A DNA stretch of 64,000 bases from Dehalococcoidia bacterium (GTDB lineage: Bacteria; Chloroflexota; Dehalococcoidia; Bin125), in contig JAJDWB010000019.1 in assembly GCA_022825855.1 (NCBI GenBank), forward strand, positions 62,001 to 126,000, given 5' to 3'. Positions 1 to 64,000 of this stretch are shown one piece after another. The notes below the pieces were generated by a model. It made no database searches, was not told the origin of the DNA, and worked only from the letters and a program-made list of their open reading frames with translations. Numbering within the stretch: position 1 is the first letter of the stretch; the number at the start of each line of letters is the position of its first letter. The position numbers and the translations under genes were made by a program.

Positions 1-294
1 CGCGACGGTTGCCACGACGATGCTCAGTCCGCCGCTGCCGCCGATCAGGTCCTGCGCGATCACCGCGCCCACGGTCGCGGCCCCGGTGTTGACCAGGTTG
101 TTGCCGACCAGGATCGACGCGAGCAGCCGGCGCGGCTCCGCCAGCAGGCCGGCCGTGCGGTCGGCGCCCGGCAGCTTGCGATGCCGTTCATGTTCAAGCC
201 GCACGCTCTCGATCGACAGGTACGCGGTTTCGGAACTGGAGAAAAACGCAGACAGCGCCAGCAGCACCGCCAGCAGGACGAAGTACTCGATCAC
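1..294 (-). CDS. CNNM/HlyC-CorC family membrane protein, N-terminal part (cut by window edge)
   Basis: The reading frame runs leftwards off the window, so only about 98 N-terminal residues are visible. I chose the GTG at 294 because a GGGAG ribosome-binding site lies 7 bases upstream. The protein opens with a hydrophobic helix followed by SAFFSSSETAYLS and then LLASILVGNNLVNTGAATVG. Both are hallmarks of the DUF21/CNNM transmembrane domain of the CorC/HlyC and CNNM proteins, linked to divalent cation (magnesium, cobalt) transport at the cytoplasmic membrane. CBS and CorC-HlyC domains would be expected beyond the window edge and cannot be checked here. The family call is firm. The substrate is not. 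Confidence 0.85.
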   Translation of the reverse strand, partial: MIEYFVLLAVLLALSAFFSSSETAYLSIESVRLEHERHRKLPGADRTAGLLAEPRRLLASILVGNNLVNTGAATVGAVIAQDLIGGSGGLSIVVATVA

Positions 295-351
295 GGAATG
301 GCTCCCTGCGCTCTCCGTCACACAACGGACAGCGACTCTCGATCCCTACGC

Positions 352-357
352 TACCCT
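352..357 (+). promoter_or_regulatory. -10 box TACCCT of a probable leaderless promoter
   Basis: TACCCT ends 6 bases before the ATG at 364. The same 6-base spacing is seen at 11121, 36875, 47248 and 61215. No convincing -35 box is visible. Confidence 0.4.
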
Positions 358-363
358 GCGAAC

Positions 364-501
364 ATGGCTACACCGACCGACACGACAGAAGCGCTGAGTC
401 TGACCGCCGCGGCCGAGGTCCTGGATGTTGAGCGCGATGCGCTACTCGAGGAAATCCGCAACGCCGCCGCCGCCGCCGAGCGCCCGACGGCCCGCGATTG
501 A
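364..501 (+). CDS. Small hypothetical protein (45 aa)
   Basis: A 45-residue acidic, alanine-rich frame lies between two divergent or unrelated genes. I do not recognise a family. The segment TAAAEVLDVERDALLEEIRNA looks like a short helical DNA-binding-like or structural stretch (leucines and glutamates at helix spacing). The start is supported by a TACCCT box 6 bases upstream, a spacing shared with several secure genes in this window, which would give a leaderless mRNA. No ribosome-binding site is present. It could be a chance frame, but the promoter-start arrangement makes a real micro-protein plausible. Confidence 0.4.
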   Translation: MATPTDTTEALSLTAAAEVLDVERDALLEEIRNAAAAAERPTARD

Positions 502-605
502 ACGATTCCCGGACCGGCGCTCAGTGTGAGCGTCTTCATTAGCGGCACGCTGGCGGTCTGCGAGCGGGATCAACCCGGTTCCGACGACTGGCGCGTCCGG
601 CTGCC

Positions 606-1277
606 ATGACGTCCCCAAACGGCGCTAGGTCGCGTTATCGCTCGGTGATCTTCGATCTGGACGGCACATTGGCCGACACCGAGCCGCTGGTGCTGGGCTG
701 CATGCTGGAGACGATCAACGCCCACGGCCACGCGGTCGACCGGGAGCGTCTGCTCCAGTTCATCGGTCCCCCCTTGCCGGTGATGCTGTTCAACATGCTC
801 GGCCTGAGCGCCGAGCAGGCGCAGCCGATCTACATGGACTACCTGCGCCGCTACGAAGAGTCGTACATGCCCCGGACCACGCCGCTCGCCGGCGCGGAGG
901 CCTTGCTCAACGAGCTGGCCGCCGCGGGCGTGCCGCTGGCGGTGGTGACCAACAAGCGTGAGGACGCAGGGCGCAAGACCGTCGAGCTACTCGGTTGGAC
1001 TGAGCGCTTCCGGACGATCATCGGCGCCGACACGGCCAGCGATCCGAAGCCGCACCCCGCCCCGCTGCTGCACGCGCTCGACATCCTCGGCGGCGCGCCG
1101 GACGCGGCCGCAATGGTCGGCGACACCGAGTCGGACATGGGCGCGGGACGAAACGCGAACTTCGCCGGCGTGATCGGCATCGTCGGACTGCGCGGCGCGG
1201 ACTTCCTGATTCGCGAAGGCGCGACGGGGGTCGCGGACGATCTGCCCGGCGTTGGAGAGCTGCTGTTCGACTCCTGA
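606..1277 (+). CDS. HAD-superfamily hydrolase, phosphoglycolate phosphatase-like
   Basis: The 223-residue protein has the HAD motifs in order. Motif I is FDLDGTLADTE with nucleophile D17 and acid/base D19. Motif II is around VVTNK (about residue 115). Motif III is the lysine in SDPKPHPAP. Motif IV is GDTESDM. The helical cap between motifs I and II is of the beta-phosphoglucomutase/phosphoglycolate phosphatase type. It would hydrolyse a small phosphate ester in the cytoplasm, but sequence alone does not fix the substrate. It precedes the pyrimidine operon but is separated from it by that operon's own promoter and leader, so a shared transcript is unlikely. Confidence 0.85.
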   Translation: MTSPNGARSRYRSVIFDLDGTLADTEPLVLGCMLETINAHGHAVDRERLLQFIGPPLPVMLFNMLGLSAEQAQPIYMDYLRRYEESYMPRTTPLAGAEALLNELAAAGVPLAVVTNKREDAGRKTVELLGWTERFRTIIGADTASDPKPHPAPLLHALDILGGAPDAAAMVGDTESDMGAGRNANFAGVIGIVGLRGADFLIREGATGVADDLPGVGELLFDS

Positions 1278-1328
1278 CCGCGGCCGACTCGGTATCGCGG
1301 GTGACAGTCGAGGACGCGCGCCACGCTG

Positions 1329-1334
1329 TAGGCT
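1329..1334 (+). promoter_or_regulatory. Probable -10 box (TAGGCT) of the pyrimidine operon
   Basis: TAGGCT lies about 15 bases before the PyrR-binding hairpin, where a transcription start for the attenuator leader is needed. The same hexamer precedes the diiron gene at 58590. No clear -35 box is seen at the usual spacing. Confidence 0.4.
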
Positions 1335-1348
1335 CTACGGAACACCCA

Positions 1349-1389
1349 GTTGAACTTTAATCCGGTCCTGTGAGGCCGGGAAGGTCAAC
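1349..1389 (+). promoter_or_regulatory. PyrR-binding loop (anti-antiterminator) of the pyr attenuator
   Basis: The RNA would carry TCCTGTGAGGCCGGGAAGG (1366-1384), which fits the conserved PyrR-binding pattern of Bacillus-type pyr leaders (UCC, then GUGAGGC, then GAAGG). The flanks GTTGA...CTT (1349-1358) and AAG.TCAAC (1381-1389) pair to close the stem. PyrR charged with UMP is known to stabilise this hairpin and so favour the downstream terminator. The pyrR gene itself follows directly, which supports the assignment. Confidence 0.8.
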
Positions 1390-1443
1390 CAGATGACGCT
1401 GACGCTTCTGCCCCCCTCCGGCATATCCGTGTATCGGACGCCC

Positions 1444-1468
1444 AACCAGCGCCTGGCGCTGGTTTTTT
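1444..1468 (+). terminator. Intrinsic terminator of the pyr attenuator
   Basis: AACCAGCGC and GCGCTGGTT (1444-1452 and 1456-1464) form a perfect 9-bp stem around a 3-base loop. The stem runs into six T residues at 1463-1468. It lies between the PyrR-binding loop and pyrR, as expected for transcription attenuation. It is one of the few T-tailed hairpins in this GC-rich window. Confidence 0.88.
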
Positions 1469-1523
1469 CTTGCCCGCCGCAAGGCAATGCCGCGAATCAC
1501 TGCGCCGGCTCGAGGATCGGCCG

Positions 1524-2066
1524 ATGATGAACTCCATGGACGCCGCCGCGATGGGTCGCGCGATCGTCCGGATCGCGCACGAAGTCGTCGAGCGCCACCC
1601 CGATCCGGTGCCGCTGATGCTGGTCGGCATGCGCACGCGCGGCGTGCCCCTGGCCGAGCGGTTGGCCGTCCGGATCGAGGGTATCGACGGCCGCCGCGTG
1701 CCCGTCGGCGCGCTGGACATCTCGCTCTACCGCGACGACCTGGATCGGCGTCCACACGCGCGGATGCATCCGTCGCGGATTCCCGAAGACATCGACGGCG
1801 CGACCATCGTGCTGGTCGACGACGTGCTCTTCACCGGCCGCTCGATCCGGGCCGCGCTGGACGCCCTGGTCCATTACGGCCGACCGGCCGCGATCGAGCT
1901 GGCCGTCCTGATCGATCGCGGTCACCGCGAACTGCCGATTCGGGCCGACTACGTGGGCAAGAACATGCCCACCCAGCGCGGCGACGACGTGCGCGTCTCG
2001 CTGGCCGAGACCGACGGCGAGGACTGCGTCGGCGTGTACGAGGAGAGGATGTCACGTGGCCGCTGA
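1524..2066 (+). CDS. pyrR: PyrR bifunctional pyr operon regulator / uracil phosphoribosyltransferase
   Basis: This 180-residue protein has the type I phosphoribosyltransferase PRPP loop [12 protein letters not shown] (D99, D100 and the T-G of the loop) and the PyrR-typical N-terminal stretch [12 protein letters not shown]. PyrR binds the pyr leader RNA with UMP as co-effector and may also make UMP from uracil and PRPP. I chose the ATG at 1524, with GAGGA 7 bases upstream, over a longer TTG frame at 1470 that would start within the terminator T-run. The attenuator just upstream carries its binding site. The gene overlaps pyrB by 11 bases, so translation is probably coupled. Confidence 0.93.
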
Positions 2067-3123
2067 ACCGCTCGGTACCCAGAGCATCCAGGCCGTCGCG
2101 CCGGCTTCAGCGCCGGACCTGGAACGCGCCGCCGCGCCCGAGCGGGCGCCGTTCGACGAGCCGGTCACCGACTGGCGGCAGCGGCACCTGCTCGATGTCG
2201 ATTCGCTCACCAGGGACGAAATCCTGCGCATCCTCTCGACCGCCAACGCGATGGCCGAGGTGCTCGAGCGTCCGGTCGCGCGGACGCCGGCACTGCGCGG
2301 CGTGACGATCTTCAACCTCTTCTACGAAGCCTCGACCCGGACCCGCTCGTCGTTCGAGCTGGCCGGCAAGATCCTCGGCGCGGACGTGATCAACATGTCC
2401 GGTTCGGGATCGTCGGTCGAGAAGGGGGAATCCCTGGTCGAGACCCTGAACACGCTCTCCGCCGTGGGCGCCAACGCGGTGGTCATGCGCCACCCGGCCT
2501 CGGGCGCGCCCTGGCTGGCAGCGCGCACAATCGACGGACACATCATCAACGCCGGTGACGGACAGCACGCGCATCCGACGCAGGCGCTGCTCGACGCTTA
2601 CATCCTGCTCCGCGAGTTCGGCGACCTCGACGGCCGCAAGGTCGTGATCGTCGGAGACATCCTGCATTCCCGCGTGGCGCGCTCCAGCATCTGGTCGCTG
2701 ACCACGCTCGGCGCGGAGGTGACCGTGGTCGCGCCGCGTCCCCTGCTGCCCGCCTCGATGGCGGCCGGCGCGGCCGAACGGGAGCATCCGCTGGCGCTGC
2801 CCCACGTGCGCGTGTCGTCGGACCTGGACGAGGCGATCGTCGGCGCGGACGCGGTGATGGCGCTGCGCATCCAGAACGAGCGTCTGCGCGGCAAGCTGCT
2901 GCCCTCCACCGCCGAGTACGCCCGCCGCTATCAACTCACGGCCGAGCGCGTGGCCGAGGCCGCGCCGCATGCGATCGTGATGCATCCCGGACCGATGAAC
3001 GAAGGCGTCGAGATCGGCGTCGATGTCGCGCACAGCCCGCAGAGCCGGATCGAGGCGCAGGTCTCGGCCGGGTTGGCCGTGCGCATGGCCGTGCTCTTTC
3101 TGCTGATTCGAGGCGGCGCATGA
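2056..3123 (+). CDS. pyrB: Aspartate carbamoyltransferase catalytic subunit
   Basis: It condenses carbamoyl phosphate and aspartate to carbamoyl aspartate, the committed step of pyrimidine synthesis. The carbamoyl-phosphate loop STRTRSSFE begins at S93, and [12 protein letters not shown] and [10 protein letters not shown] follow in the usual order. The 355-residue length includes an N-terminal extension of about 40 residues compared with typical 310-residue enzymes. The extension looks low in complexity, rich in alanine and proline. Translation starts at GTG 2056 inside pyrR. The end overlaps pyrC by the four bases ATGA. No pyrI regulatory subunit is present, as in organisms where PyrR controls transcription. 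Confidence 0.95.
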
Positions 3124-4448
3124 CGCTGACGAGATCGCTGATCGTGCGCGGCGGGCGCGTGATCGACCCGGCATCAGGCGTGGACGCGGTGCTCGACGTG
3201 CGCGTCGTGGACGGGCGGATTGCCGAGCTGGGCGCTGAGCTGTCCAGCGGCACGGCTGAAATCGTCGACGCGGCCGGACTCGTGGTCTCGCCCGGATTCA
3301 TCGACCTGCATGTCCACCTGCGCGAACCCGGCCAGGAACACAAGGAGACGATCGCGTCGGGCGCGCGCGCGGCGGCTCGGGGCGGCTTCACGACCATCTG
3401 CGCAATGCCCAACACCGAGCCCGCAATGGATACGGCGGCGACGATTGACGCAGTCGTTCTGCGCGCGCGCGACGTGGACTGCCGCGTCCTGCCGATCGGC
3501 GCCGTCACGATGGGGCGCAAGGGCCACGAGATGACCGAGCTGGCCGCGCTGCGCGATGCGGGCGCGGTCGCCGTCTCCGACGACGGCGACGCCGTGTCCG
3601 ACAACGCCATTGCCCGGCGCGCCTTCGAGTACCTCGCCGACCTCGATCTTCCCTTGGCCGAGCACTGCGAGGATCCGGCCATCTCGCAGGGCGGCGTGAT
3701 GCACGATGGCGCGGTCTCGGCGCGGCTGGGGCTGCGCGGACAGCCGGCGGCGGCCGAGCTCTCCATCGTGCAGCGGGATATCGCCCTCGCCGAAGCGTCG
3801 GGCGCCCAGTTTCACGGTTGCCACATCTCTACCGAAGCGGCGCTGGAGGCTATTGCCGACGCCCGCGCGCGCGGCTTGCAGGTGACGGCAGAGGTCACGC
3901 CGCATCATCTCTTCCTCTCGCACGACATCGTTGCAGGCGACGGCGAAGAACTGCTCTACGACACCAACGCCAAGGTCAACCCGCCGCTGCGCACCGACGC
4001 CGACATCGAGGCCTGTGTTGAGGCGCTCGCAGCGGGTGTGGTGGAAGCGGTGGCCACCGATCACGCGCCGCATGCGGCCGTCGACAAGTGCTGCGAGTTC
4101 GATCGCGCTGCCTTCGGCATCTCGGGGTTGGAGTCAGCCTGGCCGGTCGTCAATACGCTGGTCTCGCAGGGCCGCCTGCGGCTGGCCGAAGCGATCGCGC
4201 GGCTGACCGTTGGCCCCGCCCGGACATGGAATCTGGACACCGGCGATCGGCTGGGGTTGGGCACGCTTGCGGTCGGCGCGCCGGCGGATATCGCGCTGCT
4301 GGCGACGGACGCCCCGGTCAAGATCGACCCCGAGCTCTGGGAGTCCAAGGGCAAGAACACACCGCTGGCCGGCCGCGAGCTGGTCGGCGCAGTGGCAGCG
4401 ACGATTTCACAGGGACGCATCGTCTGGGACGGACGGGAGCCGGCATGA
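3120..4448 (+). CDS. pyrC: Dihydroorotase
   Basis: This 442-residue amidohydrolase cyclises carbamoyl aspartate to dihydroorotate. The metal-binding HVH pair is H64 and H66 in DLHVHLREPG. The substrate-binding CAMPNTEP follows, and the catalytic aspartate is D314 in TDHAPH. This arrangement is typical of class I (Bacillus-type) dihydroorotases. Start and stop overlap its neighbours by ATGA junctions on both sides, which points to tight translational coupling with pyrB and carA. Confidence 0.95.
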   Translation: MTLTRSLIVRGGRVIDPASGVDAVLDVRVVDGRIAELGAELSSGTAEIVDAAGLVVSPGFIDLHVHLREPGQEHKETIASGARAAARGGFTTICAMPNTEPAMDTAATIDAVVLRARDVDCRVLPIGAVTMGRKGHEMTELAALRDAGAVAVSDDGDAVSDNAIARRAFEYLADLDLPLAEHCEDPAISQGGVMHDGAVSARLGLRGQPAAAELSIVQRDIALAEASGAQFHGCHISTEAALEAIADARARGLQVTAEVTPHHLFLSHDIVAGDGEELLYDTNAKVNPPLRTDADIEACVEALAAGVVEAVATDHAPHAAVDKCCEFDRAAFGISGLESAWPVVNTLVSQGRLRLAEAIARLTVGPARTWNLDTGDRLGLGTLAVGAPADIALLATDAPVKIDPELWESKGKNTPLAGRELVGAVAATISQGRIVWDGREPA

Positions 4449-5575
4449 GCGAACTGGCCGAACATCACGAGGCGGCGCTGGTGCTGGCCGACGGAGCCGT
4501 CTTCCGCGGCTCGGCGCTCGGCGCCGCTTCCGACACCTGGGGCGAGGTCGTCTTCAACACTTCGATGACCGGCTACCAGGAAATGCTGACCGATCCCTCC
4601 TACGCCGGACAGATCCTCGTGCTGACTTATCCGCTGATCGGCAACTACGGGATCGACCCGCCGATTGACGAGTCACGCCAGATCCAGGTGCGCGGCCTGG
4701 TCGTCCGCTCGGAATGCGACTCGCCCTCGCATCCGCGCGGCGGCATGCGGCTGCACGACTATCTCGCCGCGGCCGGGATTCCCGGCATCGCCGGCGTCGA
4801 CACCCGCGCGATCACCAGGCGAATCCGCCACGAGGGCGTGATGCCGGGCATGATCGTGCCGGCCGCCGAGGTCGAGTCCGCCCGGCGTCAACTGATGGAA
4901 CTGCCCGACTACGACACGCAGGACTTCATCAGCGTCGGCGCGGAGCAACCCTATATCTGGCGTGACGGCAGGCCCGAGGCACTGGCTGCTGCATCGGGAG
5001 AGCCGGGGCCGCACGTCGTCGTGCTCGACCAGGGACTCAAGTACAACATCCTGCGCAACCTGCGGCGCCGCGGCTGCCGCGTCACCGCGATGCCGCCCGA
5101 CTCCTGCGCCGAGGACATTCTCGCGCTCGCTCCGCAGGGCGTCCTGCTGGCGCCGGGTCCGGGCGATCCGCAGCTTCGCGAGCTCCAGGTCGGGACGGCA
5201 AAGTCGCTGGTCGGCAAGCTGCCGATCATGGGCATCTGCCTGGGACACCAGGTGCTGGGTCGCGCCTTCGGCGCCGACACGTTCAAGCTCAAGTTTGGTC
5301 ACCGCGGCGGCAATCATCCCGTGCTTGAAGTGCCGACGGGTCGGGTCGCGATCACCGCGCAGAATCATGGCTACGCCGTCGATCCCGATGGACTCTCGTC
5401 CGACGTCGAGGTGACGCACATCAATCTGCACGACGATACGGTCGAGGGTCTCGCCCATCGTTCGGAGCCGGTGTTCTCTATCCAGTACCACGCGGAGGCC
5501 TCGCCCGGTCCGCTGGACAACGGGCACCTGTTTGACCGCTTTCTCGACCTGATTGGCCAAGTTCGGGGGGATTGA
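4445..5575 (+). CDS. carA: Carbamoyl-phosphate synthase small (glutaminase) subunit
   Basis: The 376-residue protein has the CarA N-terminal domain (VVFNTSMTGYQEMLTDPSYA) and a class I glutamine amidotransferase domain. The nucleophile is C265 in GICLGHQ. The His-Glu pair is in YHAEASPGP near the C-terminus. It releases ammonia from glutamine and channels it to CarB. The ATG at 4445 overlaps the pyrC stop; a longer in-frame extension reaching back to 4088 lies inside pyrC and is not credible. CarB does not follow directly: two small genes sit between the subunits. Confidence 0.95.
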   Translation: MSELAEHHEAALVLADGAVFRGSALGAASDTWGEVVFNTSMTGYQEMLTDPSYAGQILVLTYPLIGNYGIDPPIDESRQIQVRGLVVRSECDSPSHPRGGMRLHDYLAAAGIPGIAGVDTRAITRRIRHEGVMPGMIVPAAEVESARRQLMELPDYDTQDFISVGAEQPYIWRDGRPEALAAASGEPGPHVVVLDQGLKYNILRNLRRRGCRVTAMPPDSCAEDILALAPQGVLLAPGPGDPQLRELQVGTAKSLVGKLPIMGICLGHQVLGRAFGADTFKLKFGHRGGNHPVLEVPTGRVAITAQNHGYAVDPDGLSSDVEVTHINLHDDTVEGLAHRSEPVFSIQYHAEASPGPLDNGHLFDRFLDLIGQVRGD

Positions 5576-5576
5576 C

Positions 5577-6053
5577 ATGACACATCACACCGGCCCGCGC
5601 GACGCCGAACTGGATTATCGACTGGCCACGGCCGACGACGCCCCGGCCATCGCCGACGTGATTCGCGACGTGGTCGAGGGTCCGAATCCGGTCGTGTTCG
5701 ACCGGCCCTGGAGCGTCGAAGAGGTCTCCATGTGGCGCAGGCGTCTGGGCAACAGCGGGTCGATCTACGTCGCCCTTGAAGGCGACACGCTGGTTGGCTT
5801 CGGCGCGCTCGACTACAACACACGTGAGCCGGAAACCTGCACGCTTGGCGTCTGGCTGCGATCCGAATGGCGACGCCGCGGCATCGGTACGGTGCTGGCC
5901 GAGTACCTCCTCTCGCATGCGCGCGAGCAGAACTTCCGCCGTGTTGTCGGGTCACTGCCCGACAACAACGAAGCGGCGCTGTCGTTTCTCAGCGCGATCG
6001 GCGCGCTCGCGCCGCTGATCAATCCCGATTCACGATTCGAGCTGCCGCTGTGA
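5577..6053 (+). CDS. GNAT-family N-acetyltransferase embedded in the pyr operon
   Basis: This 158-residue protein has a GNAT fold: a beta strand GFGALDY, then TCTLGVWLRSEWRRRGIGT, where the R-R-G-I-G segment is the acetyl-CoA pyrophosphate loop, followed by an acceptor-side region (VVGSLPDNNEAALSFL). The substrate is unknown. The ATG at 5577 follows a GGGGGG tract and lies one base after the carA stop. Its position between carA and carB suggests co-transcription with pyrimidine synthesis, but a metabolic link is not established by sequence. Confidence 0.8.
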   Translation: MTHHTGPRDAELDYRLATADDAPAIADVIRDVVEGPNPVVFDRPWSVEEVSMWRRRLGNSGSIYVALEGDTLVGFGALDYNTREPETCTLGVWLRSEWRRRGIGTVLAEYLLSHAREQNFRRVVGSLPDNNEAALSFLSAIGALAPLINPDSRFELPL

Positions 6054-6065
6054 GAGGAACGCCTG

Positions 6066-6291
6066 TTGTCCTTGCGCCGTTCGCTGGTCGCCGCCGCGCT
6101 GATCTGCGCGATGGCCGGCGCGGGGACGCTCACGCTGGCGCTGTGCTGCATCGCCGGCCTGATTGGCAGCCATTGCGAACTCTGGTTGCTCGGTCCGCTT
6201 ACAGCCTGGCCGCTGGGACTGGGTCTGGGCTTGATCGGCCGAGCGATGGGACGCGCGGCGCCAGGCGAATCCGCAACACCATGGGAAGCAG

Positions 6292-6320
<29 letters not shown>
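6066..6320 (+). CDS. Small membrane protein with two hydrophobic segments
   Basis: The 84-residue frame starts at TTG 6066 behind a GAGAGG ribosome-binding site. It has two hydrophobic stretches, about residues 6-32 and 40-60, and a polar acidic tail. I do not recognise a family. It lies in the pyr operon and its end overlaps the carB start by 29 bases, so it is either a coupled gene or a frame that survives by chance in the spacer. The good ribosome-binding site and the clear membrane topology favour a real product. Confidence 0.5.
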
Positions 6321-9645
<3,325 letters not shown>

Positions 9646-9665
9646 AGCCTCGGGAAGCGAACCTC

Positions 9666-10472
9666 GTGCGCCGCGCCGCCGCCCGTGTGATCGAGACCGA
9701 GGAGATCTACCCGGGCACCTTCGTCACCTGGTACGACGCCCCCGCGCTCTCGCAACACGCCCAACCCGGACAGTTCGTCATGGTCGACGCCGGCGCCGAG
9801 CGCAGCGCCTTCGATCCGCTCCTGCCCCGCGCCTTCTCCTACTACCGCTTCCGTCACGCCTCGCCCCGCGACCCCGACCGTCAGTTCGCCCTGCTCTACA
9901 GCGTCATCGGACGCGTCACCGAGCAGATGGCCGCAATGCAGCCCGGCGACCGCGTCTGGATGACCGGACCGCTCGGCCGGGGCTTCGAGGTCCGCCGCTC
10001 CGCCGCCAACCTGCTGCTCGTCGGCGGCGGCGTCGGCATCGCCCCCCTGGTCGCCCTGGCCGACGCCGAGTCCGCCAACCCCAGCCGCAGCCGCTCGATC
10101 GTCCTCTGCTTCGGCGCACGCAGCGCCGACGGCGTCTACCCCGCCGAGCTGCTCCCGCCCCAGGTCGAGTACCAGGTCGCCACCGAGGACGGCTCCATGG
10201 GCGCACCCGGATTCGTCACCGACCTCTTCGCCCGCCATCTCTCCTGGGCCGACCAGTCCTTCGCCTGCGGCCCCGTCCCCATGTTCCGCGCCATGTCGCC
10301 CATCGTCCGCCGCGACGGCATGAACCGACCCGTCCAGATCCTGATGGAAACCGACATGGCCTGCGGAACCGGCATCTGCTACGGCTGCGCCGTCTTCACC
10401 CGCCAGGGCGTCAAGCTCTGCTGCAAAGACGGCCCCCGCTTCAACCTCCTCGACGTCTACCCCAACGGCTAG
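9666..10472 (+). CDS. pyrK: Dihydroorotate dehydrogenase electron-transfer subunit (PyrK-like)
   Basis: This 268-residue protein has a ferredoxin-reductase-type FAD domain (PRAFSYYRF near residue 57), an NAD-binding segment (LLLVGGGVGIAPLV), and a C-terminal [2Fe-2S] cluster with C233, C238, C241 and C252 or C253. That order and spacing are those of PyrK, which passes electrons from the type 1B dihydroorotate dehydrogenase PyrD to NAD. I chose the GTG at 9666 behind GGGAAG. The expected partner pyrD is not next to it or elsewhere in the window. A related iron-sulphur flavoprotein of another pathway is the main alternative. Confidence 0.85.
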   Translation: MRRAAARVIETEEIYPGTFVTWYDAPALSQHAQPGQFVMVDAGAERSAFDPLLPRAFSYYRFRHASPRDPDRQFALLYSVIGRVTEQMAAMQPGDRVWMTGPLGRGFEVRRSAANLLLVGGGVGIAPLVALADAESANPSRSRSIVLCFGARSADGVYPAELLPPQVEYQVATEDGSMGAPGFVTDLFARHLSWADQSFACGPVPMFRAMSPIVRRDGMNRPVQILMETDMACGTGICYGCAVFTRQGVKLCCKDGPRFNLLDVYPNG

Positions 10473-10484
10473 GGCGCAGCTGCA

Positions 10485-10823
10485 ATGCCGGAGATTCCTC
10501 ACGCCGGACTGACAGGCAACGACGCAACCGATGATCATCTGTGGAAGCACGGACTGATTTTCGGGGACGCTGTCGCCGTCTGGCGCGGTCGTGCCAAGTA
10601 TTTCGAACAAGACGAGTCGATCGAACTTGACCACGCCAGACGCCCGCGCGTTCGACCAGAACGAACCGTGATGATCGGTCCTGACGCGGGTGGCCGGCTG
10701 CTGACGATCATCCTCGCGCTGCCGGACCGCGAGCAGAAGTCCCATGTCGTGACTGGTTGGTCATCCACCCCTGGGGAGCAATCCCGCTACTATCAACCAG
10801 GAGGAAGGATGCGCCGCAGATGA
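10485..10823 (+). CDS. BrnT-like ribonuclease toxin
   Basis: The 112-residue protein has the BrnT layout: LWKHGLIFGDAVAVW near the N-terminus (the N-x-x-KHG signature, here with W), then an acidic loop, RPERTVMIG, a hydrophobic strand RLLTIILALPD, and a C-terminal GEQSRYY resembling the S-x-R-x-x-x-x-E-R-x-x-Y end of BrnT. BrnT proteins are RelE-fold ribonucleases neutralised by BrnA. The gene starts 12 bases after pyrK and overlaps the next gene by ATGA, as toxin-antitoxin pairs often do. Divergence from the consensus lowers certainty about activity. Confidence 0.6.
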   Translation: MPEIPHAGLTGNDATDDHLWKHGLIFGDAVAVWRGRAKYFEQDESIELDHARRPRVRPERTVMIGPDAGGRLLTIILALPDREQKSHVVTGWSSTPGEQSRYYQPGGRMRRR

Positions 10824-11083
10824 GCGATCAGGACTACGACCAGGGCGACGAGTGGCACATGATGAATCCGCGCATCGAGGATGCGGTCGAGATCCCTTAC
10901 GACCCTGCGGAGAAGGGTCCGGGACGTTTCACGATTGAAGTGACATTCAATCGCGAGGAGTTTGACCGCTTGCACGAGGGTGTTCCTCGAGGACCGATTG
11001 GTGTCACCAGATTCATCAAAGAGGCCGCCCTCGCCGAGGCTGACCGCCGCGCCGGCGCTTCCCGGCAGGATGTCGCCGACTGA
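10820..11083 (+). CDS. Probable antitoxin partner of the BrnT-like protein
   Basis: The 87-residue acidic protein follows the BrnT-like toxin with an ATGA overlap. Its middle (GRFTIEVTFNREEFDRLHE) and end (TRFIKEAALAEADRR) resemble a ribbon-helix-helix type antitoxin: a strand followed by two helices near the C-terminus. It does not show the usual BrnA signature, so the partner assignment rests mainly on position and size. The N-terminal 35 residues are acidic and probably flexible, as expected for a toxin-neutralising segment. Confidence 0.5.
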   Translation: MSDQDYDQGDEWHMMNPRIEDAVEIPYDPAEKGPGRFTIEVTFNREEFDRLHEGVPRGPIGVTRFIKEAALAEADRRAGASRQDVAD

Positions 11084-11120
11084 CCCTGCGCACGGCCTTC
11101 GGCGCCGGCATGCCCCGTCG

Positions 11121-11126
11121 TACCCT
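11121..11126 (+). promoter_or_regulatory. -10 box TACCCT of a probable leaderless promoter
   Basis: TACCCT followed by 6 bases and the ATG at 11133. No ribosome-binding site precedes that ATG, which fits leaderless translation. Confidence 0.5.
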
Positions 11127-11132
11127 GCATCA

Positions 11133-14100
11133 ATGCCCACCCACGAACACACCATCAACGTCGCGTTGGGCGAGGTTCTGCAAGAACTCAGGCTGAACAG
11201 TTGGACGATCCACGCAGAGGAGACCCGCACTCTTCGCGAGTCGTCAAAACGGCCGGACGTCTTGATCGAGGAAGCATCGCTGTGGCCAGTCGTCATCGAG
11301 GCCGAGAAGGAAAATCACTCCAGCGCCGAAAACGACGCCATTGAGCGATTGGGACAGATCGTCCATGAAACCGGACGACCAATCGAAAGCGCCATCGCCC
11401 TCGTCTATCCGTCCGTTGTGCGCAATCGGACGCAGTCACCCGCGATTCGTCAAGCCCTAAGGGCAACCGACCAACTGGAATATGCGCTCTACACGCAGAC
11501 GATAGGCGGCGGCGAGGAGCGGCTGCCGGAGTCGGGCTGGCTGACCGGATCGGCCAAGGACCTGGCGATGCTGGCGCACCGAGCCTCGATGCCTGCGCCC
11601 CGCATCGAGAACCTCAGCCAGAAGTTGGAACAGGGCATCAAGAACGCCGCGAACCGCTTCACCGAGCACCATGGCTCTCACTCTTCGGGAGAGCTGGGAC
11701 CAGAGATCGCGTCGCTGCTGGGACAGGCCGACGACCAGGGCGGCCAGACCCGGCGGATGGCGATGACCGTGCTCATCAACGCGCTGATCTTCCACGAGGC
11801 GCTGGCTGAGGCGGGGTTCCGGGTTGAGCGCGATGCGTCGGCGGAGCAGCCGGAGCTGACCGGGCGCCGCGTGCGGTCGCTCTCCCACTTCCGCGTCGCC
11901 GAGTCCAGCTACCGACGCGACGCGCTGACGGACGAGTGGAACCTGATCCTCGACGTCAACTACTGGCCGATCTTCGCCACGGCTCGCGAGATTCTGCTCA
12001 AGCTGCCGCTGCCGACCGTCGGCGAAATCTTGCAGCCGCTCTGGAACGCGGCCAACGATCTCGTGCAGGGCGGCGTGACCAAGTCCCACGACCTGACCGG
12101 GGTGATCTTCCAGCGCCTGATCGCCGACCGCAAGTTCCTCGCCACCTTCTACACCAGACCCGCCGCCGCCGCGCTGCTCGCCGGACTCGCGATCCCCGCC
12201 GACCGCGCTCCCGGCGGCGCGGAGTGGGGCGACGAAGACACCATCGCCGCGCTCCAGGTCGGCGACTTCGCCTGCGGCACCGGCACGCTGCTCTCGGCCG
12301 CCTACCAGCGCATCTCTCTGCTGCACGAGCTCAACGGCGGCGACCCGCGCAAGCTCCACGCCCCCATGATGAAGCACGGCCTGGTCGGCCTCGACGTGCT
12401 CAACATCGCCGTCCACCTGACCGCCGCCACCCTCGCCGGCGCGCATCCCGACGTCCCCTTCGACGGCGAGTGCCTGCTGACCATGCCCTACGGCGGTGAG
12501 TCAGCCTCGATCGGCTCCCTCGAACTCCTCGCCGAGCACGTCCAGTCCAGCATGATCCAGTCAGCATCCGCGATCACCTCCGGCGGACGACGACCTGAAG
12601 ATGTCGTCGACCTGATGACGCAGGTTGGGCATGGTCAGTTCGATCTCGTGATCATGAATCCGCCGTTCACCAGATCGGTCGGTCAAGAAGGGCAGAATAT
12701 TGGAACCGGAAACCCTGCTTTTGCCGGCTTCGAGACGCCAAAGCGCGTCCAGCGGGAGATGCAGAAACAACTGAGGCGAGTTGCCGGCAAGGAAGCGCTC
12801 GGAACGGGTAACGCCGGGATTGCCTCTCATTTTGGCGACCTCGCACTTCGTAAGGTCAATAACGAAGGACAACTGGCCTTCGTGCTTCCCTTGTCTGCCG
12901 CCGTCGGCCAAGCCTGGGAGGCGCTGCGAACCAAGCTCTTGCAGGAGTTCCACGACATTACGGTGATATCAATTGCCCAGTCCGGTTCGTTCGACCGATC
13001 ATTCTCCGCAGATACCGGTATGGCGGAGCTGTTGCTACTCACCAACCGTGCCGAGTTGCCGGAAGCCCGCATACGCTTCGTTTCCCTCAGCGAGAGTCCG
13101 GCGTCAACAATGTCCGGCATGCTGATTGCGGACCAGATCGAGCAGCAACCCAAGGCCAGGCAGCTCGACGCGGGACCGATCGGGGGCACCAAGCTCAGCA
13201 TCGGAGATGCAAATGTCGGCGAGATGATCGATTGCGCGCCCGACGATCTACAACTCTGGAATCTGGTCGGCGTCAAGGACATGTCGTTAGCCCAGACGGC
13301 GTTTCAACTCCAGCAAGGCTCTCTAGCGTTACCTGGCTTGTCATCGACACAACCCTTTGCAGTCGAATGCGCTCCGATCAGCAAGATCGCCGCGGTCGGC
13401 CCGTACCACGCTGACATCTATTGGTCCGACGCCAAGGGCGAACCCAGAGGACCGTTCGATCTCTTGCCTATAGATCCGGCTGGGCAACCAACGTACCCAA
13501 TCCTTTGGGCGCACGATGCTCCGAAGGAACGGCAACTGATCGTCGCGCCAGACAAGGAAGGCCAAGTCAAGACATGGGACGAAGATCAAGAATCAGTCGA
13601 CGATAAGGCTCTCGAAGTACTAATGACCGCGAACCGGACACACTACAACCGAGACTTTCAGTTCAATTCCCAGTCGTTGATCGTCGCCATGACTGAGCGG
13701 GCTTGCATCGGCGGTGTCGCCTGGCCATCCGTGATTCTGAACGACCCGGATCATGAGCATGCCTTCGCGCTTTGGTGTAACTCCACGCTGGGTCTGCTGA
13801 TGCACTGGTGGGTCACGAACAAGACGCAAAGCGGTAGAGGACGAACTTCGGTCACTCATATCCCTACAATCCCAACCCTCGACACGCGCGCCCTCACCAA
13901 CGAGCAGCACGCCGAGGCCAGGCACCAATTCGACCTCCTCAGCAACAAGCGCTTCCTGCCCTTCGACCAGATCGACGAGGACCCCGCCCGCGCCAGGCTC
14001 GACCGCGCCATCCTCGTTGATGTGCTCGGCCTGCCCGATTCACTCGTCGAAGACGACGGACCCATCGTCCTGATCCGTCGCAAGCTCGCCCGCGAACCCC

Positions 14101-14180
14101 AGATCCACGGCGGCAAGAAGTCCCGCGTCGTCTTCACCGACGACGGCGAGAAGTCGGCCAAGCGCGACGACCGCGGCTAG
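11133..14180 (+). CDS. Large N6-adenine DNA methyltransferase, possible one-gene restriction-modification enzyme
   Basis: The 1015-residue protein carries an HsdM-like gamma-class N6-adenine methyltransferase core. The S-adenosylmethionine motif is DFACGTGTLLS (from D378), followed by VGLDVLNIAVHLTAATLAG and the catalytic NPPF (N509-F512) in DLVIMNPPFTRS. The N-terminal 120 residues contain RPDVLIEE...PVVIEAEKE (D42, E56, E58, K59), reminiscent of a PD-(D/E)xK nuclease core but without a classic ExK. The C-terminal 450 residues may hold target recognition. No separate restriction or specificity gene is adjacent, so a type IIG-like or phage-defence enzyme is the working call. Composition is uneven along the gene. 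The start is taken from the TACCCT box 6 bases upstream. Confidence 0.75.
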   Translation: MPTHEHTINVALGEVLQELRLNSWTIHAEETRTLRESSKRPDVLIEEASLWPVVIEAEKENHSSAENDAIERLGQIVHETGRPIESAIALVYPSVVRNRTQSPAIRQALRATDQLEYALYTQTIGGGEERLPESGWLTGSAKDLAMLAHRASMPAPRIENLSQKLEQGIKNAANRFTEHHGSHSSGELGPEIASLLGQADDQGGQTRRMAMTVLINALIFHEALAEAGFRVERDASAEQPELTGRRVRSLSHFRVAESSYRRDALTDEWNLILDVNYWPIFATAREILLKLPLPTVGEILQPLWNAANDLVQGGVTKSHDLTGVIFQRLIADRKFLATFYTRPAAAALLAGLAIPADRAPGGAEWGDEDTIAALQVGDFACGTGTLLSAAYQRISLLHELNGGDPRKLHAPMMKHGLVGLDVLNIAVHLTAATLAGAHPDVPFDGECLLTMPYGGESASIGSLELLAEHVQSSMIQSASAITSGGRRPEDVVDLMTQVGHGQFDLVIMNPPFTRSVGQEGQNIGTGNPAFAGFETPKRVQREMQKQLRRVAGKEALGTGNAGIASHFGDLALRKVNNEGQLAFVLPLSAAVGQAWEALRTKLLQEFHDITVISIAQSGSFDRSFSADTGMAELLLLTNRAELPEARIRFVSLSESPASTMSGMLIADQIEQQPKARQLDAGPIGGTKLSIGDANVGEMIDCAPDDLQLWNLVGVKDMSLAQTAFQLQQGSLALPGLSSTQPFAVECAPISKIAAVGPYHADIYWSDAKGEPRGPFDLLPIDPAGQPTYPILWAHDAPKERQLIVAPDKEGQVKTWDEDQESVDDKALEVLMTANRTHYNRDFQFNSQSLIVAMTERACIGGVAWPSVILNDPDHEHAFALWCNSTLGLLMHWWVTNKTQSGRGRTSVTHIPTIPTLDTRALTNEQHAEARHQFDLLSNKRFLPFDQIDEDPARARLDRAILVDVLGLPDSLVEDDGPIVLIRRKLAREPQIHGGKKSRVVFTDDGEKSAKRDDRG

Positions 14181-14239
14181 CGACCACCCGGGTTCTCCCC
14201 CTCCGCAAACCACGACACAACACCGAACACACATTCATG

Positions 14240-14245
14240 TACACT
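14240..14245 (+). promoter_or_regulatory. Probable -10 box TACACT before the HTH gene
   Basis: TACACT lies about 38 bases upstream of GTG 14284, which has its own AGGAGG site. The AT-rich spacer contrasts with the surrounding GC-rich DNA. Confidence 0.35.
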
Positions 14246-14283
14246 CACAAGAACATCTGTCTGACACAGCAGGAGGCCCAACC

Positions 14284-14928
14284 GTGCACATCACACCCAA
14301 GCGACGGCGCCGAGCCATGCGCGTCCACTACCTCACCCAGCGCGCCAAGTCCCAGAAAGACATCGCCGAGCAACTCAACGTCTCCAAAGCGACCGTCCGC
14401 GCCGACCTGCAACTGATCGAGACCCACTGGGCCAGCATCGCCTCAGCCGCCGCCGACGACCTGCTCCTCGAGTCGCTCCACCTGCTCCAGATCCGGCTCT
14501 CCCTCGCGATCAAGAACGACGACGTCGCCAGCCAGATCAGCCGCCTCACGTCGGTCGAGTTCCTCCGCGCCCGCGACGCCCAGGAAAACCAGCTCAACAC
14601 CCTCGCCCGCGAAATCCGCCGCACCGCCCAGGAAGTCCAGCGCCGCGCCGCACAGCGACCCGACCAGCCCGAGCTCTACGAGGAGGATCCGCAAAACCTG
14701 GCAGAAACCACGCCGGAATCAGCACAAATTGATCCCCCCAATTCCACGATTTCCAGTCCAGAGCAGGAAATCGCAGCAGATCAGCCCGAAACAGAAAAAA
14801 TCCCCGCCGACCCCGACCTCGACGCCCTGATCGAGGAAGCCGTCCAGCATTTCCCCCACCTCAAGGGCAAGTCCCCCGACCAGATCCTCCACTACCTAGA
14901 CCAGATCACCACCCCAACAGCCGCCTAA
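14284..14928 (+). CDS. Helix-turn-helix protein, resembles a small terminase-type DNA-binding subunit
   Basis: The 214-residue protein starts at GTG 14284 behind AGGAGG. Residues about 10-45 form a helix-turn-helix (SQKDIAEQLNVSKATVRADL). A predicted helical middle rich in leucine, arginine and glutamate follows, then a disordered Glu/Pro-rich linker (about 125-175), and a short C-terminal helical end. The layout resembles phage small-terminase or transposase-associated DNA-binding proteins, but I cannot name a family. It sits between the methyltransferase and HicBA in an accessory island. It could regulate that island, which is inference from position only. Confidence 0.55.
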   Translation: MHITPKRRRRAMRVHYLTQRAKSQKDIAEQLNVSKATVRADLQLIETHWASIASAAADDLLLESLHLLQIRLSLAIKNDDVASQISRLTSVEFLRARDAQENQLNTLAREIRRTAQEVQRRAAQRPDQPELYEEDPQNLAETTPESAQIDPPNSTISSPEQEIAADQPETEKIPADPDLDALIEEAVQHFPHLKGKSPDQILHYLDQITTPTAA

Positions 14929-14942
14929 CCCTCCGGATACTC

Positions 14943-14995
14943 TCTCCCCCCTTCAGGGGGGAGATGCCGAAGGCAGAGGGGGGTCCGCTCCCCTG
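14943..14995. repeat. REP-type palindromic element, family A
   Basis: CTCCCCCC and GGGGGGAG flank a TTCA loop, followed by TGCCGAAGGCAGAGGGGGG. A close relative, with the same hairpin and the TGCCGCAGGCAGAGGGGG tail, lies at 24647-24690. This is an intergenic dispersed palindrome, not coding. Confidence 0.75.
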
Positions 14996-15075
14996 TCCCT
15001 GAAGGCCCGGCAGCTTTCTGCCGGACCGCCGCCGTCGTCTTGCTACTCTGACCACGGGACCGAAGGGGCCAGCCA

Positions 15076-15312
15076 ATGCCGACGACCTATCGATTGCCCT
15101 ACATCCTGCACGAGCCCTCCGAAGAGACGGAGGACATGTACATGGGCGAAGTGCCCTTGCTGCCCGGCTGCCGCGCCTGGGGCGAAACACCCGAACTCGC
15201 GCTCGAATACCTGGAGAGCGTCGCCGAAGGCTTCATCTTGTCCTACAAGAAGCGAGGCAAGCCGTTGCCCTTAGAAATCACTCGGACGGGTGAGATCGTG
15301 GTGTCCGCTTGA
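15076..15312 (+). CDS. hicB: HicB-like antitoxin
   Basis: The 78-residue protein has the HicB partial RNase H-like fold: PYILHEPSEE, then GEVPLLPGCRAWGETPELAL, in which the LPGCxAxGxTxExA pattern is the family signature, and a final IEI-type strand (LPLEITRTGEIV). It would bind and inhibit the adjacent HicA. It lacks the extra C-terminal DNA-binding domain found in longer HicB proteins. The order hicB then hicA is the reverse of the E. coli arrangement but is common in other phyla. The junction overlaps by TTGA. Confidence 0.85.
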   Translation: MPTTYRLPYILHEPSEETEDMYMGEVPLLPGCRAWGETPELALEYLESVAEGFILSYKKRGKPLPLEITRTGEIVVSA

Positions 15313-15518
15313 ACTACCGCCAGGTCACGCGAAAGCTGAAGAGGCTGGGCTGGGAGTTCGACCACCAGGGCAAAGGATCGCACGAGATCTGGGTGAATCC
15401 AGTCACCAAAGATGAAACAACGATCCCCAATCGGGGCGCCAAAGACCTCAAGCCGGGCACTCTCGCGGCGATTCTTCGGGACCTCAGGATCGACCGCCGC
15501 GACTTCGATCAGGCCTGA
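15309..15518 (+). CDS. hicA: HicA-like mRNA interferase toxin
   Basis: The 69-residue double-stranded-RNA-binding-fold protein has the HicA motif LKRLGWEFDHQGKGSHEIW, with the catalytic histidine H25, and the later IPNRGAKDLKPGTLAAILRDL. Such proteins cleave mRNA when freed from HicB. It starts at a TTG that overlaps the hicB stop, which supports coupled translation of the pair. Length and motif order are complete, so it is probably functional. Confidence 0.87.
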   Translation: MNYRQVTRKLKRLGWEFDHQGKGSHEIWVNPVTKDETTIPNRGAKDLKPGTLAAILRDLRIDRRDFDQA

Positions 15519-15581
15519 GGCTCAAGCACGAGGCTGCCCCCCATCCCTCCTAGACTGAGTACCCTCTGGATGGAGGACCCC

Positions 15582-16427
15582 ATGACACGCGAAGCTCGAC
15601 TGGTCCTGGACGGGCTCGTCTTCCCCGAAGGCCCGCGCTGGCACGAGGGCCGGCTCTGGTTCTCCGACATGCACGCTCACGAAGTCGTCGCGGTCACCCC
15701 CGACGGCGAGCGCGAGACCATCGTCGAAGTCCCCAACCAGCCCTCCGGACTCGGATTCCTGCCCGACGGACGCCTGCTCATCGTTTCCATGATCGACCGC
15801 AAGCTGCTTCGCCTCGACCCCGACGGTCTCTTCGAAGTCGCCGACATCTCCGACCACGCCCCCTACCACTGCAACGACATGGTCACCGACGCCGAGGGCA
15901 ACTGCTACATCGGCAACTTCGGCTTCGACCTCACCGACGGCTCCCCGCCGCGCGCCACGACCATGGTCCTGGTCCGCCCCCAGGGCGAGTCCCAGGTCGT
16001 CGCCGACGGGCTGCAGTTTCCCAACGGCACCGTGATCACTCCCGACGGCAAGACTCTCATCGTCGGAGAAAGCTGGGGCCAGCGCCTGACCGCCTACGAC
16101 ATCGAGGACGACGCCACGCTGTCCAATCAGCGGGTCTGGGCAGAACTGGGCCTTCCCCCGGACGGCATCGCGCTAGACGCTGAGGGCGCCATCTGGGTCG
16201 CCGTGCCGACCAACCCCGGCGCGCTGGTCCGCGTCGCCGAGGGCGGCGAGCTGCTGGAACGCATCGACGTGCCCGACATGGGCGTCTTCGCCTGCATGCT
16301 GGGCGGCGACGAACGCAAGACCCTCTTCTCCCTGGAAGCCCCGACCTCCAACCCGCAACCCGGCGATCCCCGCCGAGGACGAATCCGCGCCTTCGACGTC
16401 GAGGTCGGCGGCGCGGGTCTGCCCTGA
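15582..16427 (+). CDS. SMP-30/gluconolactonase family protein
   Basis: The 281-residue protein is a six-bladed beta-propeller of the SMP-30/gluconolactonase/LRE type. FPEGPRWHEGRLWFSDM near the N-terminus carries the metal-ligand Glu, and CNDMVTDAEGNCYIG and LQFPNGTVITPDGKTLIVGES hold the Asn and Asp ligand regions. Members hydrolyse sugar lactones with a divalent metal. I chose the ATG at 15582 because GGAGG lies 5 bases before it. A TACCCT box at 15560 would start the transcript close to this ribosome-binding site. Confidence 0.85.
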   Translation: MTREARLVLDGLVFPEGPRWHEGRLWFSDMHAHEVVAVTPDGERETIVEVPNQPSGLGFLPDGRLLIVSMIDRKLLRLDPDGLFEVADISDHAPYHCNDMVTDAEGNCYIGNFGFDLTDGSPPRATTMVLVRPQGESQVVADGLQFPNGTVITPDGKTLIVGESWGQRLTAYDIEDDATLSNQRVWAELGLPPDGIALDAEGAIWVAVPTNPGALVRVAEGGELLERIDVPDMGVFACMLGGDERKTLFSLEAPTSNPQPGDPRRGRIRAFDVEVGGAGLP

Positions 16428-16443
16428 CGATCGCGCATCGCCC

Positions 16444-17007
16444 GTGTCCAGGGCAGAACTGCGCCACACCCTCTCCCGACGCCGAGCGTCCCTCGCCCCC
16501 GACCTCGTCGCCGGCTGGTCGGCCGCCGTCTGCGCCCGCGCAACCGCGCTCGACGTCTGGTCGGACGCCGAGGTCGTGCATGCCTACCTCGGCGTTCTCC
16601 CGGGCGAGGTCCGCACCGAGCCGCTCGTCGAGCAAGCCCTGCGCCGGCGCAAGCGCGTCCTCTGTCCCCGCGTCCGGCCCCACGGCCAATTGGATCACCG
16701 CGAACTGCTGGATATCACCCACCTGCGCCGGTCCGCCTTCGGCCTGCTCGAGCCCGACCTCGACCTGTCGCCCCCCGCCGACCCGGCCGACGCCGACCTG
16801 ATCGTCGTGCCCGGCCTCGCCTTCACCGCCGAGGGCGTCCGCCTCGGCATGGGCGGCGGCTACTACGATCGATTCCTGGTCCAGTCCTCCGCATTCCGGC
16901 TCGCCCTCGCCTTCGAAATCCAGATCCGCGATTCCCTGCCCCAATTGCCGCACGATCAACGCGTTGACGCCATCGTCACCGAACTGCGCGTGATCCCATG
17001 CCGCTAA
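16444..17007 (+). CDS. 5-formyltetrahydrofolate cyclo-ligase
   Basis: The 187-residue enzyme converts 5-formyl-THF to 5,10-methenyl-THF with ATP, salvaging a folate storage form. Diagnostic stretches are the N-terminal RAELRHTLSRRRASL, the central VPGLAFTAEGVRLGMGGG, and the nucleotide and substrate loop GMGGGYYDRFL. The GTG start at 16444 lies 16 bases after the SMP-30 stop, so the two may be co-transcribed. It complements the methionine synthase at 36887 in one-carbon metabolism, though the genes are distant. Confidence 0.9.
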   Translation: MSRAELRHTLSRRRASLAPDLVAGWSAAVCARATALDVWSDAEVVHAYLGVLPGEVRTEPLVEQALRRRKRVLCPRVRPHGQLDHRELLDITHLRRSAFGLLEPDLDLSPPADPADADLIVVPGLAFTAEGVRLGMGGGYYDRFLVQSSAFRLALAFEIQIRDSLPQLPHDQRVDAIVTELRVIPCR

Positions 17008-17065
17008 TCCGCCGGATGCCGCTGCTCTAGCATTCCCCGCACAGCCATCAGAACGGAGCATTCCG

Positions 17066-17518
17066 ATGCCGGAAATTGTCCAGTTAGCCAAACGCCGGGC
17101 CGCAGTCATGCACGCCACCGCCTCGACCGAGGAGCTGCCCTCCACGTTCGAGCGAATTTTCCCGGCCGTGTTCGCCGCCCTCACCGAGCAGGGCGTCACC
17201 GACATGGGACACGTGATCGCCGTCTATCACACGATGGACGCCAATCAGATGTCGCTGTCCGCCGGCATCGAAATCGGCGAAGACGTGGAGCCGTCGGAAC
17301 CGCTGGAACTGCTCGAAATGCCCGCCTGCGATGCGGTCAAGGCGGACCACTTCGGCCCGTACGACACGCTCTACCAGACACACGAAGCCATCTGGCCGTT
17401 CGTGCAGGAACTCGGCCGCGAGCCGATTGCGGGACCGACTGAGCGCTACATCACCGATCCCGAGGCGGAACCGGACCCGTCCAAGTGGCACACCGAGATC
17501 CTGCTGCCCTTGAAGTAG
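17066..17518 (+). CDS. GyrI-like small-molecule-binding domain protein
   Basis: The 150-residue single-domain protein has the alternating strand-helix pattern of GyrI-like/AraC effector-binding proteins. IAVYHTMDANQMSLSAGIEI, then ACDAVKADHFGPYDTLYQTHEAI and the final SKWHTEILLPLK are typical of the family. These domains bind hydrophobic or aromatic ligands, either as part of transcription factors or alone. No DNA-binding domain is fused here. The function remains open: sequestration of a toxic compound or a regulatory ligand sensor are both possible. Confidence 0.75.
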   Translation: MPEIVQLAKRRAAVMHATASTEELPSTFERIFPAVFAALTEQGVTDMGHVIAVYHTMDANQMSLSAGIEIGEDVEPSEPLELLEMPACDAVKADHFGPYDTLYQTHEAIWPFVQELGREPIAGPTERYITDPEAEPDPSKWHTEILLPLK

Positions 17519-17557
17519 GGCTGCCCGACTGGTGTTTCAGCGCGTGCGATTGAGTGG

Positions 17558-17629
17558 AGCGGGGGACGGGATTCGAACCCGCGGCCACCTGCTTGGAAGG
17601 CAGGAGCTCTACCCCTGAGCTACCCCCGC
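17558..17629 (-). tRNA. tRNA-Gly (anticodon TCC)
   Basis: Read on the minus strand, the 72 bases fold into a standard cloverleaf. Acceptor GCGGGGG pairs with CCCCCGC, the D arm is AGCTC/GAGCT, the anticodon loop is CTTCCAA with anticodon TCC, and the T arm contains GGTTCGAATCC. The discriminator base is U, as in bacterial tRNA-Gly. No CCA is encoded. Confidence 0.97.
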
Positions 17630-17671
17630 TGGGCCGTCGCGAGCCTGAGCTCGGACCGCGATCTGCAGCTT

Positions 17672-17702
17672 AGCGGGCGCCGGAATCTCACCGGCGCCCG
17701 CT
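17672..17702 (-). terminator. Strong hairpin after the sigma factor gene
   Basis: AGCGGGCGCCGG and CCGGCGCCCGCT form a perfect 12-bp stem with a 7-base loop, 21 bases past the sigma-factor stop. There is no T tract, so termination would not follow the classic intrinsic model. Confidence 0.55.
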
Positions 17703-17722
17703 GATGGCCGGGGACGGACGGG

Positions 17723-19351
<1,629 letters not shown>

Positions 19352-19616
19352 CCGATCCCCCTTTCTTCAAGTGCTGCTGGGTCCGCTCCGTGCTCCGTGC
19401 ACGAGCGAATCAACGCGCTCATCAACAGTACGAAAACCGGCGCGGCTTTGTTCCCAACCCGCAAGTCCCGCGGTTGCGGAACTGCGACCCGCTGTACGCG
19501 GAAAGTGCGGCTTGCGACACGCCCTCTGCCTGATCACGATGCAGTCAGTCAACCACGCCTCACAACGGAGCTGGTTGAGCTAGGGATGCAGTGGAGTCGG
19601 AAGGATCGAGCGGCGC

Positions 19617-20213
19617 TCAGTCGGCCAGTGCGGCGACCGCCTCGACCGCTCTGGCCGGAGCGTGGCGCACGTCCTCGGGCCGCATCGCCCGGGTCCAGGC
19701 GGCGAACTCGAGCATGATCCCGTCCGGATCATAGAAGTACACCGAGCGCACGAACACCCCGGAATGATTCTCCCGCGCAATGCCCCGCTCCGAGTCGTCG
19801 TGGTTGAGAATCGGCGTACAGCGCACACCGGCCTCAATCAGCCGCTCGCGCGACGCCTCGATCTCCTCGGGCGCCACGTTGAACGCGACATGGTTCATCG
19901 AGGCCACCGCCGTGACCAGTTCGGCCGATGGATCGAAGAACGTGTTCGGATCCGGGGACGAAATGCCCGGCGCCGCCTCGGGCGCGTCGGGGAAGTTGAA
20001 AAACGCGAGGCAGTCGCCGTTGCCAATGTCGAAAAAGAAATGCTGTCCCATGTCGCCGGGCAACTGGATGGTCTTGACGAGCGGGAACCCCAGCACACCT
20101 TCGTAGAAGTCGACGGTCTGCTGCATGTCACGGCAGACCAGCGCCAGGTGGTTGATGCCGGAAACGTTGAACGGCCCGACGGTGGTCTTCGGTTGCTCTG
20201 GACTGATCGGCAT
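19617..20213 (-). CDS. VOC (glyoxalase/bleomycin resistance/dioxygenase) superfamily protein
   Basis: The 198-residue protein has the paired beta-alpha-beta-beta-beta units of the vicinal-oxygen-chelate fold: SGINHLALVCRDMQQTVDFY (first metal-ligand His in NHLAL), then a second module opening with SMNHVAFNV (second His) and ending in DPDGIMLEFAAW (Glu ligand). It is likely a metal-dependent lyase, dioxygenase or similar; substrate unknown. The ATG at 20213 is preceded by AGGAGG at 7 bases, which rules against a longer frame starting at 20345. The region 20214-20401 upstream holds no gene that I can support. Confidence 0.85.
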   Translation of the reverse strand: MPISPEQPKTTVGPFNVSGINHLALVCRDMQQTVDFYEGVLGFPLVKTIQLPGDMGQHFFFDIGNGDCLAFFNFPDAPEAAPGISSPDPNTFFDPSAELVTAVASMNHVAFNVAPEEIEASRERLIEAGVRCTPILNHDDSERGIARENHSGVFVRSVYFYDPDGIMLEFAAWTRAMRPEDVRHAPARAVEAVAALAD

Positions 20214-20401
20214 GGGTAGGCCTCCTGGCTCCGTCTGCGGAGCCACTATCGTATCGGCTGGACGCCGTTCTTGCCGCTGGCGGTTCGATTGAGCGGGCAG
20301 GGTGGTGCAGCAGGTGGACACGGCGGCGCAGCGGACTGGCTTCAAATATCGACTGGCTTACTTGCGGTACAAAAAGATTCTATCGTGACGGCCGGTTGCT
20401 A

Positions 20402-20429
20402 TTGACGAAATCCGTATCTTGCCTACCTT
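20402..20429 (+). promoter_or_regulatory. Promoter of malate synthase (TTGACG - 16 bp - TACCTT)
   Basis: A -35 TTGACG at 20402-20407 and a -10 TACCTT at 20424-20429 are 16 bp apart. It is the best two-box sigma-70 promoter I found in the window. A start near 20436 gives a leader of about 60 bases to ATG 20497. Confidence 0.6.
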
Positions 20430-20496
20430 AATCCAACGTTCACAAACGGAGTTTGCCCAATCCGCCGACTCCGGACCGAGGAACCGAGCACCAGCG

Positions 20497-22092
20497 ATGA
20501 CCCAGACGACTCAACTCAGCACCCCCGACGGCGTGGACGTCGTCGGCGCGATCGGCGATGGCTTCGAGAGCATCCTCACAGAGGACGCGCTGGCGTTCAT
20601 CGCCGGGCTGCACCGTCAGTTCAACGCTCGCCGGCAAGAACTGCTGCAGCGCCGCATGGAGCGCCAGGTTGAGTTCGACAACGGTGCGTTGCCCGACTTC
20701 CTCTCCGACACCGAAGAAATCCGCTTCAGTTCCTGGCAGGTCGCCCCGACGCCCGAGGATCTGCAGCAGCGCTGGGCTGAGATCACCGGACCCGTGGACC
20801 GCAAGATGATGATCGGCGCGCTCAACTCGGGCGCCGACGCCTTCATGGCCGACTTCGAGGACGCGCTCTCGCCCACCTGGGACAACATCGTCAACGGCCA
20901 GATCAACGCCCGCGACGCCGTCCGCCGCGAGATCACCTTCGAGAATCCCGACGGCTCGGTCCGCACCCTGAACGAGCAGATCGCCACTTTGTTGATCCGC
21001 CCGCGCGGCTGGCACCTGGACGAAAAGCACGTCCTGGTCGACGGCGAGCCGATCTCCGCCTCGCTCTTCGACTTCGGCATCTACATGTTCCATAACGCCG
21101 CCGAACGAATCGCCCGCGGCACCGGCCCCTACTTCTACCTGCCCAAGCTCGAATCCCACCTCGAAGCCCGCCTCTGGAACGACGCCTTCATCAAGGCCCA
21201 GGACGACCTCGGCGTGCCCCAGGGCAGCATCCGCGCGACCGTGCTGATCGAAACCCTGCCGGCCGCCTTCGAGATGGAAGAGATCCTCTACGAGCTGCGC
21301 GATCATTCGGCCGGACTCAACGCCGGACGCTGGGACTACATCTTCTCCGCCGTCAAGCGCTTCAAGTCGCAGCCGACTTTCACCCTGCCCGACCGCGTCC
21401 AGGTCACGATGACCACGCCCTTCATGCGCGCCTACACCGAACTGCTCGTGCGCACCTGCCACAAGCGAGGAGCCCATGCGATGGGCGGCATGGCCGCGTT
21501 CATTCCCTCGCGCCGCGATCCGGAGATCAACGAGGTCGCCCTGACCGGCGTTCGCGCCGACAAAGAGCGCGAATCGACCGACGGCTTCGACGGCACCTGG
21601 GTCGCCCACCCCGACCTCGTCTCCGTCGCCCGCGACATCTTCGAGAAGAACCTCGACGGCGCCCGCAACCAGCGCGAGCGCCTGCGCGAGGATGTCGACG
21701 TCAGCGCCGGCGAACTCGTCTCGCTCGACCAGTCCGGCGGCAGCGTCTCCGAGGCCGGCCTGCGAGCCAACATCTCGGTCGCCCTGCAGTACATCAATAG
21801 CTGGCTCAACGGCGTCGGCGCAGCCGGCATCAACAACCTGATGGAAGACGCCGCCACCGCCGAAATCTCCCGCGGCCAGATCTGGCAATGGATCCGCCAC
21901 GGCGCAGAGCTCGACGACGGCCGCTCCGTCACCGCCGACCTTTACGAATCCCTGCGCGACGACGAACTCGACGCCCTCGGCGGCCGCGCCGAGTCTCGCT
22001 ACGGCGACGCCGTCGAGATTCTCGACCAGCTCGTGCTGAACGATGAGTTCACCGAGTTTCTCACCCTGCCCGCTTACGAGTACCTGGACTAG
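20497..22092 (+). CDS. aceB: Malate synthase A
   Basis: The 531-residue enzyme condenses glyoxylate with acetyl-CoA to malate, the second step of the glyoxylate shunt. Family stretches include [22 protein letters not shown] near residue 110, [17 protein letters not shown], and the C-terminal [21 protein letters not shown]. Length matches the A isoform (about 530 residues) rather than the longer G isoform. The ATG at 20497 was preferred because an upstream TTG at 20419 would lie before the predicted transcription start. It precedes aceA in the same direction, giving the complete shunt for growth on acetate, fatty acids or other C2 sources. Confidence 0.95.
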
Positions 22093-22217
22093 GCATTCGA
22101 CCAACCCCGGAACGCAACGTAAGCGAGCACCAACCACAGGCACAACGGCAACAGAACGCCGCCAAGCGACGTGAGTCGACGCCAATGTTCGGCCACGGAC
22201 AGCCACGGAGGACCCCG

Positions 22218-23546
22218 ATGACGACGAACGGCACGAACGGGACCGGCAACCCGCTGGACAGCGCCGCCGCCGCGCTCGAACACGAGTGGGCGACCAATCC
22301 GCGCTGGGACGGCGTTCAGCGGAACTATTCCGCAGCCGATGTACTCAAGCTCCGACCCTCCATCCTGCCCGAGTCGACGATCGCCCGCTACGGTGCCGAG
22401 CGGCTCTGGAACGCCATGCAGGACACCGACTTCGTCCGCACCTTCGGCGCCGTCACCGGGGCCCAGGCCGTGCAGATGGCCAAGGCCGGCCTGCAGTCGA
22501 TCTACGTCTCCGGTTGGCAAGTCGCGGCCGACGCCAACACCGCCGCCCACACCTACCCCGACCAGTCGCTCTACCCCGTCAACAGCGTCCCCTCGCTGGT
22601 CAAGCGACTCAACAACGCCCTCATGCGCGCCGACCAGGTCGACCGCCTCGAGGACCGCGCCAGCGTCGACTACTACCTGCCCATCGTCGCCGACGCCGAG
22701 GCCGGCTTCGGCGGACCGATCCACGCCTTCGAGCTGATGCGCAACATGATCGAAGCCGGCGCCGCTGGCGTCCACTATGAGGACCAGCTCGCTGCCGAGA
22801 AGAAGTGCGGTCACATGGGCGGCAAGGTGCTCGTCCCCACCGCCCAACACGTCCGCACCCTCCAGGCGGCTCGCCTCGCCGCCGACGTGATGAACGTCCC
22901 CACGATCCTCATGGCCCGCACCGACGCCCTCTCCGCCACTCTGATGACCACCGACATCGACGAGCGCGACCGCCCCTTCACCACCGGCGAGCGCACCGCC
23001 GAGGGCTACTTCGGCGTCACTGGCGGGATCGACTCCGCCATCGCCCGCGGACTCGCCTTCGCCCCCCACGCCGACCTGATCTGGTGCGAGACCTCCGTGC
23101 CCGACATCGGCGAGGCGCGCGACTTCGCCCAGGCGCTGCAGGCCGAGTACCCGAACAAGATGCTCGCCTACAACTGCTCGCCCTCCTTCAACTGGAAGCG
23201 TCACCTCGACGACGCCACGATCGCCAACTTCCAGGAGCAACTGGCCGACATGGGCTACCGCTTCCAGTTCATCACCCTGGCCGGATGGCACGGCATCAAC
23301 TACCACACCTTCAACCTCGCCAGCGGCTACCGCGACCGCGGCATGGCCGCCTACGTCGAGCTGCAGGAGGGCGAGTTCGAGGCCGAGGCCTACGGCTACA
23401 CCGCGACCAAGCACCAGCGCGAAGCCGGCACCAGCTACTTCGACGAAATCCTGCTCACGGTCACCGGCGGAGACGCCGCCACGACCGCCCTCAGCGGCAG
23501 CACCGAGGCCGCCCAGTTCAGCGAGGAAGCCGTCGGCGCGCACTAG
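22218..23546 (+). CDS. aceA: Isocitrate lyase
   Basis: The 442-residue enzyme splits isocitrate into succinate and glyoxylate. The catalytic loop [14 protein letters not shown] has C197 (C195 in E. coli), and the [15 protein letters not shown] segment holds the metal-binding aspartates. The ATG at 22218 has GGAGG five bases upstream; an in-frame ATG at 22185 lacks one. The gene follows aceB after 125 bases and ends at a strong hairpin. The pair commits isocitrate away from the isocitrate dehydrogenase-type reaction also represented in this window at 34984. Confidence 0.95.
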
Positions 23547-23570
23547 TCAATCCGACCCGGTCGAATCCAA

Positions 23571-23597
23571 CGAAGCCCCGCCCTCGGCGGGGCTTCG
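23571..23597 (+). terminator. Hairpin terminator after aceA
   Basis: CGAAGCCCCGCC and GGCGGGGCTTCG form a perfect 12-bp stem with a CTC loop, 25 bases after the aceA stop. Only a weak T tract follows. Confidence 0.65.
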
Positions 23598-23692
23598 TCA
23601 TGGCGCTTGGGAACCAGCCCCGGACCCTGCGTTACCCTGCCACAGACACAAACACCCGAGATTCACCGCTCCTGCGGCGAAAGGACGTTCCC

Positions 23693-24634
23693 GTGATCAA
23701 CAGCCCACATTTCGGCGTCATGGTTCCCCAGATCAAGCGCACCTGGCAGGAGACGCAGCGCGCTGCCTCGGCGTTTGAGGAGATGGGCTTTGACTCGCTC
23801 TGGGTCAACGACCACCTCTACGGCCCGCAGTCGCCCGCCATTCCCATGCTCGAGGCCTGGACGCTGGCCGCCGGCATCGCCGCCGTCACCGACAAGCCCG
23901 AAATCGGCACCCTCGTCACCCCCGTCGGCATGCGCAACCCGGCCCACACCGGCAAGATGATCGCCACCGTCGACAACATCGCCGGCGGACGCATCATCCC
24001 CGGCTTCGGTTCAGGCTGGATGGCGCGCGAGTTCTCCGACTTCGGCATGCCCTTCGTCTCCACCCGCGACCGGCTGCGCCAGCTCGAAGAGGGTCTGCAG
24101 ATCTTCAAGGGCATGTTCGACCCGGAGCAGGACGAGTTCTCCTTCGAGGGTGAGTACTTCCACACCGAGAACCTCGTCACCCAGCCCAAGCCCCCGCGCG
24201 ACATGCCGATCCTCGTCGGCGGCGGCGGCGAGCAGGTCACCATGCGCATCGCCGCCCAGTACGCCGACATCTGGAACAACTCCGCCGGCGCCCAGGACAA
24301 CCTCGAGCACAAGGTCTCGGTCCTGCACGGCCACGCCGAGCGCCTCGGCCGCGACCCTTCCGAAATCCGCGTCTCGCAGCAGTGCCTCGTCACGATCGTC
24401 GAGGACGACGCCAAGGTCGGCCCCATGGTCGAGCGCGCCCAGAAGATCTTCGGCGGTCACATGGGCAACCCCGCCGGCGACATGGCCCTGACCGGCACCC
24501 CGGCCATGATCAAGGAACGAATCGAGAAGCACGTCGAGCTCGGCTGCGACATGTTCATGATCGAATTCTTCGGCCGAGACACCATCGAGCCGGCCCAGAT
24601 GTTCGCCGAAACCGTCATCCCCGAGTTCCGCTAG
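23693..24634 (+). CDS. LLM-class (luciferase-like) flavin/F420-dependent oxidoreductase
   Basis: The 313-residue TIM-barrel protein shows the luciferase-like monooxygenase pattern: FGVMVPQIKRTWQETQRAA, FDSLWVNDHLYG, TLVTPVGMRNPAHTGKMIATVD, RIIPGFGSGWM, and PKPPRDMPILVGGGGEQ. Members use F420 or FMN to oxidise or reduce organic substrates. The substrate cannot be read from sequence. GTG 23693 is preceded by GAAAGG at 8 bases. A TACCCT box at 23633 may start the transcript, giving a leader of about 50 bases. A second, divergent LLM protein lies at 48262. Confidence 0.88.
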   Translation: MINSPHFGVMVPQIKRTWQETQRAASAFEEMGFDSLWVNDHLYGPQSPAIPMLEAWTLAAGIAAVTDKPEIGTLVTPVGMRNPAHTGKMIATVDNIAGGRIIPGFGSGWMAREFSDFGMPFVSTRDRLRQLEEGLQIFKGMFDPEQDEFSFEGEYFHTENLVTQPKPPRDMPILVGGGGEQVTMRIAAQYADIWNNSAGAQDNLEHKVSVLHGHAERLGRDPSEIRVSQQCLVTIVEDDAKVGPMVERAQKIFGGHMGNPAGDMALTGTPAMIKERIEKHVELGCDMFMIEFFGRDTIEPAQMFAETVIPEFR

Positions 24635-24646
24635 AGGCCCTCACAG

Positions 24647-24690
24647 CTCCCCCTCTCAGGGGGAGCTGCCGCAGGCAGAGGGGGTTCCCC
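24647..24690. repeat. REP-type palindromic element, family A
   Basis: CTCCCCCTCTCAGGGGGAG hairpin followed by TGCCGCAGGCAGAGGGGG, closely matching the element at 14943. It ends directly at the first codon that can be assigned to the giant secreted protein. Confidence 0.75.
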
Positions 24691-27600
24691 ATCCGCCGCG
24701 CCGTCCCGTTCGCCTTGCTCCTCTCCCTCGCCGCCCTCTTGGGAGCGGTTGGGCCTGTGGATGCGTCTGAAGGCGAGGAGGGTGATTCGACCTCTTCGGA
24801 GGAGCTAGTCCTACATGACGGGGACAATTGGGTTGGTTGGCTCGGAGACGATAAGTCGCTGACTGCCCTCTTGGATGATCTCCCGGAGATTGAGTCAGTC
24901 CACGCGTGGGATCCGGCTCGTGGGCGCTCGTATATCCCCGAGTTGATGACGCCGGGGCTCGGATTGCGAATTCGCGTGCATGCCGATAGTCAAGTGCCGT
25001 GGTCGCCACCCACTCTGCCGATCACCGGCACAATCGAGCTTCGCCCGGGTCGCAACCTGGTTGCCTGGGCGGGATTCGATGGCACCCCGCTACGCATGGC
25101 CACCAAAGCTATTGGAGACTCGTTGACGGCCGCTAGGCGGGCAGGCGGAGGCAACATCCTCAATCGTGGAGACGCGGTCTGGGTCACGGTCAGCAGACCA
25201 GTGAACTGGTTACAGCCAACCGGAATCTTGCCGGAGCTCAAATTCCCAGGCGGAGCGTCTGATTTACTGAGGGACCGGGTCCGTGCGGACATCCGCCATA
25301 CGCTGCGCTTCTTCCGAGAGTCCTATCAGACGGAGGCCGACTACTCAAAGTTCACGATTTACGTCCCGAGCAGCATCGACGCGCTGTTCGACGCATTGAC
25401 TACAGACTATCCAAGCGAGCAATTCGATCGCCACGAAATCGAGAAGAGCTATAACAACAATGCAGGCTGGGTCCCACATGGTGCCGTGGCCATGGTGATG
25501 AAGCCTGAGTACTGGACGCAACATGCAGATCGGCAGTATGGAACTGACGCAGGCGTGTGGTTAGGACGTTCACTCAGCGTGCACGAGTATGCCCACGTGA
25601 TCCAATGGCAGCTTCGCGATATTGACGACAGCGCGCGCGCAAAACCAAGGGGAGATGAAACGTACTCACTACCGTTCTGGATCGAGGAAGGGAACGCCAC
25701 CTGGGTTGAAGACGCGTTGCTTGTCTGGGATGGCGCGTCTGACTGGGACAGCCTGCGGCGTCAGGCCTTCGCTGCGACCAATGGGCTGGGCAAGCTGGAC
25801 TTCTGGCAGGGCAAGATGTATACCCTCGGACGCGCGGCGTTTCACGAGTTGGCGGCAATCGCCGGGGAGCACGCCTGGCTGGAGATGTGGCGCCAGGCAG
25901 CGCCGATCCAGTTCGGGCCGGAGCGGCGCTGGTCCGCGCTTACGCCATGGAAGACGGCGTTTCAGAATGCGTTCAGACTCAGTTACGAAGAGTTTGAACA
26001 GCGCTTTGAACAAGCGCGCGCCGAGTCGGGGCATCTCGTAAGAGGGCGAGTGACGGTGTCCCCGGCAGTTCGCTCGGAGTGGGGAAATCTCGCCATTAGT
26101 AGCCGGGTCGCCATCGAAGTGACTGGATTAGGTAACCAGGTACGGCAACTCTTGCTGACTGACCCGTCAGGAGAATTTGCCGTTCGCCTCCCTGACGGCG
26201 AGTATCTGCTTGTGGCCAATCTGGGCGGCAGTTGTACTGTGACCCATTCATCAGCGACTGGTTCACGCGGTCGTCTCAGGGTGAGCGGTTCCGACATCAG
26301 TGGTCTCCGGATTGCGCTCGGTCCGAACTCTTGTGACTCGTCTCAGCGGCCTGCATCGGTACTGCACAGAGTGTCCAGTCCGGCGGCCAACGAGAGATTC
26401 ACAGTTCGTGGCGTCGAACGACACTCGTCTGACAAGCTACTCGGTTGGATCTCTGGTAGTCGTCCGGTGAGCGATCTGTTCGCAGCCATTCCAGAGTTGC
26501 GCGCAGTTTGGGCCTTCGATCCCAACCTCCGACAGTGGCGCCGCGCAGTTCGTCCGCGCTCATCAGTGTTTGGTGTGGCTGCTCCTGACGTTCCCGCAGC
26601 TATTGCATCTGACCGATTGTACATACGGCAAGGTGTAGCCTTGCTGAGTGAGCTGAAGCCGGGCATGGCAATCCTGCTCCAGAATGCCAAGGGGGAGTCG
26701 CTCTCCTATGCTCGTTCTGGCCAACCTGCCCGCGGTTCGGTAACGCTCAAGCCCGGCTTGAATACAGTCGCCTGGCTGGGTGTCGATGGGATGCCGTTGG
26801 CCGACGCTGTTCGCGGGATTGGCACATCGCTGGAACAGGTCGCGGTTTGGTCTGCGTCACTTGGACGTTACTCAACCTTCGATGCCGACAACCTCCGAGC
26901 CACGAGGAGTGGCCCTACGCTGAATCGAGGAGACGCGGTCTGGGTGACGGTCAATAGGACTGTGCATTGGTTGCAGCCCACGGGCGAGCTGCCTCAGGTG
27001 AAGTTCCCGGGTGGGGTGACTTACGAAGTGAAGCAGCGAGTAATGCGCAGCTTGGAAGACGTGCTCGACTTTTATCGTGAGACCTACGCAGTAGAGGCGG
27101 ATTTCTCTCAGTTCATCGTGTACGCACCAAGTGACGGTGAAGCCTTGATGGAGACGCTGGTGTCAGACTTTCCAGAAGAGCATTTCAGTCCTTGGTGGAT
27201 TCGACAGTCCTATGAGCAAGGAACCGCGTGGGTCCACAAAGGCGCTTTCGCCATGGTTCTGCCCCAGGTGATGTGGCAGACTGAATTCGATCCGTCGTAT
27301 CCCGATGAGTCGCCTGTGTGGCGAGGTCGCTTCGTGACCGCTCACGAGTATGCGCATGTCCTGCAATGGCAGTTGCGCGACATTGGAGCGACCGCCCTGA
27401 TGTCCGCGCGGCGAGGAGAGCGCTACGACGCTCCCGAATGGCTCGTTGAGGGCCATGCCATGCGCATCATGGACGCAATCCATGAGTGGGACGGCGTCAG
27501 TACACGCGAAGCGAGCTATCTGGAGGCCTATGCCGACATCTTGGGCAAGGGAACGCTGGAGTACTGGCAACATGAGGCCTATAGATTGGGCCGCACGGCA

Positions 27601-29301
27601 GCGCTCCACTTGGAGACGGTGGTGGGTCAAGACGCGTGGCTAGAGTACTGGAGGGCACTCGCTCCGACGGAATATGGTCCGGCAAACCGCTGGTTGACGC
27701 CTACCACTTGGACTCAGGCGTTCGCGGACGCGTTTGGTCAGCCGTATGAGGAATACTTGGAGGACTTTGAATCCGAACGCGAGAGTTGGGGGCATCAGAT
27801 TCGCGCCCAGATCATGCTGACTCCCGAACTCAGCGCAGTAGTTGGGGATAACCTACTAGTGTCAGCCATCGAAGTCGAGCTGGACGGGTTCGCTGAGGTG
27901 GGGCCCTCTGGATCACGGTACGTGTCTGCCTCCACCACGCCTGACGAGAATGGTGCGATTACCTTCACAGTTGCCGATGGTGACTATCGCTTGGCTGTGA
28001 ACCTGGGCAGGTGCAAAGTCTACTATCAGTCAGGTAACGAGTCCGATGAGTGGTTTCGAGTGGCCGGTGACGAACTGAGATACATTCAAGTCGTGCTAGA
28101 TCTGCGACCGTGCGGGACTCTCGTTAGCGGGCAACTGGTGGACGCCGACGGAAATCCTATCTCCGGTGCGTCGATGTACGCGCGACTTGCTGATGCATCG
28201 TCGGTGTGGACACAGTCCAGTGCAAACGGGACCTTCTTTTTCACTCTTCCGCAGCCGGGCTCGTATCGTCTTGAGGCCTCAATCGACAGCTGCAGGATGT
28301 ACTTCCGGCTGGGAGCAGCGACCACTGTTTGGGATGAGGGCACAATTGTTGAAGTTGGCAACGAAGACCTAACTAGATTGTTGTTCAAGCTGCCGGATAA
28401 GGCATGCGAGTTGACGATTAGCGGGTTACTCGTGCGCGCGGATGGCAATCCGATCGCCGACACATCTATGTACGCCCGGCTTGCCGACGGGACGTCAGTC
28501 TGGGCGCGCACAGCGTCGGATGGTTCTTTTTCGGTCAATCTTCCGAAGCCGGGTGCGTATCGCCTTGAAGCTTCGATCAATGGCTGCTGGGTGTACTACC
28601 GGCCAGAAACGGCGACCATGGAGCGAAACGCCGGTTCTTTCGTCCAGATTGATGACGTGGAAGTGGCCGGACTCCAGTTCACTTTGCCGACAGGCGTGTG
28701 CGCTGTCAGAGTCAGCGGCACGCTGGTGGATGCTCATGGAACTCCAATTGGTGACGCAAACGTGCGCGCTCAGCTAGATGGCGGAGCGGGCGCGTCTGTG
28801 AGAACAGTGGCGGACGGCACGTTCACAGTCACCGTTCCAAAAGCGGGGGCATATCGGCTGAGCATGAGAGTTGACGGATGCACAATCTACTACGCGAGAG
28901 ACGGCGCGACCGGGTCGTACCAGCAATCCACGTTGGTGCCCGTGTCAGATGTTGACGTCGTTGGCATCGAGATTAGACTTTCCGAGGGCATGTGCGAACG
29001 GCGCGTGTCGGGCAAGTTGTTGAACGCCGATGGAACTCCCCGATCCGGTCAGTGGGTCAGCGCCAGCGGTGACGCCGGCCAGGGCACCGCATGGACAGCA
29101 GCCGACGGCTCATTCTCGTTCACCGTACCGCGCAACGGTACGTATCGCATGAACGTGTACATTGACGGCTGCTCGATCTACTTGGGCAACCGAGGACCAG
29201 CTAGAGATCGGAACAGCGCCCGAAAGATCACCGTCTCCAGCACCGACGTCACCGGCATCGAATTCCGCCTGCCCGCAGATCCCTCAACCTTCTGTGACTG
29301 A
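24691..29301 (+). CDS. Giant secreted protein with duplicated HEYAH metallopeptidase-like unit and serial beta domains
   Basis: About 1536 residues. It opens with a signal peptide (RRAVPFALLLSLAALLGAV). Two homologous halves follow, each with a non-catalytic lead-in (shared wording NRGDAVWVTV and WLQPTG) and a peptidase-like unit. Half one has H298-E-Y-A-H302 and E333 in WIEEGNA. Half two has H885-E-Y-A-H889 and E920 in WLVEGHA. HExxH plus a downstream Glu fits a gluzincin-type zinc site. Each half ends in a beta domain, and four further cysteine-containing carboxypeptidase-regulatory-like repeats of about 100 residues run from C1141 to the end. No ATG, GTG or TTG lies at the expected start: codon 24691 is ATC, so the start is uncertain. 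It is less GC-rich than its neighbours. I do not recognise a named family. Confidence 0.75.
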   Translation: MRRAVPFALLLSLAALLGAVGPVDASEGEEGDSTSSEELVLHDGDNWVGWLGDDKSLTALLDDLPEIESVHAWDPARGRSYIPELMTPGLGLRIRVHADSQVPWSPPTLPITGTIELRPGRNLVAWAGFDGTPLRMATKAIGDSLTAARRAGGGNILNRGDAVWVTVSRPVNWLQPTGILPELKFPGGASDLLRDRVRADIRHTLRFFRESYQTEADYSKFTIYVPSSIDALFDALTTDYPSEQFDRHEIEKSYNNNAGWVPHGAVAMVMKPEYWTQHADRQYGTDAGVWLGRSLSVHEYAHVIQWQLRDIDDSARAKPRGDETYSLPFWIEEGNATWVEDALLVWDGASDWDSLRRQAFAATNGLGKLDFWQGKMYTLGRAAFHELAAIAGEHAWLEMWRQAAPIQFGPERRWSALTPWKTAFQNAFRLSYEEFEQRFEQARAESGHLVRGRVTVSPAVRSEWGNLAISSRVAIEVTGLGNQVRQLLLTDPSGEFAVRLPDGEYLLVANLGGSCTVTHSSATGSRGRLRVSGSDISGLRIALGPNSCDSSQRPASVLHRVSSPAANERFTVRGVERHSSDKLLGWISGSRPVSDLFAAIPELRAVWAFDPNLRQWRRAVRPRSSVFGVAAPDVPAAIASDRLYIRQGVALLSELKPGMAILLQNAKGESLSYARSGQPARGSVTLKPGLNTVAWLGVDGMPLADAVRGIGTSLEQVAVWSASLGRYSTFDADNLRATRSGPTLNRGDAVWVTVNRTVHWLQPTGELPQVKFPGGVTYEVKQRVMRSLEDVLDFYRETYAVEADFSQFIVYAPSDGEALMETLVSDFPEEHFSPWWIRQSYEQGTAWVHKGAFAMVLPQVMWQTEFDPSYPDESPVWRGRFVTAHEYAHVLQWQLRDIGATALMSARRGERYDAPEWLVEGHAMRIMDAIHEWDGVSTREASYLEAYADILGKGTLEYWQHEAYRLGRTAALHLETVVGQDAWLEYWRALAPTEYGPANRWLTPTTWTQAFADAFGQPYEEYLEDFESERESWGHQIRAQIMLTPELSAVVGDNLLVSAIEVELDGFAEVGPSGSRYVSASTTPDENGAITFTVADGDYRLAVNLGRCKVYYQSGNESDEWFRVAGDELRYIQVVLDLRPCGTLVSGQLVDADGNPISGASMYARLADASSVWTQSSANGTFFFTLPQPGSYRLEASIDSCRMYFRLGAATTVWDEGTIVEVGNEDLTRLLFKLPDKACELTISGLLVRADGNPIADTSMYARLADGTSVWARTASDGSFSVNLPKPGAYRLEASINGCWVYYRPETATMERNAGSFVQIDDVEVAGLQFTLPTGVCAVRVSGTLVDAHGTPIGDANVRAQLDGGAGASVRTVADGTFTVTVPKAGAYRLSMRVDGCTIYYARDGATGSYQQSTLVPVSDVDVVGIEIRLSEGMCERRVSGKLLNADGTPRSGQWVSASGDAGQGTAWTAADGSFSFTVPRNGTYRMNVYIDGCSIYLGNRGPARDRNSARKITVSSTDVTGIEFRLPADPSTFCD

Positions 29302-29940
29302 CGGCGTCCTGGACTGCACCACGTACATCGGGTCGCTCCGACCCTTCGCCGGCGAGATGTCGTGCCACTGCGGAGGGTCGAACGCGCCCGAGTAGTGGAA
29401 GTACGCCCCCACCACCTGCACGTGCCCCTCGTCGCCCATCCCCTGCCAGAGCCAGACCGCCTTCGTCGGAAAGCAGCGGTTCGAGAACGACACGATGCAG
29501 CCGCCGCCCGGGCGCAGCACCCGCCCAATCTCGCGAAATACCTCCAAGGGCCGCGTCAGGTACTGCACCGAGACCGCGATCGTCACCACGTCGAACTCGC
29601 CGTCGCCGAACGGCAGCACCGGCTCCGCATTCAGGTCATGCACCACCCACTCGGTCAGTTGCGGATTCTCCGCCAGCTCCGCCGCGTTCATGCCCAGCCC
29701 CGCCACCCGCTCCGACTCCAGGTCGTCCGGATAGTGCGAGACCCACGACGACATCAGGTCCAGCAGCCGTCCCTGCCTCGGTAGGAACTTTGAATAGTGC
29801 TCGCGCAGCGCGCTAATCGCCGCATCGTCAATATGCGTCACCAACCGCGGCTCAACATAGAACCGCGCATCGTCCGACTCGTCGGCCCGCCGAAAATGGG
29901 CCTCTTCGAACGGAGGATTGTCAGGGGATTCTTGGGTCAA
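29284..29940 (-). CDS. Class I SAM-dependent methyltransferase (type 11-like)
   Basis: The protein contains a SAM-binding core with a degenerate motif I (RLLDLMSSWVSHYPD), a following acidic strand end, the motif IV region FDVVTIAVSVQYLTRP, and RVLRPGGGCIVSFSNR, typical of type 11 methyltransferases. The usual GxGxG is replaced by MSSWVSH, so cofactor binding may be altered. An ATG at 30030 would translate a REP element into its N-terminus. I prefer TTG 29940 (218 residues), whose ribosome-binding site GGGAGAGGGGG comes from that REP. Its 3' end overlaps the convergent secreted-protein gene by 18 bases. Confidence 0.7.
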   Translation of the reverse strand: MTQESPDNPPFEEAHFRRADESDDARFYVEPRLVTHIDDAAISALREHYSKFLPRQGRLLDLMSSWVSHYPDDLESERVAGLGMNAAELAENPQLTEWVVHDLNAEPVLPFGDGEFDVVTIAVSVQYLTRPLEVFREIGRVLRPGGGCIVSFSNRCFPTKAVWLWQGMGDEGHVQVVGAYFHYSGAFDPPQWHDISPAKGRSDPMYVVQSRTPSVTEG

Positions 29941-29947
29941 GTCGGAC

Positions 29948-30039
29948 CCCCTCTCCCCCTGGGAGAGGGCAGGGGTGAGGGATCCCCCACTCACCCAGCG
30001 GAAGGCCCTCACCCTAACCCTCTCCCTCAAGGAGAGGGA
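29948..30039. repeat. Inverted pair of REP-type elements, family B
   Basis: CCCTCTCCCCCTGGGAGAGGG followed by a GGGTGAGGG tail (29948-29981) is answered by the inverted form CCCTCACCCTAACCCTCTCCC plus a hairpin partner (30006-30039). Single copies of the same family are at 45656 and 61151. Confidence 0.8.
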
Positions 30040-30047
30040 ATGAGTTG

Positions 30048-30245
30048 TTAGAACTTGGGCGGCTTGGGCAGGATGTAGGCGGCGGACAAGGCCAGCAGGA
30101 CAGCCGCCATCGCGATCCCGATCACGATGGCCACAATCTGCCCCGCGTGCAGTCCGCCCTCGCCGCCCTCGCCCGCGGCCATCGCCGCGCCGCCCAGCAG
30201 GACGGCGGCGATCAACGCGGCGAACAGCGTCAGCGTGCGCATCAT
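30048..30245 (-). CDS. Small membrane protein (65 aa)
   Basis: The 65-residue protein has an N-terminal hydrophobic segment (about 4-22) that could be a signal anchor, a short Gly/Glu/His loop (GEGGEGGLHAGQ), and a second hydrophobic helix (about 34-58) ending in KPPKF. Two start codons, 30245 and 30242, are adjacent; AAGGA lies upstream. I do not recognise a family. It lies 17 bases after the DinB-like gene on the same strand and is probably co-transcribed with it. Confidence 0.55.
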   Translation of the reverse strand: MMRTLTLFAALIAAVLLGGAAMAAGEGGEGGLHAGQIVAIVIGIAMAAVLLALSAAYILPKPPKF

Positions 30246-30262
30246 CGCGCGTCGTCCTTGCG

Positions 30263-30703
30263 CTAGAAGGGGTTGCTCATCTGCGCCGCGTGGTCGACGA
30301 AGTGCCACATGGCGCCCTGCATCAGCATGGAGACCGGGGCTGCGCCCAGTCCCTCGCCGCCGGCCGACTTGCCCAGCTCTTCGTCCTGGACATACTTGAC
30401 CTTGCTCTCCGCGGCCGCCACCACCGCGTCCAGTGCGGCCAGCGCGTCGGCTGGAGTCGGCATCTCGGTGCTGCTCAGCGGGTTCTCGGGGCCCTCGTAC
30501 CCGCAGGCCGCGCAGATGCCGTTGGCGAACATCATCGTCGACGGAATCACGTGCTCGGCAACCTGGCGCGGCGACCATCCCGCCTCGCCGTCGTCGGCGG
30601 TCCCCTTCGGCGTATCCCAGTTCGCTTCGGACACCTGGATGGCGGTGCGCAGCGCGGCAACGCCCCCGTGAATTCCTGCGCGCAGTTCGTCGGCGGTCGG
30701 CAT
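30263..30703 (-). CDS. DinB-like / maleylpyruvate isomerase-type helical bundle protein
   Basis: The 146-residue protein looks like a four-helix DinB/YfiT-type bundle. It has PTADELRAGIHGGVAALRTA at the N-terminus, WSPRQVAEHVIPST in the second helix (metal-type histidine after W-S-x-x-x-x-x-x-H), and a C-terminal MWHFVDHAAQM helix with further histidines. Such proteins are often metal-dependent thiol transferases or of unknown role. ATG 30703 with AAGGAG upstream is preferred to the longer frame beginning at 30751. Confidence 0.65.
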   Translation of the reverse strand: MPTADELRAGIHGGVAALRTAIQVSEANWDTPKGTADDGEAGWSPRQVAEHVIPSTMMFANGICAACGYEGPENPLSSTEMPTPADALAALDAVVAAAESKVKYVQDEELGKSAGGEGLGAAPVSMLMQGAMWHFVDHAAQMSNPF

Positions 30704-30766
30704 GGCGTGTCTCCTTGGTTGGTCTGTGTGTGGATCGTTCTCAAGCAGCATAGGACAGCCCCCGAC

Positions 30767-30772
30767 TACCCT
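30767..30772 (+). promoter_or_regulatory. Possible -10 box TACCCT
   Basis: TACCCT lies 54 bases upstream of ATG 30826. That gene has its own GGGAGG site, so this would be a leadered transcript. Confidence 0.3.
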
Positions 30773-30825
30773 GACCCTGAGTTCGCAATCCTCATTGACC
30801 AGTCATGTAGCGGGAGGAACTGGCC

Positions 30826-31863
30826 ATGGCATTCGGCATCGGACTGATCGGCGCAGGCGGCAACCAGAAGCTGCGTCACATCCCCGGCTTCCGCGAGATC
30901 GACGACGTCGAAATCGTCAACGTGGTCAACCGCTCCCGCGAATCGGGCGAGCGCGTCGCCGCCGAGTGGGACATCCCCAGGGTCTCGGATTCGGTCGACG
31001 AGCTGCTCGCCGATCCCGAGGTCGACGCCGTCAGCATCGGTACCTGGCCCTACATGCACCTCGACTACACCCGCGCCGCGCTCGAAGCAGGCAAACACGT
31101 CCTCTGCGAGGCGCGCATGGCGAGAAACGCGCAGGAAGCCGAAGACATGCTCGCCGTCAGCCGCGCGCATCCCGATCTCGTCTCGCAACTCGTGCCCGCG
31201 CCCTTCGATTTCCGCCTCGGACCCACCATCACACGGCTCTGCTCCGACGGTTCCCTGGGCAGCATCCTCGAAGTCCATCTGACGCTGCTCAACGGATCCG
31301 GCCTGGACGACTCCGGACCGCTCCACTGGCGTCACCGAAGCGACTACTCCGGACATAACATGATGCAGCTCGGCATCTTCAACGAGACCATTCAGCGCTG
31401 GCTCGGCGACACGGCCCGCGTCACCGCCCACGCCCGTACATTCGTCCCCTCGCGCGTCGGCGAAGAGACCGGCGAACCCTACAACATCACAATTCCCGAC
31501 AGCCTTGGCATCTTCGCCGACATGGCCAACGGCGCCCGCTGCACCTACCGCGTCAGCGCCGTCACCGAGGGCGCGCCCCAACCCCCGACAATCGACATCT
31601 ACGGATCCGAAGGCCGCCTGCACTGGCGCTTCGGCGACACCGGCGAATGGGCCCGCCACGGCGAGGACCTGCAGACCATCCATCCCGACCCCGGCACCGC
31701 CCACGACTGGCAGGTCGAGGCCGATTTCATGAACTCAATCCGCACCGGCGCCCCCGTCACCCTCACCAACTTCGAAGACGGCGTCCGCTACATGCGCTTC
31801 ACCGACGCCGTCTGGAAATCGTGGAACACCGGCCAGAGCCAGGCAATCGACCCGCTGGACTGA
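30826..31863 (+). CDS. Gfo/Idh/MocA-family oxidoreductase
   Basis: The 345-residue protein has an N-terminal Rossmann fold (GIGLIGAGGNQKLRHIPGF, in which the G-x-G-x-x-N variant binds NAD(P)), followed by VDAVSIGTWPYMHLDYTRAALEAGKHVLCE with the conserved region after the EKP-like triad (here CEARMA rather than EKP), and a C-terminal beta-sheet domain. These enzymes oxidise sugars, inositols or related alcohols. The replacement of the usual catalytic-lysine EKP motif by EAR is a notable departure and may alter activity. A GGGAGG site precedes ATG 30826. Confidence 0.8.
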   Translation: MAFGIGLIGAGGNQKLRHIPGFREIDDVEIVNVVNRSRESGERVAAEWDIPRVSDSVDELLADPEVDAVSIGTWPYMHLDYTRAALEAGKHVLCEARMARNAQEAEDMLAVSRAHPDLVSQLVPAPFDFRLGPTITRLCSDGSLGSILEVHLTLLNGSGLDDSGPLHWRHRSDYSGHNMMQLGIFNETIQRWLGDTARVTAHARTFVPSRVGEETGEPYNITIPDSLGIFADMANGARCTYRVSAVTEGAPQPPTIDIYGSEGRLHWRFGDTGEWARHGEDLQTIHPDPGTAHDWQVEADFMNSIRTGAPVTLTNFEDGVRYMRFTDAVWKSWNTGQSQAIDPLD

Positions 31864-31875
31864 CCGCGCTGCCGG

Positions 31876-32829
31876 CTACAGCGACTTCAGCCACTCCACC
31901 AGGATGCGGTTGAGTTCCTGCGGCTCTTCCTGCTGAGTCCAGTGACCGCACTCCTCGATGTGGCCTCGGCTCAGGTTGGGGATCCACTCCTCCATACCTT
32001 CCGACATCGAGGGCAGCAGGACGCCGTCCTTGCCGGCCGTGACCATCAGGGCGGGCTGAGTAATGTCCTGTCCGTCGACGGCGGCGCCCCACTCCCAGTT
32101 ACGGCCGTGGTTGCGGTACCAGTTGAGTCCGCCCCGGTAACCGCTCCGCTCGAAGGCGCTGACGAATGTATCGAGGTCCTCCTCGGTCAGCATGATCGAG
32201 CGCTCGGCGTCGTCCGGCAGGCCGACCAGCAGGCCGCCGCGTTCGCGCACGCCGGAGGTCATGCCGATCACGTCGAGCCGGTCCTCCGGCTTGGAGGTAC
32301 GCAGCATCAGGTTCATCGTCCGGCGCACGTTGCCGCTGAGTTCTTCCTCGGCCACGCCCTCATCCTGGAAGTAAAGCTGATAGTCGAAGCGGCCCGGATC
32401 GATCTTCATCGCCTCAAGCGGATTGATCGGCGGCCGCCGCCCGGCCGGCGTGTTGATCCCGGCGACGGCGCTGCAACGCGTCGGATGGTGCTGGGCCATA
32501 TTCCAGACCACCGCGCCGCCCCAGTCGTGTCCAACGAAGACCGCGCTCTCGATCTGCAGGGCGTCCAGCAGCGCGACCATGTCGGCGCAAATTCGCTCCT
32601 GCGTGTAGTCCTCGACCTTGGGCGGCGCATCGGTCTCCCCGTAGCCGCGCATGTCCGGCGCGATGGCGCGGAAGCCGGCCTCGGCGACCGCGGGCAGTTG
32701 GTGGCGCCACGAGTACCAGAGCTCGGGAAATCCGTGGCAAAACACCACGGCCGGACCCTCGCCGGCCTCGGCGACGTGCATGCTGATCCCGGTCGAGAGC
32801 TCGATCTGCTGGTGAGTAATCTCAGTCAT
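31876..32829 (-). CDS. Alpha/beta hydrolase, soluble epoxide hydrolase type
   Basis: The 317-residue protein has the oxyanion-hole motif HGFPE at residue 32, the nucleophile D102 in GHDWGGAV, and the catalytic H296 in ECGHWTQQE. Asp rather than Ser as nucleophile, together with HGxP, fits soluble epoxide hydrolases and haloalkane dehalogenase relatives; lid tyrosines are likely in YQLYFQ and NWYRNHG. It would open epoxides to diols by an ester intermediate. It is convergent with the oxidoreductase to its left (12-base gap) and divergent from the M3 peptidase to its right. Confidence 0.88.
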   Translation of the reverse strand: MTEITHQQIELSTGISMHVAEAGEGPAVVFCHGFPELWYSWRHQLPAVAEAGFRAIAPDMRGYGETDAPPKVEDYTQERICADMVALLDALQIESAVFVGHDWGGAVVWNMAQHHPTRCSAVAGINTPAGRRPPINPLEAMKIDPGRFDYQLYFQDEGVAEEELSGNVRRTMNLMLRTSKPEDRLDVIGMTSGVRERGGLLVGLPDDAERSIMLTEEDLDTFVSAFERSGYRGGLNWYRNHGRNWEWGAAVDGQDITQPALMVTAGKDGVLLPSMSEGMEEWIPNLSRGHIEECGHWTQQEEPQELNRILVEWLKSL

Positions 32830-32909
32830 GGCGTTGCCTCCGCTTCTCCCAGAGAGATTACCTTGCCAACGACTGCTGACGAGGTGGAGCGAGCTGGAAA
32901 TGATGTGTC

Positions 32910-34889
32910 ATGACGATCGAGACCCCCAACTGGGCTGAGACCACTGCCTCGGACATCGAGCGCGGCGTCGACGAGGCGATCCGCACGGTCGAGGGATTGG
33001 TTGACGATCTGGTCTCGGTGCCCGACGGGCGCCGCACGTTCGACAACACCGTGCTGCCGCTGGATGAGATCAGCAACGTCTTCACACAGGCCTCCGGGCG
33101 CTACGGCTTTCTCTCGCAGGTCTCGGCCGACGAGGAGTTGCGCGGGGTGGCCCATCGGCAGGAAGAGCGGCTCAACGTGTTCGCCTCCGGAATCGGTTTT
33201 CGCGAGGAGATCGACCGGGCGCTGAAGGCCTATGCGTCGCGGGCTGAGCTGGAAGCGCTGCCCGACGACGCGCGCAGACTGCTCGAGTTTGCCCTCCGCG
33301 ACTACCGGCGTAACGGACTCGACCTCGACGAGCAGACCCGCGCCGAACTGCAGTCGCTCCAGGAGCGGCTGGTCGGGCTGGGCATCCAGTTTCGCAAGCA
33401 GATCGACGACTACGAAGACTTCATCGAGGTCGGCCGCGATGAGCTGGATGGCCTGCCCGATTCCTACATCGATCGTCTCCGCACGGTGGATGGCGACGGC
33501 GCGGTGCGCTACCGGGTCGGACTCGACTATCCGGAGCTTCACCCGTTTCTCGACAGCGCGCACGACAGCGAGCGGCGGCGCGAGCTCTTTCACAAGAACC
33601 ACAACAAGGCGGCTGGCACGAACATCGAGATTCTTGAGGAAGCGCTGGGTCTGCGATCCTCCATGGCCGGGCTGCTGGGTTACAAGTCCTGGGCCGAGTA
33701 CGCGCTTGAAGTCAAGATGGCCAAGCAGTCAGACGCCGTGCTCGACTTCCTGGTCGACCTGGAAGAGCGCCTGCAACCGAAGCTGGCGGCGGATCTCGCC
33801 CGCCTGAGCGACGAACAGGCTCGCCGTACAGGTCAGTCGGGAAGCGTGCACATCTCCGACTGGCGCTACTACACCAACCAGGTCGTGCAGTCGCAATACC
33901 AGGTCGACCCGTTCGAGGTCGCCGCGTACTTCCCGCTCGATGCGGTGTTGGACGGCATGTTCCGCGTCTACGAAGAGCTGGTCGGAGTCCGCTTTGTCCG
34001 CCGTCCCGATGTGGTCGACTCGGTCTGGCACGAAGACGCGCAACCCTTCGACATCGTCGATCCGTCCGGCGGCGAGGCTCTGGCCCGCTTCTACATGGAC
34101 CTCTATCCGCGCACCGGCAAATTTGGCCACGCGGCCGCCTTCACGCTTCGCGGTGGGCGCAGCCTGGACGGCGACGGCTATCAGCGTCCAATCTCGGCCA
34201 TCGTGGCCAACTTCACCAAGCCGACCGAGTCCTCGCCTTCGCTGCTGCGCCACACCGAAGTCGTCACCCTGTTCCACGAGTTCGGCCACATCCTGCATCA
34301 GACGCTGACGACCTCTCGCTTCACCCGCTTCAGCGGAACCAGGGTTGAGCGGGACTTCGTCGAAGCGCCCTCGCAGATGCTGGAGCACTGGTGCTGGCAG
34401 CCCGACATGCTGGCCGGCTTCAGCCGGCACCATGAAACGGGCGACCCGCTGCCCACATCCCTGATCGATCGAATGATCGAGGCCAGGCACACGTCGTCCG
34501 CGATCGCCACACTGCGGCAGGTCTACTTCTCTCGGCTGGACCTCGCCTACCACACGGAATCCGGACGCAGCACCGACGACATCGCCCGCGAGTTGCATGC
34601 GATCACCGGCTTCCCGTTTCCCGAGGACACGCACTTCCAGGCCGGCTTCGGACATCTCTTCGGCTACGACGCCGGCTACTACGGATATCTCTGGTCGCGC
34701 GTCTTCGGCGACGATATGTTCACGCGCTTCGAGGAGCCGGGCGCATCCGTGGCGGGCGTCGGCGCGGAGTACCGACAGCACATCCTCGAGCCCGGAGGCA
34801 CGGCCGACGCGGATCAGTTGATTCACCGCTTCCTCGGTCGGGAGCCAAATGCCGACGCATTTCTGCGTGAGCTCGGCCTCTCCGCTTAA
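32910..34889 (+). CDS. M3-family metallopeptidase (thimet oligopeptidase / peptidyl-dipeptidase type)
   Basis: The 659-residue cytosolic-type protein has the M3 zinc motif H456-E-F-G-H460 in LFHEFGHILHQTL, with the third ligand expected about 25 residues on (E in VEAPSQMLEHW). The long helical N-terminal half and the region GRYGFLSQVSADEE fit oligopeptidases that digest short peptides inside the cell. There is no signal peptide. Start and stop are clean, and the isocitrate dehydrogenase-like gene follows after 94 bases in the same direction. Confidence 0.92.
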   Translation: MTIETPNWAETTASDIERGVDEAIRTVEGLVDDLVSVPDGRRTFDNTVLPLDEISNVFTQASGRYGFLSQVSADEELRGVAHRQEERLNVFASGIGFREEIDRALKAYASRAELEALPDDARRLLEFALRDYRRNGLDLDEQTRAELQSLQERLVGLGIQFRKQIDDYEDFIEVGRDELDGLPDSYIDRLRTVDGDGAVRYRVGLDYPELHPFLDSAHDSERRRELFHKNHNKAAGTNIEILEEALGLRSSMAGLLGYKSWAEYALEVKMAKQSDAVLDFLVDLEERLQPKLAADLARLSDEQARRTGQSGSVHISDWRYYTNQVVQSQYQVDPFEVAAYFPLDAVLDGMFRVYEELVGVRFVRRPDVVDSVWHEDAQPFDIVDPSGGEALARFYMDLYPRTGKFGHAAAFTLRGGRSLDGDGYQRPISAIVANFTKPTESSPSLLRHTEVVTLFHEFGHILHQTLTTSRFTRFSGTRVERDFVEAPSQMLEHWCWQPDMLAGFSRHHETGDPLPTSLIDRMIEARHTSSAIATLRQVYFSRLDLAYHTESGRSTDDIARELHAITGFPFPEDTHFQAGFGHLFGYDAGYYGYLWSRVFGDDMFTRFEEPGASVAGVGAEYRQHILEPGGTADADQLIHRFLGREPNADAFLRELGLSA

Positions 34890-34935
34890 TCCAGACGCAA
34901 TCGGTTGCGCTCCGTTCCGATCGGCTCAGCGGGTA

Positions 34936-34941
34936 CACTGC
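34936..34941 (+). promoter_or_regulatory. Probable -10 box TACACT
   Basis: TACACT lies about 43 bases upstream of ATG 34984, whose ribosome-binding site is GGAGAAGG. No -35 box is clear. Confidence 0.3.
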
Positions 34942-34983
34942 CGACGGAACTGCGACGCGGTTGTTTCGGCGAGGAGAAGGAAC

Positions 34984-36198
34984 ATGCCCACGATTGACTC
35001 CATCGAGCAGGCCAAGCAACGCTTTGGCGAACTGCTCGAGGCGCAACAGGTGCGGGTGGACGCGATCAAGGCAGAGGGTGAGCCAACCGACTTCACTGCA
35101 CTCGACCACATCGAGATCGGCGTGCTCGGCGGTGACGGCATCGGCCCGTCAATCGCCCATGAATCCCAACGCGTGCTCGAAACGCTGCTGGACGAGCAGG
35201 TCTCGTCGGGGCGAGTTTCCTTCCGCACGATCGACGGTCTGACCATCGAACGCCGCGCGGCCGAGATGGCGGCCATTCCCGAGGGCGTGCTCAAGGAGAT
35301 CCACGAGTGCGACGTCACGCTCAAGGGACCAACCACCACGCCCGAGCAGGGCGACGGCTGGCCGAACATCGAGTCGGCCAACGTGGCGATGCGCAAGGTG
35401 CTCGATCTCTATGCCAACGTGCGCCCGGTCCGCGTGCCGGCCGAGGGCATCGACTGGACCTTCTTCCGCGAGAACACCGAAGACCTCTACGCCGTCGGTT
35501 CCGAAGGCTTCTCCCTGGGCGACCTGAACATCGACTTCAAGATTCTCTCCAACCCCGGTTCCGAGCGGATCATCCGCGCGGCGTTCGATTACGCCAAGAG
35601 CAACGGCAAGAGCTCGGTCACAATCGTGACCAAGGCCAACGTGGTCAAAACCACCGACGGCGCATTCCTCGACGCGGCCCGGCGGGTGGCGGAGGATTTC
35701 GAAGGCATCGAGTGGGAGGGTTGGTACATCGACATCATGACCGCGAAGCTGGTCGACCCCAAGCGGCGGACCAACTTCCAGGTCTTCGCCCTGCCCAACC
35801 TCTACGGCGACATCCTGACCGACGAGGCAGCAGAGTTCCAGGGCGGCGTCGGCACCGCCGGAGCCGGCAACATCGGGACCAAAACCGCGATGTTCGAGGC
35901 AATTCACGGCTCGGCCCCGCGCATGGTCCGCGAGGGACGCGACATCTACGCCGACCCGTCATCGATGCTGCGCGCCGGCGCCATGCTGCTTTCGCACATC
36001 GGCTTCCCCGACCTCGGCGGCAAGCTGGACAAGGCGATGGACCTCTGCGGTCAGTACGAGAAGCAACTCGTCATGACCGGCCGCGACACCGGCGCGACCA
36101 CCGCCGAGTTCGGCGACTACGTGCTGGCGACGGTCAACGACTCCACCCTGGACGACCGCTGGACGACCGCGATCGAGGCCGTCCGCGCCGGCGCCTAG
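34984..36198 (+). CDS. Isocitrate/isopropylmalate dehydrogenase family enzyme, probably NAD(P)-isocitrate dehydrogenase
   Basis: The 404-residue beta-decarboxylating dehydrogenase has GVLGGDGIGPSI at residue 45, the isocitrate-type FFRENTEDLYAVGSEG, the divalent-metal and substrate regions (NLYGDILTDEAAEFQGG), and the closing IHGSAPRM. An N-terminal extension of about 40 charged residues precedes the Rossmann-like start. The RENTEDLY signature favours isocitrate (oxidative decarboxylation to 2-oxoglutarate) over isopropylmalate. Homoisocitrate or tartrate dehydrogenase cannot be excluded. ATG 34984 with GGAGAAGG upstream was chosen over a longer frame from 34849 that overlaps the peptidase gene. 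Confidence 0.82.
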   Translation: MPTIDSIEQAKQRFGELLEAQQVRVDAIKAEGEPTDFTALDHIEIGVLGGDGIGPSIAHESQRVLETLLDEQVSSGRVSFRTIDGLTIERRAAEMAAIPEGVLKEIHECDVTLKGPTTTPEQGDGWPNIESANVAMRKVLDLYANVRPVRVPAEGIDWTFFRENTEDLYAVGSEGFSLGDLNIDFKILSNPGSERIIRAAFDYAKSNGKSSVTIVTKANVVKTTDGAFLDAARRVAEDFEGIEWEGWYIDIMTAKLVDPKRRTNFQVFALPNLYGDILTDEAAEFQGGVGTAGAGNIGTKTAMFEAIHGSAPRMVREGRDIYADPSSMLRAGAMLLSHIGFPDLGGKLDKAMDLCGQYEKQLVMTGRDTGATTAEFGDYVLATVNDSTLDDRWTTAIEAVRAGA

Positions 36199-36206
36199 GT
36201 CTATCC

Positions 36207-36833
36207 ATGGCCGACCAACTTCGAGTCGAGCGGGCTCGGGCGGAGCGTGCGGAGGCGAGCCGCAAAACCGCGGTCGCCCGCGCCGATGCGCTCGAGGAGC
36301 GCGCCAGGCAGGCCGAAAAGCAGGCCCGCGATCTGCGGGCGCACCTGGATCGCCTGGCGGCCAAGCTGTCCGTGTCCGGCGAAGAGATCGATCCGCTGCG
36401 CAATGAGTTGCGCGAGACCAAAGCCGAACTCGACGCATTGCGAGCCACGGCCGAAGAGGCGGCGGCGTCTGCCGAGTCGGCCAACGCGCAGCTGTCCGGG
36501 CTGACCCAGCGAGCGGAGCAGGCCGAACAGGAACGCGACCGCTTGCAGGCAGCGAGTGCGGAGTTGACCGAGAAGTCAACGTTCTACGAGCAGGCCGCGA
36601 AGGATGCGTCCTCATCGCTCGCGGCGGCATCGGCGGCGCAGGTCGAGGCGGAGAAGCAGGCGGCAGACGCGCAGTCCGCGCTCGATCAGCGCCACGAGGA
36701 GTTTCGTCAGGAACGTAACCGCCTGAGCCGCGAGAACGACCGCCTGCAAAAGGAGGTCGAGCGGTTGCAAGCGGAACTCGAGGCCGCACAGAGCGGCCTG
36801 GGCGGCGCGCTGCGCAGGCGCTTTGGCGGATAA
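36207..36833 (+). CDS. Long coiled-coil protein (208 aa)
   Basis: Almost the whole sequence is a heptad-patterned coiled coil rich in Ala, Glu, Arg and Gln, from about residue 3 to 195, ending in a short basic tail (ALRRRFGG). There is no signal peptide or membrane helix. It starts 8 bases after the isocitrate dehydrogenase-like gene and is likely its operon partner. Coiled-coil composition makes homology guesses unsafe. A scaffold, cytoskeletal or chromosome-associated role is possible but unproven. Confidence 0.6.
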   Translation: MADQLRVERARAERAEASRKTAVARADALEERARQAEKQARDLRAHLDRLAAKLSVSGEEIDPLRNELRETKAELDALRATAEEAAASAESANAQLSGLTQRAEQAEQERDRLQAASAELTEKSTFYEQAAKDASSSLAAASAAQVEAEKQAADAQSALDQRHEEFRQERNRLSRENDRLQKEVERLQAELEAAQSGLGGALRRRFGG

Positions 36834-36874
36834 GTCCGACACAGCCCGTTGCTGAAACGGGTCGTCTTGCTGGT

Positions 36875-36880
36875 TACGAT
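36875..36880 (+). promoter_or_regulatory. -10 box TACGAT of a probable leaderless promoter for metH
   Basis: TACGAT, then 6 bases, then ATG 36887. Only 53 bases separate metH from the upstream stop, and no ribosome-binding site is visible at this start. Confidence 0.45.
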
Positions 36881-36886
36881 CAACGG

Positions 36887-39800
36887 ATGCAGCGTTCCGA
36901 TCCGCGCCCCGACCTGCGAGCCGCCATCGCCGAGCGCGTCATCGTGCTCGACGGCGCAACGGGCACTGGCCTGCAGATGCTCGACCTGTCGCTGTCGGAC
37001 TTTGACGGCCTCGAGGGTTGCAACGAGATCCTCAACGTCTCCCGGCCCGACGCGGTAGCGGCGCTGCACGAGTCCTACCTCGAGGCCGGCGCCGACGCCG
37101 TGTTGACCAACACCTTCGGCGCTTCCTCGATCACGCTGGGCGAGTACGACCTGTCGGACCGAACCCGGGAGATCAATCGCGAGTCGGCGCTGATTGCCGG
37201 ACAGGTCGCCGGTCGTTTCTCCACGACGGAGCGCCCGCGATACGTGTTCGGCTCGATCGGTCCCGGGACGAAGCTGCCCAGCCTCGGGCATGTCGGATTC
37301 GACGAACTCTACGCCGCCTACCTCGAGCAGGCGCGAGGCCTGCTGGAGGGCGGAGTCGACGCCTTGCTGGTGGAAACCGTCTACGACCTGCTGCAGGGCA
37401 AGGCGGCGATCCTCGCCTGCAACGACGCGCGCCGTGAGTGCAACTCACAGACGCCATTGTTCGCCACTGTGACGATCGAAACGACCGGCCAGATGCTGGT
37501 CGGCAGCGAGATTGGCGCGGCGCTGACGGCGCTGGCGCCCCTGGGGCTGGACGGAATCGGCCTCAACTGCGCTACCGGCCCCGACTTGATGCACGAGCCG
37601 CTGCGGCATCTGGCCGCACACGCGCCGACCACTCTGCTCTGCTCGCCCAATGCGGGGCTGCCTCGCACCGAGGACGGGCAGATGATCTACGACTTGACCC
37701 CGGAGGCGCTGGCTGACGCGCATCGGACATTCGTCACCGAGTACGGCGTCGGCATCGTGGGCGGCTGCTGCGGCACCACCACCGAACATGTGCGCGCGGT
37801 CCGGGAGGCCGTCGCGGGACTCGATCCGGCCGCGCGTCAGCCGCGACCCGACCCGTCCGCCGCCTCGCTCTTCGTCTCGACCCCGTACCGGCAGGACGCC
37901 TCGTTCCTGATCGTCGGCGAGCGGGCCAACGCCAACGGCTCGCGGCGCTTCAAGCGATTGCTGCAGAACGAAGAGTGGGAGCAGATGGCCAATGTCATCC
38001 GCGATCAGGCGTCGGAAGGCGCGCACATTGCCGACGTCTGCGTTGACTTCGTCGGCCGCGACGGCACGCCGGACATGGCCGAGCTCGTGTCGCGGGCGCG
38101 GAGTCTGTCAACGCTGCCGCTGATGCTGGACTCGACCGAGCCCGCCGTGCTCGAAGCAGGATTGAAGCAACTGGGCGGCAAGGCGATCGTCAACTCGATC
38201 AACCTCGAAGACGGCGGCCAGCGACTCGACCAGACACTCTCGGCCGCGATTCGCTTTGGCGCCGGCGTCGTCGCGCTGGTGATCGACGAAGAAGGCCAGG
38301 CCCGCACCTGCGAGCGCAAGCTGGAGATCGCCCGGCGGCTGTATCGAATCGCGACCGAGGACTACGGCCTCGCGCCGGAGGACTTGTTTTTCGACGCGCT
38401 GACCCTGCCGGTCAGCACCGGACAGCAAGATCTGCGCCGCGACGGGCTGGAGACGCTCAACGCGGTCGAGGCGATCTCCACCGAGTTCCCTCGTGCGCAG
38501 ACGATCCTCGGCATCTCCAACATCTCTTTCGGCCTCAATCCCGCTGCGCGCCAGGTGTTGAACTCGGTCTTCCTTCACGACGCCGTCGAACGCGGACTCA
38601 AGGCAGCCATCGTGCATGCCGCGCAGATCTTGCCGATCAACCGAATCCCGCAGGAGCAACTCGACGCGGCACGGCGGCTGATCCTCAACGAGTGGCAGGC
38701 CGGCCCCGACGGACCCATCGATCCCCTACCAGCCTTCATGGCGCTCTTCGAAGACGCGCAAGCCGCGACGAAACAGCGCGAACGGATCGACGATCTGCCG
38801 CTGGAAGAACGGTTGCATCGCCGGATCGTCGATGGCCAGCGCGAAGGACTGGAGTCCGACCTCGACGAAGCGCTGGTCAAGCGCGAGGCGATCCCGATCA
38901 TCAACGACCTGCTCCTGCCGGCGATGCAGGAGGTCGGCGACCTGTTCGGCGCCGGCGACATGCAGTTGCCCTTCGTTCTGCAGTCGGCCGAGACGATGAA
39001 GCGGGCCGTGGCGCACCTGGAGCCGCACATGGATCGGCTCGAGACGACGAGCAAGGGCTCGATCGTCCTGGCAACCGTCCGCGGCGACGTCCACGACATC
39101 GGCAAGAATCTGGTCGAGATCATCCTCTCCAACAACGGCTACACGACCGTCAACCTGGGCATCAAACAGCCGATCGCCAACGTGATTGAGGCAGCCCTGG
39201 AACATGACGCCGACGCGATCGGGCTGTCCGGCCTGCTGGTCAAGTCAACCCTGGTAATGAAGGAAGACCTTGAGGAGTTGAACCGCCGCGAAATGGCAGA
39301 GCGTTGGCCGGTCCTGCTCGGGGGCGCGGCATTGACGCGCAAGTACGTCGAGTGGGACCTGCGCAACACGTTCCACGGCGATGTCTACTACGGCCAGGAC
39401 GCATTCGAGGGCCTGCGCATTATGAACGCGTTGAGCGACGGCCAACCGCTGGATCGCGCCCCGGTCGAGCCCGCGCCGGCTCCGGTTGCGCGAACGGAGA
39501 CGGCCACGGCAACGCTGACCCGCTCGACGCTGGCGCCCGCTCGCCAGATCCCGCAAGCGCCGTTCTACGGTTCCCGCGTGATCCGCGGCTTGCCGCTCAG
39601 CGACATCTTTCCCTACATCAACCGCAACGCCCTGCTGCGCGGACAGTGGGGATTCAAGGGCCGCGACTCGGACACCGCCGAACGCGCCGAGCGGGCCCTG
39701 TCCGACATCCAGCAGCAGGCGCTGCGTGACGGCGTGCTGGAACCGGCCGTCGTCTACGGCTACTTCCCGGCCCAGTCCGACGGTGACGATCTAGTCGTCT

Positions 39801-40321
39801 ATGCCGGCGACGGCTCCGACGCTGAGGCGGCGCGATTCCGCTTCCCGCGCCAACGCGGCAAGCAGGGCCGCTGCCTGTCCGACTACTTCCGGTCGGCCGA
39901 CTCCGGCGAGATGGATGTGATCGGCTGCCACGTCGTCACCATGGGCTCGCGCGTCGGCGAGTATGCGCAGGAGCTCTACGCCGCCAATCGCTACCAGGAC
40001 TACCTCTACTGGCACGGATTCGGCGTCGAGATCGCAGAAGCGCTGGCCGAGTATTGGCATCGCCGCATTCGGCAGGAACTGCAGATCGATGCCGCCGATG
40101 GCGACTCGCCCGACGAACTGATCAAGACCAACTACCAGGGCGCGCGATACTCGTTCGGCTATCCCGCTTGCCCCAACCTTGAGGATCAGGCACTGCTCTG
40201 GCGCCTGCTCGAACCGCAGCGGATCGGCGTCACCCTGAGCGAGGAGTTCCAGATGCACCCCGAGCAATCGACCTCGGCGCTCATCGTGCATCATCCCGAG
40301 GCGCGTTATTTCAGCATCTGA
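36887..40321 (+). CDS. metH: Cobalamin-dependent methionine synthase
   Basis: The 1144-residue four-domain enzyme transfers a methyl group from 5-methyl-THF to homocysteine through cobalamin. In order: the homocysteine domain with zinc ligands C228 (GLNCATG) and C294/C295 (GGCCGTT); the pterin domain (VNSINLEDGG and the segment around residue 440); the B12 module with the cobalt-ligand H736 in DVHDIGKN; and the C-terminal activation domain (about 920-1140). It is somewhat shorter than E. coli MetH (1227) but complete. It starts at ATG 36887 in a leaderless arrangement, leaving no room for a B12 riboswitch. Confidence 0.95.
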   Translation: MQRSDPRPDLRAAIAERVIVLDGATGTGLQMLDLSLSDFDGLEGCNEILNVSRPDAVAALHESYLEAGADAVLTNTFGASSITLGEYDLSDRTREINRESALIAGQVAGRFSTTERPRYVFGSIGPGTKLPSLGHVGFDELYAAYLEQARGLLEGGVDALLVETVYDLLQGKAAILACNDARRECNSQTPLFATVTIETTGQMLVGSEIGAALTALAPLGLDGIGLNCATGPDLMHEPLRHLAAHAPTTLLCSPNAGLPRTEDGQMIYDLTPEALADAHRTFVTEYGVGIVGGCCGTTTEHVRAVREAVAGLDPAARQPRPDPSAASLFVSTPYRQDASFLIVGERANANGSRRFKRLLQNEEWEQMANVIRDQASEGAHIADVCVDFVGRDGTPDMAELVSRARSLSTLPLMLDSTEPAVLEAGLKQLGGKAIVNSINLEDGGQRLDQTLSAAIRFGAGVVALVIDEEGQARTCERKLEIARRLYRIATEDYGLAPEDLFFDALTLPVSTGQQDLRRDGLETLNAVEAISTEFPRAQTILGISNISFGLNPAARQVLNSVFLHDAVERGLKAAIVHAAQILPINRIPQEQLDAARRLILNEWQAGPDGPIDPLPAFMALFEDAQAATKQRERIDDLPLEERLHRRIVDGQREGLESDLDEALVKREAIPIINDLLLPAMQEVGDLFGAGDMQLPFVLQSAETMKRAVAHLEPHMDRLETTSKGSIVLATVRGDVHDIGKNLVEIILSNNGYTTVNLGIKQPIANVIEAALEHDADAIGLSGLLVKSTLVMKEDLEELNRREMAERWPVLLGGAALTRKYVEWDLRNTFHGDVYYGQDAFEGLRIMNALSDGQPLDRAPVEPAPAPVARTETATATLTRSTLAPARQIPQAPFYGSRVIRGLPLSDIFPYINRNALLRGQWGFKGRDSDTAERAERALSDIQQQALRDGVLEPAVVYGYFPAQSDGDDLVVYAGDGSDAEAARFRFPRQRGKQGRCLSDYFRSADSGEMDVIGCHVVTMGSRVGEYAQELYAANRYQDYLYWHGFGVEIAEALAEYWHRRIRQELQIDAADGDSPDELIKTNYQGARYSFGYPACPNLEDQALLWRLLEPQRIGVTLSEEFQMHPEQSTSALIVHHPEARYFSI

Positions 40322-40407
40322 GCAGTCACAATGGGACAGGCGCGGTAATCTGCGTTCGGTTGACCGTGAATCGGCAAGGGCACTGAGGCTGAAGATGAAG
40401 GCGCCGC

Positions 40408-41760
40408 ATGGCTGATCTCTTCCGACCGCGTTGGCGCGAGGGCAACGATCCATTCCGCCGCATTGTCGTGCGGACCACATTGCGCTTCATGGAGATCGAA
40501 GCCGCCGGCGGCATCGTTCTGGTCATCGCGGCCGCCATCGCCTTGATCTGGGCCAACGTCAGCTTCGACTCCTACCACGACTTTTGGCACGCCCACATCA
40601 GCATCGACCTGTCGATCTGGTCCTTCGACCAGTCGCTCCAGCACGTCGTCAACGACGTGCTGATGGTCGTCTTCTTCCTCGTCGTGGGCGCGGAGATCAA
40701 ACGCGAGTTCACGCACGGCGAGCTGCGCGATCCGCGTCAGGCGGCGTTGCCCATCTGTGCCGCGCTGGGCGGGATGCTCGTTCCCGCGGCCGTCTACGCC
40801 GCGCTCAACGCCGGCGGCGAAGGCGGCTCCGGCTGGGGCATTCCGGTCGCCACCGACATCGCCTTCGCGTTGGGCGTGCTCGCGTTGGTCGGTCGCGGCG
40901 TGCCCGTGCAACTCAAGGTCTTCCTGCTCACTCTGGCGGTCGCCGACGATGTCGGCGGCATTCTGATCATCGCCATCTTCTATTCCGAGTCGATCCGCGT
41001 CGAGTGGTTGGCAGCCATGGTCGGCGCGGTCGCCTTCCTGTTGCTGGTCAAGCAGCTCGGATTCCGCCACATCGGCATCCACGCCCTGGGCGGCGTCTTC
41101 CTCTGGCTCACGCTCTGGGAGGCGGGCGTCCACGCCACTCTGGCCGGCGTGATCCTCGGCCTGATCGTCCCGGCCAATGCGCTCTACGACCGGGCGGGCA
41201 TGACCCGCAGATTCGACTACCTGCTGCAACGCTTGCGCCACATTGAGGAGGACCCCGATCCGATGGTCCGCGAAGAGGACACGCACGACGCGCTGCGCAC
41301 GATCCAGCACGTAGCCCACGAGGGTCTGAGTCCGCTGGAGCGGTTGGAAGAGGCGATCGCGCCGATCTCGGCGTTCGTCGTCGTGCCCATCTTCGCACTG
41401 GCCAACGCCGGCATTCACATCACCGGCGACAGCATCGACGCGGCGCTCGGCTCGAACATCGCCTGGGGCATCTTCCTCGGGCTGATCTTCGGCAAGTTCG
41501 TCGGCATCGTGGCGGCGTCGGCGTTGGCCGTCCGCCTGGGCATCGCCTTCAAGCCGCCCCAGTTGCGCTGGTCGCATCTCGGCGGCGCAGCGCTGCTGGC
41601 CGGGATCGGATTCACGGTCGCGATCTTCATCGCCAACCTCAGTTTCGACTCCGGCCAGACCGACCTCCTCGAGGGCGCCAAGATCGGCATCTTCGCCGCC
41701 TCGATCGTGGCCGCCGTGCTCGGCTACGGCGTCCTGCGAGCGGTCAGGCCTCGCTACTAG
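40408..41760 (+). CDS. nhaA: Na+/H+ antiporter NhaA
   Basis: The 450-residue multispanning membrane protein has the NhaA signatures FFLVVGAEIKREFTHGEL, VATDIAFALG with D150, and AVADDVGGILIIAIF with D180 and D181. Their 30-residue spacing is identical to E. coli D133, D163 and D164, the ion-binding aspartates. It exchanges sodium for protons at the cytoplasmic membrane, for salt and pH homeostasis. It is longer than E. coli NhaA (388) by a loop near residues 270-310 rich in Glu and Asp. A second cation/proton antiporter lies at 62058. Confidence 0.95.
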   Translation: MADLFRPRWREGNDPFRRIVVRTTLRFMEIEAAGGIVLVIAAAIALIWANVSFDSYHDFWHAHISIDLSIWSFDQSLQHVVNDVLMVVFFLVVGAEIKREFTHGELRDPRQAALPICAALGGMLVPAAVYAALNAGGEGGSGWGIPVATDIAFALGVLALVGRGVPVQLKVFLLTLAVADDVGGILIIAIFYSESIRVEWLAAMVGAVAFLLLVKQLGFRHIGIHALGGVFLWLTLWEAGVHATLAGVILGLIVPANALYDRAGMTRRFDYLLQRLRHIEEDPDPMVREEDTHDALRTIQHVAHEGLSPLERLEEAIAPISAFVVVPIFALANAGIHITGDSIDAALGSNIAWGIFLGLIFGKFVGIVAASALAVRLGIAFKPPQLRWSHLGGAALLAGIGFTVAIFIANLSFDSGQTDLLEGAKIGIFAASIVAAVLGYGVLRAVRPRY

Positions 41761-41789
41761 TCGGATCGCTCGCCGATCCCCATGTGCGT

Positions 41790-41795
41790 TACACT
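41790..41795 (+). promoter_or_regulatory. Probable -10 box TACACT before the molybdenum hydroxylase operon
   Basis: TACACT lies about 63 bases before GTG 41859, whose ribosome-binding site is GAGGAGG. No clear -35 box. Confidence 0.35.
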
Positions 41796-41858
41796 TATTG
41801 CGGTTAGCCGCCCGTCGGTCCAATCCGATCGGGCGCAGAGTTTGAGGAGGCGGAATAC

Positions 41859-42725
41859 GTGCAAGCGGTCAAGTATGCCCGCGCCGAGAGCGTGGAAGAA
41901 GCAGTCCGTCTGCTCCAGGAAGGCGGCGAAGGCGCGCGCCCGCTGGCCGGCGGTACCGATGTCATCGTGCAGGCTCGCGAACGCACCCGCGACATCGATC
42001 TCTTCGTCGACATCAAGCACATCCCGGAGCTGATCGGAATCGACTACTCGGATGACTCCGGACTCACGATCGGCGCGGCGAGGCCCTGCTACCAGATCTA
42101 CGGCGACGCCACGGTCCAGGAGAAGTACCCGATCCTGGTCGACTCGACCTCGCTGATTGGCGGGACCGCGATCCAGGGACGCGCGTCGCTGGGCGGCAAC
42201 CTGTGCAACTCCTCGCCCGCGGCCGACGGGATTCCGTCGCTGATCGTGCTTGAGGGCCAGGTCGAGATCGCGGGCCCCAACGGCCGCCGCACGGTGCCGG
42301 TTGAGGACTTCTGCACATCGCCCGGCCGCAATGTGTTGGGCAGCGGCGAGTTCGTCGTCAGCATGAGCTTCCCCGCACCGGCGGCAGGCTCCGGCGCACG
42401 CTTCCTGCGATTCATCCCGCGCAACGAGATGGACATCGCGGTCACCAATGCCGCGACTCAGCTTCGCCTCAACGGCGACGGCTCCGTCGCCTGGGCCCGC
42501 GTCTCCATCGGTGCCGTCGCCCCGACCCCGCTGCTGGTCTCCGACGCCGCCGAGGCGCTGGTCGGACGACCGCTCAGCGAAGACTCAATTGCCGCCGCCG
42601 CCGCGGCCTCGCGCGACGCCGCCAATCCCATCGACGACATGCGCGGCAGCATCCGTCAGCGAGTCCACCTCGCCGGTGTGCTCACCGAGCGCACTATCCG
42701 ACAGGCCGCCGAACGCGCCGCCTGA
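41859..42725 (+). CDS. Xanthine dehydrogenase/CO dehydrogenase-family FAD-binding subunit
   Basis: The 288-residue medium subunit has the FAD-binding PCMH motifs ARPLAGGTDVIVQ (residue 27 region) and GTAIQGRASLGGNLCNSSPAAD, followed by the CO-dehydrogenase flavoprotein C-terminal domain. It passes electrons from the iron-sulphur subunit to an acceptor. Start: GTG 41859 behind GAGGAGG. The three subunits are encoded in the order FAD, Fe-S, Mo with gaps of 39 and 48 bases, so this is one operon for a cytoplasmic aerobic molybdenum hydroxylase. The substrate is not evident. Confidence 0.92.
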   Translation: MQAVKYARAESVEEAVRLLQEGGEGARPLAGGTDVIVQARERTRDIDLFVDIKHIPELIGIDYSDDSGLTIGAARPCYQIYGDATVQEKYPILVDSTSLIGGTAIQGRASLGGNLCNSSPAADGIPSLIVLEGQVEIAGPNGRRTVPVEDFCTSPGRNVLGSGEFVVSMSFPAPAAGSGARFLRFIPRNEMDIAVTNAATQLRLNGDGSVAWARVSIGAVAPTPLLVSDAAEALVGRPLSEDSIAAAAAASRDAANPIDDMRGSIRQRVHLAGVLTERTIRQAAERAA

Positions 42726-42764
42726 TCGCGCGCATCTGCACTTGCAACAAGGAATAGGTACTTC

Positions 42765-43244
42765 ATGGCAACCGAACACATCGTCGTCAACTGCAACATC
42801 AACGGCGAGTCGCAAACCTTCCTCGCCAACGAGCGCGACTCGTTGCTCGAAGCGCTGCGCGACCGCATCGGCCTGACCGGCGCCAAGGAAGGCTGCAACA
42901 ACGGCAACTGCGGCGCCTGCTGCGTCAACATGGACGGACGCATCGTCAATAGCTGCCTGGTCATGGCCGCCGAGTGCGAGGGCTCCGAGATTCGCACGGT
43001 CGAGGGCCTGGCCATGGGCGATCAGCTCACCCCACTGCAGAACGCGTTCCTCGAGCAGGCCGCGCTGCAGTGCGGCATCTGCACCCCCGGATTCCTCGTC
43101 GCAGCAGAAGCGCTGCTCGAAGAGAACCCCGACCCGTCCGAGCACGAGATTCGCTACTGGCTGGCCGGCAACCTCTGCCGCTGCACCGGCTACGACAAGA
43201 TCGTCAAGGCCGTCCAGCAGGCGGCCGGACAGAGCATCGTCTAA
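42765..43244 (+). CDS. Xanthine dehydrogenase-family [2Fe-2S] subunit
   Basis: The 159-residue small subunit carries two [2Fe-2S] clusters. The plant-type N-terminal domain has the cysteines in CNNGNCGACCVNMDG and SCLVMA. The helical C-terminal domain has QCGICTPGF and LCRCTGYDKIV. It is complete in length and motifs, and bridges the molybdenum and flavin subunits in electron transfer. Its short N-terminus (about 10 residues before the first strand) has no Tat signal, so the complex is cytoplasmic. Confidence 0.95.
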   Translation: MATEHIVVNCNINGESQTFLANERDSLLEALRDRIGLTGAKEGCNNGNCGACCVNMDGRIVNSCLVMAAECEGSEIRTVEGLAMGDQLTPLQNAFLEQAALQCGICTPGFLVAAEALLEENPDPSEHEIRYWLAGNLCRCTGYDKIVKAVQQAAGQSIV

Positions 43245-43292
43245 CCACCGCAACGAACCGACTCCAACATCGCCACCCGAGAGGACATCTCC

Positions 43293-45596
43293 ATGGTCAC
43301 CGCTCAGTCGCAACCGCAGTCCAGGGAAACCGAGCAGTACAACGTCATCGGCACTCGACCGATCCGTCACGACGGAGTCGACAAGGTCACCGGCGCCGCG
43401 CAGTACGGCGCCGACATCACCTTGCCCGGCATGCTCGCCGGCCGCGTCCTGCGCAGCCCCCACGCGCACGCGCGGATCGTCAGCATCGACACCTCCAAAG
43501 CCGAGGCTCTGGCCGGTGTCCACGCGGTGGTCACCAACGCCGACTTCCCCCGCGCCGCCGACGAGGAGATCGACACCGGCGAAGGCTCGGCCAACCTGCG
43601 CTGGGTGCTTGACAATGTGATCGCCTCCGACAAGGTGCTCTACAAGGGTCACGCCGTCGCCGCCGTCGCCGCTTCCGACCACCACATCGCCGAGGACGCG
43701 CTCGACCTGATCGAGGTCGAGTACGAGGTCCTCGCGCCGGTGCTCGATGTGCGGGACGCGATGGTCGACGGCTCGCCGCTCTTGCACGACAGCCTGCACA
43801 CCCGCGAGCTCGACGGCTCCAACAGCGACAACGCCAGCAACACCGCGTCGCATCTGCAGTTCACCAAGGGCGACACCGAGGCAGGCTTCGCCGAGGCCGA
43901 CGTGGTCATCGAGCGCGAGTTCGAGACCTCAATGGCCCACCAGGGATACATTGAGCCGCACAACGGCACCGCCTACTGGCGCGCCGACGGCACGCTCGAC
44001 ATCTGGACCTCGACTCAGGGCGCGTTCGTCGTGCGCGACTCGGTCGCGCCGCTGCTGCAACTCTCGCCCTCCCAGGTCAAGGTGACGCCGATGGAGATCG
44101 GCGGCGGGTTCGGCGGCAAGATTCCCGTCTACCTCGAGCCGCTCGCCGCGCTGCTCTCACAGAAGAGTGGCCGCCCGGTCAAGCTGACCATGAACCGCGA
44201 AGAAGTGCTGCTCGCCACCGGCCCGACCTCCGGCACCTACATGCGCGTGCGCATGGGCGCCAAGAGCGACGGCACGATCACGGCGGCCGATGTCCACCTG
44301 GCCTTCGAGGCCGGCGCCTACCCCGGTTCGCCGGTCGGCGCCGGAGCCATGTGCTCGCTCGCGCCCTACGACATCCCCAATCAGAAGATCGACGGCTACG
44401 ACGTCGTCGTCAACAAGCCCAAGACGGCCGCCTACCGCGCGCCCGGCGCGCCCCAGGCCGAGTTTGCGACCGAGTCCGTGCTCAACGAACTGGCCGAGCA
44501 GCTCGGTCACGACCCGCTCGACATGCGCCTCAAGAACGCCAGCGTCGAGGGCGACACGACCGCCGCCGGCATGCCCTTCGGCGTGATCGGCAACGTCGAG
44601 TGCATGACCGCCGCGCAGGAATCGCCGCACTGGCAGTCCGAGCTGGAAGGCCCCAACCGCGGCCGCGGCGTCGCCCAGGGCTTCTGGTTCAACATCGGCT
44701 TCGAGTCCTCCGCCTACGCCCAGGTCAACGGCGACGGCACGGTCCCGCTCGTGCTCGGCTCGACCGACATCGGCGGCACCCGAGCCTCGATCGCGATGCA
44801 GCTCGCCGAGACCCTCGGCATCTCCTCCGACGATGTCCACCCGCACGTGGTCGACACTAACTCGGTCGGCTACACCCAGGTCACGGGCGGCTCCAGGACG
44901 ACCTTCGCCGGCGGCTGGGCTGCCTACGAGTGCGCCATGGACATTCGCCGCCAGATGGAAGAGCGCGCCGCCCAGATCTGGGAGTGCGACGCCTCGGACG
45001 TGACCTACGGCGACGACGCCGTCGTGCGCGGACCGGCTGACGAAGACGGCAACGACCGCCAGTTCAGCTTCAAGGAGCTCGCCGGCCAGCTCGCCACCAG
45101 CGGCGGCCACATCGTCGGCCGCGCCGACGTCAACAAGACCTCCAGCGGCCCCGCCTTCGCCACCCACATCGTCGATGTCGAAGTCGATCCCGACACCGGC
45201 AAGGTCGACATCCTCCGCTACACCGCCGTCCAGGACGCCGGCACGGCCATCCACCCCGCCTACGTCGAGGGTCAAATGCAGGGCGGCGTCGCGCAGGGCG
45301 TCGGCATGGCGCTCAACGAGGAGTACTTCTACGACGACTCCGGCGACCTCAAGAACGCGAGCTTGCTCGACTACCGCATGCCGACCGCGCTCGACCTGCC
45401 GATGATCGAGCCGATCATCGTCGAGGTGCCGAACCCCGGTCACCCCTACGGGGTGCGCGGCGTCGGCGAGGTTCCGATCATTCCGCCGGCCCCGGCCGTG
45501 CGCGCCGCCATCGCCAACGCCATCGGCGTGCATATGACCGAGCTGCCGATGTCGCCCCGCGCCATCCTCAACGCGACGGTGCTCGACGACGAGTAG
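43293..45596 (+). CDS. Xanthine dehydrogenase/CO dehydrogenase-family molybdenum-binding subunit
   Basis: The 767-residue large subunit binds the molybdopterin-cytosine dinucleotide cofactor: GGGFGGKIP near residue 271, YRAPGAPQAEFATE near residue 380, and the late Glu segment GEVPIIPP, with the usual catalytic Glu expected near the C-terminus. Form I CO dehydrogenases have a cysteine in a CSFR-type active-site loop; here it is APG, so CO is unlikely and a hydroxylase of an N-heterocycle, aldehyde or similar is more probable. The order and tight gaps with the previous two subunits mark one enzyme. Confidence 0.93.
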   Translation: MVTAQSQPQSRETEQYNVIGTRPIRHDGVDKVTGAAQYGADITLPGMLAGRVLRSPHAHARIVSIDTSKAEALAGVHAVVTNADFPRAADEEIDTGEGSANLRWVLDNVIASDKVLYKGHAVAAVAASDHHIAEDALDLIEVEYEVLAPVLDVRDAMVDGSPLLHDSLHTRELDGSNSDNASNTASHLQFTKGDTEAGFAEADVVIEREFETSMAHQGYIEPHNGTAYWRADGTLDIWTSTQGAFVVRDSVAPLLQLSPSQVKVTPMEIGGGFGGKIPVYLEPLAALLSQKSGRPVKLTMNREEVLLATGPTSGTYMRVRMGAKSDGTITAADVHLAFEAGAYPGSPVGAGAMCSLAPYDIPNQKIDGYDVVVNKPKTAAYRAPGAPQAEFATESVLNELAEQLGHDPLDMRLKNASVEGDTTAAGMPFGVIGNVECMTAAQESPHWQSELEGPNRGRGVAQGFWFNIGFESSAYAQVNGDGTVPLVLGSTDIGGTRASIAMQLAETLGISSDDVHPHVVDTNSVGYTQVTGGSRTTFAGGWAAYECAMDIRRQMEERAAQIWECDASDVTYGDDAVVRGPADEDGNDRQFSFKELAGQLATSGGHIVGRADVNKTSSGPAFATHIVDVEVDPDTGKVDILRYTAVQDAGTAIHPAYVEGQMQGGVAQGVGMALNEEYFYDDSGDLKNASLLDYRMPTALDLPMIEPIIVEVPNPGHPYGVRGVGEVPIIPPAPAVRAAIANAIGVHMTELPMSPRAILNATVLDDE

Positions 45597-45655
45597 CACC
45601 GTCCCGCTCTGCGCCTCGCTCCCAGAGGGGTTCTGCGCGTCGATCACATCCTGAT

Positions 45656-45688
45656 CCCCTCTCCCTTTGGGAGAGGGTTAGGGTGAGG
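45656..45688. repeat. REP-type palindromic element, family B
   Basis: CCCTCTCCCTTTGGGAGAGGG with a TTAGGGTGAGG tail, ending 5 bases before ATG 45694. The same CTGATCCCCTCTCCCT context occurs at 61144. Confidence 0.8.
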
Positions 45689-45693
45689 CACTC

Positions 45694-46158
45694 ATGGTCT
45701 CCGTCCACGTTCCTCAATCGCTCAGGACCCTCACTGACGGTGAGGCCGTGCTGAGCGCTGAGGGTCACAACCTGCGGGCGGTCATCCGTGACCTCGCGCC
45801 GCGCTACCCCGAACTCGCCGAGCGCCTCGTCAACGGCGACCGCATCGGCCGGGGCCTCTCGCTCGCCATCAACGGAGACGTCGTCTCCACCGGCCTGATC
45901 ACCCGCGTCCCCGACGACGCAGAAATCGCCATCGTCCCCCAGATCAGCGGCGGCTCATCCTCAGTCCTGAAGACCGAGGTTCGAAGTCAGCACAGCAATC
46001 GATGCCGTAAATCCGTGCAGATAGTTCTCCCCGCCGACCGGGCCGATCTCTCCGTTGCAGAAGAAGCCGGCCGTGGGCACCGGCCCGAAGATCTCGGCCA
46101 GCGCCGACGCGTCGTGGTCGGGTTCGCCGAACAGGCCTCGACCGCGGCCGTTGCATGA
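45694..46158 (+). CDS. MoaD/ThiS-like sulfur carrier protein with a C-terminal extension
   Basis: Residues 1-87 form a ubiquitin-like MoaD/ThiS domain: VSVHVPQSLRTLTDG, then LRAVIRDLAPRYPELAERL, then INGDVV and AEIAIVPQISGG ending in Gly86-Gly87. MoaD donates sulphur for molybdopterin through a C-terminal Gly-Gly. Here the frame does not stop after the glycines but continues for 67 residues to 46158, overlapping the convergent FIST gene by 198 bases. A single base change in the codon after the glycines (TCA to TGA) would restore a normal end. A ribosome-binding site GTGAGG from the REP element precedes ATG 45694. Its position beside the molybdenum hydroxylase is fitting. Confidence 0.7.
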   Translation: MVSVHVPQSLRTLTDGEAVLSAEGHNLRAVIRDLAPRYPELAERLVNGDRIGRGLSLAINGDVVSTGLITRVPDDAEIAIVPQISGGSSSVLKTEVRSQHSNRCRKSVQIVLPADRADLSVAEEAGRGHRPEDLGQRRRVVVGFAEQASTAAVA

Positions 46159-47202
46159 GCAGAGCAGCGCGCCGAGCACCTCCTCCTCCGGCTCCAGCGC
46201 CTCACGCAGGTCCGTCAGCCGCGCGCGCAGGTCGTCGTCGGCCGCCTGGGCGTCGCGGTACTGGAACTGCAGCGTCTGCCCGACCCTCGGGATCGCGTTA
46301 ATCGCCACCACGCCCGACTCGCGGTCCGCGCCCATCACGTTGCGGATCAGGAAGTCTCCCCGCTCGTGGCTTTCCCGGTACTCGTCCATCGCCAGGCCGA
46401 CGAGCAGGTTGCGCGCCGCCCGCTCGCGGGTCGCCTCATCGAGATCGAACAGCGTCTCCTGCAGTACTTCAAGCGCCGGCCGGGAACCGAGCGTCTTGAC
46501 CGTGTTCGACTCGCACTCGGTCACGATCCACGGCTGACCCAGCGGCTCCGCGCCCTGGGCCACGACCGGACGCACCGCAACGCCGCTCAGTCCCATCATC
46601 GCCGCGCCGCTCATCAACACCTGGTCGTCGATGAACACCGCGCAGCCCTGTTGCTGCTGATGCGACGAGGCCATCCCGCCCAGCAAGACCACTTCAGGGC
46701 GCAACTGTTGCAGGTGGCCAACCAGTCGGTCGGTCATGATCGTGAACGGATTGCTGAACATCAACCAGACCTCGGGGCCGTCCTGGATCGGCGCGAACAC
46801 GGCGTCGTCCATCTGCTCCGGGTCGATCGGCAGCGACGTGAACTCGGCATCCGGCAAGCAGAACCCCAGCGCCGCAATCGCGGAACCTTCCTCCGCCTCG
46901 AGCGACGAGCCGATCACGCTCTGGCCCGACGCGCCGATCAAGTGCCGCGCCCCTGTGACTTCCCGCAGCCGCCCAATGATCTGTTCGTAGTGCCCGGCGT
47001 AGCGCGAGTCGACGAAGACCAGCAGCAGATCGGGCGGCATGGACAGATCCATGCCGTCCAGCGCCGTCTGACAGGCCGCCTCCCACTCCGCCTCGAACCC
47101 CACCGCCGCCGAAGCTCCCGAACGACCCGCGCGTACCGTGGCCTGGCCGGGACCGGCCGAGCTTCGCTCCGCCTGGCCGGATGTTGCATGTAGGTTAGAC
47201 AT
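45961..47202 (-). CDS. FIST domain sensor-like protein
   Basis: The 413-residue protein has the FIST N and FIST C architecture: PDLLLVFVDSRYAGHYEQIIGRLREVTGARHLIGASG opens the N-domain, EVVLLGGMASSH the middle, and the C-domain ends with GPVPTAGFFCNGEIGPVGG. FIST domains are thought to bind small ligands, possibly amino acids, and are often part of signal proteins. None is fused here. The promoter side is shared with the next gene through a palindromic AGGGTACCCT. The 3' end overlaps the extended MoaD-like frame. Confidence 0.85.
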   Translation of the reverse strand: MSNLHATSGQAERSSAGPGQATVRAGRSGASAAVGFEAEWEAACQTALDGMDLSMPPDLLLVFVDSRYAGHYEQIIGRLREVTGARHLIGASGQSVIGSSLEAEEGSAIAALGFCLPDAEFTSLPIDPEQMDDAVFAPIQDGPEVWLMFSNPFTIMTDRLVGHLQQLRPEVVLLGGMASSHQQQQGCAVFIDDQVLMSGAAMMGLSGVAVRPVVAQGAEPLGQPWIVTECESNTVKTLGSRPALEVLQETLFDLDEATRERAARNLLVGLAMDEYRESHERGDFLIRNVMGADRESGVVAINAIPRVGQTLQFQYRDAQAADDDLRARLTDLREALEPEEEVLGALLCSCNGRGRGLFGEPDHDASALAEIFGPVPTAGFFCNGEIGPVGGENYLHGFTASIAVLTSNLGLQD

Positions 47203-47243
47203 CGCACGGAACCCTTCTCTGGGGGGTGCAGGTAGCAGTGCAA

Positions 47244-47253
47244 AGGGTACCCT
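47244..47253. promoter_or_regulatory. Palindromic AGGGTACCCT giving TACCCT -10 boxes on both strands
   Basis: The 10-bp palindrome places TACCCT on the plus strand (47248-47253) 6 bases before ATG 47260. It also places TACCCT on the minus strand (47249 to 47244), about 42 bases before the FIST start at 47202. Confidence 0.5.
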
Positions 47254-47259
47254 GCTGAT

Positions 47260-48249
47260 ATGCCCGATGTGACCAATGAATCCTTTCCAGACGATACATC
47301 TGGCCTATCCAAACTCCCCGAATCGGCGCTCGACGAGATCGCCGACGCGGCCAAGTCGCTGGCGCAGCAGGGCGGAGACATCCTCCTCGACCGCTTCCAC
47401 GCCACCGTCGAAGTCTCCTTCAAGGGCCAGAACGCCCACGATCCCGTCACTGAGGTCGATCACGCCATCGAAGACCTGATCCGCGACGAAGTGCATCGGC
47501 ACTTTCCCACCCACGGTGTGCTGGGCGAGGAACGCGACAACGGCGGACCGACCGATGCCGAGATCGTCTGGGTCATCGACCCTCTGGACGGGACGTCGAA
47601 CTTCATCAACGGCATCGGCCTGTTCGCCTGCTCGATCGGCGTCCTTCATCGCGGCCGGCCGGTCGCCGGAGCGCTCTGGCTGCCCTCCAATCGATTCCTC
47701 CGGCCCGGCGTCTATCACGCCAAGGCCGGCACTAGGCTCATGTTCAACGACAGACCCTTCGGCAGCGACGCACCCGATCTGCAGGCGGCGTCGAGGCTCA
47801 GCACCGTGCCCGCCGGCACCGGCGGCGTGACCGGCCCGGCCGGACGCCGCTTCGGGATTGCCCGCACCTTCGGCAGCACGGCCACCGAACTGGCGCTCGC
47901 GGCCGAAGGCTCGGTCCAGATGGCGCTGTTCGACGGCTCCCGCATCTGGGACGTCGCCGGCGGCGTCGCCCTCTGCATTGCCGCCGGCCGAGCCGTCTAC
48001 ACCAAAACTCGCCGCAGCGAGGAACCCTGGCGGCGGTTCACTCGGTTCTGCGATCGCATCGACGGTCACGTGACCATGGAACAGCTCCGCGCCTGGAGCG
48101 ACCCGCTGGTCGCCGGTGACGAGAACGTCTTGCCCGACTCGGCGAGCGCTCTGGGCAAGGAACAGAGCGTCACCGCCACGGCCAAGCGAGCAGCCGTCAA
48201 GAGCGTTAAGCGCGCCTTCCCCAACCTGCCGCTGCCGTCCTATCCCTAG
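47260..48249 (+). CDS. Inositol monophosphatase family protein
   Basis: The 329-residue protein has the lithium-sensitive phosphatase motifs: GEERDN (metal-binding Glu), WVIDPLDGTSNFINGI (D-P-L-D-G-T-S) and IWDVAGGVALCIAAGRAVY (W-D-x-x-A-G). It would hydrolyse myo-inositol phosphate, fructose-1,6-bisphosphate or a related substrate using magnesium. The N-terminal 25 residues and a basic C-terminal tail of about 30 residues extend beyond the usual 260-270. Start ATG 47260 is leaderless (TACCCT 6 bases upstream). Confidence 0.9.
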   Translation: MPDVTNESFPDDTSGLSKLPESALDEIADAAKSLAQQGGDILLDRFHATVEVSFKGQNAHDPVTEVDHAIEDLIRDEVHRHFPTHGVLGEERDNGGPTDAEIVWVIDPLDGTSNFINGIGLFACSIGVLHRGRPVAGALWLPSNRFLRPGVYHAKAGTRLMFNDRPFGSDAPDLQAASRLSTVPAGTGGVTGPAGRRFGIARTFGSTATELALAAEGSVQMALFDGSRIWDVAGGVALCIAAGRAVYTKTRRSEEPWRRFTRFCDRIDGHVTMEQLRAWSDPLVAGDENVLPDSASALGKEQSVTATAKRAAVKSVKRAFPNLPLPSYP

Positions 48250-48261
48250 CGCAACCCGCGC

Positions 48262-49185
48262 TCAGGCATGCACGACGGGCAGCACCTCGTCGAACAGACG
48301 CTGTGACTGGTACATGATCGCCTCGTCGCCGCGGGCGACCGGGCGCATGATGAACTTGCTCACCCCGGCGGCGCGGTACTCGTTGACCCGGCGCAGGATG
48401 TCCTCGGCCGTACCGACCGAATAGAAGCTCTCGGGGTCGACGTCCGGCAGCCGGCGCTTGATCGCGGTGATGTTGGCCTGAACATCGGCGTCGTCCCACG
48501 ACCCGAAGTGGTAGGCGAACCCCGCGCCGAAGTGGTCCGGCTCATAGTCGGTGCGTCCGGCCTCGGCCAGCGCCGCCTTGATCTGCTCGATGGTCGGGCC
48601 GACCTCGTGCGCCGACTGGACGCCCGCGACCCAGCCCGTACCGATCCGCGCCGTGCGCCGGATCGCCGCCTTGCTGTGTCCGCCGATCCAGAGCGGCAGC
48701 GGATCCTGCACGGGCTTGGGCGAGATCGTCGCGTTGTCGTAGGTGAAGTGTTCGCCGTGATACGTGAACGACTCCTCGTTCCACAGTCCCTGGATGATGT
48801 CCAGCATCTCGTCGGCGATCGGCGCGCGACCGCGGAGCTGGCGATGGGTCACGTCCCACTCCGGCGCAAACGCGCCGCCGACCCCGAACGCGGGCAGCAT
48901 CCGGCCGTTGGAGAGGAAATCGATCGTCGCGCACTGCTTGGCCAGCACGAGCGGGTCGCGGAAACCGACGACGACCACGTTCATGCCGAACTTGAGCTTC
49001 TCCGTCCGCGCCGCCAGCGCCGCCATGAAGGTCATCGACTCCAGGATCGGCTCCTTCGAAATCAGCCGGTCCGTCTGCCAGATCGAATCGACGTTGTGGT
49101 CTTCGCAGAGGTCGATCCAGCGCCACATGGTGTCAACGTCGGAGAAAGGAAAGTTGGCCAGTCCCATCCCAATTCGGTCGCTCAT
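48262..49185 (-). CDS. LLM-class F420-dependent oxidoreductase
   Basis: The 307-residue luciferase-like TIM-barrel protein has MGLANFPFSDVDTMWRWIDL, VDSIWQTDRLI, LAARTEKLKFGMNVVVVGFRDPLVLAKQ, and PKPVQDPLPLWIGGHSKAAI. It is distinct from the LLM protein at 23693 and closer to the TIGR03619-type F420 group by its N-terminal wording, though I cannot test this. Substrate unknown. It is convergent with the phosphatase gene and 28 bases from the DUF4389 gene, which reads the same way. Confidence 0.87.
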   Translation of the reverse strand: MSDRIGMGLANFPFSDVDTMWRWIDLCEDHNVDSIWQTDRLISKEPILESMTFMAALAARTEKLKFGMNVVVVGFRDPLVLAKQCATIDFLSNGRMLPAFGVGGAFAPEWDVTHRQLRGRAPIADEMLDIIQGLWNEESFTYHGEHFTYDNATISPKPVQDPLPLWIGGHSKAAIRRTARIGTGWVAGVQSAHEVGPTIEQIKAALAEAGRTDYEPDHFGAGFAYHFGSWDDADVQANITAIKRRLPDVDPESFYSVGTAEDILRRVNEYRAAGVSKFIMRPVARGDEAIMYQSQRLFDEVLPVVHA

Positions 49186-49213
49186 CGTCGGTTCCTTCGC
49201 TCCGTGAGAATGC

Positions 49214-49861
49214 CTATGCGTCCAGCCTAAACGGTGGGTAGCGGTCGGTAATCAGCAGGAATCCGTAGGCCTGAACGCGCAGCGTCCAGCGATTGACGCC
49301 GACGACATAATCGAACAGCCGCTTCGGATAGCGCGTGGTGAAGAGGATGGCAAACCAGGCCGCGATCAGTGCGAACATCGCAATGAGGCCGAGCACGACC
49401 AGCGCGATGTAGTGCGGAATCAACAGCAGCCACTTGACGATCGGCAATAGGGGATGCAGTTCCTCCGCGTCGGGATAATCGAGCTCCAGGTGCACCGTCT
49501 GTTGCTCGTCGGTCGAGGGGTACTTGTCCGTCATCAATAGGATGTACGCGGTCACGCGGTAGCTGAAGCGAGCCAGCTCGAGCAGGAAGTCGAACCACCA
49601 GCGCGGATACTTGCGGCGGAAGAGCAACATCAGGATGAGCGGCAGGAAAAACGCGCCGAGGGCGAAGATGCCGGCCGAGTTCTCGTCCAGCGACCCTTCA
49701 ACGACAGCATGAACGACGAACATCGGCGCCACGGGCATCAGGTAGAAGATCAGGGATATGGGGATCAGAAAGAGGATGCGCAGAAGCGTGCTGAATCGAT
49801 CCAGCGACTCCGGGTAGTCGATCTCCAGACGAGCGGGATAGGCGTCGGGTTCGGGTTCCAA
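49214..49861 (-). CDS. DUF4389 membrane protein
   Basis: The 215-residue protein is a tandem of two DUF4389-like units with RYP signatures: LLRILFLIPISLIFY and TAYILLMTDKYPS in the first, LPIVKWLLLIPHYIALV and RVQAYGFLLITDRYPPFRL in the second. Four or more hydrophobic helices make it a cytoplasmic membrane protein. The function of DUF4389 is unknown. Short spacing to the LLM gene suggests co-transcription. Confidence 0.8.
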   Translation of the reverse strand: MEPEPDAYPARLEIDYPESLDRFSTLLRILFLIPISLIFYLMPVAPMFVVHAVVEGSLDENSAGIFALGAFFLPLILMLLFRRKYPRWWFDFLLELARFSYRVTAYILLMTDKYPSTDEQQTVHLELDYPDAEELHPLLPIVKWLLLIPHYIALVVLGLIAMFALIAAWFAILFTTRYPKRLFDYVVGVNRWTLRVQAYGFLLITDRYPPFRLDA

Positions 49862-49885
49862 TTGGCGCCTCCTGTCCAGGAAATG

Positions 49886-50015
49886 CTACTCCGGGAGGCG
49901 CAGCGGGCGCTGCCAGATGCCGACGTCCCAGTACTGGTCGAACTTGCGCCCGCACTCCTTCCACACGCCAGAGAGGGTGTAGCCGACTCGCTCGGTCATG
50001 GCGACCGACAGTCGG
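49886..50015 (-). pseudogene. Truncated copy of the 3' end of a GNAT acetyltransferase gene
   Basis: On the minus strand this stretch encodes SVAMTERVGYTLSGVWKECG and the following RKFDQYWDVGIWQRPL. It matches the C-terminal end of the GNAT protein at 50747-51262 nearly residue for residue. Homology stops abruptly at about 50010, and no start, acetyl-CoA loop or upstream domain remains. It lies just beyond the MazF-like gene, so the toxin module is bracketed by directly repeated GNAT tails. Confidence 0.8.
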
Positions 50016-50073
50016 TGCGCGTTCCTGCTGCCTACGTCCCCGAGGTTAACAGGCTGACCGCCGGCTCCGGGGC

Positions 50074-50466
50074 CTACTGCGAGAGACGAAGCAAGCGCAG
50101 AAGACTGCTGAACAAGCCTGCCCTCTGCGAATGGCATCCCATGAAGGATTGGAATCTGTAGTGTGCCTCCGCAATGAGAACATCGTCTAATGCTCCCAAG
50201 TGGCGCTTCAGCCTGACTCTCTTGACCGCTTGTGTCTTGTCGATCATCAACCAGCTAGTGCGCTGGAGTCCGCTCGTGCCGGAAGCAGGCACTTCGATTC
50301 GAATCAATGGGCTCTGAGCGGAGTCGGAGTTCGAGGTGAACGGAACGATGACGATCGAATCGAGATCCTGGAACGCATCATTCTGGAGGATCAGTACCGG
50401 CCGTCCTTTTCCAAGGAAATCGCCGCCACCTTCTCCGTACCAGATTTGGCCGCAGACAGGCTCCAT
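50074..50466 (-). CDS. MazF/PemK-type mRNA interferase toxin
   Basis: The 130-residue protein has the MazF/PemK core: CGQIWYGEG, then GRPVLILQNDAFQDLDSIVIVPFTSN and a late TSWLMIDKTQAVKRVRLKRHLGAL. Family members are endoribonucleases with the conserved R-P-V-L-I and T-S-N strands near the active site. About 20 residues at the C-terminus (AGLFSSLLRLLRLSQ) extend beyond the usual MazF end. The antitoxin gene lies 8 bases upstream. The pair reads as one operon. Confidence 0.85.
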   Translation of the reverse strand: MEPVCGQIWYGEGGGDFLGKGRPVLILQNDAFQDLDSIVIVPFTSNSDSAQSPLIRIEVPASGTSGLQRTSWLMIDKTQAVKRVRLKRHLGALDDVLIAEAHYRFQSFMGCHSQRAGLFSSLLRLLRLSQ

Positions 50467-50474
50467 GGGTCAGG

Positions 50475-50684
50475 CTAATCTCGGTGGAGGCTCTCCATGA
50501 ACGCGAGGTCTTCGGCCTCGCCTGGGCTGTCCGCGATCTGTCTGGCTTGCCGTTGCGCTTCGCGTTCCCATTCGGACGTGCCCGGCCTGGGCAGTCGTGG
50601 GTCCCGCTTCCAATGCTGGAGAAGGCTGCGGACACGCGCCAGCGGACGGCTGATCGTTCGTGATGGAGTAGCGAGCGTCGCCAT
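50475..50684 (-). CDS. Antitoxin partner of the MazF-like toxin
   Basis: The 69-residue, charged protein starts at ATG 50684 behind GGAGG, and a TACAAT -10 box lies about 20 bases before the start on the same strand. The N-terminal 25 residues are basic (TISRPLARVRSLLQHWKRD), and the C-terminus is acidic (EAEDLAFMESL) as in toxin-neutralising tails. I do not see an AbrB or ribbon-helix-helix signature clearly, so the antitoxin label rests on size, charge and the 8-base spacing to the toxin gene. Confidence 0.6.
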   Translation of the reverse strand: MATLATPSRTISRPLARVRSLLQHWKRDPRLPRPGTSEWEREAQRQARQIADSPGEAEDLAFMESLHRD

Positions 50685-50746
50685 TAGGGCCTCCGTCGGC
50701 TGATTGTACCGGAACCTAGACCGCAGTGGGTCGTCCGCACTGGCGC

Positions 50747-51262
50747 TCAGGGCCGCAGCGGGCGCTGCCAGATGCCGACGTCCCAGTACTGCCCGAACTT
50801 GCGGCCGCACTCTTTCCACACGCCCGAGAGCGTGTAGCCGACTCGCTCCGTCATCGCGACCGAGGCGTCGTTGGGCAGCGTGATCAGCGCAAAGAGTTGA
50901 TGCAGGTCGTCGACCTTGACCAGCTCGTCGTACAGCGCGTGCCACAGTCTCGTGCCCAGACCGCGTCTGACCTCGCCGGGCAGCAGATAGACGCTGGTCG
51001 CGACGCTGCTGTCGTAGGCCGCCTTGGGATAGAGCGCGCTGGAATAGGAGTGACCGACAATCCGGCCGTCCGGCTCGACCGCGACCATGACGCGGTACGG
51101 CCCCGAATCCGAGTACTTCGAGAACCACGCACGCTTCGCCTCGACGGAGTGCGGCTCGGTGTCGAAGGTCGCCGGAGAGGTCCGGATGTAGTGGTTGTAG
51201 AGCTCGGCAAGCTGCGGGACATCGTCGTCAACGGCGGTGCGAATCGTGATCTGGTCTGTCAT
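50747..51262 (-). CDS. GNAT N-acetyltransferase, phosphinothricin/methionine-sulfoximine type
   Basis: The 171-residue protein resembles Pat/Bar-type acetyltransferases: IRTAVDDDVPQLAELYNHYI, TSPATFDTEPHS, a strand VGHSYSS, then SVYLLPGEVRRGLGTRLWHAL with the acetyl-CoA loop R-R-G-L-G, and VAMTERVGYTLSGVWKE near the end. Such enzymes acetylate phosphinothricin, methionine sulfoximine or similar amino-acid analogues. A partial duplicate of its last third lies across the MazF module at 49886. Start ATG 51262; no operon partner is obvious. Confidence 0.85.
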   Translation of the reverse strand: MTDQITIRTAVDDDVPQLAELYNHYIRTSPATFDTEPHSVEAKRAWFSKYSDSGPYRVMVAVEPDGRIVGHSYSSALYPKAAYDSSVATSVYLLPGEVRRGLGTRLWHALYDELVKVDDLHQLFALITLPNDASVAMTERVGYTLSGVWKECGRKFGQYWDVGIWQRPLRP

Positions 51263-51342
51263 GGATCTGTCCGTAGCAATGAAACGCGAAACGGCGGACC
51301 CGCAGGTCCGCCGTCAGCGTATGCCAACCGGGTGCGGCGGAG

Positions 51343-52248
51343 TCAGCCGCCGATCACGTTGCCCGCTTCAATGGCCGGTCGGAAGACGCGTTCCATCTCT
51401 TCGGCGGCGCGTTCGACCGTCCACATCTCGGTGCCGCTCAGCTCGCGGATCAGCTTGTACTGGCTGTACAGGCCGATGTCGTAGCCCATCGCGCGGATCA
51501 CCTGGCCGTTGCACCAGTCGGAGGCCTCCGACGCCAGGAAGACGATCGGCACGGCGACATTGGCCGGCGAGCGGCGCATGTCGACGATGTTCTCGGAATC
51601 GTCCATCGGCCGGCGGCGGCGATCCTCGGGCACGGTGTCGGTCATCCGCGTTGAGGCGCCCGGGCCGATCGCGTTGGAGGTCACGCCGTAGCGGCCCAGC
51701 GCGTTGGCGCAGCTATAGGTGAAACCGACGATGCCCAGCTTGGCCGCGGCGTAGTTGGGCTGTCCCGGCGCGCCGTGCAGGCCCGATCCCGACGTGAAGT
51801 TGATCAGCCGGTAGTGACCCTCGCGGTTCGCCCGCCAGTAGATCGAGGCGTACTTGGTCGTGTTGAAGGTGCCCTTCATGTGCACCGCCACGACCGCGTC
51901 CCATTCCGCTTCGGTCATGTTGAAGACCATCCGGTCGCGCAGGTTGCCGGCGACGTTGACCAGGATGTCGAGCCGACCGTACTCGTCCAGCGCCTGCTGG
52001 ACGATGCCCTCAGCGCCGTCGTAGTCGGCGACCGAGGTGTAGTTGGCGACGGCGTTGCCGCCGGCGTCGCGGATCGCCGACACAGTCTCGTCGGCCGGAC
52101 CCGACTCGGCGCCCGAGCCGTCAACCGCGCCGCCGAGGTCGTTGACGACCACGCTGGCGCCATTGGCGGCGAACAGCTTCGACACCTCCGCGCCGATCCC
52201 GCGCCCCGCGCCGGTCACAATCGCGACTCGGTTGTCAAGCATTCCCAT
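51343..52248 (-). CDS. Short-chain dehydrogenase/reductase (paralogue 1)
   Basis: The 301-residue SDR has the NAD(P)-binding TGAGRGIGAE near residue 12, VVVNDLGGAVDGSG, a NAG-like motif (NVAGNLRDRM), a catalytic Ser in NFTSGSG, and Y-x-x-x-K (NYAAAKLGIVG). The segment resembling VVNDLGG with an insertion and the C-terminal extension suggest kinship with the dehydrogenase unit of multifunctional beta-oxidation proteins. Substrate unknown. It is a close paralogue of the gene at 52427, both 301 residues. Confidence 0.9.
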   Translation of the reverse strand: MGMLDNRVAIVTGAGRGIGAEVSKLFAANGASVVVNDLGGAVDGSGAESGPADETVSAIRDAGGNAVANYTSVADYDGAEGIVQQALDEYGRLDILVNVAGNLRDRMVFNMTEAEWDAVVAVHMKGTFNTTKYASIYWRANREGHYRLINFTSGSGLHGAPGQPNYAAAKLGIVGFTYSCANALGRYGVTSNAIGPGASTRMTDTVPEDRRRRPMDDSENIVDMRRSPANVAVPIVFLASEASDWCNGQVIRAMGYDIGLYSQYKLIRELSGTEMWTVERAAEEMERVFRPAIEAGNVIGG

Positions 52249-52290
52249 GATGTTGTGTCCTTTCGTTCAGGCCACGCGTCCACGTCCTTC

Positions 52291-52380
52291 GTCATACCCG
52301 CGCTTGCCGCGGGTATCTCGCTGCATTCAGACCTGGTCAGTCGACTCAGCGAGATTGCCGCGACGGAGCGCGGCAATGAC
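52291..52380. repeat. REP-type pair of hairpins between the tandem SDR genes
   Basis: Two stems occur: ATACCCGCG/CGCGGGTAT (52294-52316) and ATTGCCGCG/CGCGGCAAT (52354-52377). Each is flanked on the inner side by complementary CTCGCTG and CAGCGAG arms. The whole is a REPIN-like structure within the 178-base gap between the SDR genes. Confidence 0.75.
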
Positions 52381-52426
52381 GGATTCAGATGGACGGGCTC
52401 TCCTGTCGCTGAACTGACTGTCGCCG

Positions 52427-53332
52427 CTATCCGAACGTACCGCCGCCGCCGGTGACGGCCGGCTTGAACAGTTCCTCGATCTGCTGCGCCGCGCCCTCGG
52501 GGGTCCAGCGCTCCGTACCGCGCACCTGGCGGATCACGGCGGGCTTGTTGAAGAGCTGCAGCTCGTAACCCGACGCGCCCACGATCTGGCCGGTCAGCCA
52601 GTCCGACTCTTCCGAAGCCATGTAAACCAGCGGCACCGCCACGTTGGCCGGAGAGCGACGCGGGTCCTCCTCGGACGAGTCGCCGACCGAGCCCGCGCCG
52701 CGCCGTTCCTCCGGCACCGTGTCGGTCATCCGCGTCGACGCGCCCGGCGAGATCGCATTCGCGGTCGCGCCGTAGCGGCCCAGCGCGTTCGCGCAGCTAT
52801 ACGTGAACCCGACAATGCCCATCTTGGCCGCGGCGTAGTTGGGCTGTCCCGGCGCGCCGAAAATGCCCGACACCGAGGAGAAGTTGATCAGTCGGTAGTG
52901 ACCCTTGCGCTCCGAGCGCCAGTGGATCGAGGCGTACTTGGTCAGGTTGAAGTGGCCCTTGAGATGCACGTCGAGAACGGCGTCCCACTCGGCCTCGGTC
53001 ATGTTGAAGATCATCCGGTCGCGCAGGATGCCCGCCGTGTTGACGACGATGTCGAGGTCGCCGAAGTTGTCCAGCGCGTCCTTGACGATGCCTTCGGCGG
53101 CGTTGTAGTCCGAGACCGAGGAGTAGTTGGCGACGGCTTCGCCGCCTGCGTCGCGGATCGCAGATACGACCTCGTCGGCCGGCGCGGCCGCCGCGCCCGA
53201 GCCGTCCACGGCTCCGCCCAGGTCGTTCACGACCACCTTCGCCCCCTCCGAGGCGAACAGTTTGGCCGTTTCGGCCCCGATCCCGCGGCCCGCGCCCGTG
53301 ACAATCGCCACGCGGCCATCAAGCATTCCCAT
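52427..53332 (-). CDS. Short-chain dehydrogenase/reductase (paralogue 2)
   Basis: The 301-residue SDR has TGAGRGIGAET, VVVNDLGGAVDGSG, NTAGILRDRM, the catalytic Ser in NFSSVSG, and Y-x-x-x-K in NYAAAKMGIVG. It aligns over its length with the SDR at 51343, from which it differs mainly near residues 220 (GAGSVGDSSEEDP versus RRPMDDSENIVDM) and at the C-terminus. Tandem duplication is the simplest origin; the copies may act on different substrates or form a heteromer. A REP-type element separates them. The active-site Ser and Tyr/Lys are intact. Confidence 0.9.
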   Translation of the reverse strand: MGMLDGRVAIVTGAGRGIGAETAKLFASEGAKVVVNDLGGAVDGSGAAAAPADEVVSAIRDAGGEAVANYSSVSDYNAAEGIVKDALDNFGDLDIVVNTAGILRDRMIFNMTEAEWDAVLDVHLKGHFNLTKYASIHWRSERKGHYRLINFSSVSGIFGAPGQPNYAAAKMGIVGFTYSCANALGRYGATANAISPGASTRMTDTVPEERRGAGSVGDSSEEDPRRSPANVAVPLVYMASEESDWLTGQIVGASGYELQLFNKPAVIRQVRGTERWTPEGAAQQIEELFKPAVTGGGGTFG

Positions 53333-53446
53333 GTCCAGTTGTCCTCTCTGCCCGCCCGGTGATCTCTGGGTCGAGCGGGAAAAATTTCACAGATGCGCAC
53401 AGGCTACCATCGCGGGTCGATAGCTTCCGAAGGATTCTGCCATTTC

Positions 53447-53633
53447 CCGTCGTCCCTGCGCAGGCAGGGACCACGAAGCTCAATATTTCGTGCGCAGAAG
53501 GCAGGCTGCCGTAACTCGGAGTCCCCGCGCGGAGCGATCGAGGTACGGCGACGGTTGTTGCCGCGAATCATGTTGGGCGGTTCGTGGTCCCTGCCTGCGC
53601 AGGGACGACGGCAATCGGGCAGGGACGACGGTG
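53447..53633. repeat. Long inverted repeat (31 bp arms) with a partial third copy
   Basis: Positions 53447-53477 and 53581-53611 are perfect inverted copies of 31 bases (start CCGTCGTCCC, end GACCACGAA in the left arm), enclosing 103 bases. A partial copy, CAGGGACGACGG, follows at 53620-53631. Each arm also contains the internal palindrome CCTGCGCAGG. The stretch 53333-53643 between the SDR and the ABM genes holds no gene that I can support. Confidence 0.8.
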
Positions 53634-53643
53634 GGGAATCCGC

Positions 53644-54003
53644 CTAGTGCCGCGGTCCGCGGCGATTCGGGTCCGGCGCGGAGTCCGAGAGTTCCCGAGA
53701 TTCGGGCGTCTCGCTGACCACCGGCTCGTACAAACCAAGCTGCGGCGGACCCTGCAGCACGCCGGCGACCGTGCCCTGCGCGTGACCCTTGCGAAACGCC
53801 TCCGACTGCGTCCAGGCATGGAACGCCGCGGCGTCTTCCCAGGCCGAATAGGAGATGTAGTCGCCCGGCTCCGCGCCGCGCAAGAGCATGAACTGGACGA
53901 AACCCGGCACCTCGTTGAGGTAGGTCTCGCGCTCCTTCCAGATCTGCTCCCACTCTGCTTCCCGCTCGACGTTGACCTTGAATCGGTTCATCGCCAGGTA
54001 CAT
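53644..54003 (-). CDS. Antibiotic biosynthesis monooxygenase (ABM) domain protein
   Basis: The 119-residue protein has an ABM/HmoA-like ferredoxin fold: MNRFKVNVEREAEWEQIWKER, GFVQFMLLRG, and YISYSAWEDAAAFHAWTQSEAF. Family members include heme-degrading and quinol-type monooxygenases that lack a bound cofactor. The last about 30 residues (PDPNRRGPRH) form an extra tail and may be disordered. ATG 54003 and ATG 53991 (MNRF) are both possible starts. Confidence 0.75.
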   Translation of the reverse strand: MYLAMNRFKVNVEREAEWEQIWKERETYLNEVPGFVQFMLLRGAEPGDYISYSAWEDAAAFHAWTQSEAFRKGHAQGTVAGVLQGPPQLGLYEPVVSETPESRELSDSAPDPNRRGPRH

Positions 54004-54099
54004 GGCTCGCCTCGCATGGTGTTCGCTGAACGTATGAGCTTGACGCGCAATCGCACCGCGTCGCGCGATTCGATCGATCTGCGCGTAAGCTCAGTCTAG

Positions 54100-54627
54100 A
54101 TGAGCCCAAAGCGAACTCTCCTGGCGACCGCCCTGCTGCTGACACTGGCGCTCGGCTTCAGCGCCTGCAGGGTCCAGAACGTCAACGACATCGACGAGCT
54201 CGAGGTCGACGCAGCCCGCGCGACCGAATCGGCGCAACGCGCCCAGATCCTCGCCGCGCTGGAACCGCTCGACCCGCTCCGCTACCACGAACACGACGCG
54301 ACGATCCGCAACGATCATCGAATTCCCGCCGACGCCGTGATCTGGGCAACCCGCGCCCGCGAGACGCTCGACTGGGTCGATTGGCCGGCTGAGTTGAGCG
54401 ATCACGTCGAACAGTACGCCGAGTGGCTCGACGCCCTGCTCGCCGCCTTCCGCAACGACGACGCCCACGCCGCCGCCGAGCCCTCGAAGATCACCCACGC
54501 GCTCGCGCATACCTTTGAGGCGGCGCTCGAAGCATGGCTGAGCAGCGAATCGCTCCCCGCCGTGCCCGGATTGGCGGGCCTGGAACCTCCGATGCACGAC
54601 AACACTCATGGCGGCCACGACGAATAA
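54100..54627 (+). CDS. Lipoprotein with His-rich C-terminal tail
   Basis: The 175-residue protein has a lipoprotein signal ending in LGFSAC (lipobox Cys at 23). The mature part is helical, with conserved-looking aromatic and acidic segments (LRYHEHDA, DWVDWPAELSDHVEQY). The C-terminus MHDNTHGGHDE is His-rich and could bind copper or another metal. It overlaps the CopC gene by 20 bases, placing it first in a four-gene overlapping unit with copper-related members. I do not recognise a family. A TAAGCT box lies 8 bases before the ATG, which has no ribosome-binding site. Confidence 0.6.
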   Translation: MSPKRTLLATALLLTLALGFSACRVQNVNDIDELEVDAARATESAQRAQILAALEPLDPLRYHEHDATIRNDHRIPADAVIWATRARETLDWVDWPAELSDHVEQYAEWLDALLAAFRNDDAHAAAEPSKITHALAHTFEAALEAWLSSESLPAVPGLAGLEPPMHDNTHGGHDE

Positions 54628-55273
54628 GCCACGCCGGCTCCCGTCTCTGATGCTCGCGCTGCTGTTCACGGCAGCGGCTGCCTGGCTGACCGCGCCCGAC
54701 GCCGCCGCCCACGCCGCCTACGAGTCCTCGACGCCCGCCTTCGCCGAGCAACTCGACGAGTCGCCCACCCGGATCAGCATCCGCTTCACCCAGGAACTCT
54801 TCCGCCGCGAGGGGGCCAACGCAATCAGCGTCCAACACGCCGACTCCGGCCGGCAAATCGCCGTCGGACCGCCAACGATCGGCAACGACGATCGTCGACT
54901 CATGACCGTGGACCTGCAAGACACGCTCGCGCCCGGTCGCTATCTGGTCTCCTGGACCAACCTGTCGGCCGAGGACGGCGACGAGGACTCGGGCGCATAT
55001 CCCTTCTACGTCGCGAGCCAACCCACCGATTCGGACCAGTCCGACGACCGCCGCATCGCCGCCGACCTGCTGATCGCCTACCCCGGCGACGAACCACAGC
55101 AGCAAACCGCCGATCCGACCCCGATCGCCCCCGCCGTGGTCCGTACCGACGACTCGCCCGACCCCGCCTTGGGCGCGGGACCGATCGTCTTCCTCGCCGT
55201 CGGCATCGCGGCCGCATTGCTCCTGGTCGGCGCGCTCGGCTACCGACTCGGCGCGCGGCGAAGGGGCGCATGA
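54608..55273 (+). CDS. CopC-domain copper-binding protein with a C-terminal membrane anchor
   Basis: The 221-residue protein has a signal peptide (to about residue 36), a CopC-like beta domain starting at the histidine in AAAHAAYESS (the copper-ligand His at the mature N-terminus), and ESPTRISIRFTQEL. A proline-rich linker and a single C-terminal hydrophobic helix (about 195-215) follow. CopC proteins carry Cu(II) in the periplasm or on the cell surface. The second copper site is not obvious. The stop overlaps the next gene by ATGA. Confidence 0.8.
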   Translation: MAATTNKPRRLPSLMLALLFTAAAAWLTAPDAAAHAAYESSTPAFAEQLDESPTRISIRFTQELFRREGANAISVQHADSGRQIAVGPPTIGNDDRRLMTVDLQDTLAPGRYLVSWTNLSAEDGDEDSGAYPFYVASQPTDSDQSDDRRIAADLLIAYPGDEPQQQTADPTPIAPAVVRTDDSPDPALGAGPIVFLAVGIAAALLLVGALGYRLGARRRGA

Positions 55274-56379
55274 TGCAAGTCGTGGCCGCGTTCGCCATCG
55301 CGATCCTCTCCTGCGTCCTGCTCGCTTGCGGCTCCGGCGACGCCGAGGCCGAGCGCCGCATCCCCGCGCCTGGCACGTTCGTCTTCACAGCCGGCGTCGA
55401 CCTCTGGATCCAGGACGAACACGGCGCGCGCCTGCTGATCGAGGCCGGTCAGGATCAGCAACTGCTCCAGCCCGCCATCTCCCCCGACGGCGCGCAGGTC
55501 GCCTACGTCGTCTTTCAGCTCACCCAGGCCGAAGGCACGACCATCGGCACCGACCTCGCCGTCTCCAGCATCGCCGAACCCCAACAGCGGATCGTCGTCC
55601 AACACCAGGACCTCGCCGAGTTCTTCTGGAATCCCCGCTGGACGCCCGACGGCGAGTCCCTGATCGTCACCCACGAGTCCGCCGCGGCCCCGATCAGCGT
55701 CGTCCGCGTCGAACTGCCCGGCGGCGACCTCGAAACCCTCCGTGCCGACGCCCGCGACGCCGACATCTCGCCCGACGGCGCCCGCCTCGTCTTCGTCAGC
55801 GGGCCCTACAGCGGCGATCCCCATCTCGTCGTCCGCTCGCTCGCCGACGGCTCCGAGATCGTCCTCGATCCCGCGCGCCGCTGGCAGCCCCGACCCTTCC
55901 GCATCCCCCGCTTCAGCGCCGACGGCGAGAGCGTGATCTTCTCCGCCGGTCAGTACCTCCCCCAGGTTTCCGCACGCCCCGTCCCGGTCCCCGAGCCGGG
56001 ACCCGCTCGGTCAACGCGCGACGCCTTCCGGCCTTCCCCCGTCCCGGCCCCCGAGCCGGGACCCGCTCGGGCTGCCGCCTCCATTCGCCTGAACGGCCCC
56101 GAGGACCTCTGGAGCGTCCACCTCCCAACCGGCGAGCTCCGCCAACTCGCCGCCGTCAGCGAGGATCAACCCGACTTCACGCTCTCCGCCGACGGCCGCC
56201 ACGTCCTGATCTTCGGCGCATTCGGCACCTACCTGATCTCCACCTCCGCCCTCGAGCCCGCCTACGCCATCGCCCCGGGCGAGTTCCACGGCTGGATCGA
56301 CTGGATCGGCAACGTCAGCGACGAACAGTGGGCCGAGATCCGCGAGTCGGTCTTCGAGATTCCGGACCGCACCGAATGA
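55270..56379 (+). CDS. Lipoprotein with PD40/TolB-like beta-propeller
   Basis: The 369-residue protein has a lipobox-like VLLACGSG near residue 17 and several WD40-like PD40 blades with the SPDG signature (ISPDGAQVAYV, WTPDGESLIVT, ISPDGARLVFV, FSADGESVIFS, LSADGRHVLIF). The blade after residue 235 is interrupted by an insertion of about 40 residues made of two copies of VPxPEPGPAR, which comes from a duplicated 30-base palindromic segment. It overlaps genes on both sides by four bases. The role in the copper-type operon is not known. Confidence 0.75.
   Translation: MMQVVAAFAIAILSCVLLACGSGDAEAERRIPAPGTFVFTAGVDLWIQDEHGARLLIEAGQDQQLLQPAISPDGAQVAYVVFQLTQAEGTTIGTDLAVSSIAEPQQRIVVQHQDLAEFFWNPRWTPDGESLIVTHESAAAPISVVRVELPGGDLETLRADARDADISPDGARLVFVSGPYSGDPHLVVRSLADGSEIVLDPARRWQPRPFRIPRFSADGESVIFSAGQYLPQVSARPVPVPEPGPARSTRDAFRPSPVPAPEPGPARAAASIRLNGPEDLWSVHLPTGELRQLAAVSEDQPDFTLSADGRHVLIFGAFGTYLISTSALEPAYAIAPGEFHGWIDWIGNVSDEQWAEIRESVFEIPDRTE
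55981..56070. repeat. Direct repeat of a 30-bp palindromic element inside a coding region
   Basis: Positions 55981-56010 and 56041-56070 match at 29 of 30 bases, exactly 60 bases apart. Each folds as GTCCCGG ... CCGGGAC with an 8-base loop. Both are in the same codon phase, so they add VPVPEPGPAR and VPAPEPGPAR without a frameshift. Confidence 0.85.
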
Positions 56380-58574
56380 GGCGCGCCGCTCCGCTGGCCG
56401 CCGTCCTGTTGACCGTCGTCGCGGCCGTGTTGCTGATCGCGCGCGACGCCGACGCCCACGCTTTGCTCGCCCGCGCCGACCCGCCGATCAACGCCTCGCT
56501 GCGCGAGTCGCCCACCCGAATCACGCTGTTCATGACCGAACAGCTCCAGCGCAGCCACAGCTCGGTCCAGGTCCTCGACAGCAACGGCCAGCGCCGCGAC
56601 ATCGGCGAAACCGAGTTCTCCGACGCCGTGCCCACGCAGATGGGCGTCCGCGTGCTGCGCCTCGACCCCGGCGTCTACACCGTCGTCTGGGAAACGCTCT
56701 CCGAGGTCGACGGCCACACCTGGACCGGCTCCTACGTCTTCTCTGTGCTCAACCCCGACGGCTCCGCGCCCGCCGGCAGCGGCGTCGTGGTCGATCTCGA
56801 TCGCCCCGGACCGCCGGTCGCCGCCGACTCCGTCGTCAAGGCGATCGGACTCGGCGCGTTGGTGCTCTTCGTCGGCGCCGTGGGCATCACAGCGCTGCTC
56901 CGCCCCTCGCCCCTGCCCGCGCTCATGCCGTTGATGGCCCTGGCCGTGGTCGTCGGACTCGCCGCCACCGGCTACGAGACCATCGCCGGCGCGCTCCGCC
57001 TCGGCGACATCGGCTTCCTCGGCGATGTCCTCTTCGACTCCCGCAACGGACTCTGGCTGCAGCAGCGCTGGTACGCCCTGATCCTCGCCGCCCTCCTCCT
57101 CACCTGGCGCCTCTCTCGCCCTTCATCCACTCCCCGCCCGCTGCTCCTCATCCTCGCCCTGGTCGCCGCCGTCTGGTTGGCCTCCGCCTCCGCAATCTCC
57201 CACGGAGCGGCAATCGGCTCCGGCTGGATCTGGGGCACGCTGTTCGACGCCCTCCACCTGGCCGCCGCCTCCGTCTGGATCGGCGGACTCGCCGCCCTGC
57301 TGCTCTCAGTCCGCGCCAACCCCGACCGCCGCATCGACGCCGTCCGCCGATTCTCCGTCGTCGCCGCGCTCATGGTCCCCGTCCTCCTCGCCGCCGGACT
57401 GCTCTCCGCCCTGATCCAGATTCCCGACATCGACGGCATCGCCGGGACCGACTGGGGCGCCGCCTTCATCGCCAAGCTGATCTTGCTCTGCCTCCTCTTC
57501 GCCGCCGCAGCCGCCAACGCCTTCCTTTTGCGCCCCCGCGACGCCGCGGCCTCCGGCTCGGACCCCATCCTTGCGCGCCGATTCTCCCGCATGATGCGAG
57601 CCGAAGTCGCGCTCGGACTCGCCGTGATCGCCGTCTCCGCCGTGCTCACCCAGCTCCCCTCCCCGGCCAGCGCCCAGCCCGAGGTCGAGCAGAAGGACAA
57701 CACCGTCGTCGAGACCGTCGCCCGAGGCGACGTCGTCGCCTCGCTCGAGATCTCGCCCAATCTGGTCGGGTTCAACACCTGGACCGCCGCCGTCGACGCG
57801 CCCTCCAACAACCCCGTCGAGGCGCTGCTGCTGCGCTTCCGCTACCAGGACCGCAGCGTCGGCCCGGTCACCGTCCCCGCGACCAGGATCGCCGAGGACC
57901 GCTTCCAGCTTGAAGGCGCATACTTCGGACTGCCCGGCGAGTGGACCGTCGAGATGGAGCTGCGCCGCGCCGCCGGCGACGACCTCGTCGCGGGCGTCCG
58001 CACCGGCGTCGAATCCGGCTTCCAGGCCTCACCCTTCGCCGCCGACCGCGGTGGCGCGCTCGCCCTGCCGCTCACGCAGATGGACTGGAACGGCGTCGGC
58101 GCGCTCTGGGCCTTCCTGCTCGCCGCCCTGGCCTGGATCAACCGGCCCCGCATCCGCAGACGCTGGGGACCGCGCGGCGGCGACGCCGCTTTCGCCGGCG
58201 GCCTGCTCGGCCTGATCGTCGCCGTCGTGCTGCTCACCGGACTGCACGTCGAGCCCGGCCGCACGCTGGCCAATCCGGTCCTGCGCACCGAGCAATCGGT
58301 CGAGCGCGGCGCGGCCCTCTTCGCCCGCAATTGCGCCTCATGTCACGGCGAACAGGGCGCGGGCGACGGCCCGCTCGCCGACACCCTGCCCGCGCCCCCC
58401 GCCAACTTCACCGTGCACGTCCCCTTCCACCCCGACGGCGTGCTCTTCGCCTGGATCTCCGACGGCATTCGCGGAACCGGCATGCCCGCCTGGTCGCCCC
58501 AGCTCTCCGATCAGGAACGCTGGGATCTGGTCAACTTCCTCCGTGCCAGTTTTGACGTCTCCGTTGCCCAGTAA
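56376..58574 (+). CDS. CopC-CopD-cytochrome c fusion protein
   Basis: About 732 residues in three parts. (1) A signal peptide and CopC domain with the mature N-terminal His (ADAHALLARADPP) and VDGHTWTGSYVF, the Cu(II) Asp-x-His site. (2) A CopD-like multi-helix membrane domain (about 150-430) with His residues in helices (ISHGAAIG, DALHLAAASVWIGG). (3) After a beta domain and further helices (about 580-620), a C-terminal monohaem cytochrome c with C653-A-S-C656-H657 and the likely axial M703 in GMPAW. CopCD imports copper; the cytochrome would link it to respiration. ATG 56376 overlaps the previous stop. Confidence 0.88.
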   Translation: MRRAAPLAAVLLTVVAAVLLIARDADAHALLARADPPINASLRESPTRITLFMTEQLQRSHSSVQVLDSNGQRRDIGETEFSDAVPTQMGVRVLRLDPGVYTVVWETLSEVDGHTWTGSYVFSVLNPDGSAPAGSGVVVDLDRPGPPVAADSVVKAIGLGALVLFVGAVGITALLRPSPLPALMPLMALAVVVGLAATGYETIAGALRLGDIGFLGDVLFDSRNGLWLQQRWYALILAALLLTWRLSRPSSTPRPLLLILALVAAVWLASASAISHGAAIGSGWIWGTLFDALHLAAASVWIGGLAALLLSVRANPDRRIDAVRRFSVVAALMVPVLLAAGLLSALIQIPDIDGIAGTDWGAAFIAKLILLCLLFAAAAANAFLLRPRDAAASGSDPILARRFSRMMRAEVALGLAVIAVSAVLTQLPSPASAQPEVEQKDNTVVETVARGDVVASLEISPNLVGFNTWTAAVDAPSNNPVEALLLRFRYQDRSVGPVTVPATRIAEDRFQLEGAYFGLPGEWTVEMELRRAAGDDLVAGVRTGVESGFQASPFAADRGGALALPLTQMDWNGVGALWAFLLAALAWINRPRIRRRWGPRGGDAAFAGGLLGLIVAVVLLTGLHVEPGRTLANPVLRTEQSVERGAALFARNCASCHGEQGAGDGPLADTLPAPPANFTVHVPFHPDGVLFAWISDGIRGTGMPAWSPQLSDQERWDLVNFLRASFDVSVAQ

Positions 58575-58589
58575 AGACGCGATAGCTGG

Positions 58590-58595
58590 TAGGCT
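58590..58595 (+). promoter_or_regulatory. Probable -10 box TAGGCT before the diiron gene
   Basis: TAGGCT lies 53 bases before ATG 58649 and matches the hexamer in front of the pyr leader. Confidence 0.35.
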
Positions 58596-58648
58596 TGAGC
58601 CAACCGAGTTGATCGGCGCGTAGCGCTGGATGAAGACAGGACCAGAAC

Positions 58649-59683
58649 ATGGTGACCGCGATTGAAAACCCGGGACTCAACCTTGACTGGCTGAACCTCG
58701 AGACGGACGACGAGTTCGACATCAAGACTGGCCGTAAGGGCGTCACCCTCCAGTCCATCAACCAGCGCATGGCCGGTGTCGAGGGCGTCGACCAGGCCGA
58801 CTGGCGCTCCTTCGCGCCGCGCGGCATCGAGGCCGACCCGCGCTCCAACGCCCACGCCCGCCAGTACCGCGACAAGGGCGACGTCTGGTCCGAGTCCGCC
58901 ATGCTGCTCTACGAAGAGGCCCTGCAGCGCCAGTGGTCCTCCGCCCGTGACATCCCCTGGGACACGATCGGCGACCAGCCCGACGACATCGAAAAGGCGA
59001 TGTGCACGCTCTGCACGTTCCTCACCCAGGTCGAGTTCATCGCCGGCGACGTCCCCGGCCGCTTCCTCGAGTCGGTCCACCCCGACTTCTTCGAGTCGCA
59101 GCTCTTCCTCGGCACCCAGCTCATGGACGAGGCCCGCCACCTCGACGTCTTCCGCAAGCGCGTCCTGGTCAACGGCGGCGGCATGTCCCCGGCCGGCCTC
59201 GGCGCGGTCGGACTGCTCGCCATCGACGACTTCACCGAGATGACCGCCATCCTCCACCTCTTCGCCGAGGGCCTGGTCCAGTCGCTCTTCCGCATGGGCG
59301 AGCTGATTGGCCAGAACGAGGCCGAGAAGCGCATGTTCCGGCTCTCCGCCCAGGACGAGTCCCGCCATCTCGCCTTCGGTGTCACCCACACCAAGTACAC
59401 CGTCGAAACCCAGCCCTGGCGCAAGGAAGAACTGCACCACTACCTCGACATCAACGAGACCGTGCAGAACACCCAGGCCGGCCTGACCACCAACCCCATC
59501 ACCGGCGAGGCGCTCGCCGTGCTCGCCGGCGGCGGCATCGAGTACCTCGACGAGGGCTACAACCTGCTCATGCTGATGCGCAAGAAGCAGATCAACGAGT
59601 ACTACCACCGCCTCCAGGTGGTCGGCCTCGGCGACCGCCTCGACCGCATGGCCCCCGATCTGCGCGAGCTGATCACGGTGTAG
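58649..59683 (+). CDS. Ferritin-like diiron oxidase/oxygenase
   Basis: The 344-residue helical protein has a complete class I-type diiron site: E129 in TQVEFIAGD, E161 and H164 in MDEARHLDVF, E207 in FAEGLVQ, and E237 and H240 in DESRHLAFG. This E, ExxH, E, ExxH pattern is that of R2-type ribonucleotide reductase subunits, R2-like oxidases and diiron hydroxylases. Nothing marks a specific reaction. A near-homologous, ligand-poor partner is encoded 170 bases downstream at 59854, so it may act in a two-protein complex. The intervening 10-bp repeat array may control that second gene. Confidence 0.85.
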   Translation: MVTAIENPGLNLDWLNLETDDEFDIKTGRKGVTLQSINQRMAGVEGVDQADWRSFAPRGIEADPRSNAHARQYRDKGDVWSESAMLLYEEALQRQWSSARDIPWDTIGDQPDDIEKAMCTLCTFLTQVEFIAGDVPGRFLESVHPDFFESQLFLGTQLMDEARHLDVFRKRVLVNGGGMSPAGLGAVGLLAIDDFTEMTAILHLFAEGLVQSLFRMGELIGQNEAEKRMFRLSAQDESRHLAFGVTHTKYTVETQPWRKEELHHYLDINETVQNTQAGLTTNPITGEALAVLAGGGIEYLDEGYNLLMLMRKKQINEYYHRLQVVGLGDRLDRMAPDLRELITV

Positions 59684-59706
59684 CGCCAATCGGGCTTGTA
59701 CATGGC

Positions 59707-59801
59707 TGGAACGAACTGGACGGATTTGGACACAGTTGGACAGAGTTGGACATCATTGGACATGGTTGGACAGACCTGGACAGTGTTGGACAACGTTGGA
59801 C
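59707..59801 (+). repeat. Ten-fold TGGA array with exact 10-bp period
   Basis: TGGA occurs at 59707, 59717, 59727, 59737, 59747, 59757, 59767, 59777, 59787 and 59797, always 10 bp apart, and nine of the ten are TGGAC. The four to five bases between are variable. This is one motif per DNA helical turn, immediately upstream of the second ferritin-like gene. It is not a protein repeat, since 10 is not a multiple of 3, and it is not CRISPR. Confidence 0.9.
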
Positions 59802-59824
59802 GCTGCTGAGCCATCCGGACGCCG

Positions 59825-59830
59825 TACAAC
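59825..59830 (+). promoter_or_regulatory. Possible -10 box TACAAC downstream of the TGGA array
   Basis: TACAAC lies 24 bases before ATG 59854 and 24 bases after the last TGGA unit, which would put the array at about -35 to -130. Confidence 0.3.
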
Positions 59831-59853
59831 CGCAATCACACGGGAACATCCTG

Positions 59854-61128
59854 ATGCCGACTCTCTCGCCCGCCCAGAAAATGCGCGCCCAGGTCCGCGG
59901 TTGGTCCGCCGATCTCATCGAGCGCGCCGAGCAGTCCAACGCCACCGGCACGCAGCTCGACAACATCCTCAACATCGCAATCGAGCCCGATCGCATCGGC
60001 AAGTGGCTCGACTTCGTCGAGAACGACCCCGATCATCCGTTCGCGCAGGCAAGCTTCATCATGTTCGAGCAGGGCGGCGAGACCGGTCTCAAGCCGACCG
60101 CCTCCGACGACGGCATGCGGCTCAGCGATGTCGACATCGGCTCCTACGGCCACGTGCCCGACGTCTGGAACTACCGCAACGACCTGCCCCGAGGCACCCG
60201 CCCCGTCCCGGGCATGTACATGCCCGCCGGCTACGCGATCTACGACCGCACCGAAGTCTGGGCCGAAGGCGTCTCCGACCTCTACGAGGACGCCATCCGC
60301 GACCGTTGGGTCCCGGCCACCGACCTCGATTGGGAGAACCGCGAGGAACTCGCGCCCGAGGTCGAACGCGCGACCGGTCAGCTCTGCGCCGTCTACTCGA
60401 CCTACGGCATCGCCGAGCAGAAGATCATCTCCAAGTGGCTGGAAGAAATCTCCTACGGCTTCCACGAGGTCAAGCTCTTCCTCGCCACCCAGGTCTACGA
60501 CGCCGGCCGCAAGGTCGAGGCCCTGCGCAAGCGCGCCCTCCACGGCTCCGGCATCATCGGCAAGGCCCCGCTCTCCGATGTCTCCGAGTCCTGGTACAAC
60601 GCCCTCACCTTCACCGACATGATCGTCGCGCTCGACGTCGTCTACAAGTCCTATGAGTTGACCGCGTTCGAATGCGCCACCGACTGGGCTCGCTCGGACT
60701 TCGACCGCGACCTCTTCGCGCGCCTCGCCGAAGACAGCAAGCGCCACCTCGAATACGGCCTCAAGCACCTCGAGTGGTACAACCGCTACGCCGAGCGCGC
60801 CGACCTCGAGTTGCCCATCTTCTTCATCAAGGCCGAGGGCGGTCTCTCCTCCGAGCTGGCCCAATCGCCGCTCGAGCGTGAGGCCCTGGCCGTGCTCTAC
60901 GCCGACGGCGTCGAGCGGCTGGACGCCGGTGTCGAGGAACTGCGCAAGCTGCGCGAGAAGCAGTACCACGACTACCTGCACCGGCTGCACGACCACGGCT
61001 TCGACCGCATCGGCGAGACCGCGACCATCCTCGGCCTGGTCACCCAGGACCCGCTGCTCAAGGCGCTCAACCCCGAGGCGCTGGTCGAAGGCGCAGCCGC
61101 CGGCACCACCGCCACCGATCGCGACTAA
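59854..61128 (+). CDS. Ferritin-like protein lacking the diiron ligands, partner of the upstream oxidase
   Basis: The 424-residue protein aligns with the diiron protein at 58649 without gaps around helices A-B and C-D. The equivalents of E129, E161, H164, E207 and E237 are G185, A217, K220, K265 and S295; only H298 (equivalent to H240) is kept. It therefore probably cannot bind a diiron centre by the same ligands. It has about 60 extra residues at the N-terminus and a short C-terminal tail. The nearest parallel is the non-catalytic subunit of bacterial multicomponent monooxygenases. A pseudo-enzyme partner or scaffold is inferred. Confidence 0.8.
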   Translation: MPTLSPAQKMRAQVRGWSADLIERAEQSNATGTQLDNILNIAIEPDRIGKWLDFVENDPDHPFAQASFIMFEQGGETGLKPTASDDGMRLSDVDIGSYGHVPDVWNYRNDLPRGTRPVPGMYMPAGYAIYDRTEVWAEGVSDLYEDAIRDRWVPATDLDWENREELAPEVERATGQLCAVYSTYGIAEQKIISKWLEEISYGFHEVKLFLATQVYDAGRKVEALRKRALHGSGIIGKAPLSDVSESWYNALTFTDMIVALDVVYKSYELTAFECATDWARSDFDRDLFARLAEDSKRHLEYGLKHLEWYNRYAERADLELPIFFIKAEGGLSSELAQSPLEREALAVLYADGVERLDAGVEELRKLREKQYHDYLHRLHDHGFDRIGETATILGLVTQDPLLKALNPEALVEGAAAGTTATDRD

Positions 61129-61150
61129 CCGCCCCATCTCCCTGCTGATC

Positions 61151-61183
61151 CCCTCTCCCTCTGGGAGAGGGCGAGGGTGAGGG
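61151..61183. repeat. REP-type palindromic element, family B
   Basis: CCCTCTCCCTCTGGGAGAGGG with a GCGAGGGTGAGGG tail. Same family as 29948, 30006 and 45656. It lies in the 98-base gap before the alpha/beta hydrolase. Confidence 0.8.
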
Positions 61184-61214
61184 TCCGGTCGGCAGAAGGC
61201 AACCGACCCCCTCG

Positions 61215-61220
61215 TATCAT
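61215..61220 (+). promoter_or_regulatory. -10 box TATCAT of a probable leaderless promoter
   Basis: TATCAT, then 6 bases, then GTG 61227. No ribosome-binding site precedes the GTG. Confidence 0.45.
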
Positions 61221-61226
61221 GGTCTG

Positions 61227-62027
61227 GTGACTTCAACCGACGCCGATCTTAACTACGAAATCGACGGGCCGTCCGATGGGCGGCCCGTCCTCTTCGTCCA
61301 CGGCATTCTCACCTGCCGCGCCCACTGGCTGCTCAACCTGCCCGCCTTCCACGAGGCAGGCTTCCGCAGCGTCGTCGTCGACCTCTTCGGCCACGGCTCG
61401 TCGCCCTCCCCCGACGACGAAGCCGCCTACCATCCCGACCGCTACGCCGATCGCTTCAGCGCCCTGCGAGAGCTCGTCGACGCCGAGCGCTGGTTCGTGG
61501 TCGGGCAGTCGCTCGGCGCCGCGCTGACGCTCAACTACGCGATGTCCCGTCCCGACGAGGTGATCGCCCACGTCGTCACTAACTCCCACTCCGCCTTCGG
61601 CGACCCGTCACGGATTGGCAATCCCCAGGCAGCTCGGGAGCGGGCCCAGATGATGATCGACGGCGGCATCGACGCCGTCATGCGTCATCCGCTCAACCCC
61701 CGCCGCGCCCGCGCCTTCAGCGACGCCCAGCGCGCCGAGTTCGACGACGCCATGCTGCTCAGCAACGCCCAGGGCATCGCCCGCACCATGCTGCACACCT
61801 CCCCCTTCACCCCGTTGCGGCAGCGACTGCCCAACAATCCCGTCGACACACTGCTCGTCGCCGGCGATCGCGAGGAAGCCTTCACCCCAGCGCGCGAGTG
61901 GGTCGAGTCGAACGCCGCCAACTTCCGCATCGAACGAGTCTCCGCCACCCACGCCGTCAACATCAGCGCCGCCGACGACTTCAATAGAATCTCCATAGGC
62001 TTCCTGGAGCAATTCTTCGATTCATAA
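61227..62027 (+). CDS. Alpha/beta hydrolase
   Basis: The 266-residue protein has the oxyanion VHGILTC, the nucleophile S95 in VVGQSLGAAL and the catalytic H242 in SATHAVNI. The acid is probably the Asp in LLVAGDREEAF. It would hydrolyse an ester or similar bond. Its start is GTG 61227 in a leaderless arrangement. It follows the pair of ferritin-like proteins, with a REP element between, so co-function is possible but unproven. Confidence 0.88.
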   Translation: MTSTDADLNYEIDGPSDGRPVLFVHGILTCRAHWLLNLPAFHEAGFRSVVVDLFGHGSSPSPDDEAAYHPDRYADRFSALRELVDAERWFVVGQSLGAALTLNYAMSRPDEVIAHVVTNSHSAFGDPSRIGNPQAARERAQMMIDGGIDAVMRHPLNPRRARAFSDAQRAEFDDAMLLSNAQGIARTMLHTSPFTPLRQRLPNNPVDTLLVAGDREEAFTPAREWVESNAANFRIERVSATHAVNISAADDFNRISIGFLEQFFDS

Positions 62028-62057
62028 CCAGATGCAAACGCGCAGGGAGGTGGCCAG

Positions 62058-63992
62058 GTGGAGGAGTCGGTTGATTTCACTCCTCTCCTGCTGGTCAGCA
62101 TCCTGGCCGTCGCCGTCCCCTTCGTCGCCTGGAGACTGACCGGCGGACTGCTCCCCGCTGTGGTCGGCGAAGTCCTGGTCGGCATCCTCTTCGGCGAACC
62201 GGTCCTCGGCATCATCACCAGCGAGAACGAGTGGCTGACCTTCCTCGGACTGTTCGGCTTCGCCTACCTGATGTTCCTCTCCGGTCTCGAAATCAACCTC
62301 AGCCTGCTCGGACAGTCCCCCGGTCGCCGCTGGTACGTGCCCGGCATCGCCTTACGCCACCCCTTGATCTCCGGCGTCGTGCTGCTGGCCCTCGTGGTCG
62401 TGTTCACCTACGTCGGCCTGCACCTGATGAGCGCCGTCAACCTGATCAACTCGAGCCAGATTCCCATGCTGCTCTTCATCCTGATCGCCACGGCGGTCGG
62501 CGTCATCGTGCCCGTGCTCAAGGATCGTCCCGACCTCGGCCGGATGGGACAGTCGCTGCTGGTCGGCGGCTTCCTGCTCGAGTTCGTCGCCATCGTCGGC
62601 GTCGGCGTCGTCGCCGCGCTCGAACGCGAGGGCATCAGTTGGAAGATCTTCCTCATCCTCGCGGTCCCCGCGGCGCTGATCGTGATGGTCTGGCTGTCCA
62701 GGTTCGGCAGCGGCCGGTTCCCGATCATCCCCCGAACCATGCACGAACTCGCCCAGACATCCTCCCAGCTCAAGATCCGCGCCTCCCTCGCTCTGCTGGT
62801 GATCTTCGTCGCGCTCTCCCAGGTCGCCGGCACCGAAATGGTGCTGGGCGCATTCGTCGCCGGACTGGCCGTCACCGTCGTCTCGCCCCGGCACGGCTCC
62901 GCCCTGCGCGGCAAGCTCGACGCCCTGGGCTACGGATTCTTCGTACCGATCTTCTTCATCCACGCCGGCGCGACCCTGGACTTGGGCGCGGTCTTCGACT
63001 CGGCCGACTCGCTGATTCTGGTCCCGGCCCTGCTCCTGGTCGCATTCGGGGCCAAGATGCTGCCTTCGCTCCTGGGTCTGGTGCCGGCCTGGGGACTCAG
63101 GCCCGGACTGGCCGGCGGCTCGCTGCTCAGCGCCAACCTCTCGCTGGTCCTCGCGGCGGGCGCAATCGCCGCCGACCTCGGCGTGATCGACGAGGGCTTG
63201 CACGGCGCGTTGCTCTTGATGGCCCTGCTGACCACCGTGCTGGCGCCGATGATGTTCTCCTCGATCGCCGGTCGCGCGCCGACGCAGGAGGATGGCCACA
63301 CGCTGATCGTCGGCGGCGGCGACCTGGCCAGGACCCTGTCCGAGCGGCTCATGGCCGGAGGACGGCAGGTCATCGTGCTGGATCGCGATCCCGACGCCGC
63401 AACCAAGTGGCGGCCGCTGGGCGTGGAGAGCGTCGTCGGCGACCCGCTCGACGCGTTGACCCTGATCAGCGTGCGGCTGTTGCAGACCGACGTGGCGGTG
63501 ATCGTCGACTTCGACGAGCCCGACCAGGTCATCGACTACACGCGGTCGATGCGCCGGATCCATCCCACCCTGCGAGTCGTGACCTGGGTATCGGAACACG
63601 ACGTGCAGTTCGATCAACTCGATGTCGAGGCGCATTCGCTGTCGGATGTCACCGCGCTCGCTCTGGAAGAAGCGGTGCTGCGGCCGGGCCTGCACGCCGC
63701 TCGCAGCGACCCCGAGTCGGGACTGGTCGAAGTCGAAATGCTCAACCGCGAGTTCGATGGCCAGACCCTGCAGGAGATCGATTTCGAAGGCGATGTCCGC
63801 GTGTTGGTCGTGATGCGCGAGGGCGAGTCCTCGGTGGCAACCGGCGACACCTCGATCTTCATGCACGATCGGTTGACCCTGGCCGGAGAGCCGGCCTCAG
63901 TCGCGCTGATGAGCAGCCGCTTCCAGCAGCGCAACCGTCACCGATGGTTGATCGATGTGCGAGCCGGTCGGCGCTCGCAGGGGAAGGTCTAG
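62058..63992 (+). CDS. CPA2-type cation/proton antiporter with TrkA-like C-terminal domains
   Basis: The 644-residue protein has about 12 hydrophobic helices (residues about 4-400) with the CPA2 signatures FGFAYLMFLSGLEI, QVAGTEMVLGAFVAGL and FFVPIFFIHAGA. A Rossmann-type TrkA-N domain (HTLIVGGGDLARTLSERL) and a TrkA-C-like end follow. It resembles KefB/KefC-type potassium efflux or sodium/proton antiporters regulated by nucleotide binding. Start: GTG 62058, 7 bases after GGAGG. The gene ends 8 bases before the window edge. Confidence 0.9.
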   Translation: MEESVDFTPLLLVSILAVAVPFVAWRLTGGLLPAVVGEVLVGILFGEPVLGIITSENEWLTFLGLFGFAYLMFLSGLEINLSLLGQSPGRRWYVPGIALRHPLISGVVLLALVVVFTYVGLHLMSAVNLINSSQIPMLLFILIATAVGVIVPVLKDRPDLGRMGQSLLVGGFLLEFVAIVGVGVVAALEREGISWKIFLILAVPAALIVMVWLSRFGSGRFPIIPRTMHELAQTSSQLKIRASLALLVIFVALSQVAGTEMVLGAFVAGLAVTVVSPRHGSALRGKLDALGYGFFVPIFFIHAGATLDLGAVFDSADSLILVPALLLVAFGAKMLPSLLGLVPAWGLRPGLAGGSLLSANLSLVLAAGAIAADLGVIDEGLHGALLLMALLTTVLAPMMFSSIAGRAPTQEDGHTLIVGGGDLARTLSERLMAGGRQVIVLDRDPDAATKWRPLGVESVVGDPLDALTLISVRLLQTDVAVIVDFDEPDQVIDYTRSMRRIHPTLRVVTWVSEHDVQFDQLDVEAHSLSDVTALALEEAVLRPGLHAARSDPESGLVEVEMLNREFDGQTLQEIDFEGDVRVLVVMREGESSVATGDTSIFMHDRLTLAGEPASVALMSSRFQQRNRHRWLIDVRAGRRSQGKV

Positions 63993-64000
63993 GCGGAACG

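Follow-up and report, generated by a model that had tools for sequence, protein, structure and literature searches.

The window, a stretch of 64,000 nucleotides from a genome of the Dehalococcoidia (Chloroflexota), carries two consecutive genes on its plus strand: gene A (58649..59683), which encodes a ferritin-like dimetal carboxylate protein of 344 aa and predicted catalytic subunit, and gene B (59854..61128), which encodes a 424-aa ferritin-like homologue of A without metal ligands, predicted to be a structural or docking subunit. Both descriptions draw on translation, homologues and AlphaFold2 models, and that of B also on dN/dS. Between the two genes, on the same strand, lie about nine 10-bp phased copies of TTGGACANNN (59717..59801), a repeat that is not conserved from species to species: one relative (locus L042) has eleven copies of TGGAC, and others have few or none. 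Just 5' of A (54650-58574) are genes for CopC, a beta-propeller lipoprotein and a CopC-CopD-cytochrome c fusion; the CopC/CopD-cytochrome genes are common only to near relatives of the window locus. The other window neighbours of the pair encode an alpha/beta hydrolase and a Na/H exchanger. Genes for SDR, CaiB-type CoA-transferase, luciferase-like and enoyl-CoA hydratase proteins were repeatedly seen near loci of this kind; because enrichment of CaiB-type and luciferase-like genes is reported across SAR202 genomes in general, these neighbours were not used as a clue to function. No conserved reductase or ferredoxin gene was recognised beside the pair, either among the window neighbours or at the other loci. 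The genome as a whole possesses three A-B pairs, on contigs C22 (the window), C13 and C16, and a separate shorter open reading frame that matches A weakly (L007/L034).

Homologues were gathered from the same genome, from the loci of relatives and from genomes of the class and phylum, most of which are metagenome-assembled. The named relatives are likewise metagenome-assembled genomes of Dehalococcoidia or Chloroflexota and, to judge from isolate names and class, appear to be largely SAR202-type bacteria associated with sponges or corals. Profile searches were confined to Chloroflexota; a scan of all phyla used a single query sequence, which picks up close relatives only.

An earlier note, made from the letters of the window, had recognised both open reading frames at these positions and had read in A the six ligands of a diiron site. 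All six are present: E129 (59033..59035), E161 and H164 within the motif DEARH (59129..59140), E207 (59267..59269), and E237 and H240 within the motif DESRH (59357..59368), every one on the plus strand. This E-EH-E-EH set is complete in each of the 72 A homologues. Although A proteins were sorted by these six ligands, gene order, separate profiles for A and B, and the tree described below all sort the proteins identically. In the model of A the ligands sit on helices 112-140, 145-176, 195-220 and 224-254, so that sequence and model together give A the four-helix bundle and ligand order of an R2/oxygenase-type dimetal-carboxylate protein.

Protein B has the predicted fold with the ligands gone, as in every other B, and is thus a pseudo-member of the same group. 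The alignment leaves no doubt that A and B are homologous (29% identity over 291 aa, E 4e-33); its helix A-B and helix C-D blocks are free of gaps near the ligands, and between the two blocks B is longer by a net two residues. Opposite the ligands of A stand G185 (60406-60408), A217 and K220 (60502-60513), K265 (60646-60648), and S295 and H298 (60736-60747), precisely the residues that the earlier note had listed. Five of the six ligands are replaced in the window protein, and H298, the counterpart of H240, remains. Among 50 non-redundant B proteins (reduced at 90% identity), two at most of the six ligand letters survive in any one protein: E129, E207 and E237 are retained in 0%, E161 in 2%, H164 in 40% and H240 in 68%. 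The active and the pseudo-subunit of the earlier note are a pattern of the whole family, with ligands invariant in A and lost throughout B.

The same note had taken the loss to be selected and specific to position, on a fold that was kept, and the wider sample bears this out. At the 68 columns that are invariant in A, the A residue is kept in B 57% of the time on average, versus 18% at the six ligand columns (permutation p 0.003), while R169, K170, R171 and R239 (A numbering) are kept in 96-98% of B proteins. Comparisons of close relatives give dN/dS of 0.06-0.27 for B and 0.01-0.13 for A. B is a maintained protein under purifying selection, as its dN/dS indicates; random decay is ruled out by dN/dS together with the site specificity of the loss.

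B also has an extra part. Its residues 1-65 (59854..60048, plus strand) form an N-terminal helical module, with model helices at 6-14, 19-27, 32-39, 45-57 and 62-65, which is repeated in the B proteins of other lineages; two stretches of the B protein of L136 match the Pfam family SinI (E 4e-7, just below the cut-off). An extra module of this kind is in keeping with a role in interaction. The B proteins of L136 and L195 have tandem helical modules (for example KGWPLDLVQQALAAGA..QIIGYMDQGVT) that resemble repeats of SinI or UBA type before the dead ferritin domain, and one basal A protein (L142) begins with a similar helical module.

Replacements at the ligand positions are constant in the clade of the window, where they read GAKKSH (13 of the 50 non-redundant B proteins), and diverse in other lineages (NAHDKH, AAHGKH, ALHDRL, QQHTLH, GAQNVQ, QQHALH, SYQALH, AVQNVQ and more). 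B might still bind something in the old site, either a different metal or some ligand that the lysines and a new acid would hold, which would make it a repurposed catalytic or sensing subunit. The constancy of GAKKSH, in which lysine has taken the place of two ligands, agrees with this, as do the new acid at 132 and the retention of H240 in 68% of B proteins; such binding is improbable all the same, since the replacements vary by lineage and may be charged or neutral, which leaves no common binding set. The new residues often pair in charge. Of the 31 scorable B proteins with E132, 30 are basic (Lys or Arg) at one or more of positions 164, 207 and 237; D207 occurs in 14, each of which is basic at position 237 or 132. 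In many lineages the metal site looks as if it had been rebuilt as a salt-bridged core.

AlphaFold2 models, which were restricted to the window proteins and homologues at related loci, have a pLDDT of 79.5 and pTM of 0.80 for A and a pLDDT of 81.2 and pTM of 0.72 for B. The best fold match of A is VlmB (Z 23.4, rmsd 2.5 over 250 residues, 18% identity), followed by R2lox, aldehyde-deformylating oxygenase (ADO), ribonucleotide reductase (RNR) R2 and the alpha subunit of methane monooxygenase hydroxylase (MMOH), all at Z of about 20-21. Those of B are VlmB (21.5), MMOH alpha (4gam, 21.2) and MMOH beta (6d7k_B, 20.1), then R2lox and ADO, with matches less than one Z unit apart counted as ties. 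By these models both proteins are ferritin-like, and a fold of another kind for B, which would have spoken against the earlier note, is ruled out by its model and fold matches. A ferritin-like fold with a predicted dimetal site would also suit an iron or oxidative-stress protein, such as a ferroxidase or a rubrerythrin-like protein, rather than an oxidase of a substrate. This is very improbable, because the best folds (VlmB, R2lox, ADO, RNR R2 and MMOH) all belong to O2-activating R2-type or oxygenase proteins, the long helices and flanking segments are those of R2-type proteins, and the pair has an obligate partner, gene C, described below.

None of the three proteins A, B and C is assigned to a Pfam or NCBIfam family at the curated cut-off, by which A and B constitute an undescribed family, and no published description of the pair was found in the open-licence PMC literature. 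The azoxy synthase VlmB (PDB 8wvr; homologue 6d9f), a dimetal oxygenase, is the nearest fold to A and also the first match of the A profile in a sequence search of the PDB (E 2e-6), but at 18% identity no transfer of function is warranted. We know of no dead paralogue partner of VlmB and of no counterpart of C in its system. The pathway partner of VlmB, VlmO, is a membrane protein (PMC11705231).

R2lox, the R2-like ligand-binding oxidase, shares with A the E-EH-E-EH ligand order and a fold match at Z of about 21, but A scores 31.6 bits against the NCBIfam model of R2lox (NF006200), far below its cut-off of 194. The ether cross-link pair of R2lox we take to be the Val three residues after the first Glu and the Tyr five before the fourth ligand, with which the titles of V72 and Y162 mutant entries agree. 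Unlike R2lox, A lacks this pair, having A132 in place of Val and L202 in place of Tyr; A132 is found in 39 of 40 A proteins, and Leu or Met at 202 in 38 of 40. R2lox also differs in having no paired dead subunit. It binds fatty acids, and one member has been reported as an alkane hydroxylase (PMC10867098).

Three known systems are closer in design. In phenylacetyl-CoA epoxidase, a catalytic diiron subunit (PaaA) forms a heterodimer with a structural subunit of the same fold (PaaC), and there are further small partners (PMC4498308). A and B resemble it in combining a predicted catalytic subunit with a predicted structural partner of the same fold; they differ from it in lacking Pfam membership and in their nearest fold, and no PaaE-type reductase or PaaB was recognised beside the A and B genes. 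The alpha and beta subunits of the hydroxylases of bacterial multicomponent monooxygenases (BMM; MMOH, phenol and toluene) are likewise an active and a ligand-free subunit of one fold. As the earlier note had proposed, the likeness is one of design and not of membership: neither A nor B matches the BMM family PF02332, alone or in 14 homologues each, the sizes differ, C gave no MmoB-like match, and no reductase was recognised at the A/B loci. In yeast RNR, Rnr2 and Rnr4 are duplicates of a dimetal protein, and the copy without iron ligands stabilises the other in a heterodimer (PMC2704937). Rnr2/Rnr4 is, however, a radical-generating RNR subunit, whereas A has only weak RNR matches: two of 14 homologues match PF00268 (RNR R2) at E up to 0.01 (best 4e-4), below the gathering cut-off, and the window A gives no match. 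At the position of the radical Tyr, four residues after the first His, all 40 A proteins have Phe (F168); class Ic R2 proteins also have Phe there, and F168 alone is not decisive. The A/B design resembles PaaA/PaaC, MMOH alpha/beta and Rnr2/Rnr4 while belonging to none of them; the pair was not filed under BMM, R2lox or RNR R2 because the features tested for membership of these families were not found.

An adjacent pair conserved in other genomes, which the earlier note had thought worth seeking, was found: the curated loci contain 29 adjacent pairs, and in 29 of 29 A precedes B on the same strand at a distance of 7-316 bp. Nearly all loci of relatives carry A and B side by side, the exceptions (L056 and L071) being cut by contig ends. 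In several families A and B are found on separate contigs, and nearly every such genome still has both. A search of the class with the B profile found matches in 97 of 294 genomes, about a third; the profile also matches A, and the figure therefore counts carriers of either gene. Pairs also occur outside the class, in G145 and G161 (family f57), which belong to a different class of Chloroflexota. Unpaired genes are few and belong mostly to incomplete genomes: G421 has A only, G581 has B only, and A genes of the type found in G312 and G469 seemingly have no linked B. A wide occurrence of B without A, which would have told against the earlier note, was not found, G581 being the single instance in a genome that is 76% complete. 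In some lineages A outnumbers B (2:1 in G557 and 3:2 in G277). The surplus copies, together with the unlinked A genes of G312 and G469 type, suggest that an A protein may in some cases work without a B or have one in common with another A.

A quick tree of 87 proteins places A and B in largely reciprocal clades with mirrored branching, from which it appears that the two split at one old duplication and that pairs were afterwards duplicated together. Less certain placements are those of the basal f8 lineage (G122 and G312) and of the second A of G356; the B row of G122 has a long branch, apart from the other B proteins and beside the A proteins of f8 and G356. Single relatives with intact ligands from other Chloroflexota lineages (X type: G079, the second copy of G145, and G225) branch outside A and B, and C is absent from the genomes that have the X type only (G079, G225 and G403). 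Two neighbours are conserved at the X-type loci L031, L032 and L149, a gene for a binding-protein-like product and an acyl-CoA dehydrogenase gene. As to spread by plasmids or viruses, A has one weak match, to a Xenorhabdus protein annotated as ferritin-like (24% identity over half of the query), whose neighbour of 603 bp is too short for B; the plasmid search with B or C gave no match, and viral contigs gave none.

The third gene, C, encodes a protein of about 145 aa. It lies directly 3' of B in 20 loci, 13 of them with gaps of less than 100 bp, and it still adjoins B at seven loci from which A has moved away (L136, L138, L154, L155, L163, L164 and L172). Of the 294 genomes of the class, 93 have A/B and C, four have A/B-type matches only, three have C only and 194 have neither, so that C and A/B co-occur in 93 of the 100 genomes with either (Fisher p 2e-67, from counts that are not phylogenetically independent). 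Across the phylum, C is found in the same 17 genomes as the strong A matches. In the genome of the window, C is a single gene away from the window contig (locus L183, contig C5, 158768-159193, minus strand), and one C would serve three A/B pairs. Where C is unlinked from A/B (L183, L184 and L189), a gene assigned from its sequence as a ThyX-like thymidylate synthase lies near it in the family of the window. The suggestion of the earlier note that the system is undescribed is supported, there being no Pfam or NCBIfam match at cut-off for it, but a system of two proteins is incomplete: C was missed because it is unlinked in this genome, and some lineages have in addition a fourth gene, D.

Sequence comparison of C gives suggestive leads only. 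Its best PDB match is a weak one to Thermus SCP2 (sterol carrier protein 2; E 0.34); the Pfam family SCP2 (PF02036) matches three of 36 C members, with a best E of 0.057, below the cut-off, and a search of the window's own genome with PF02036 gave 0 hits. No MmoB match was found in C. Gene D encodes a zinc-ribbon protein of about 100 aa between B and C at nine loci of families f57, f91 and f107, and all four D proteins tested match PF09723 (E 1e-9 to 2e-11); beyond these families the D search finds generic relatives only. The nine loci with this FmdB-type gene are L160, L161, L162, L163, L164, L029, L145, L146 and L150, and the D proteins have a conserved C-terminal tail, LDPxYxxxVxxxxxxTPxAxPMRHLxxxTPF.

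This distribution bears on whether A needs B at all. A could be a self-sufficient homodimeric oxidase of the R2lox/VlmB kind, with B a pseudoenzyme that has a separate role together with C, such as sensing lipids or redox state or acting as a scaffold; the linkage of the two processes would alone explain the common operon. Such a division of labour would account for the additional A copies of G277, G356 and G557, which no additional B accompanies, for the A-only loci, for the seven loci at which B stays with C, and for the ligand-complete X-type homologues of other classes, which have neither B nor C; to our knowledge, the solved R2lox and VlmB proteins need no dead partner. It is nevertheless rather unlikely in view of the near-perfect coupling of A and B at the genome level, the fixed A-B order, the co-duplicated pairs, and the matched B for each A in the genome with three pairs.

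The A-B-C gene set, kept together across the class, probably encodes one oxygen-using enzyme. The preferred reading, to which a probability of about two in three is attached, is that A, B and C are components of a dimetal oxidase in which A is catalytic, B is a metal-free structural subunit, and C is an accessory protein or substrate carrier. A and B would be two ferritin-like subunits of one dimetal (Fe/Fe or Mn/Fe) oxidase or oxygenase, joined in a physical complex, and A would bear the sole metal site and activate O2. B would have arisen by an ancient duplication of A, and it would have lost its metal site to other residues, which in many lineages seem to form internal salt bridges (E132 with K207 or with K/R237, and D207 with K/R237, in A numbering). 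B may keep A in an active hetero-assembly and provide a docking surface. C would be an obligate partner, a single copy of which could serve several A/B pairs; most simply, and this is the most speculative element, it might be a carrier or effector that hands a hydrophobic substrate to the A/B core.

Dimetal enzymes that combine an active and a dead subunit are known in few lineages (BMM, PaaA/PaaC and yeast RNR), and A/B looks like a separate case of this solution, on a branch resembling R2lox and VlmB. The metal site of B has been replaced naturally in dozens of ways, which makes it possible to ask why such enzymes retain a metal-free partner. Tentatively, and at somewhat less than even odds, the set may represent a new class of heteromeric dimetal oxygenases (A, B and an obligate C resembling a lipid carrier) that is widespread in SAR202-type Chloroflexota, its substrates being lipids or hydrocarbon-like compounds brought by C. 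Among the accounts checked, the SAR202 literature on flavin monooxygenases and other families mentions no ferritin-like or diiron protein. SAR202-type Chloroflexota are abundant, mostly uncultivated bacteria of the ocean, and if the set does oxygenate lipids or recalcitrant organic matter, it would be a candidate enzyme for what these bacteria oxidise.
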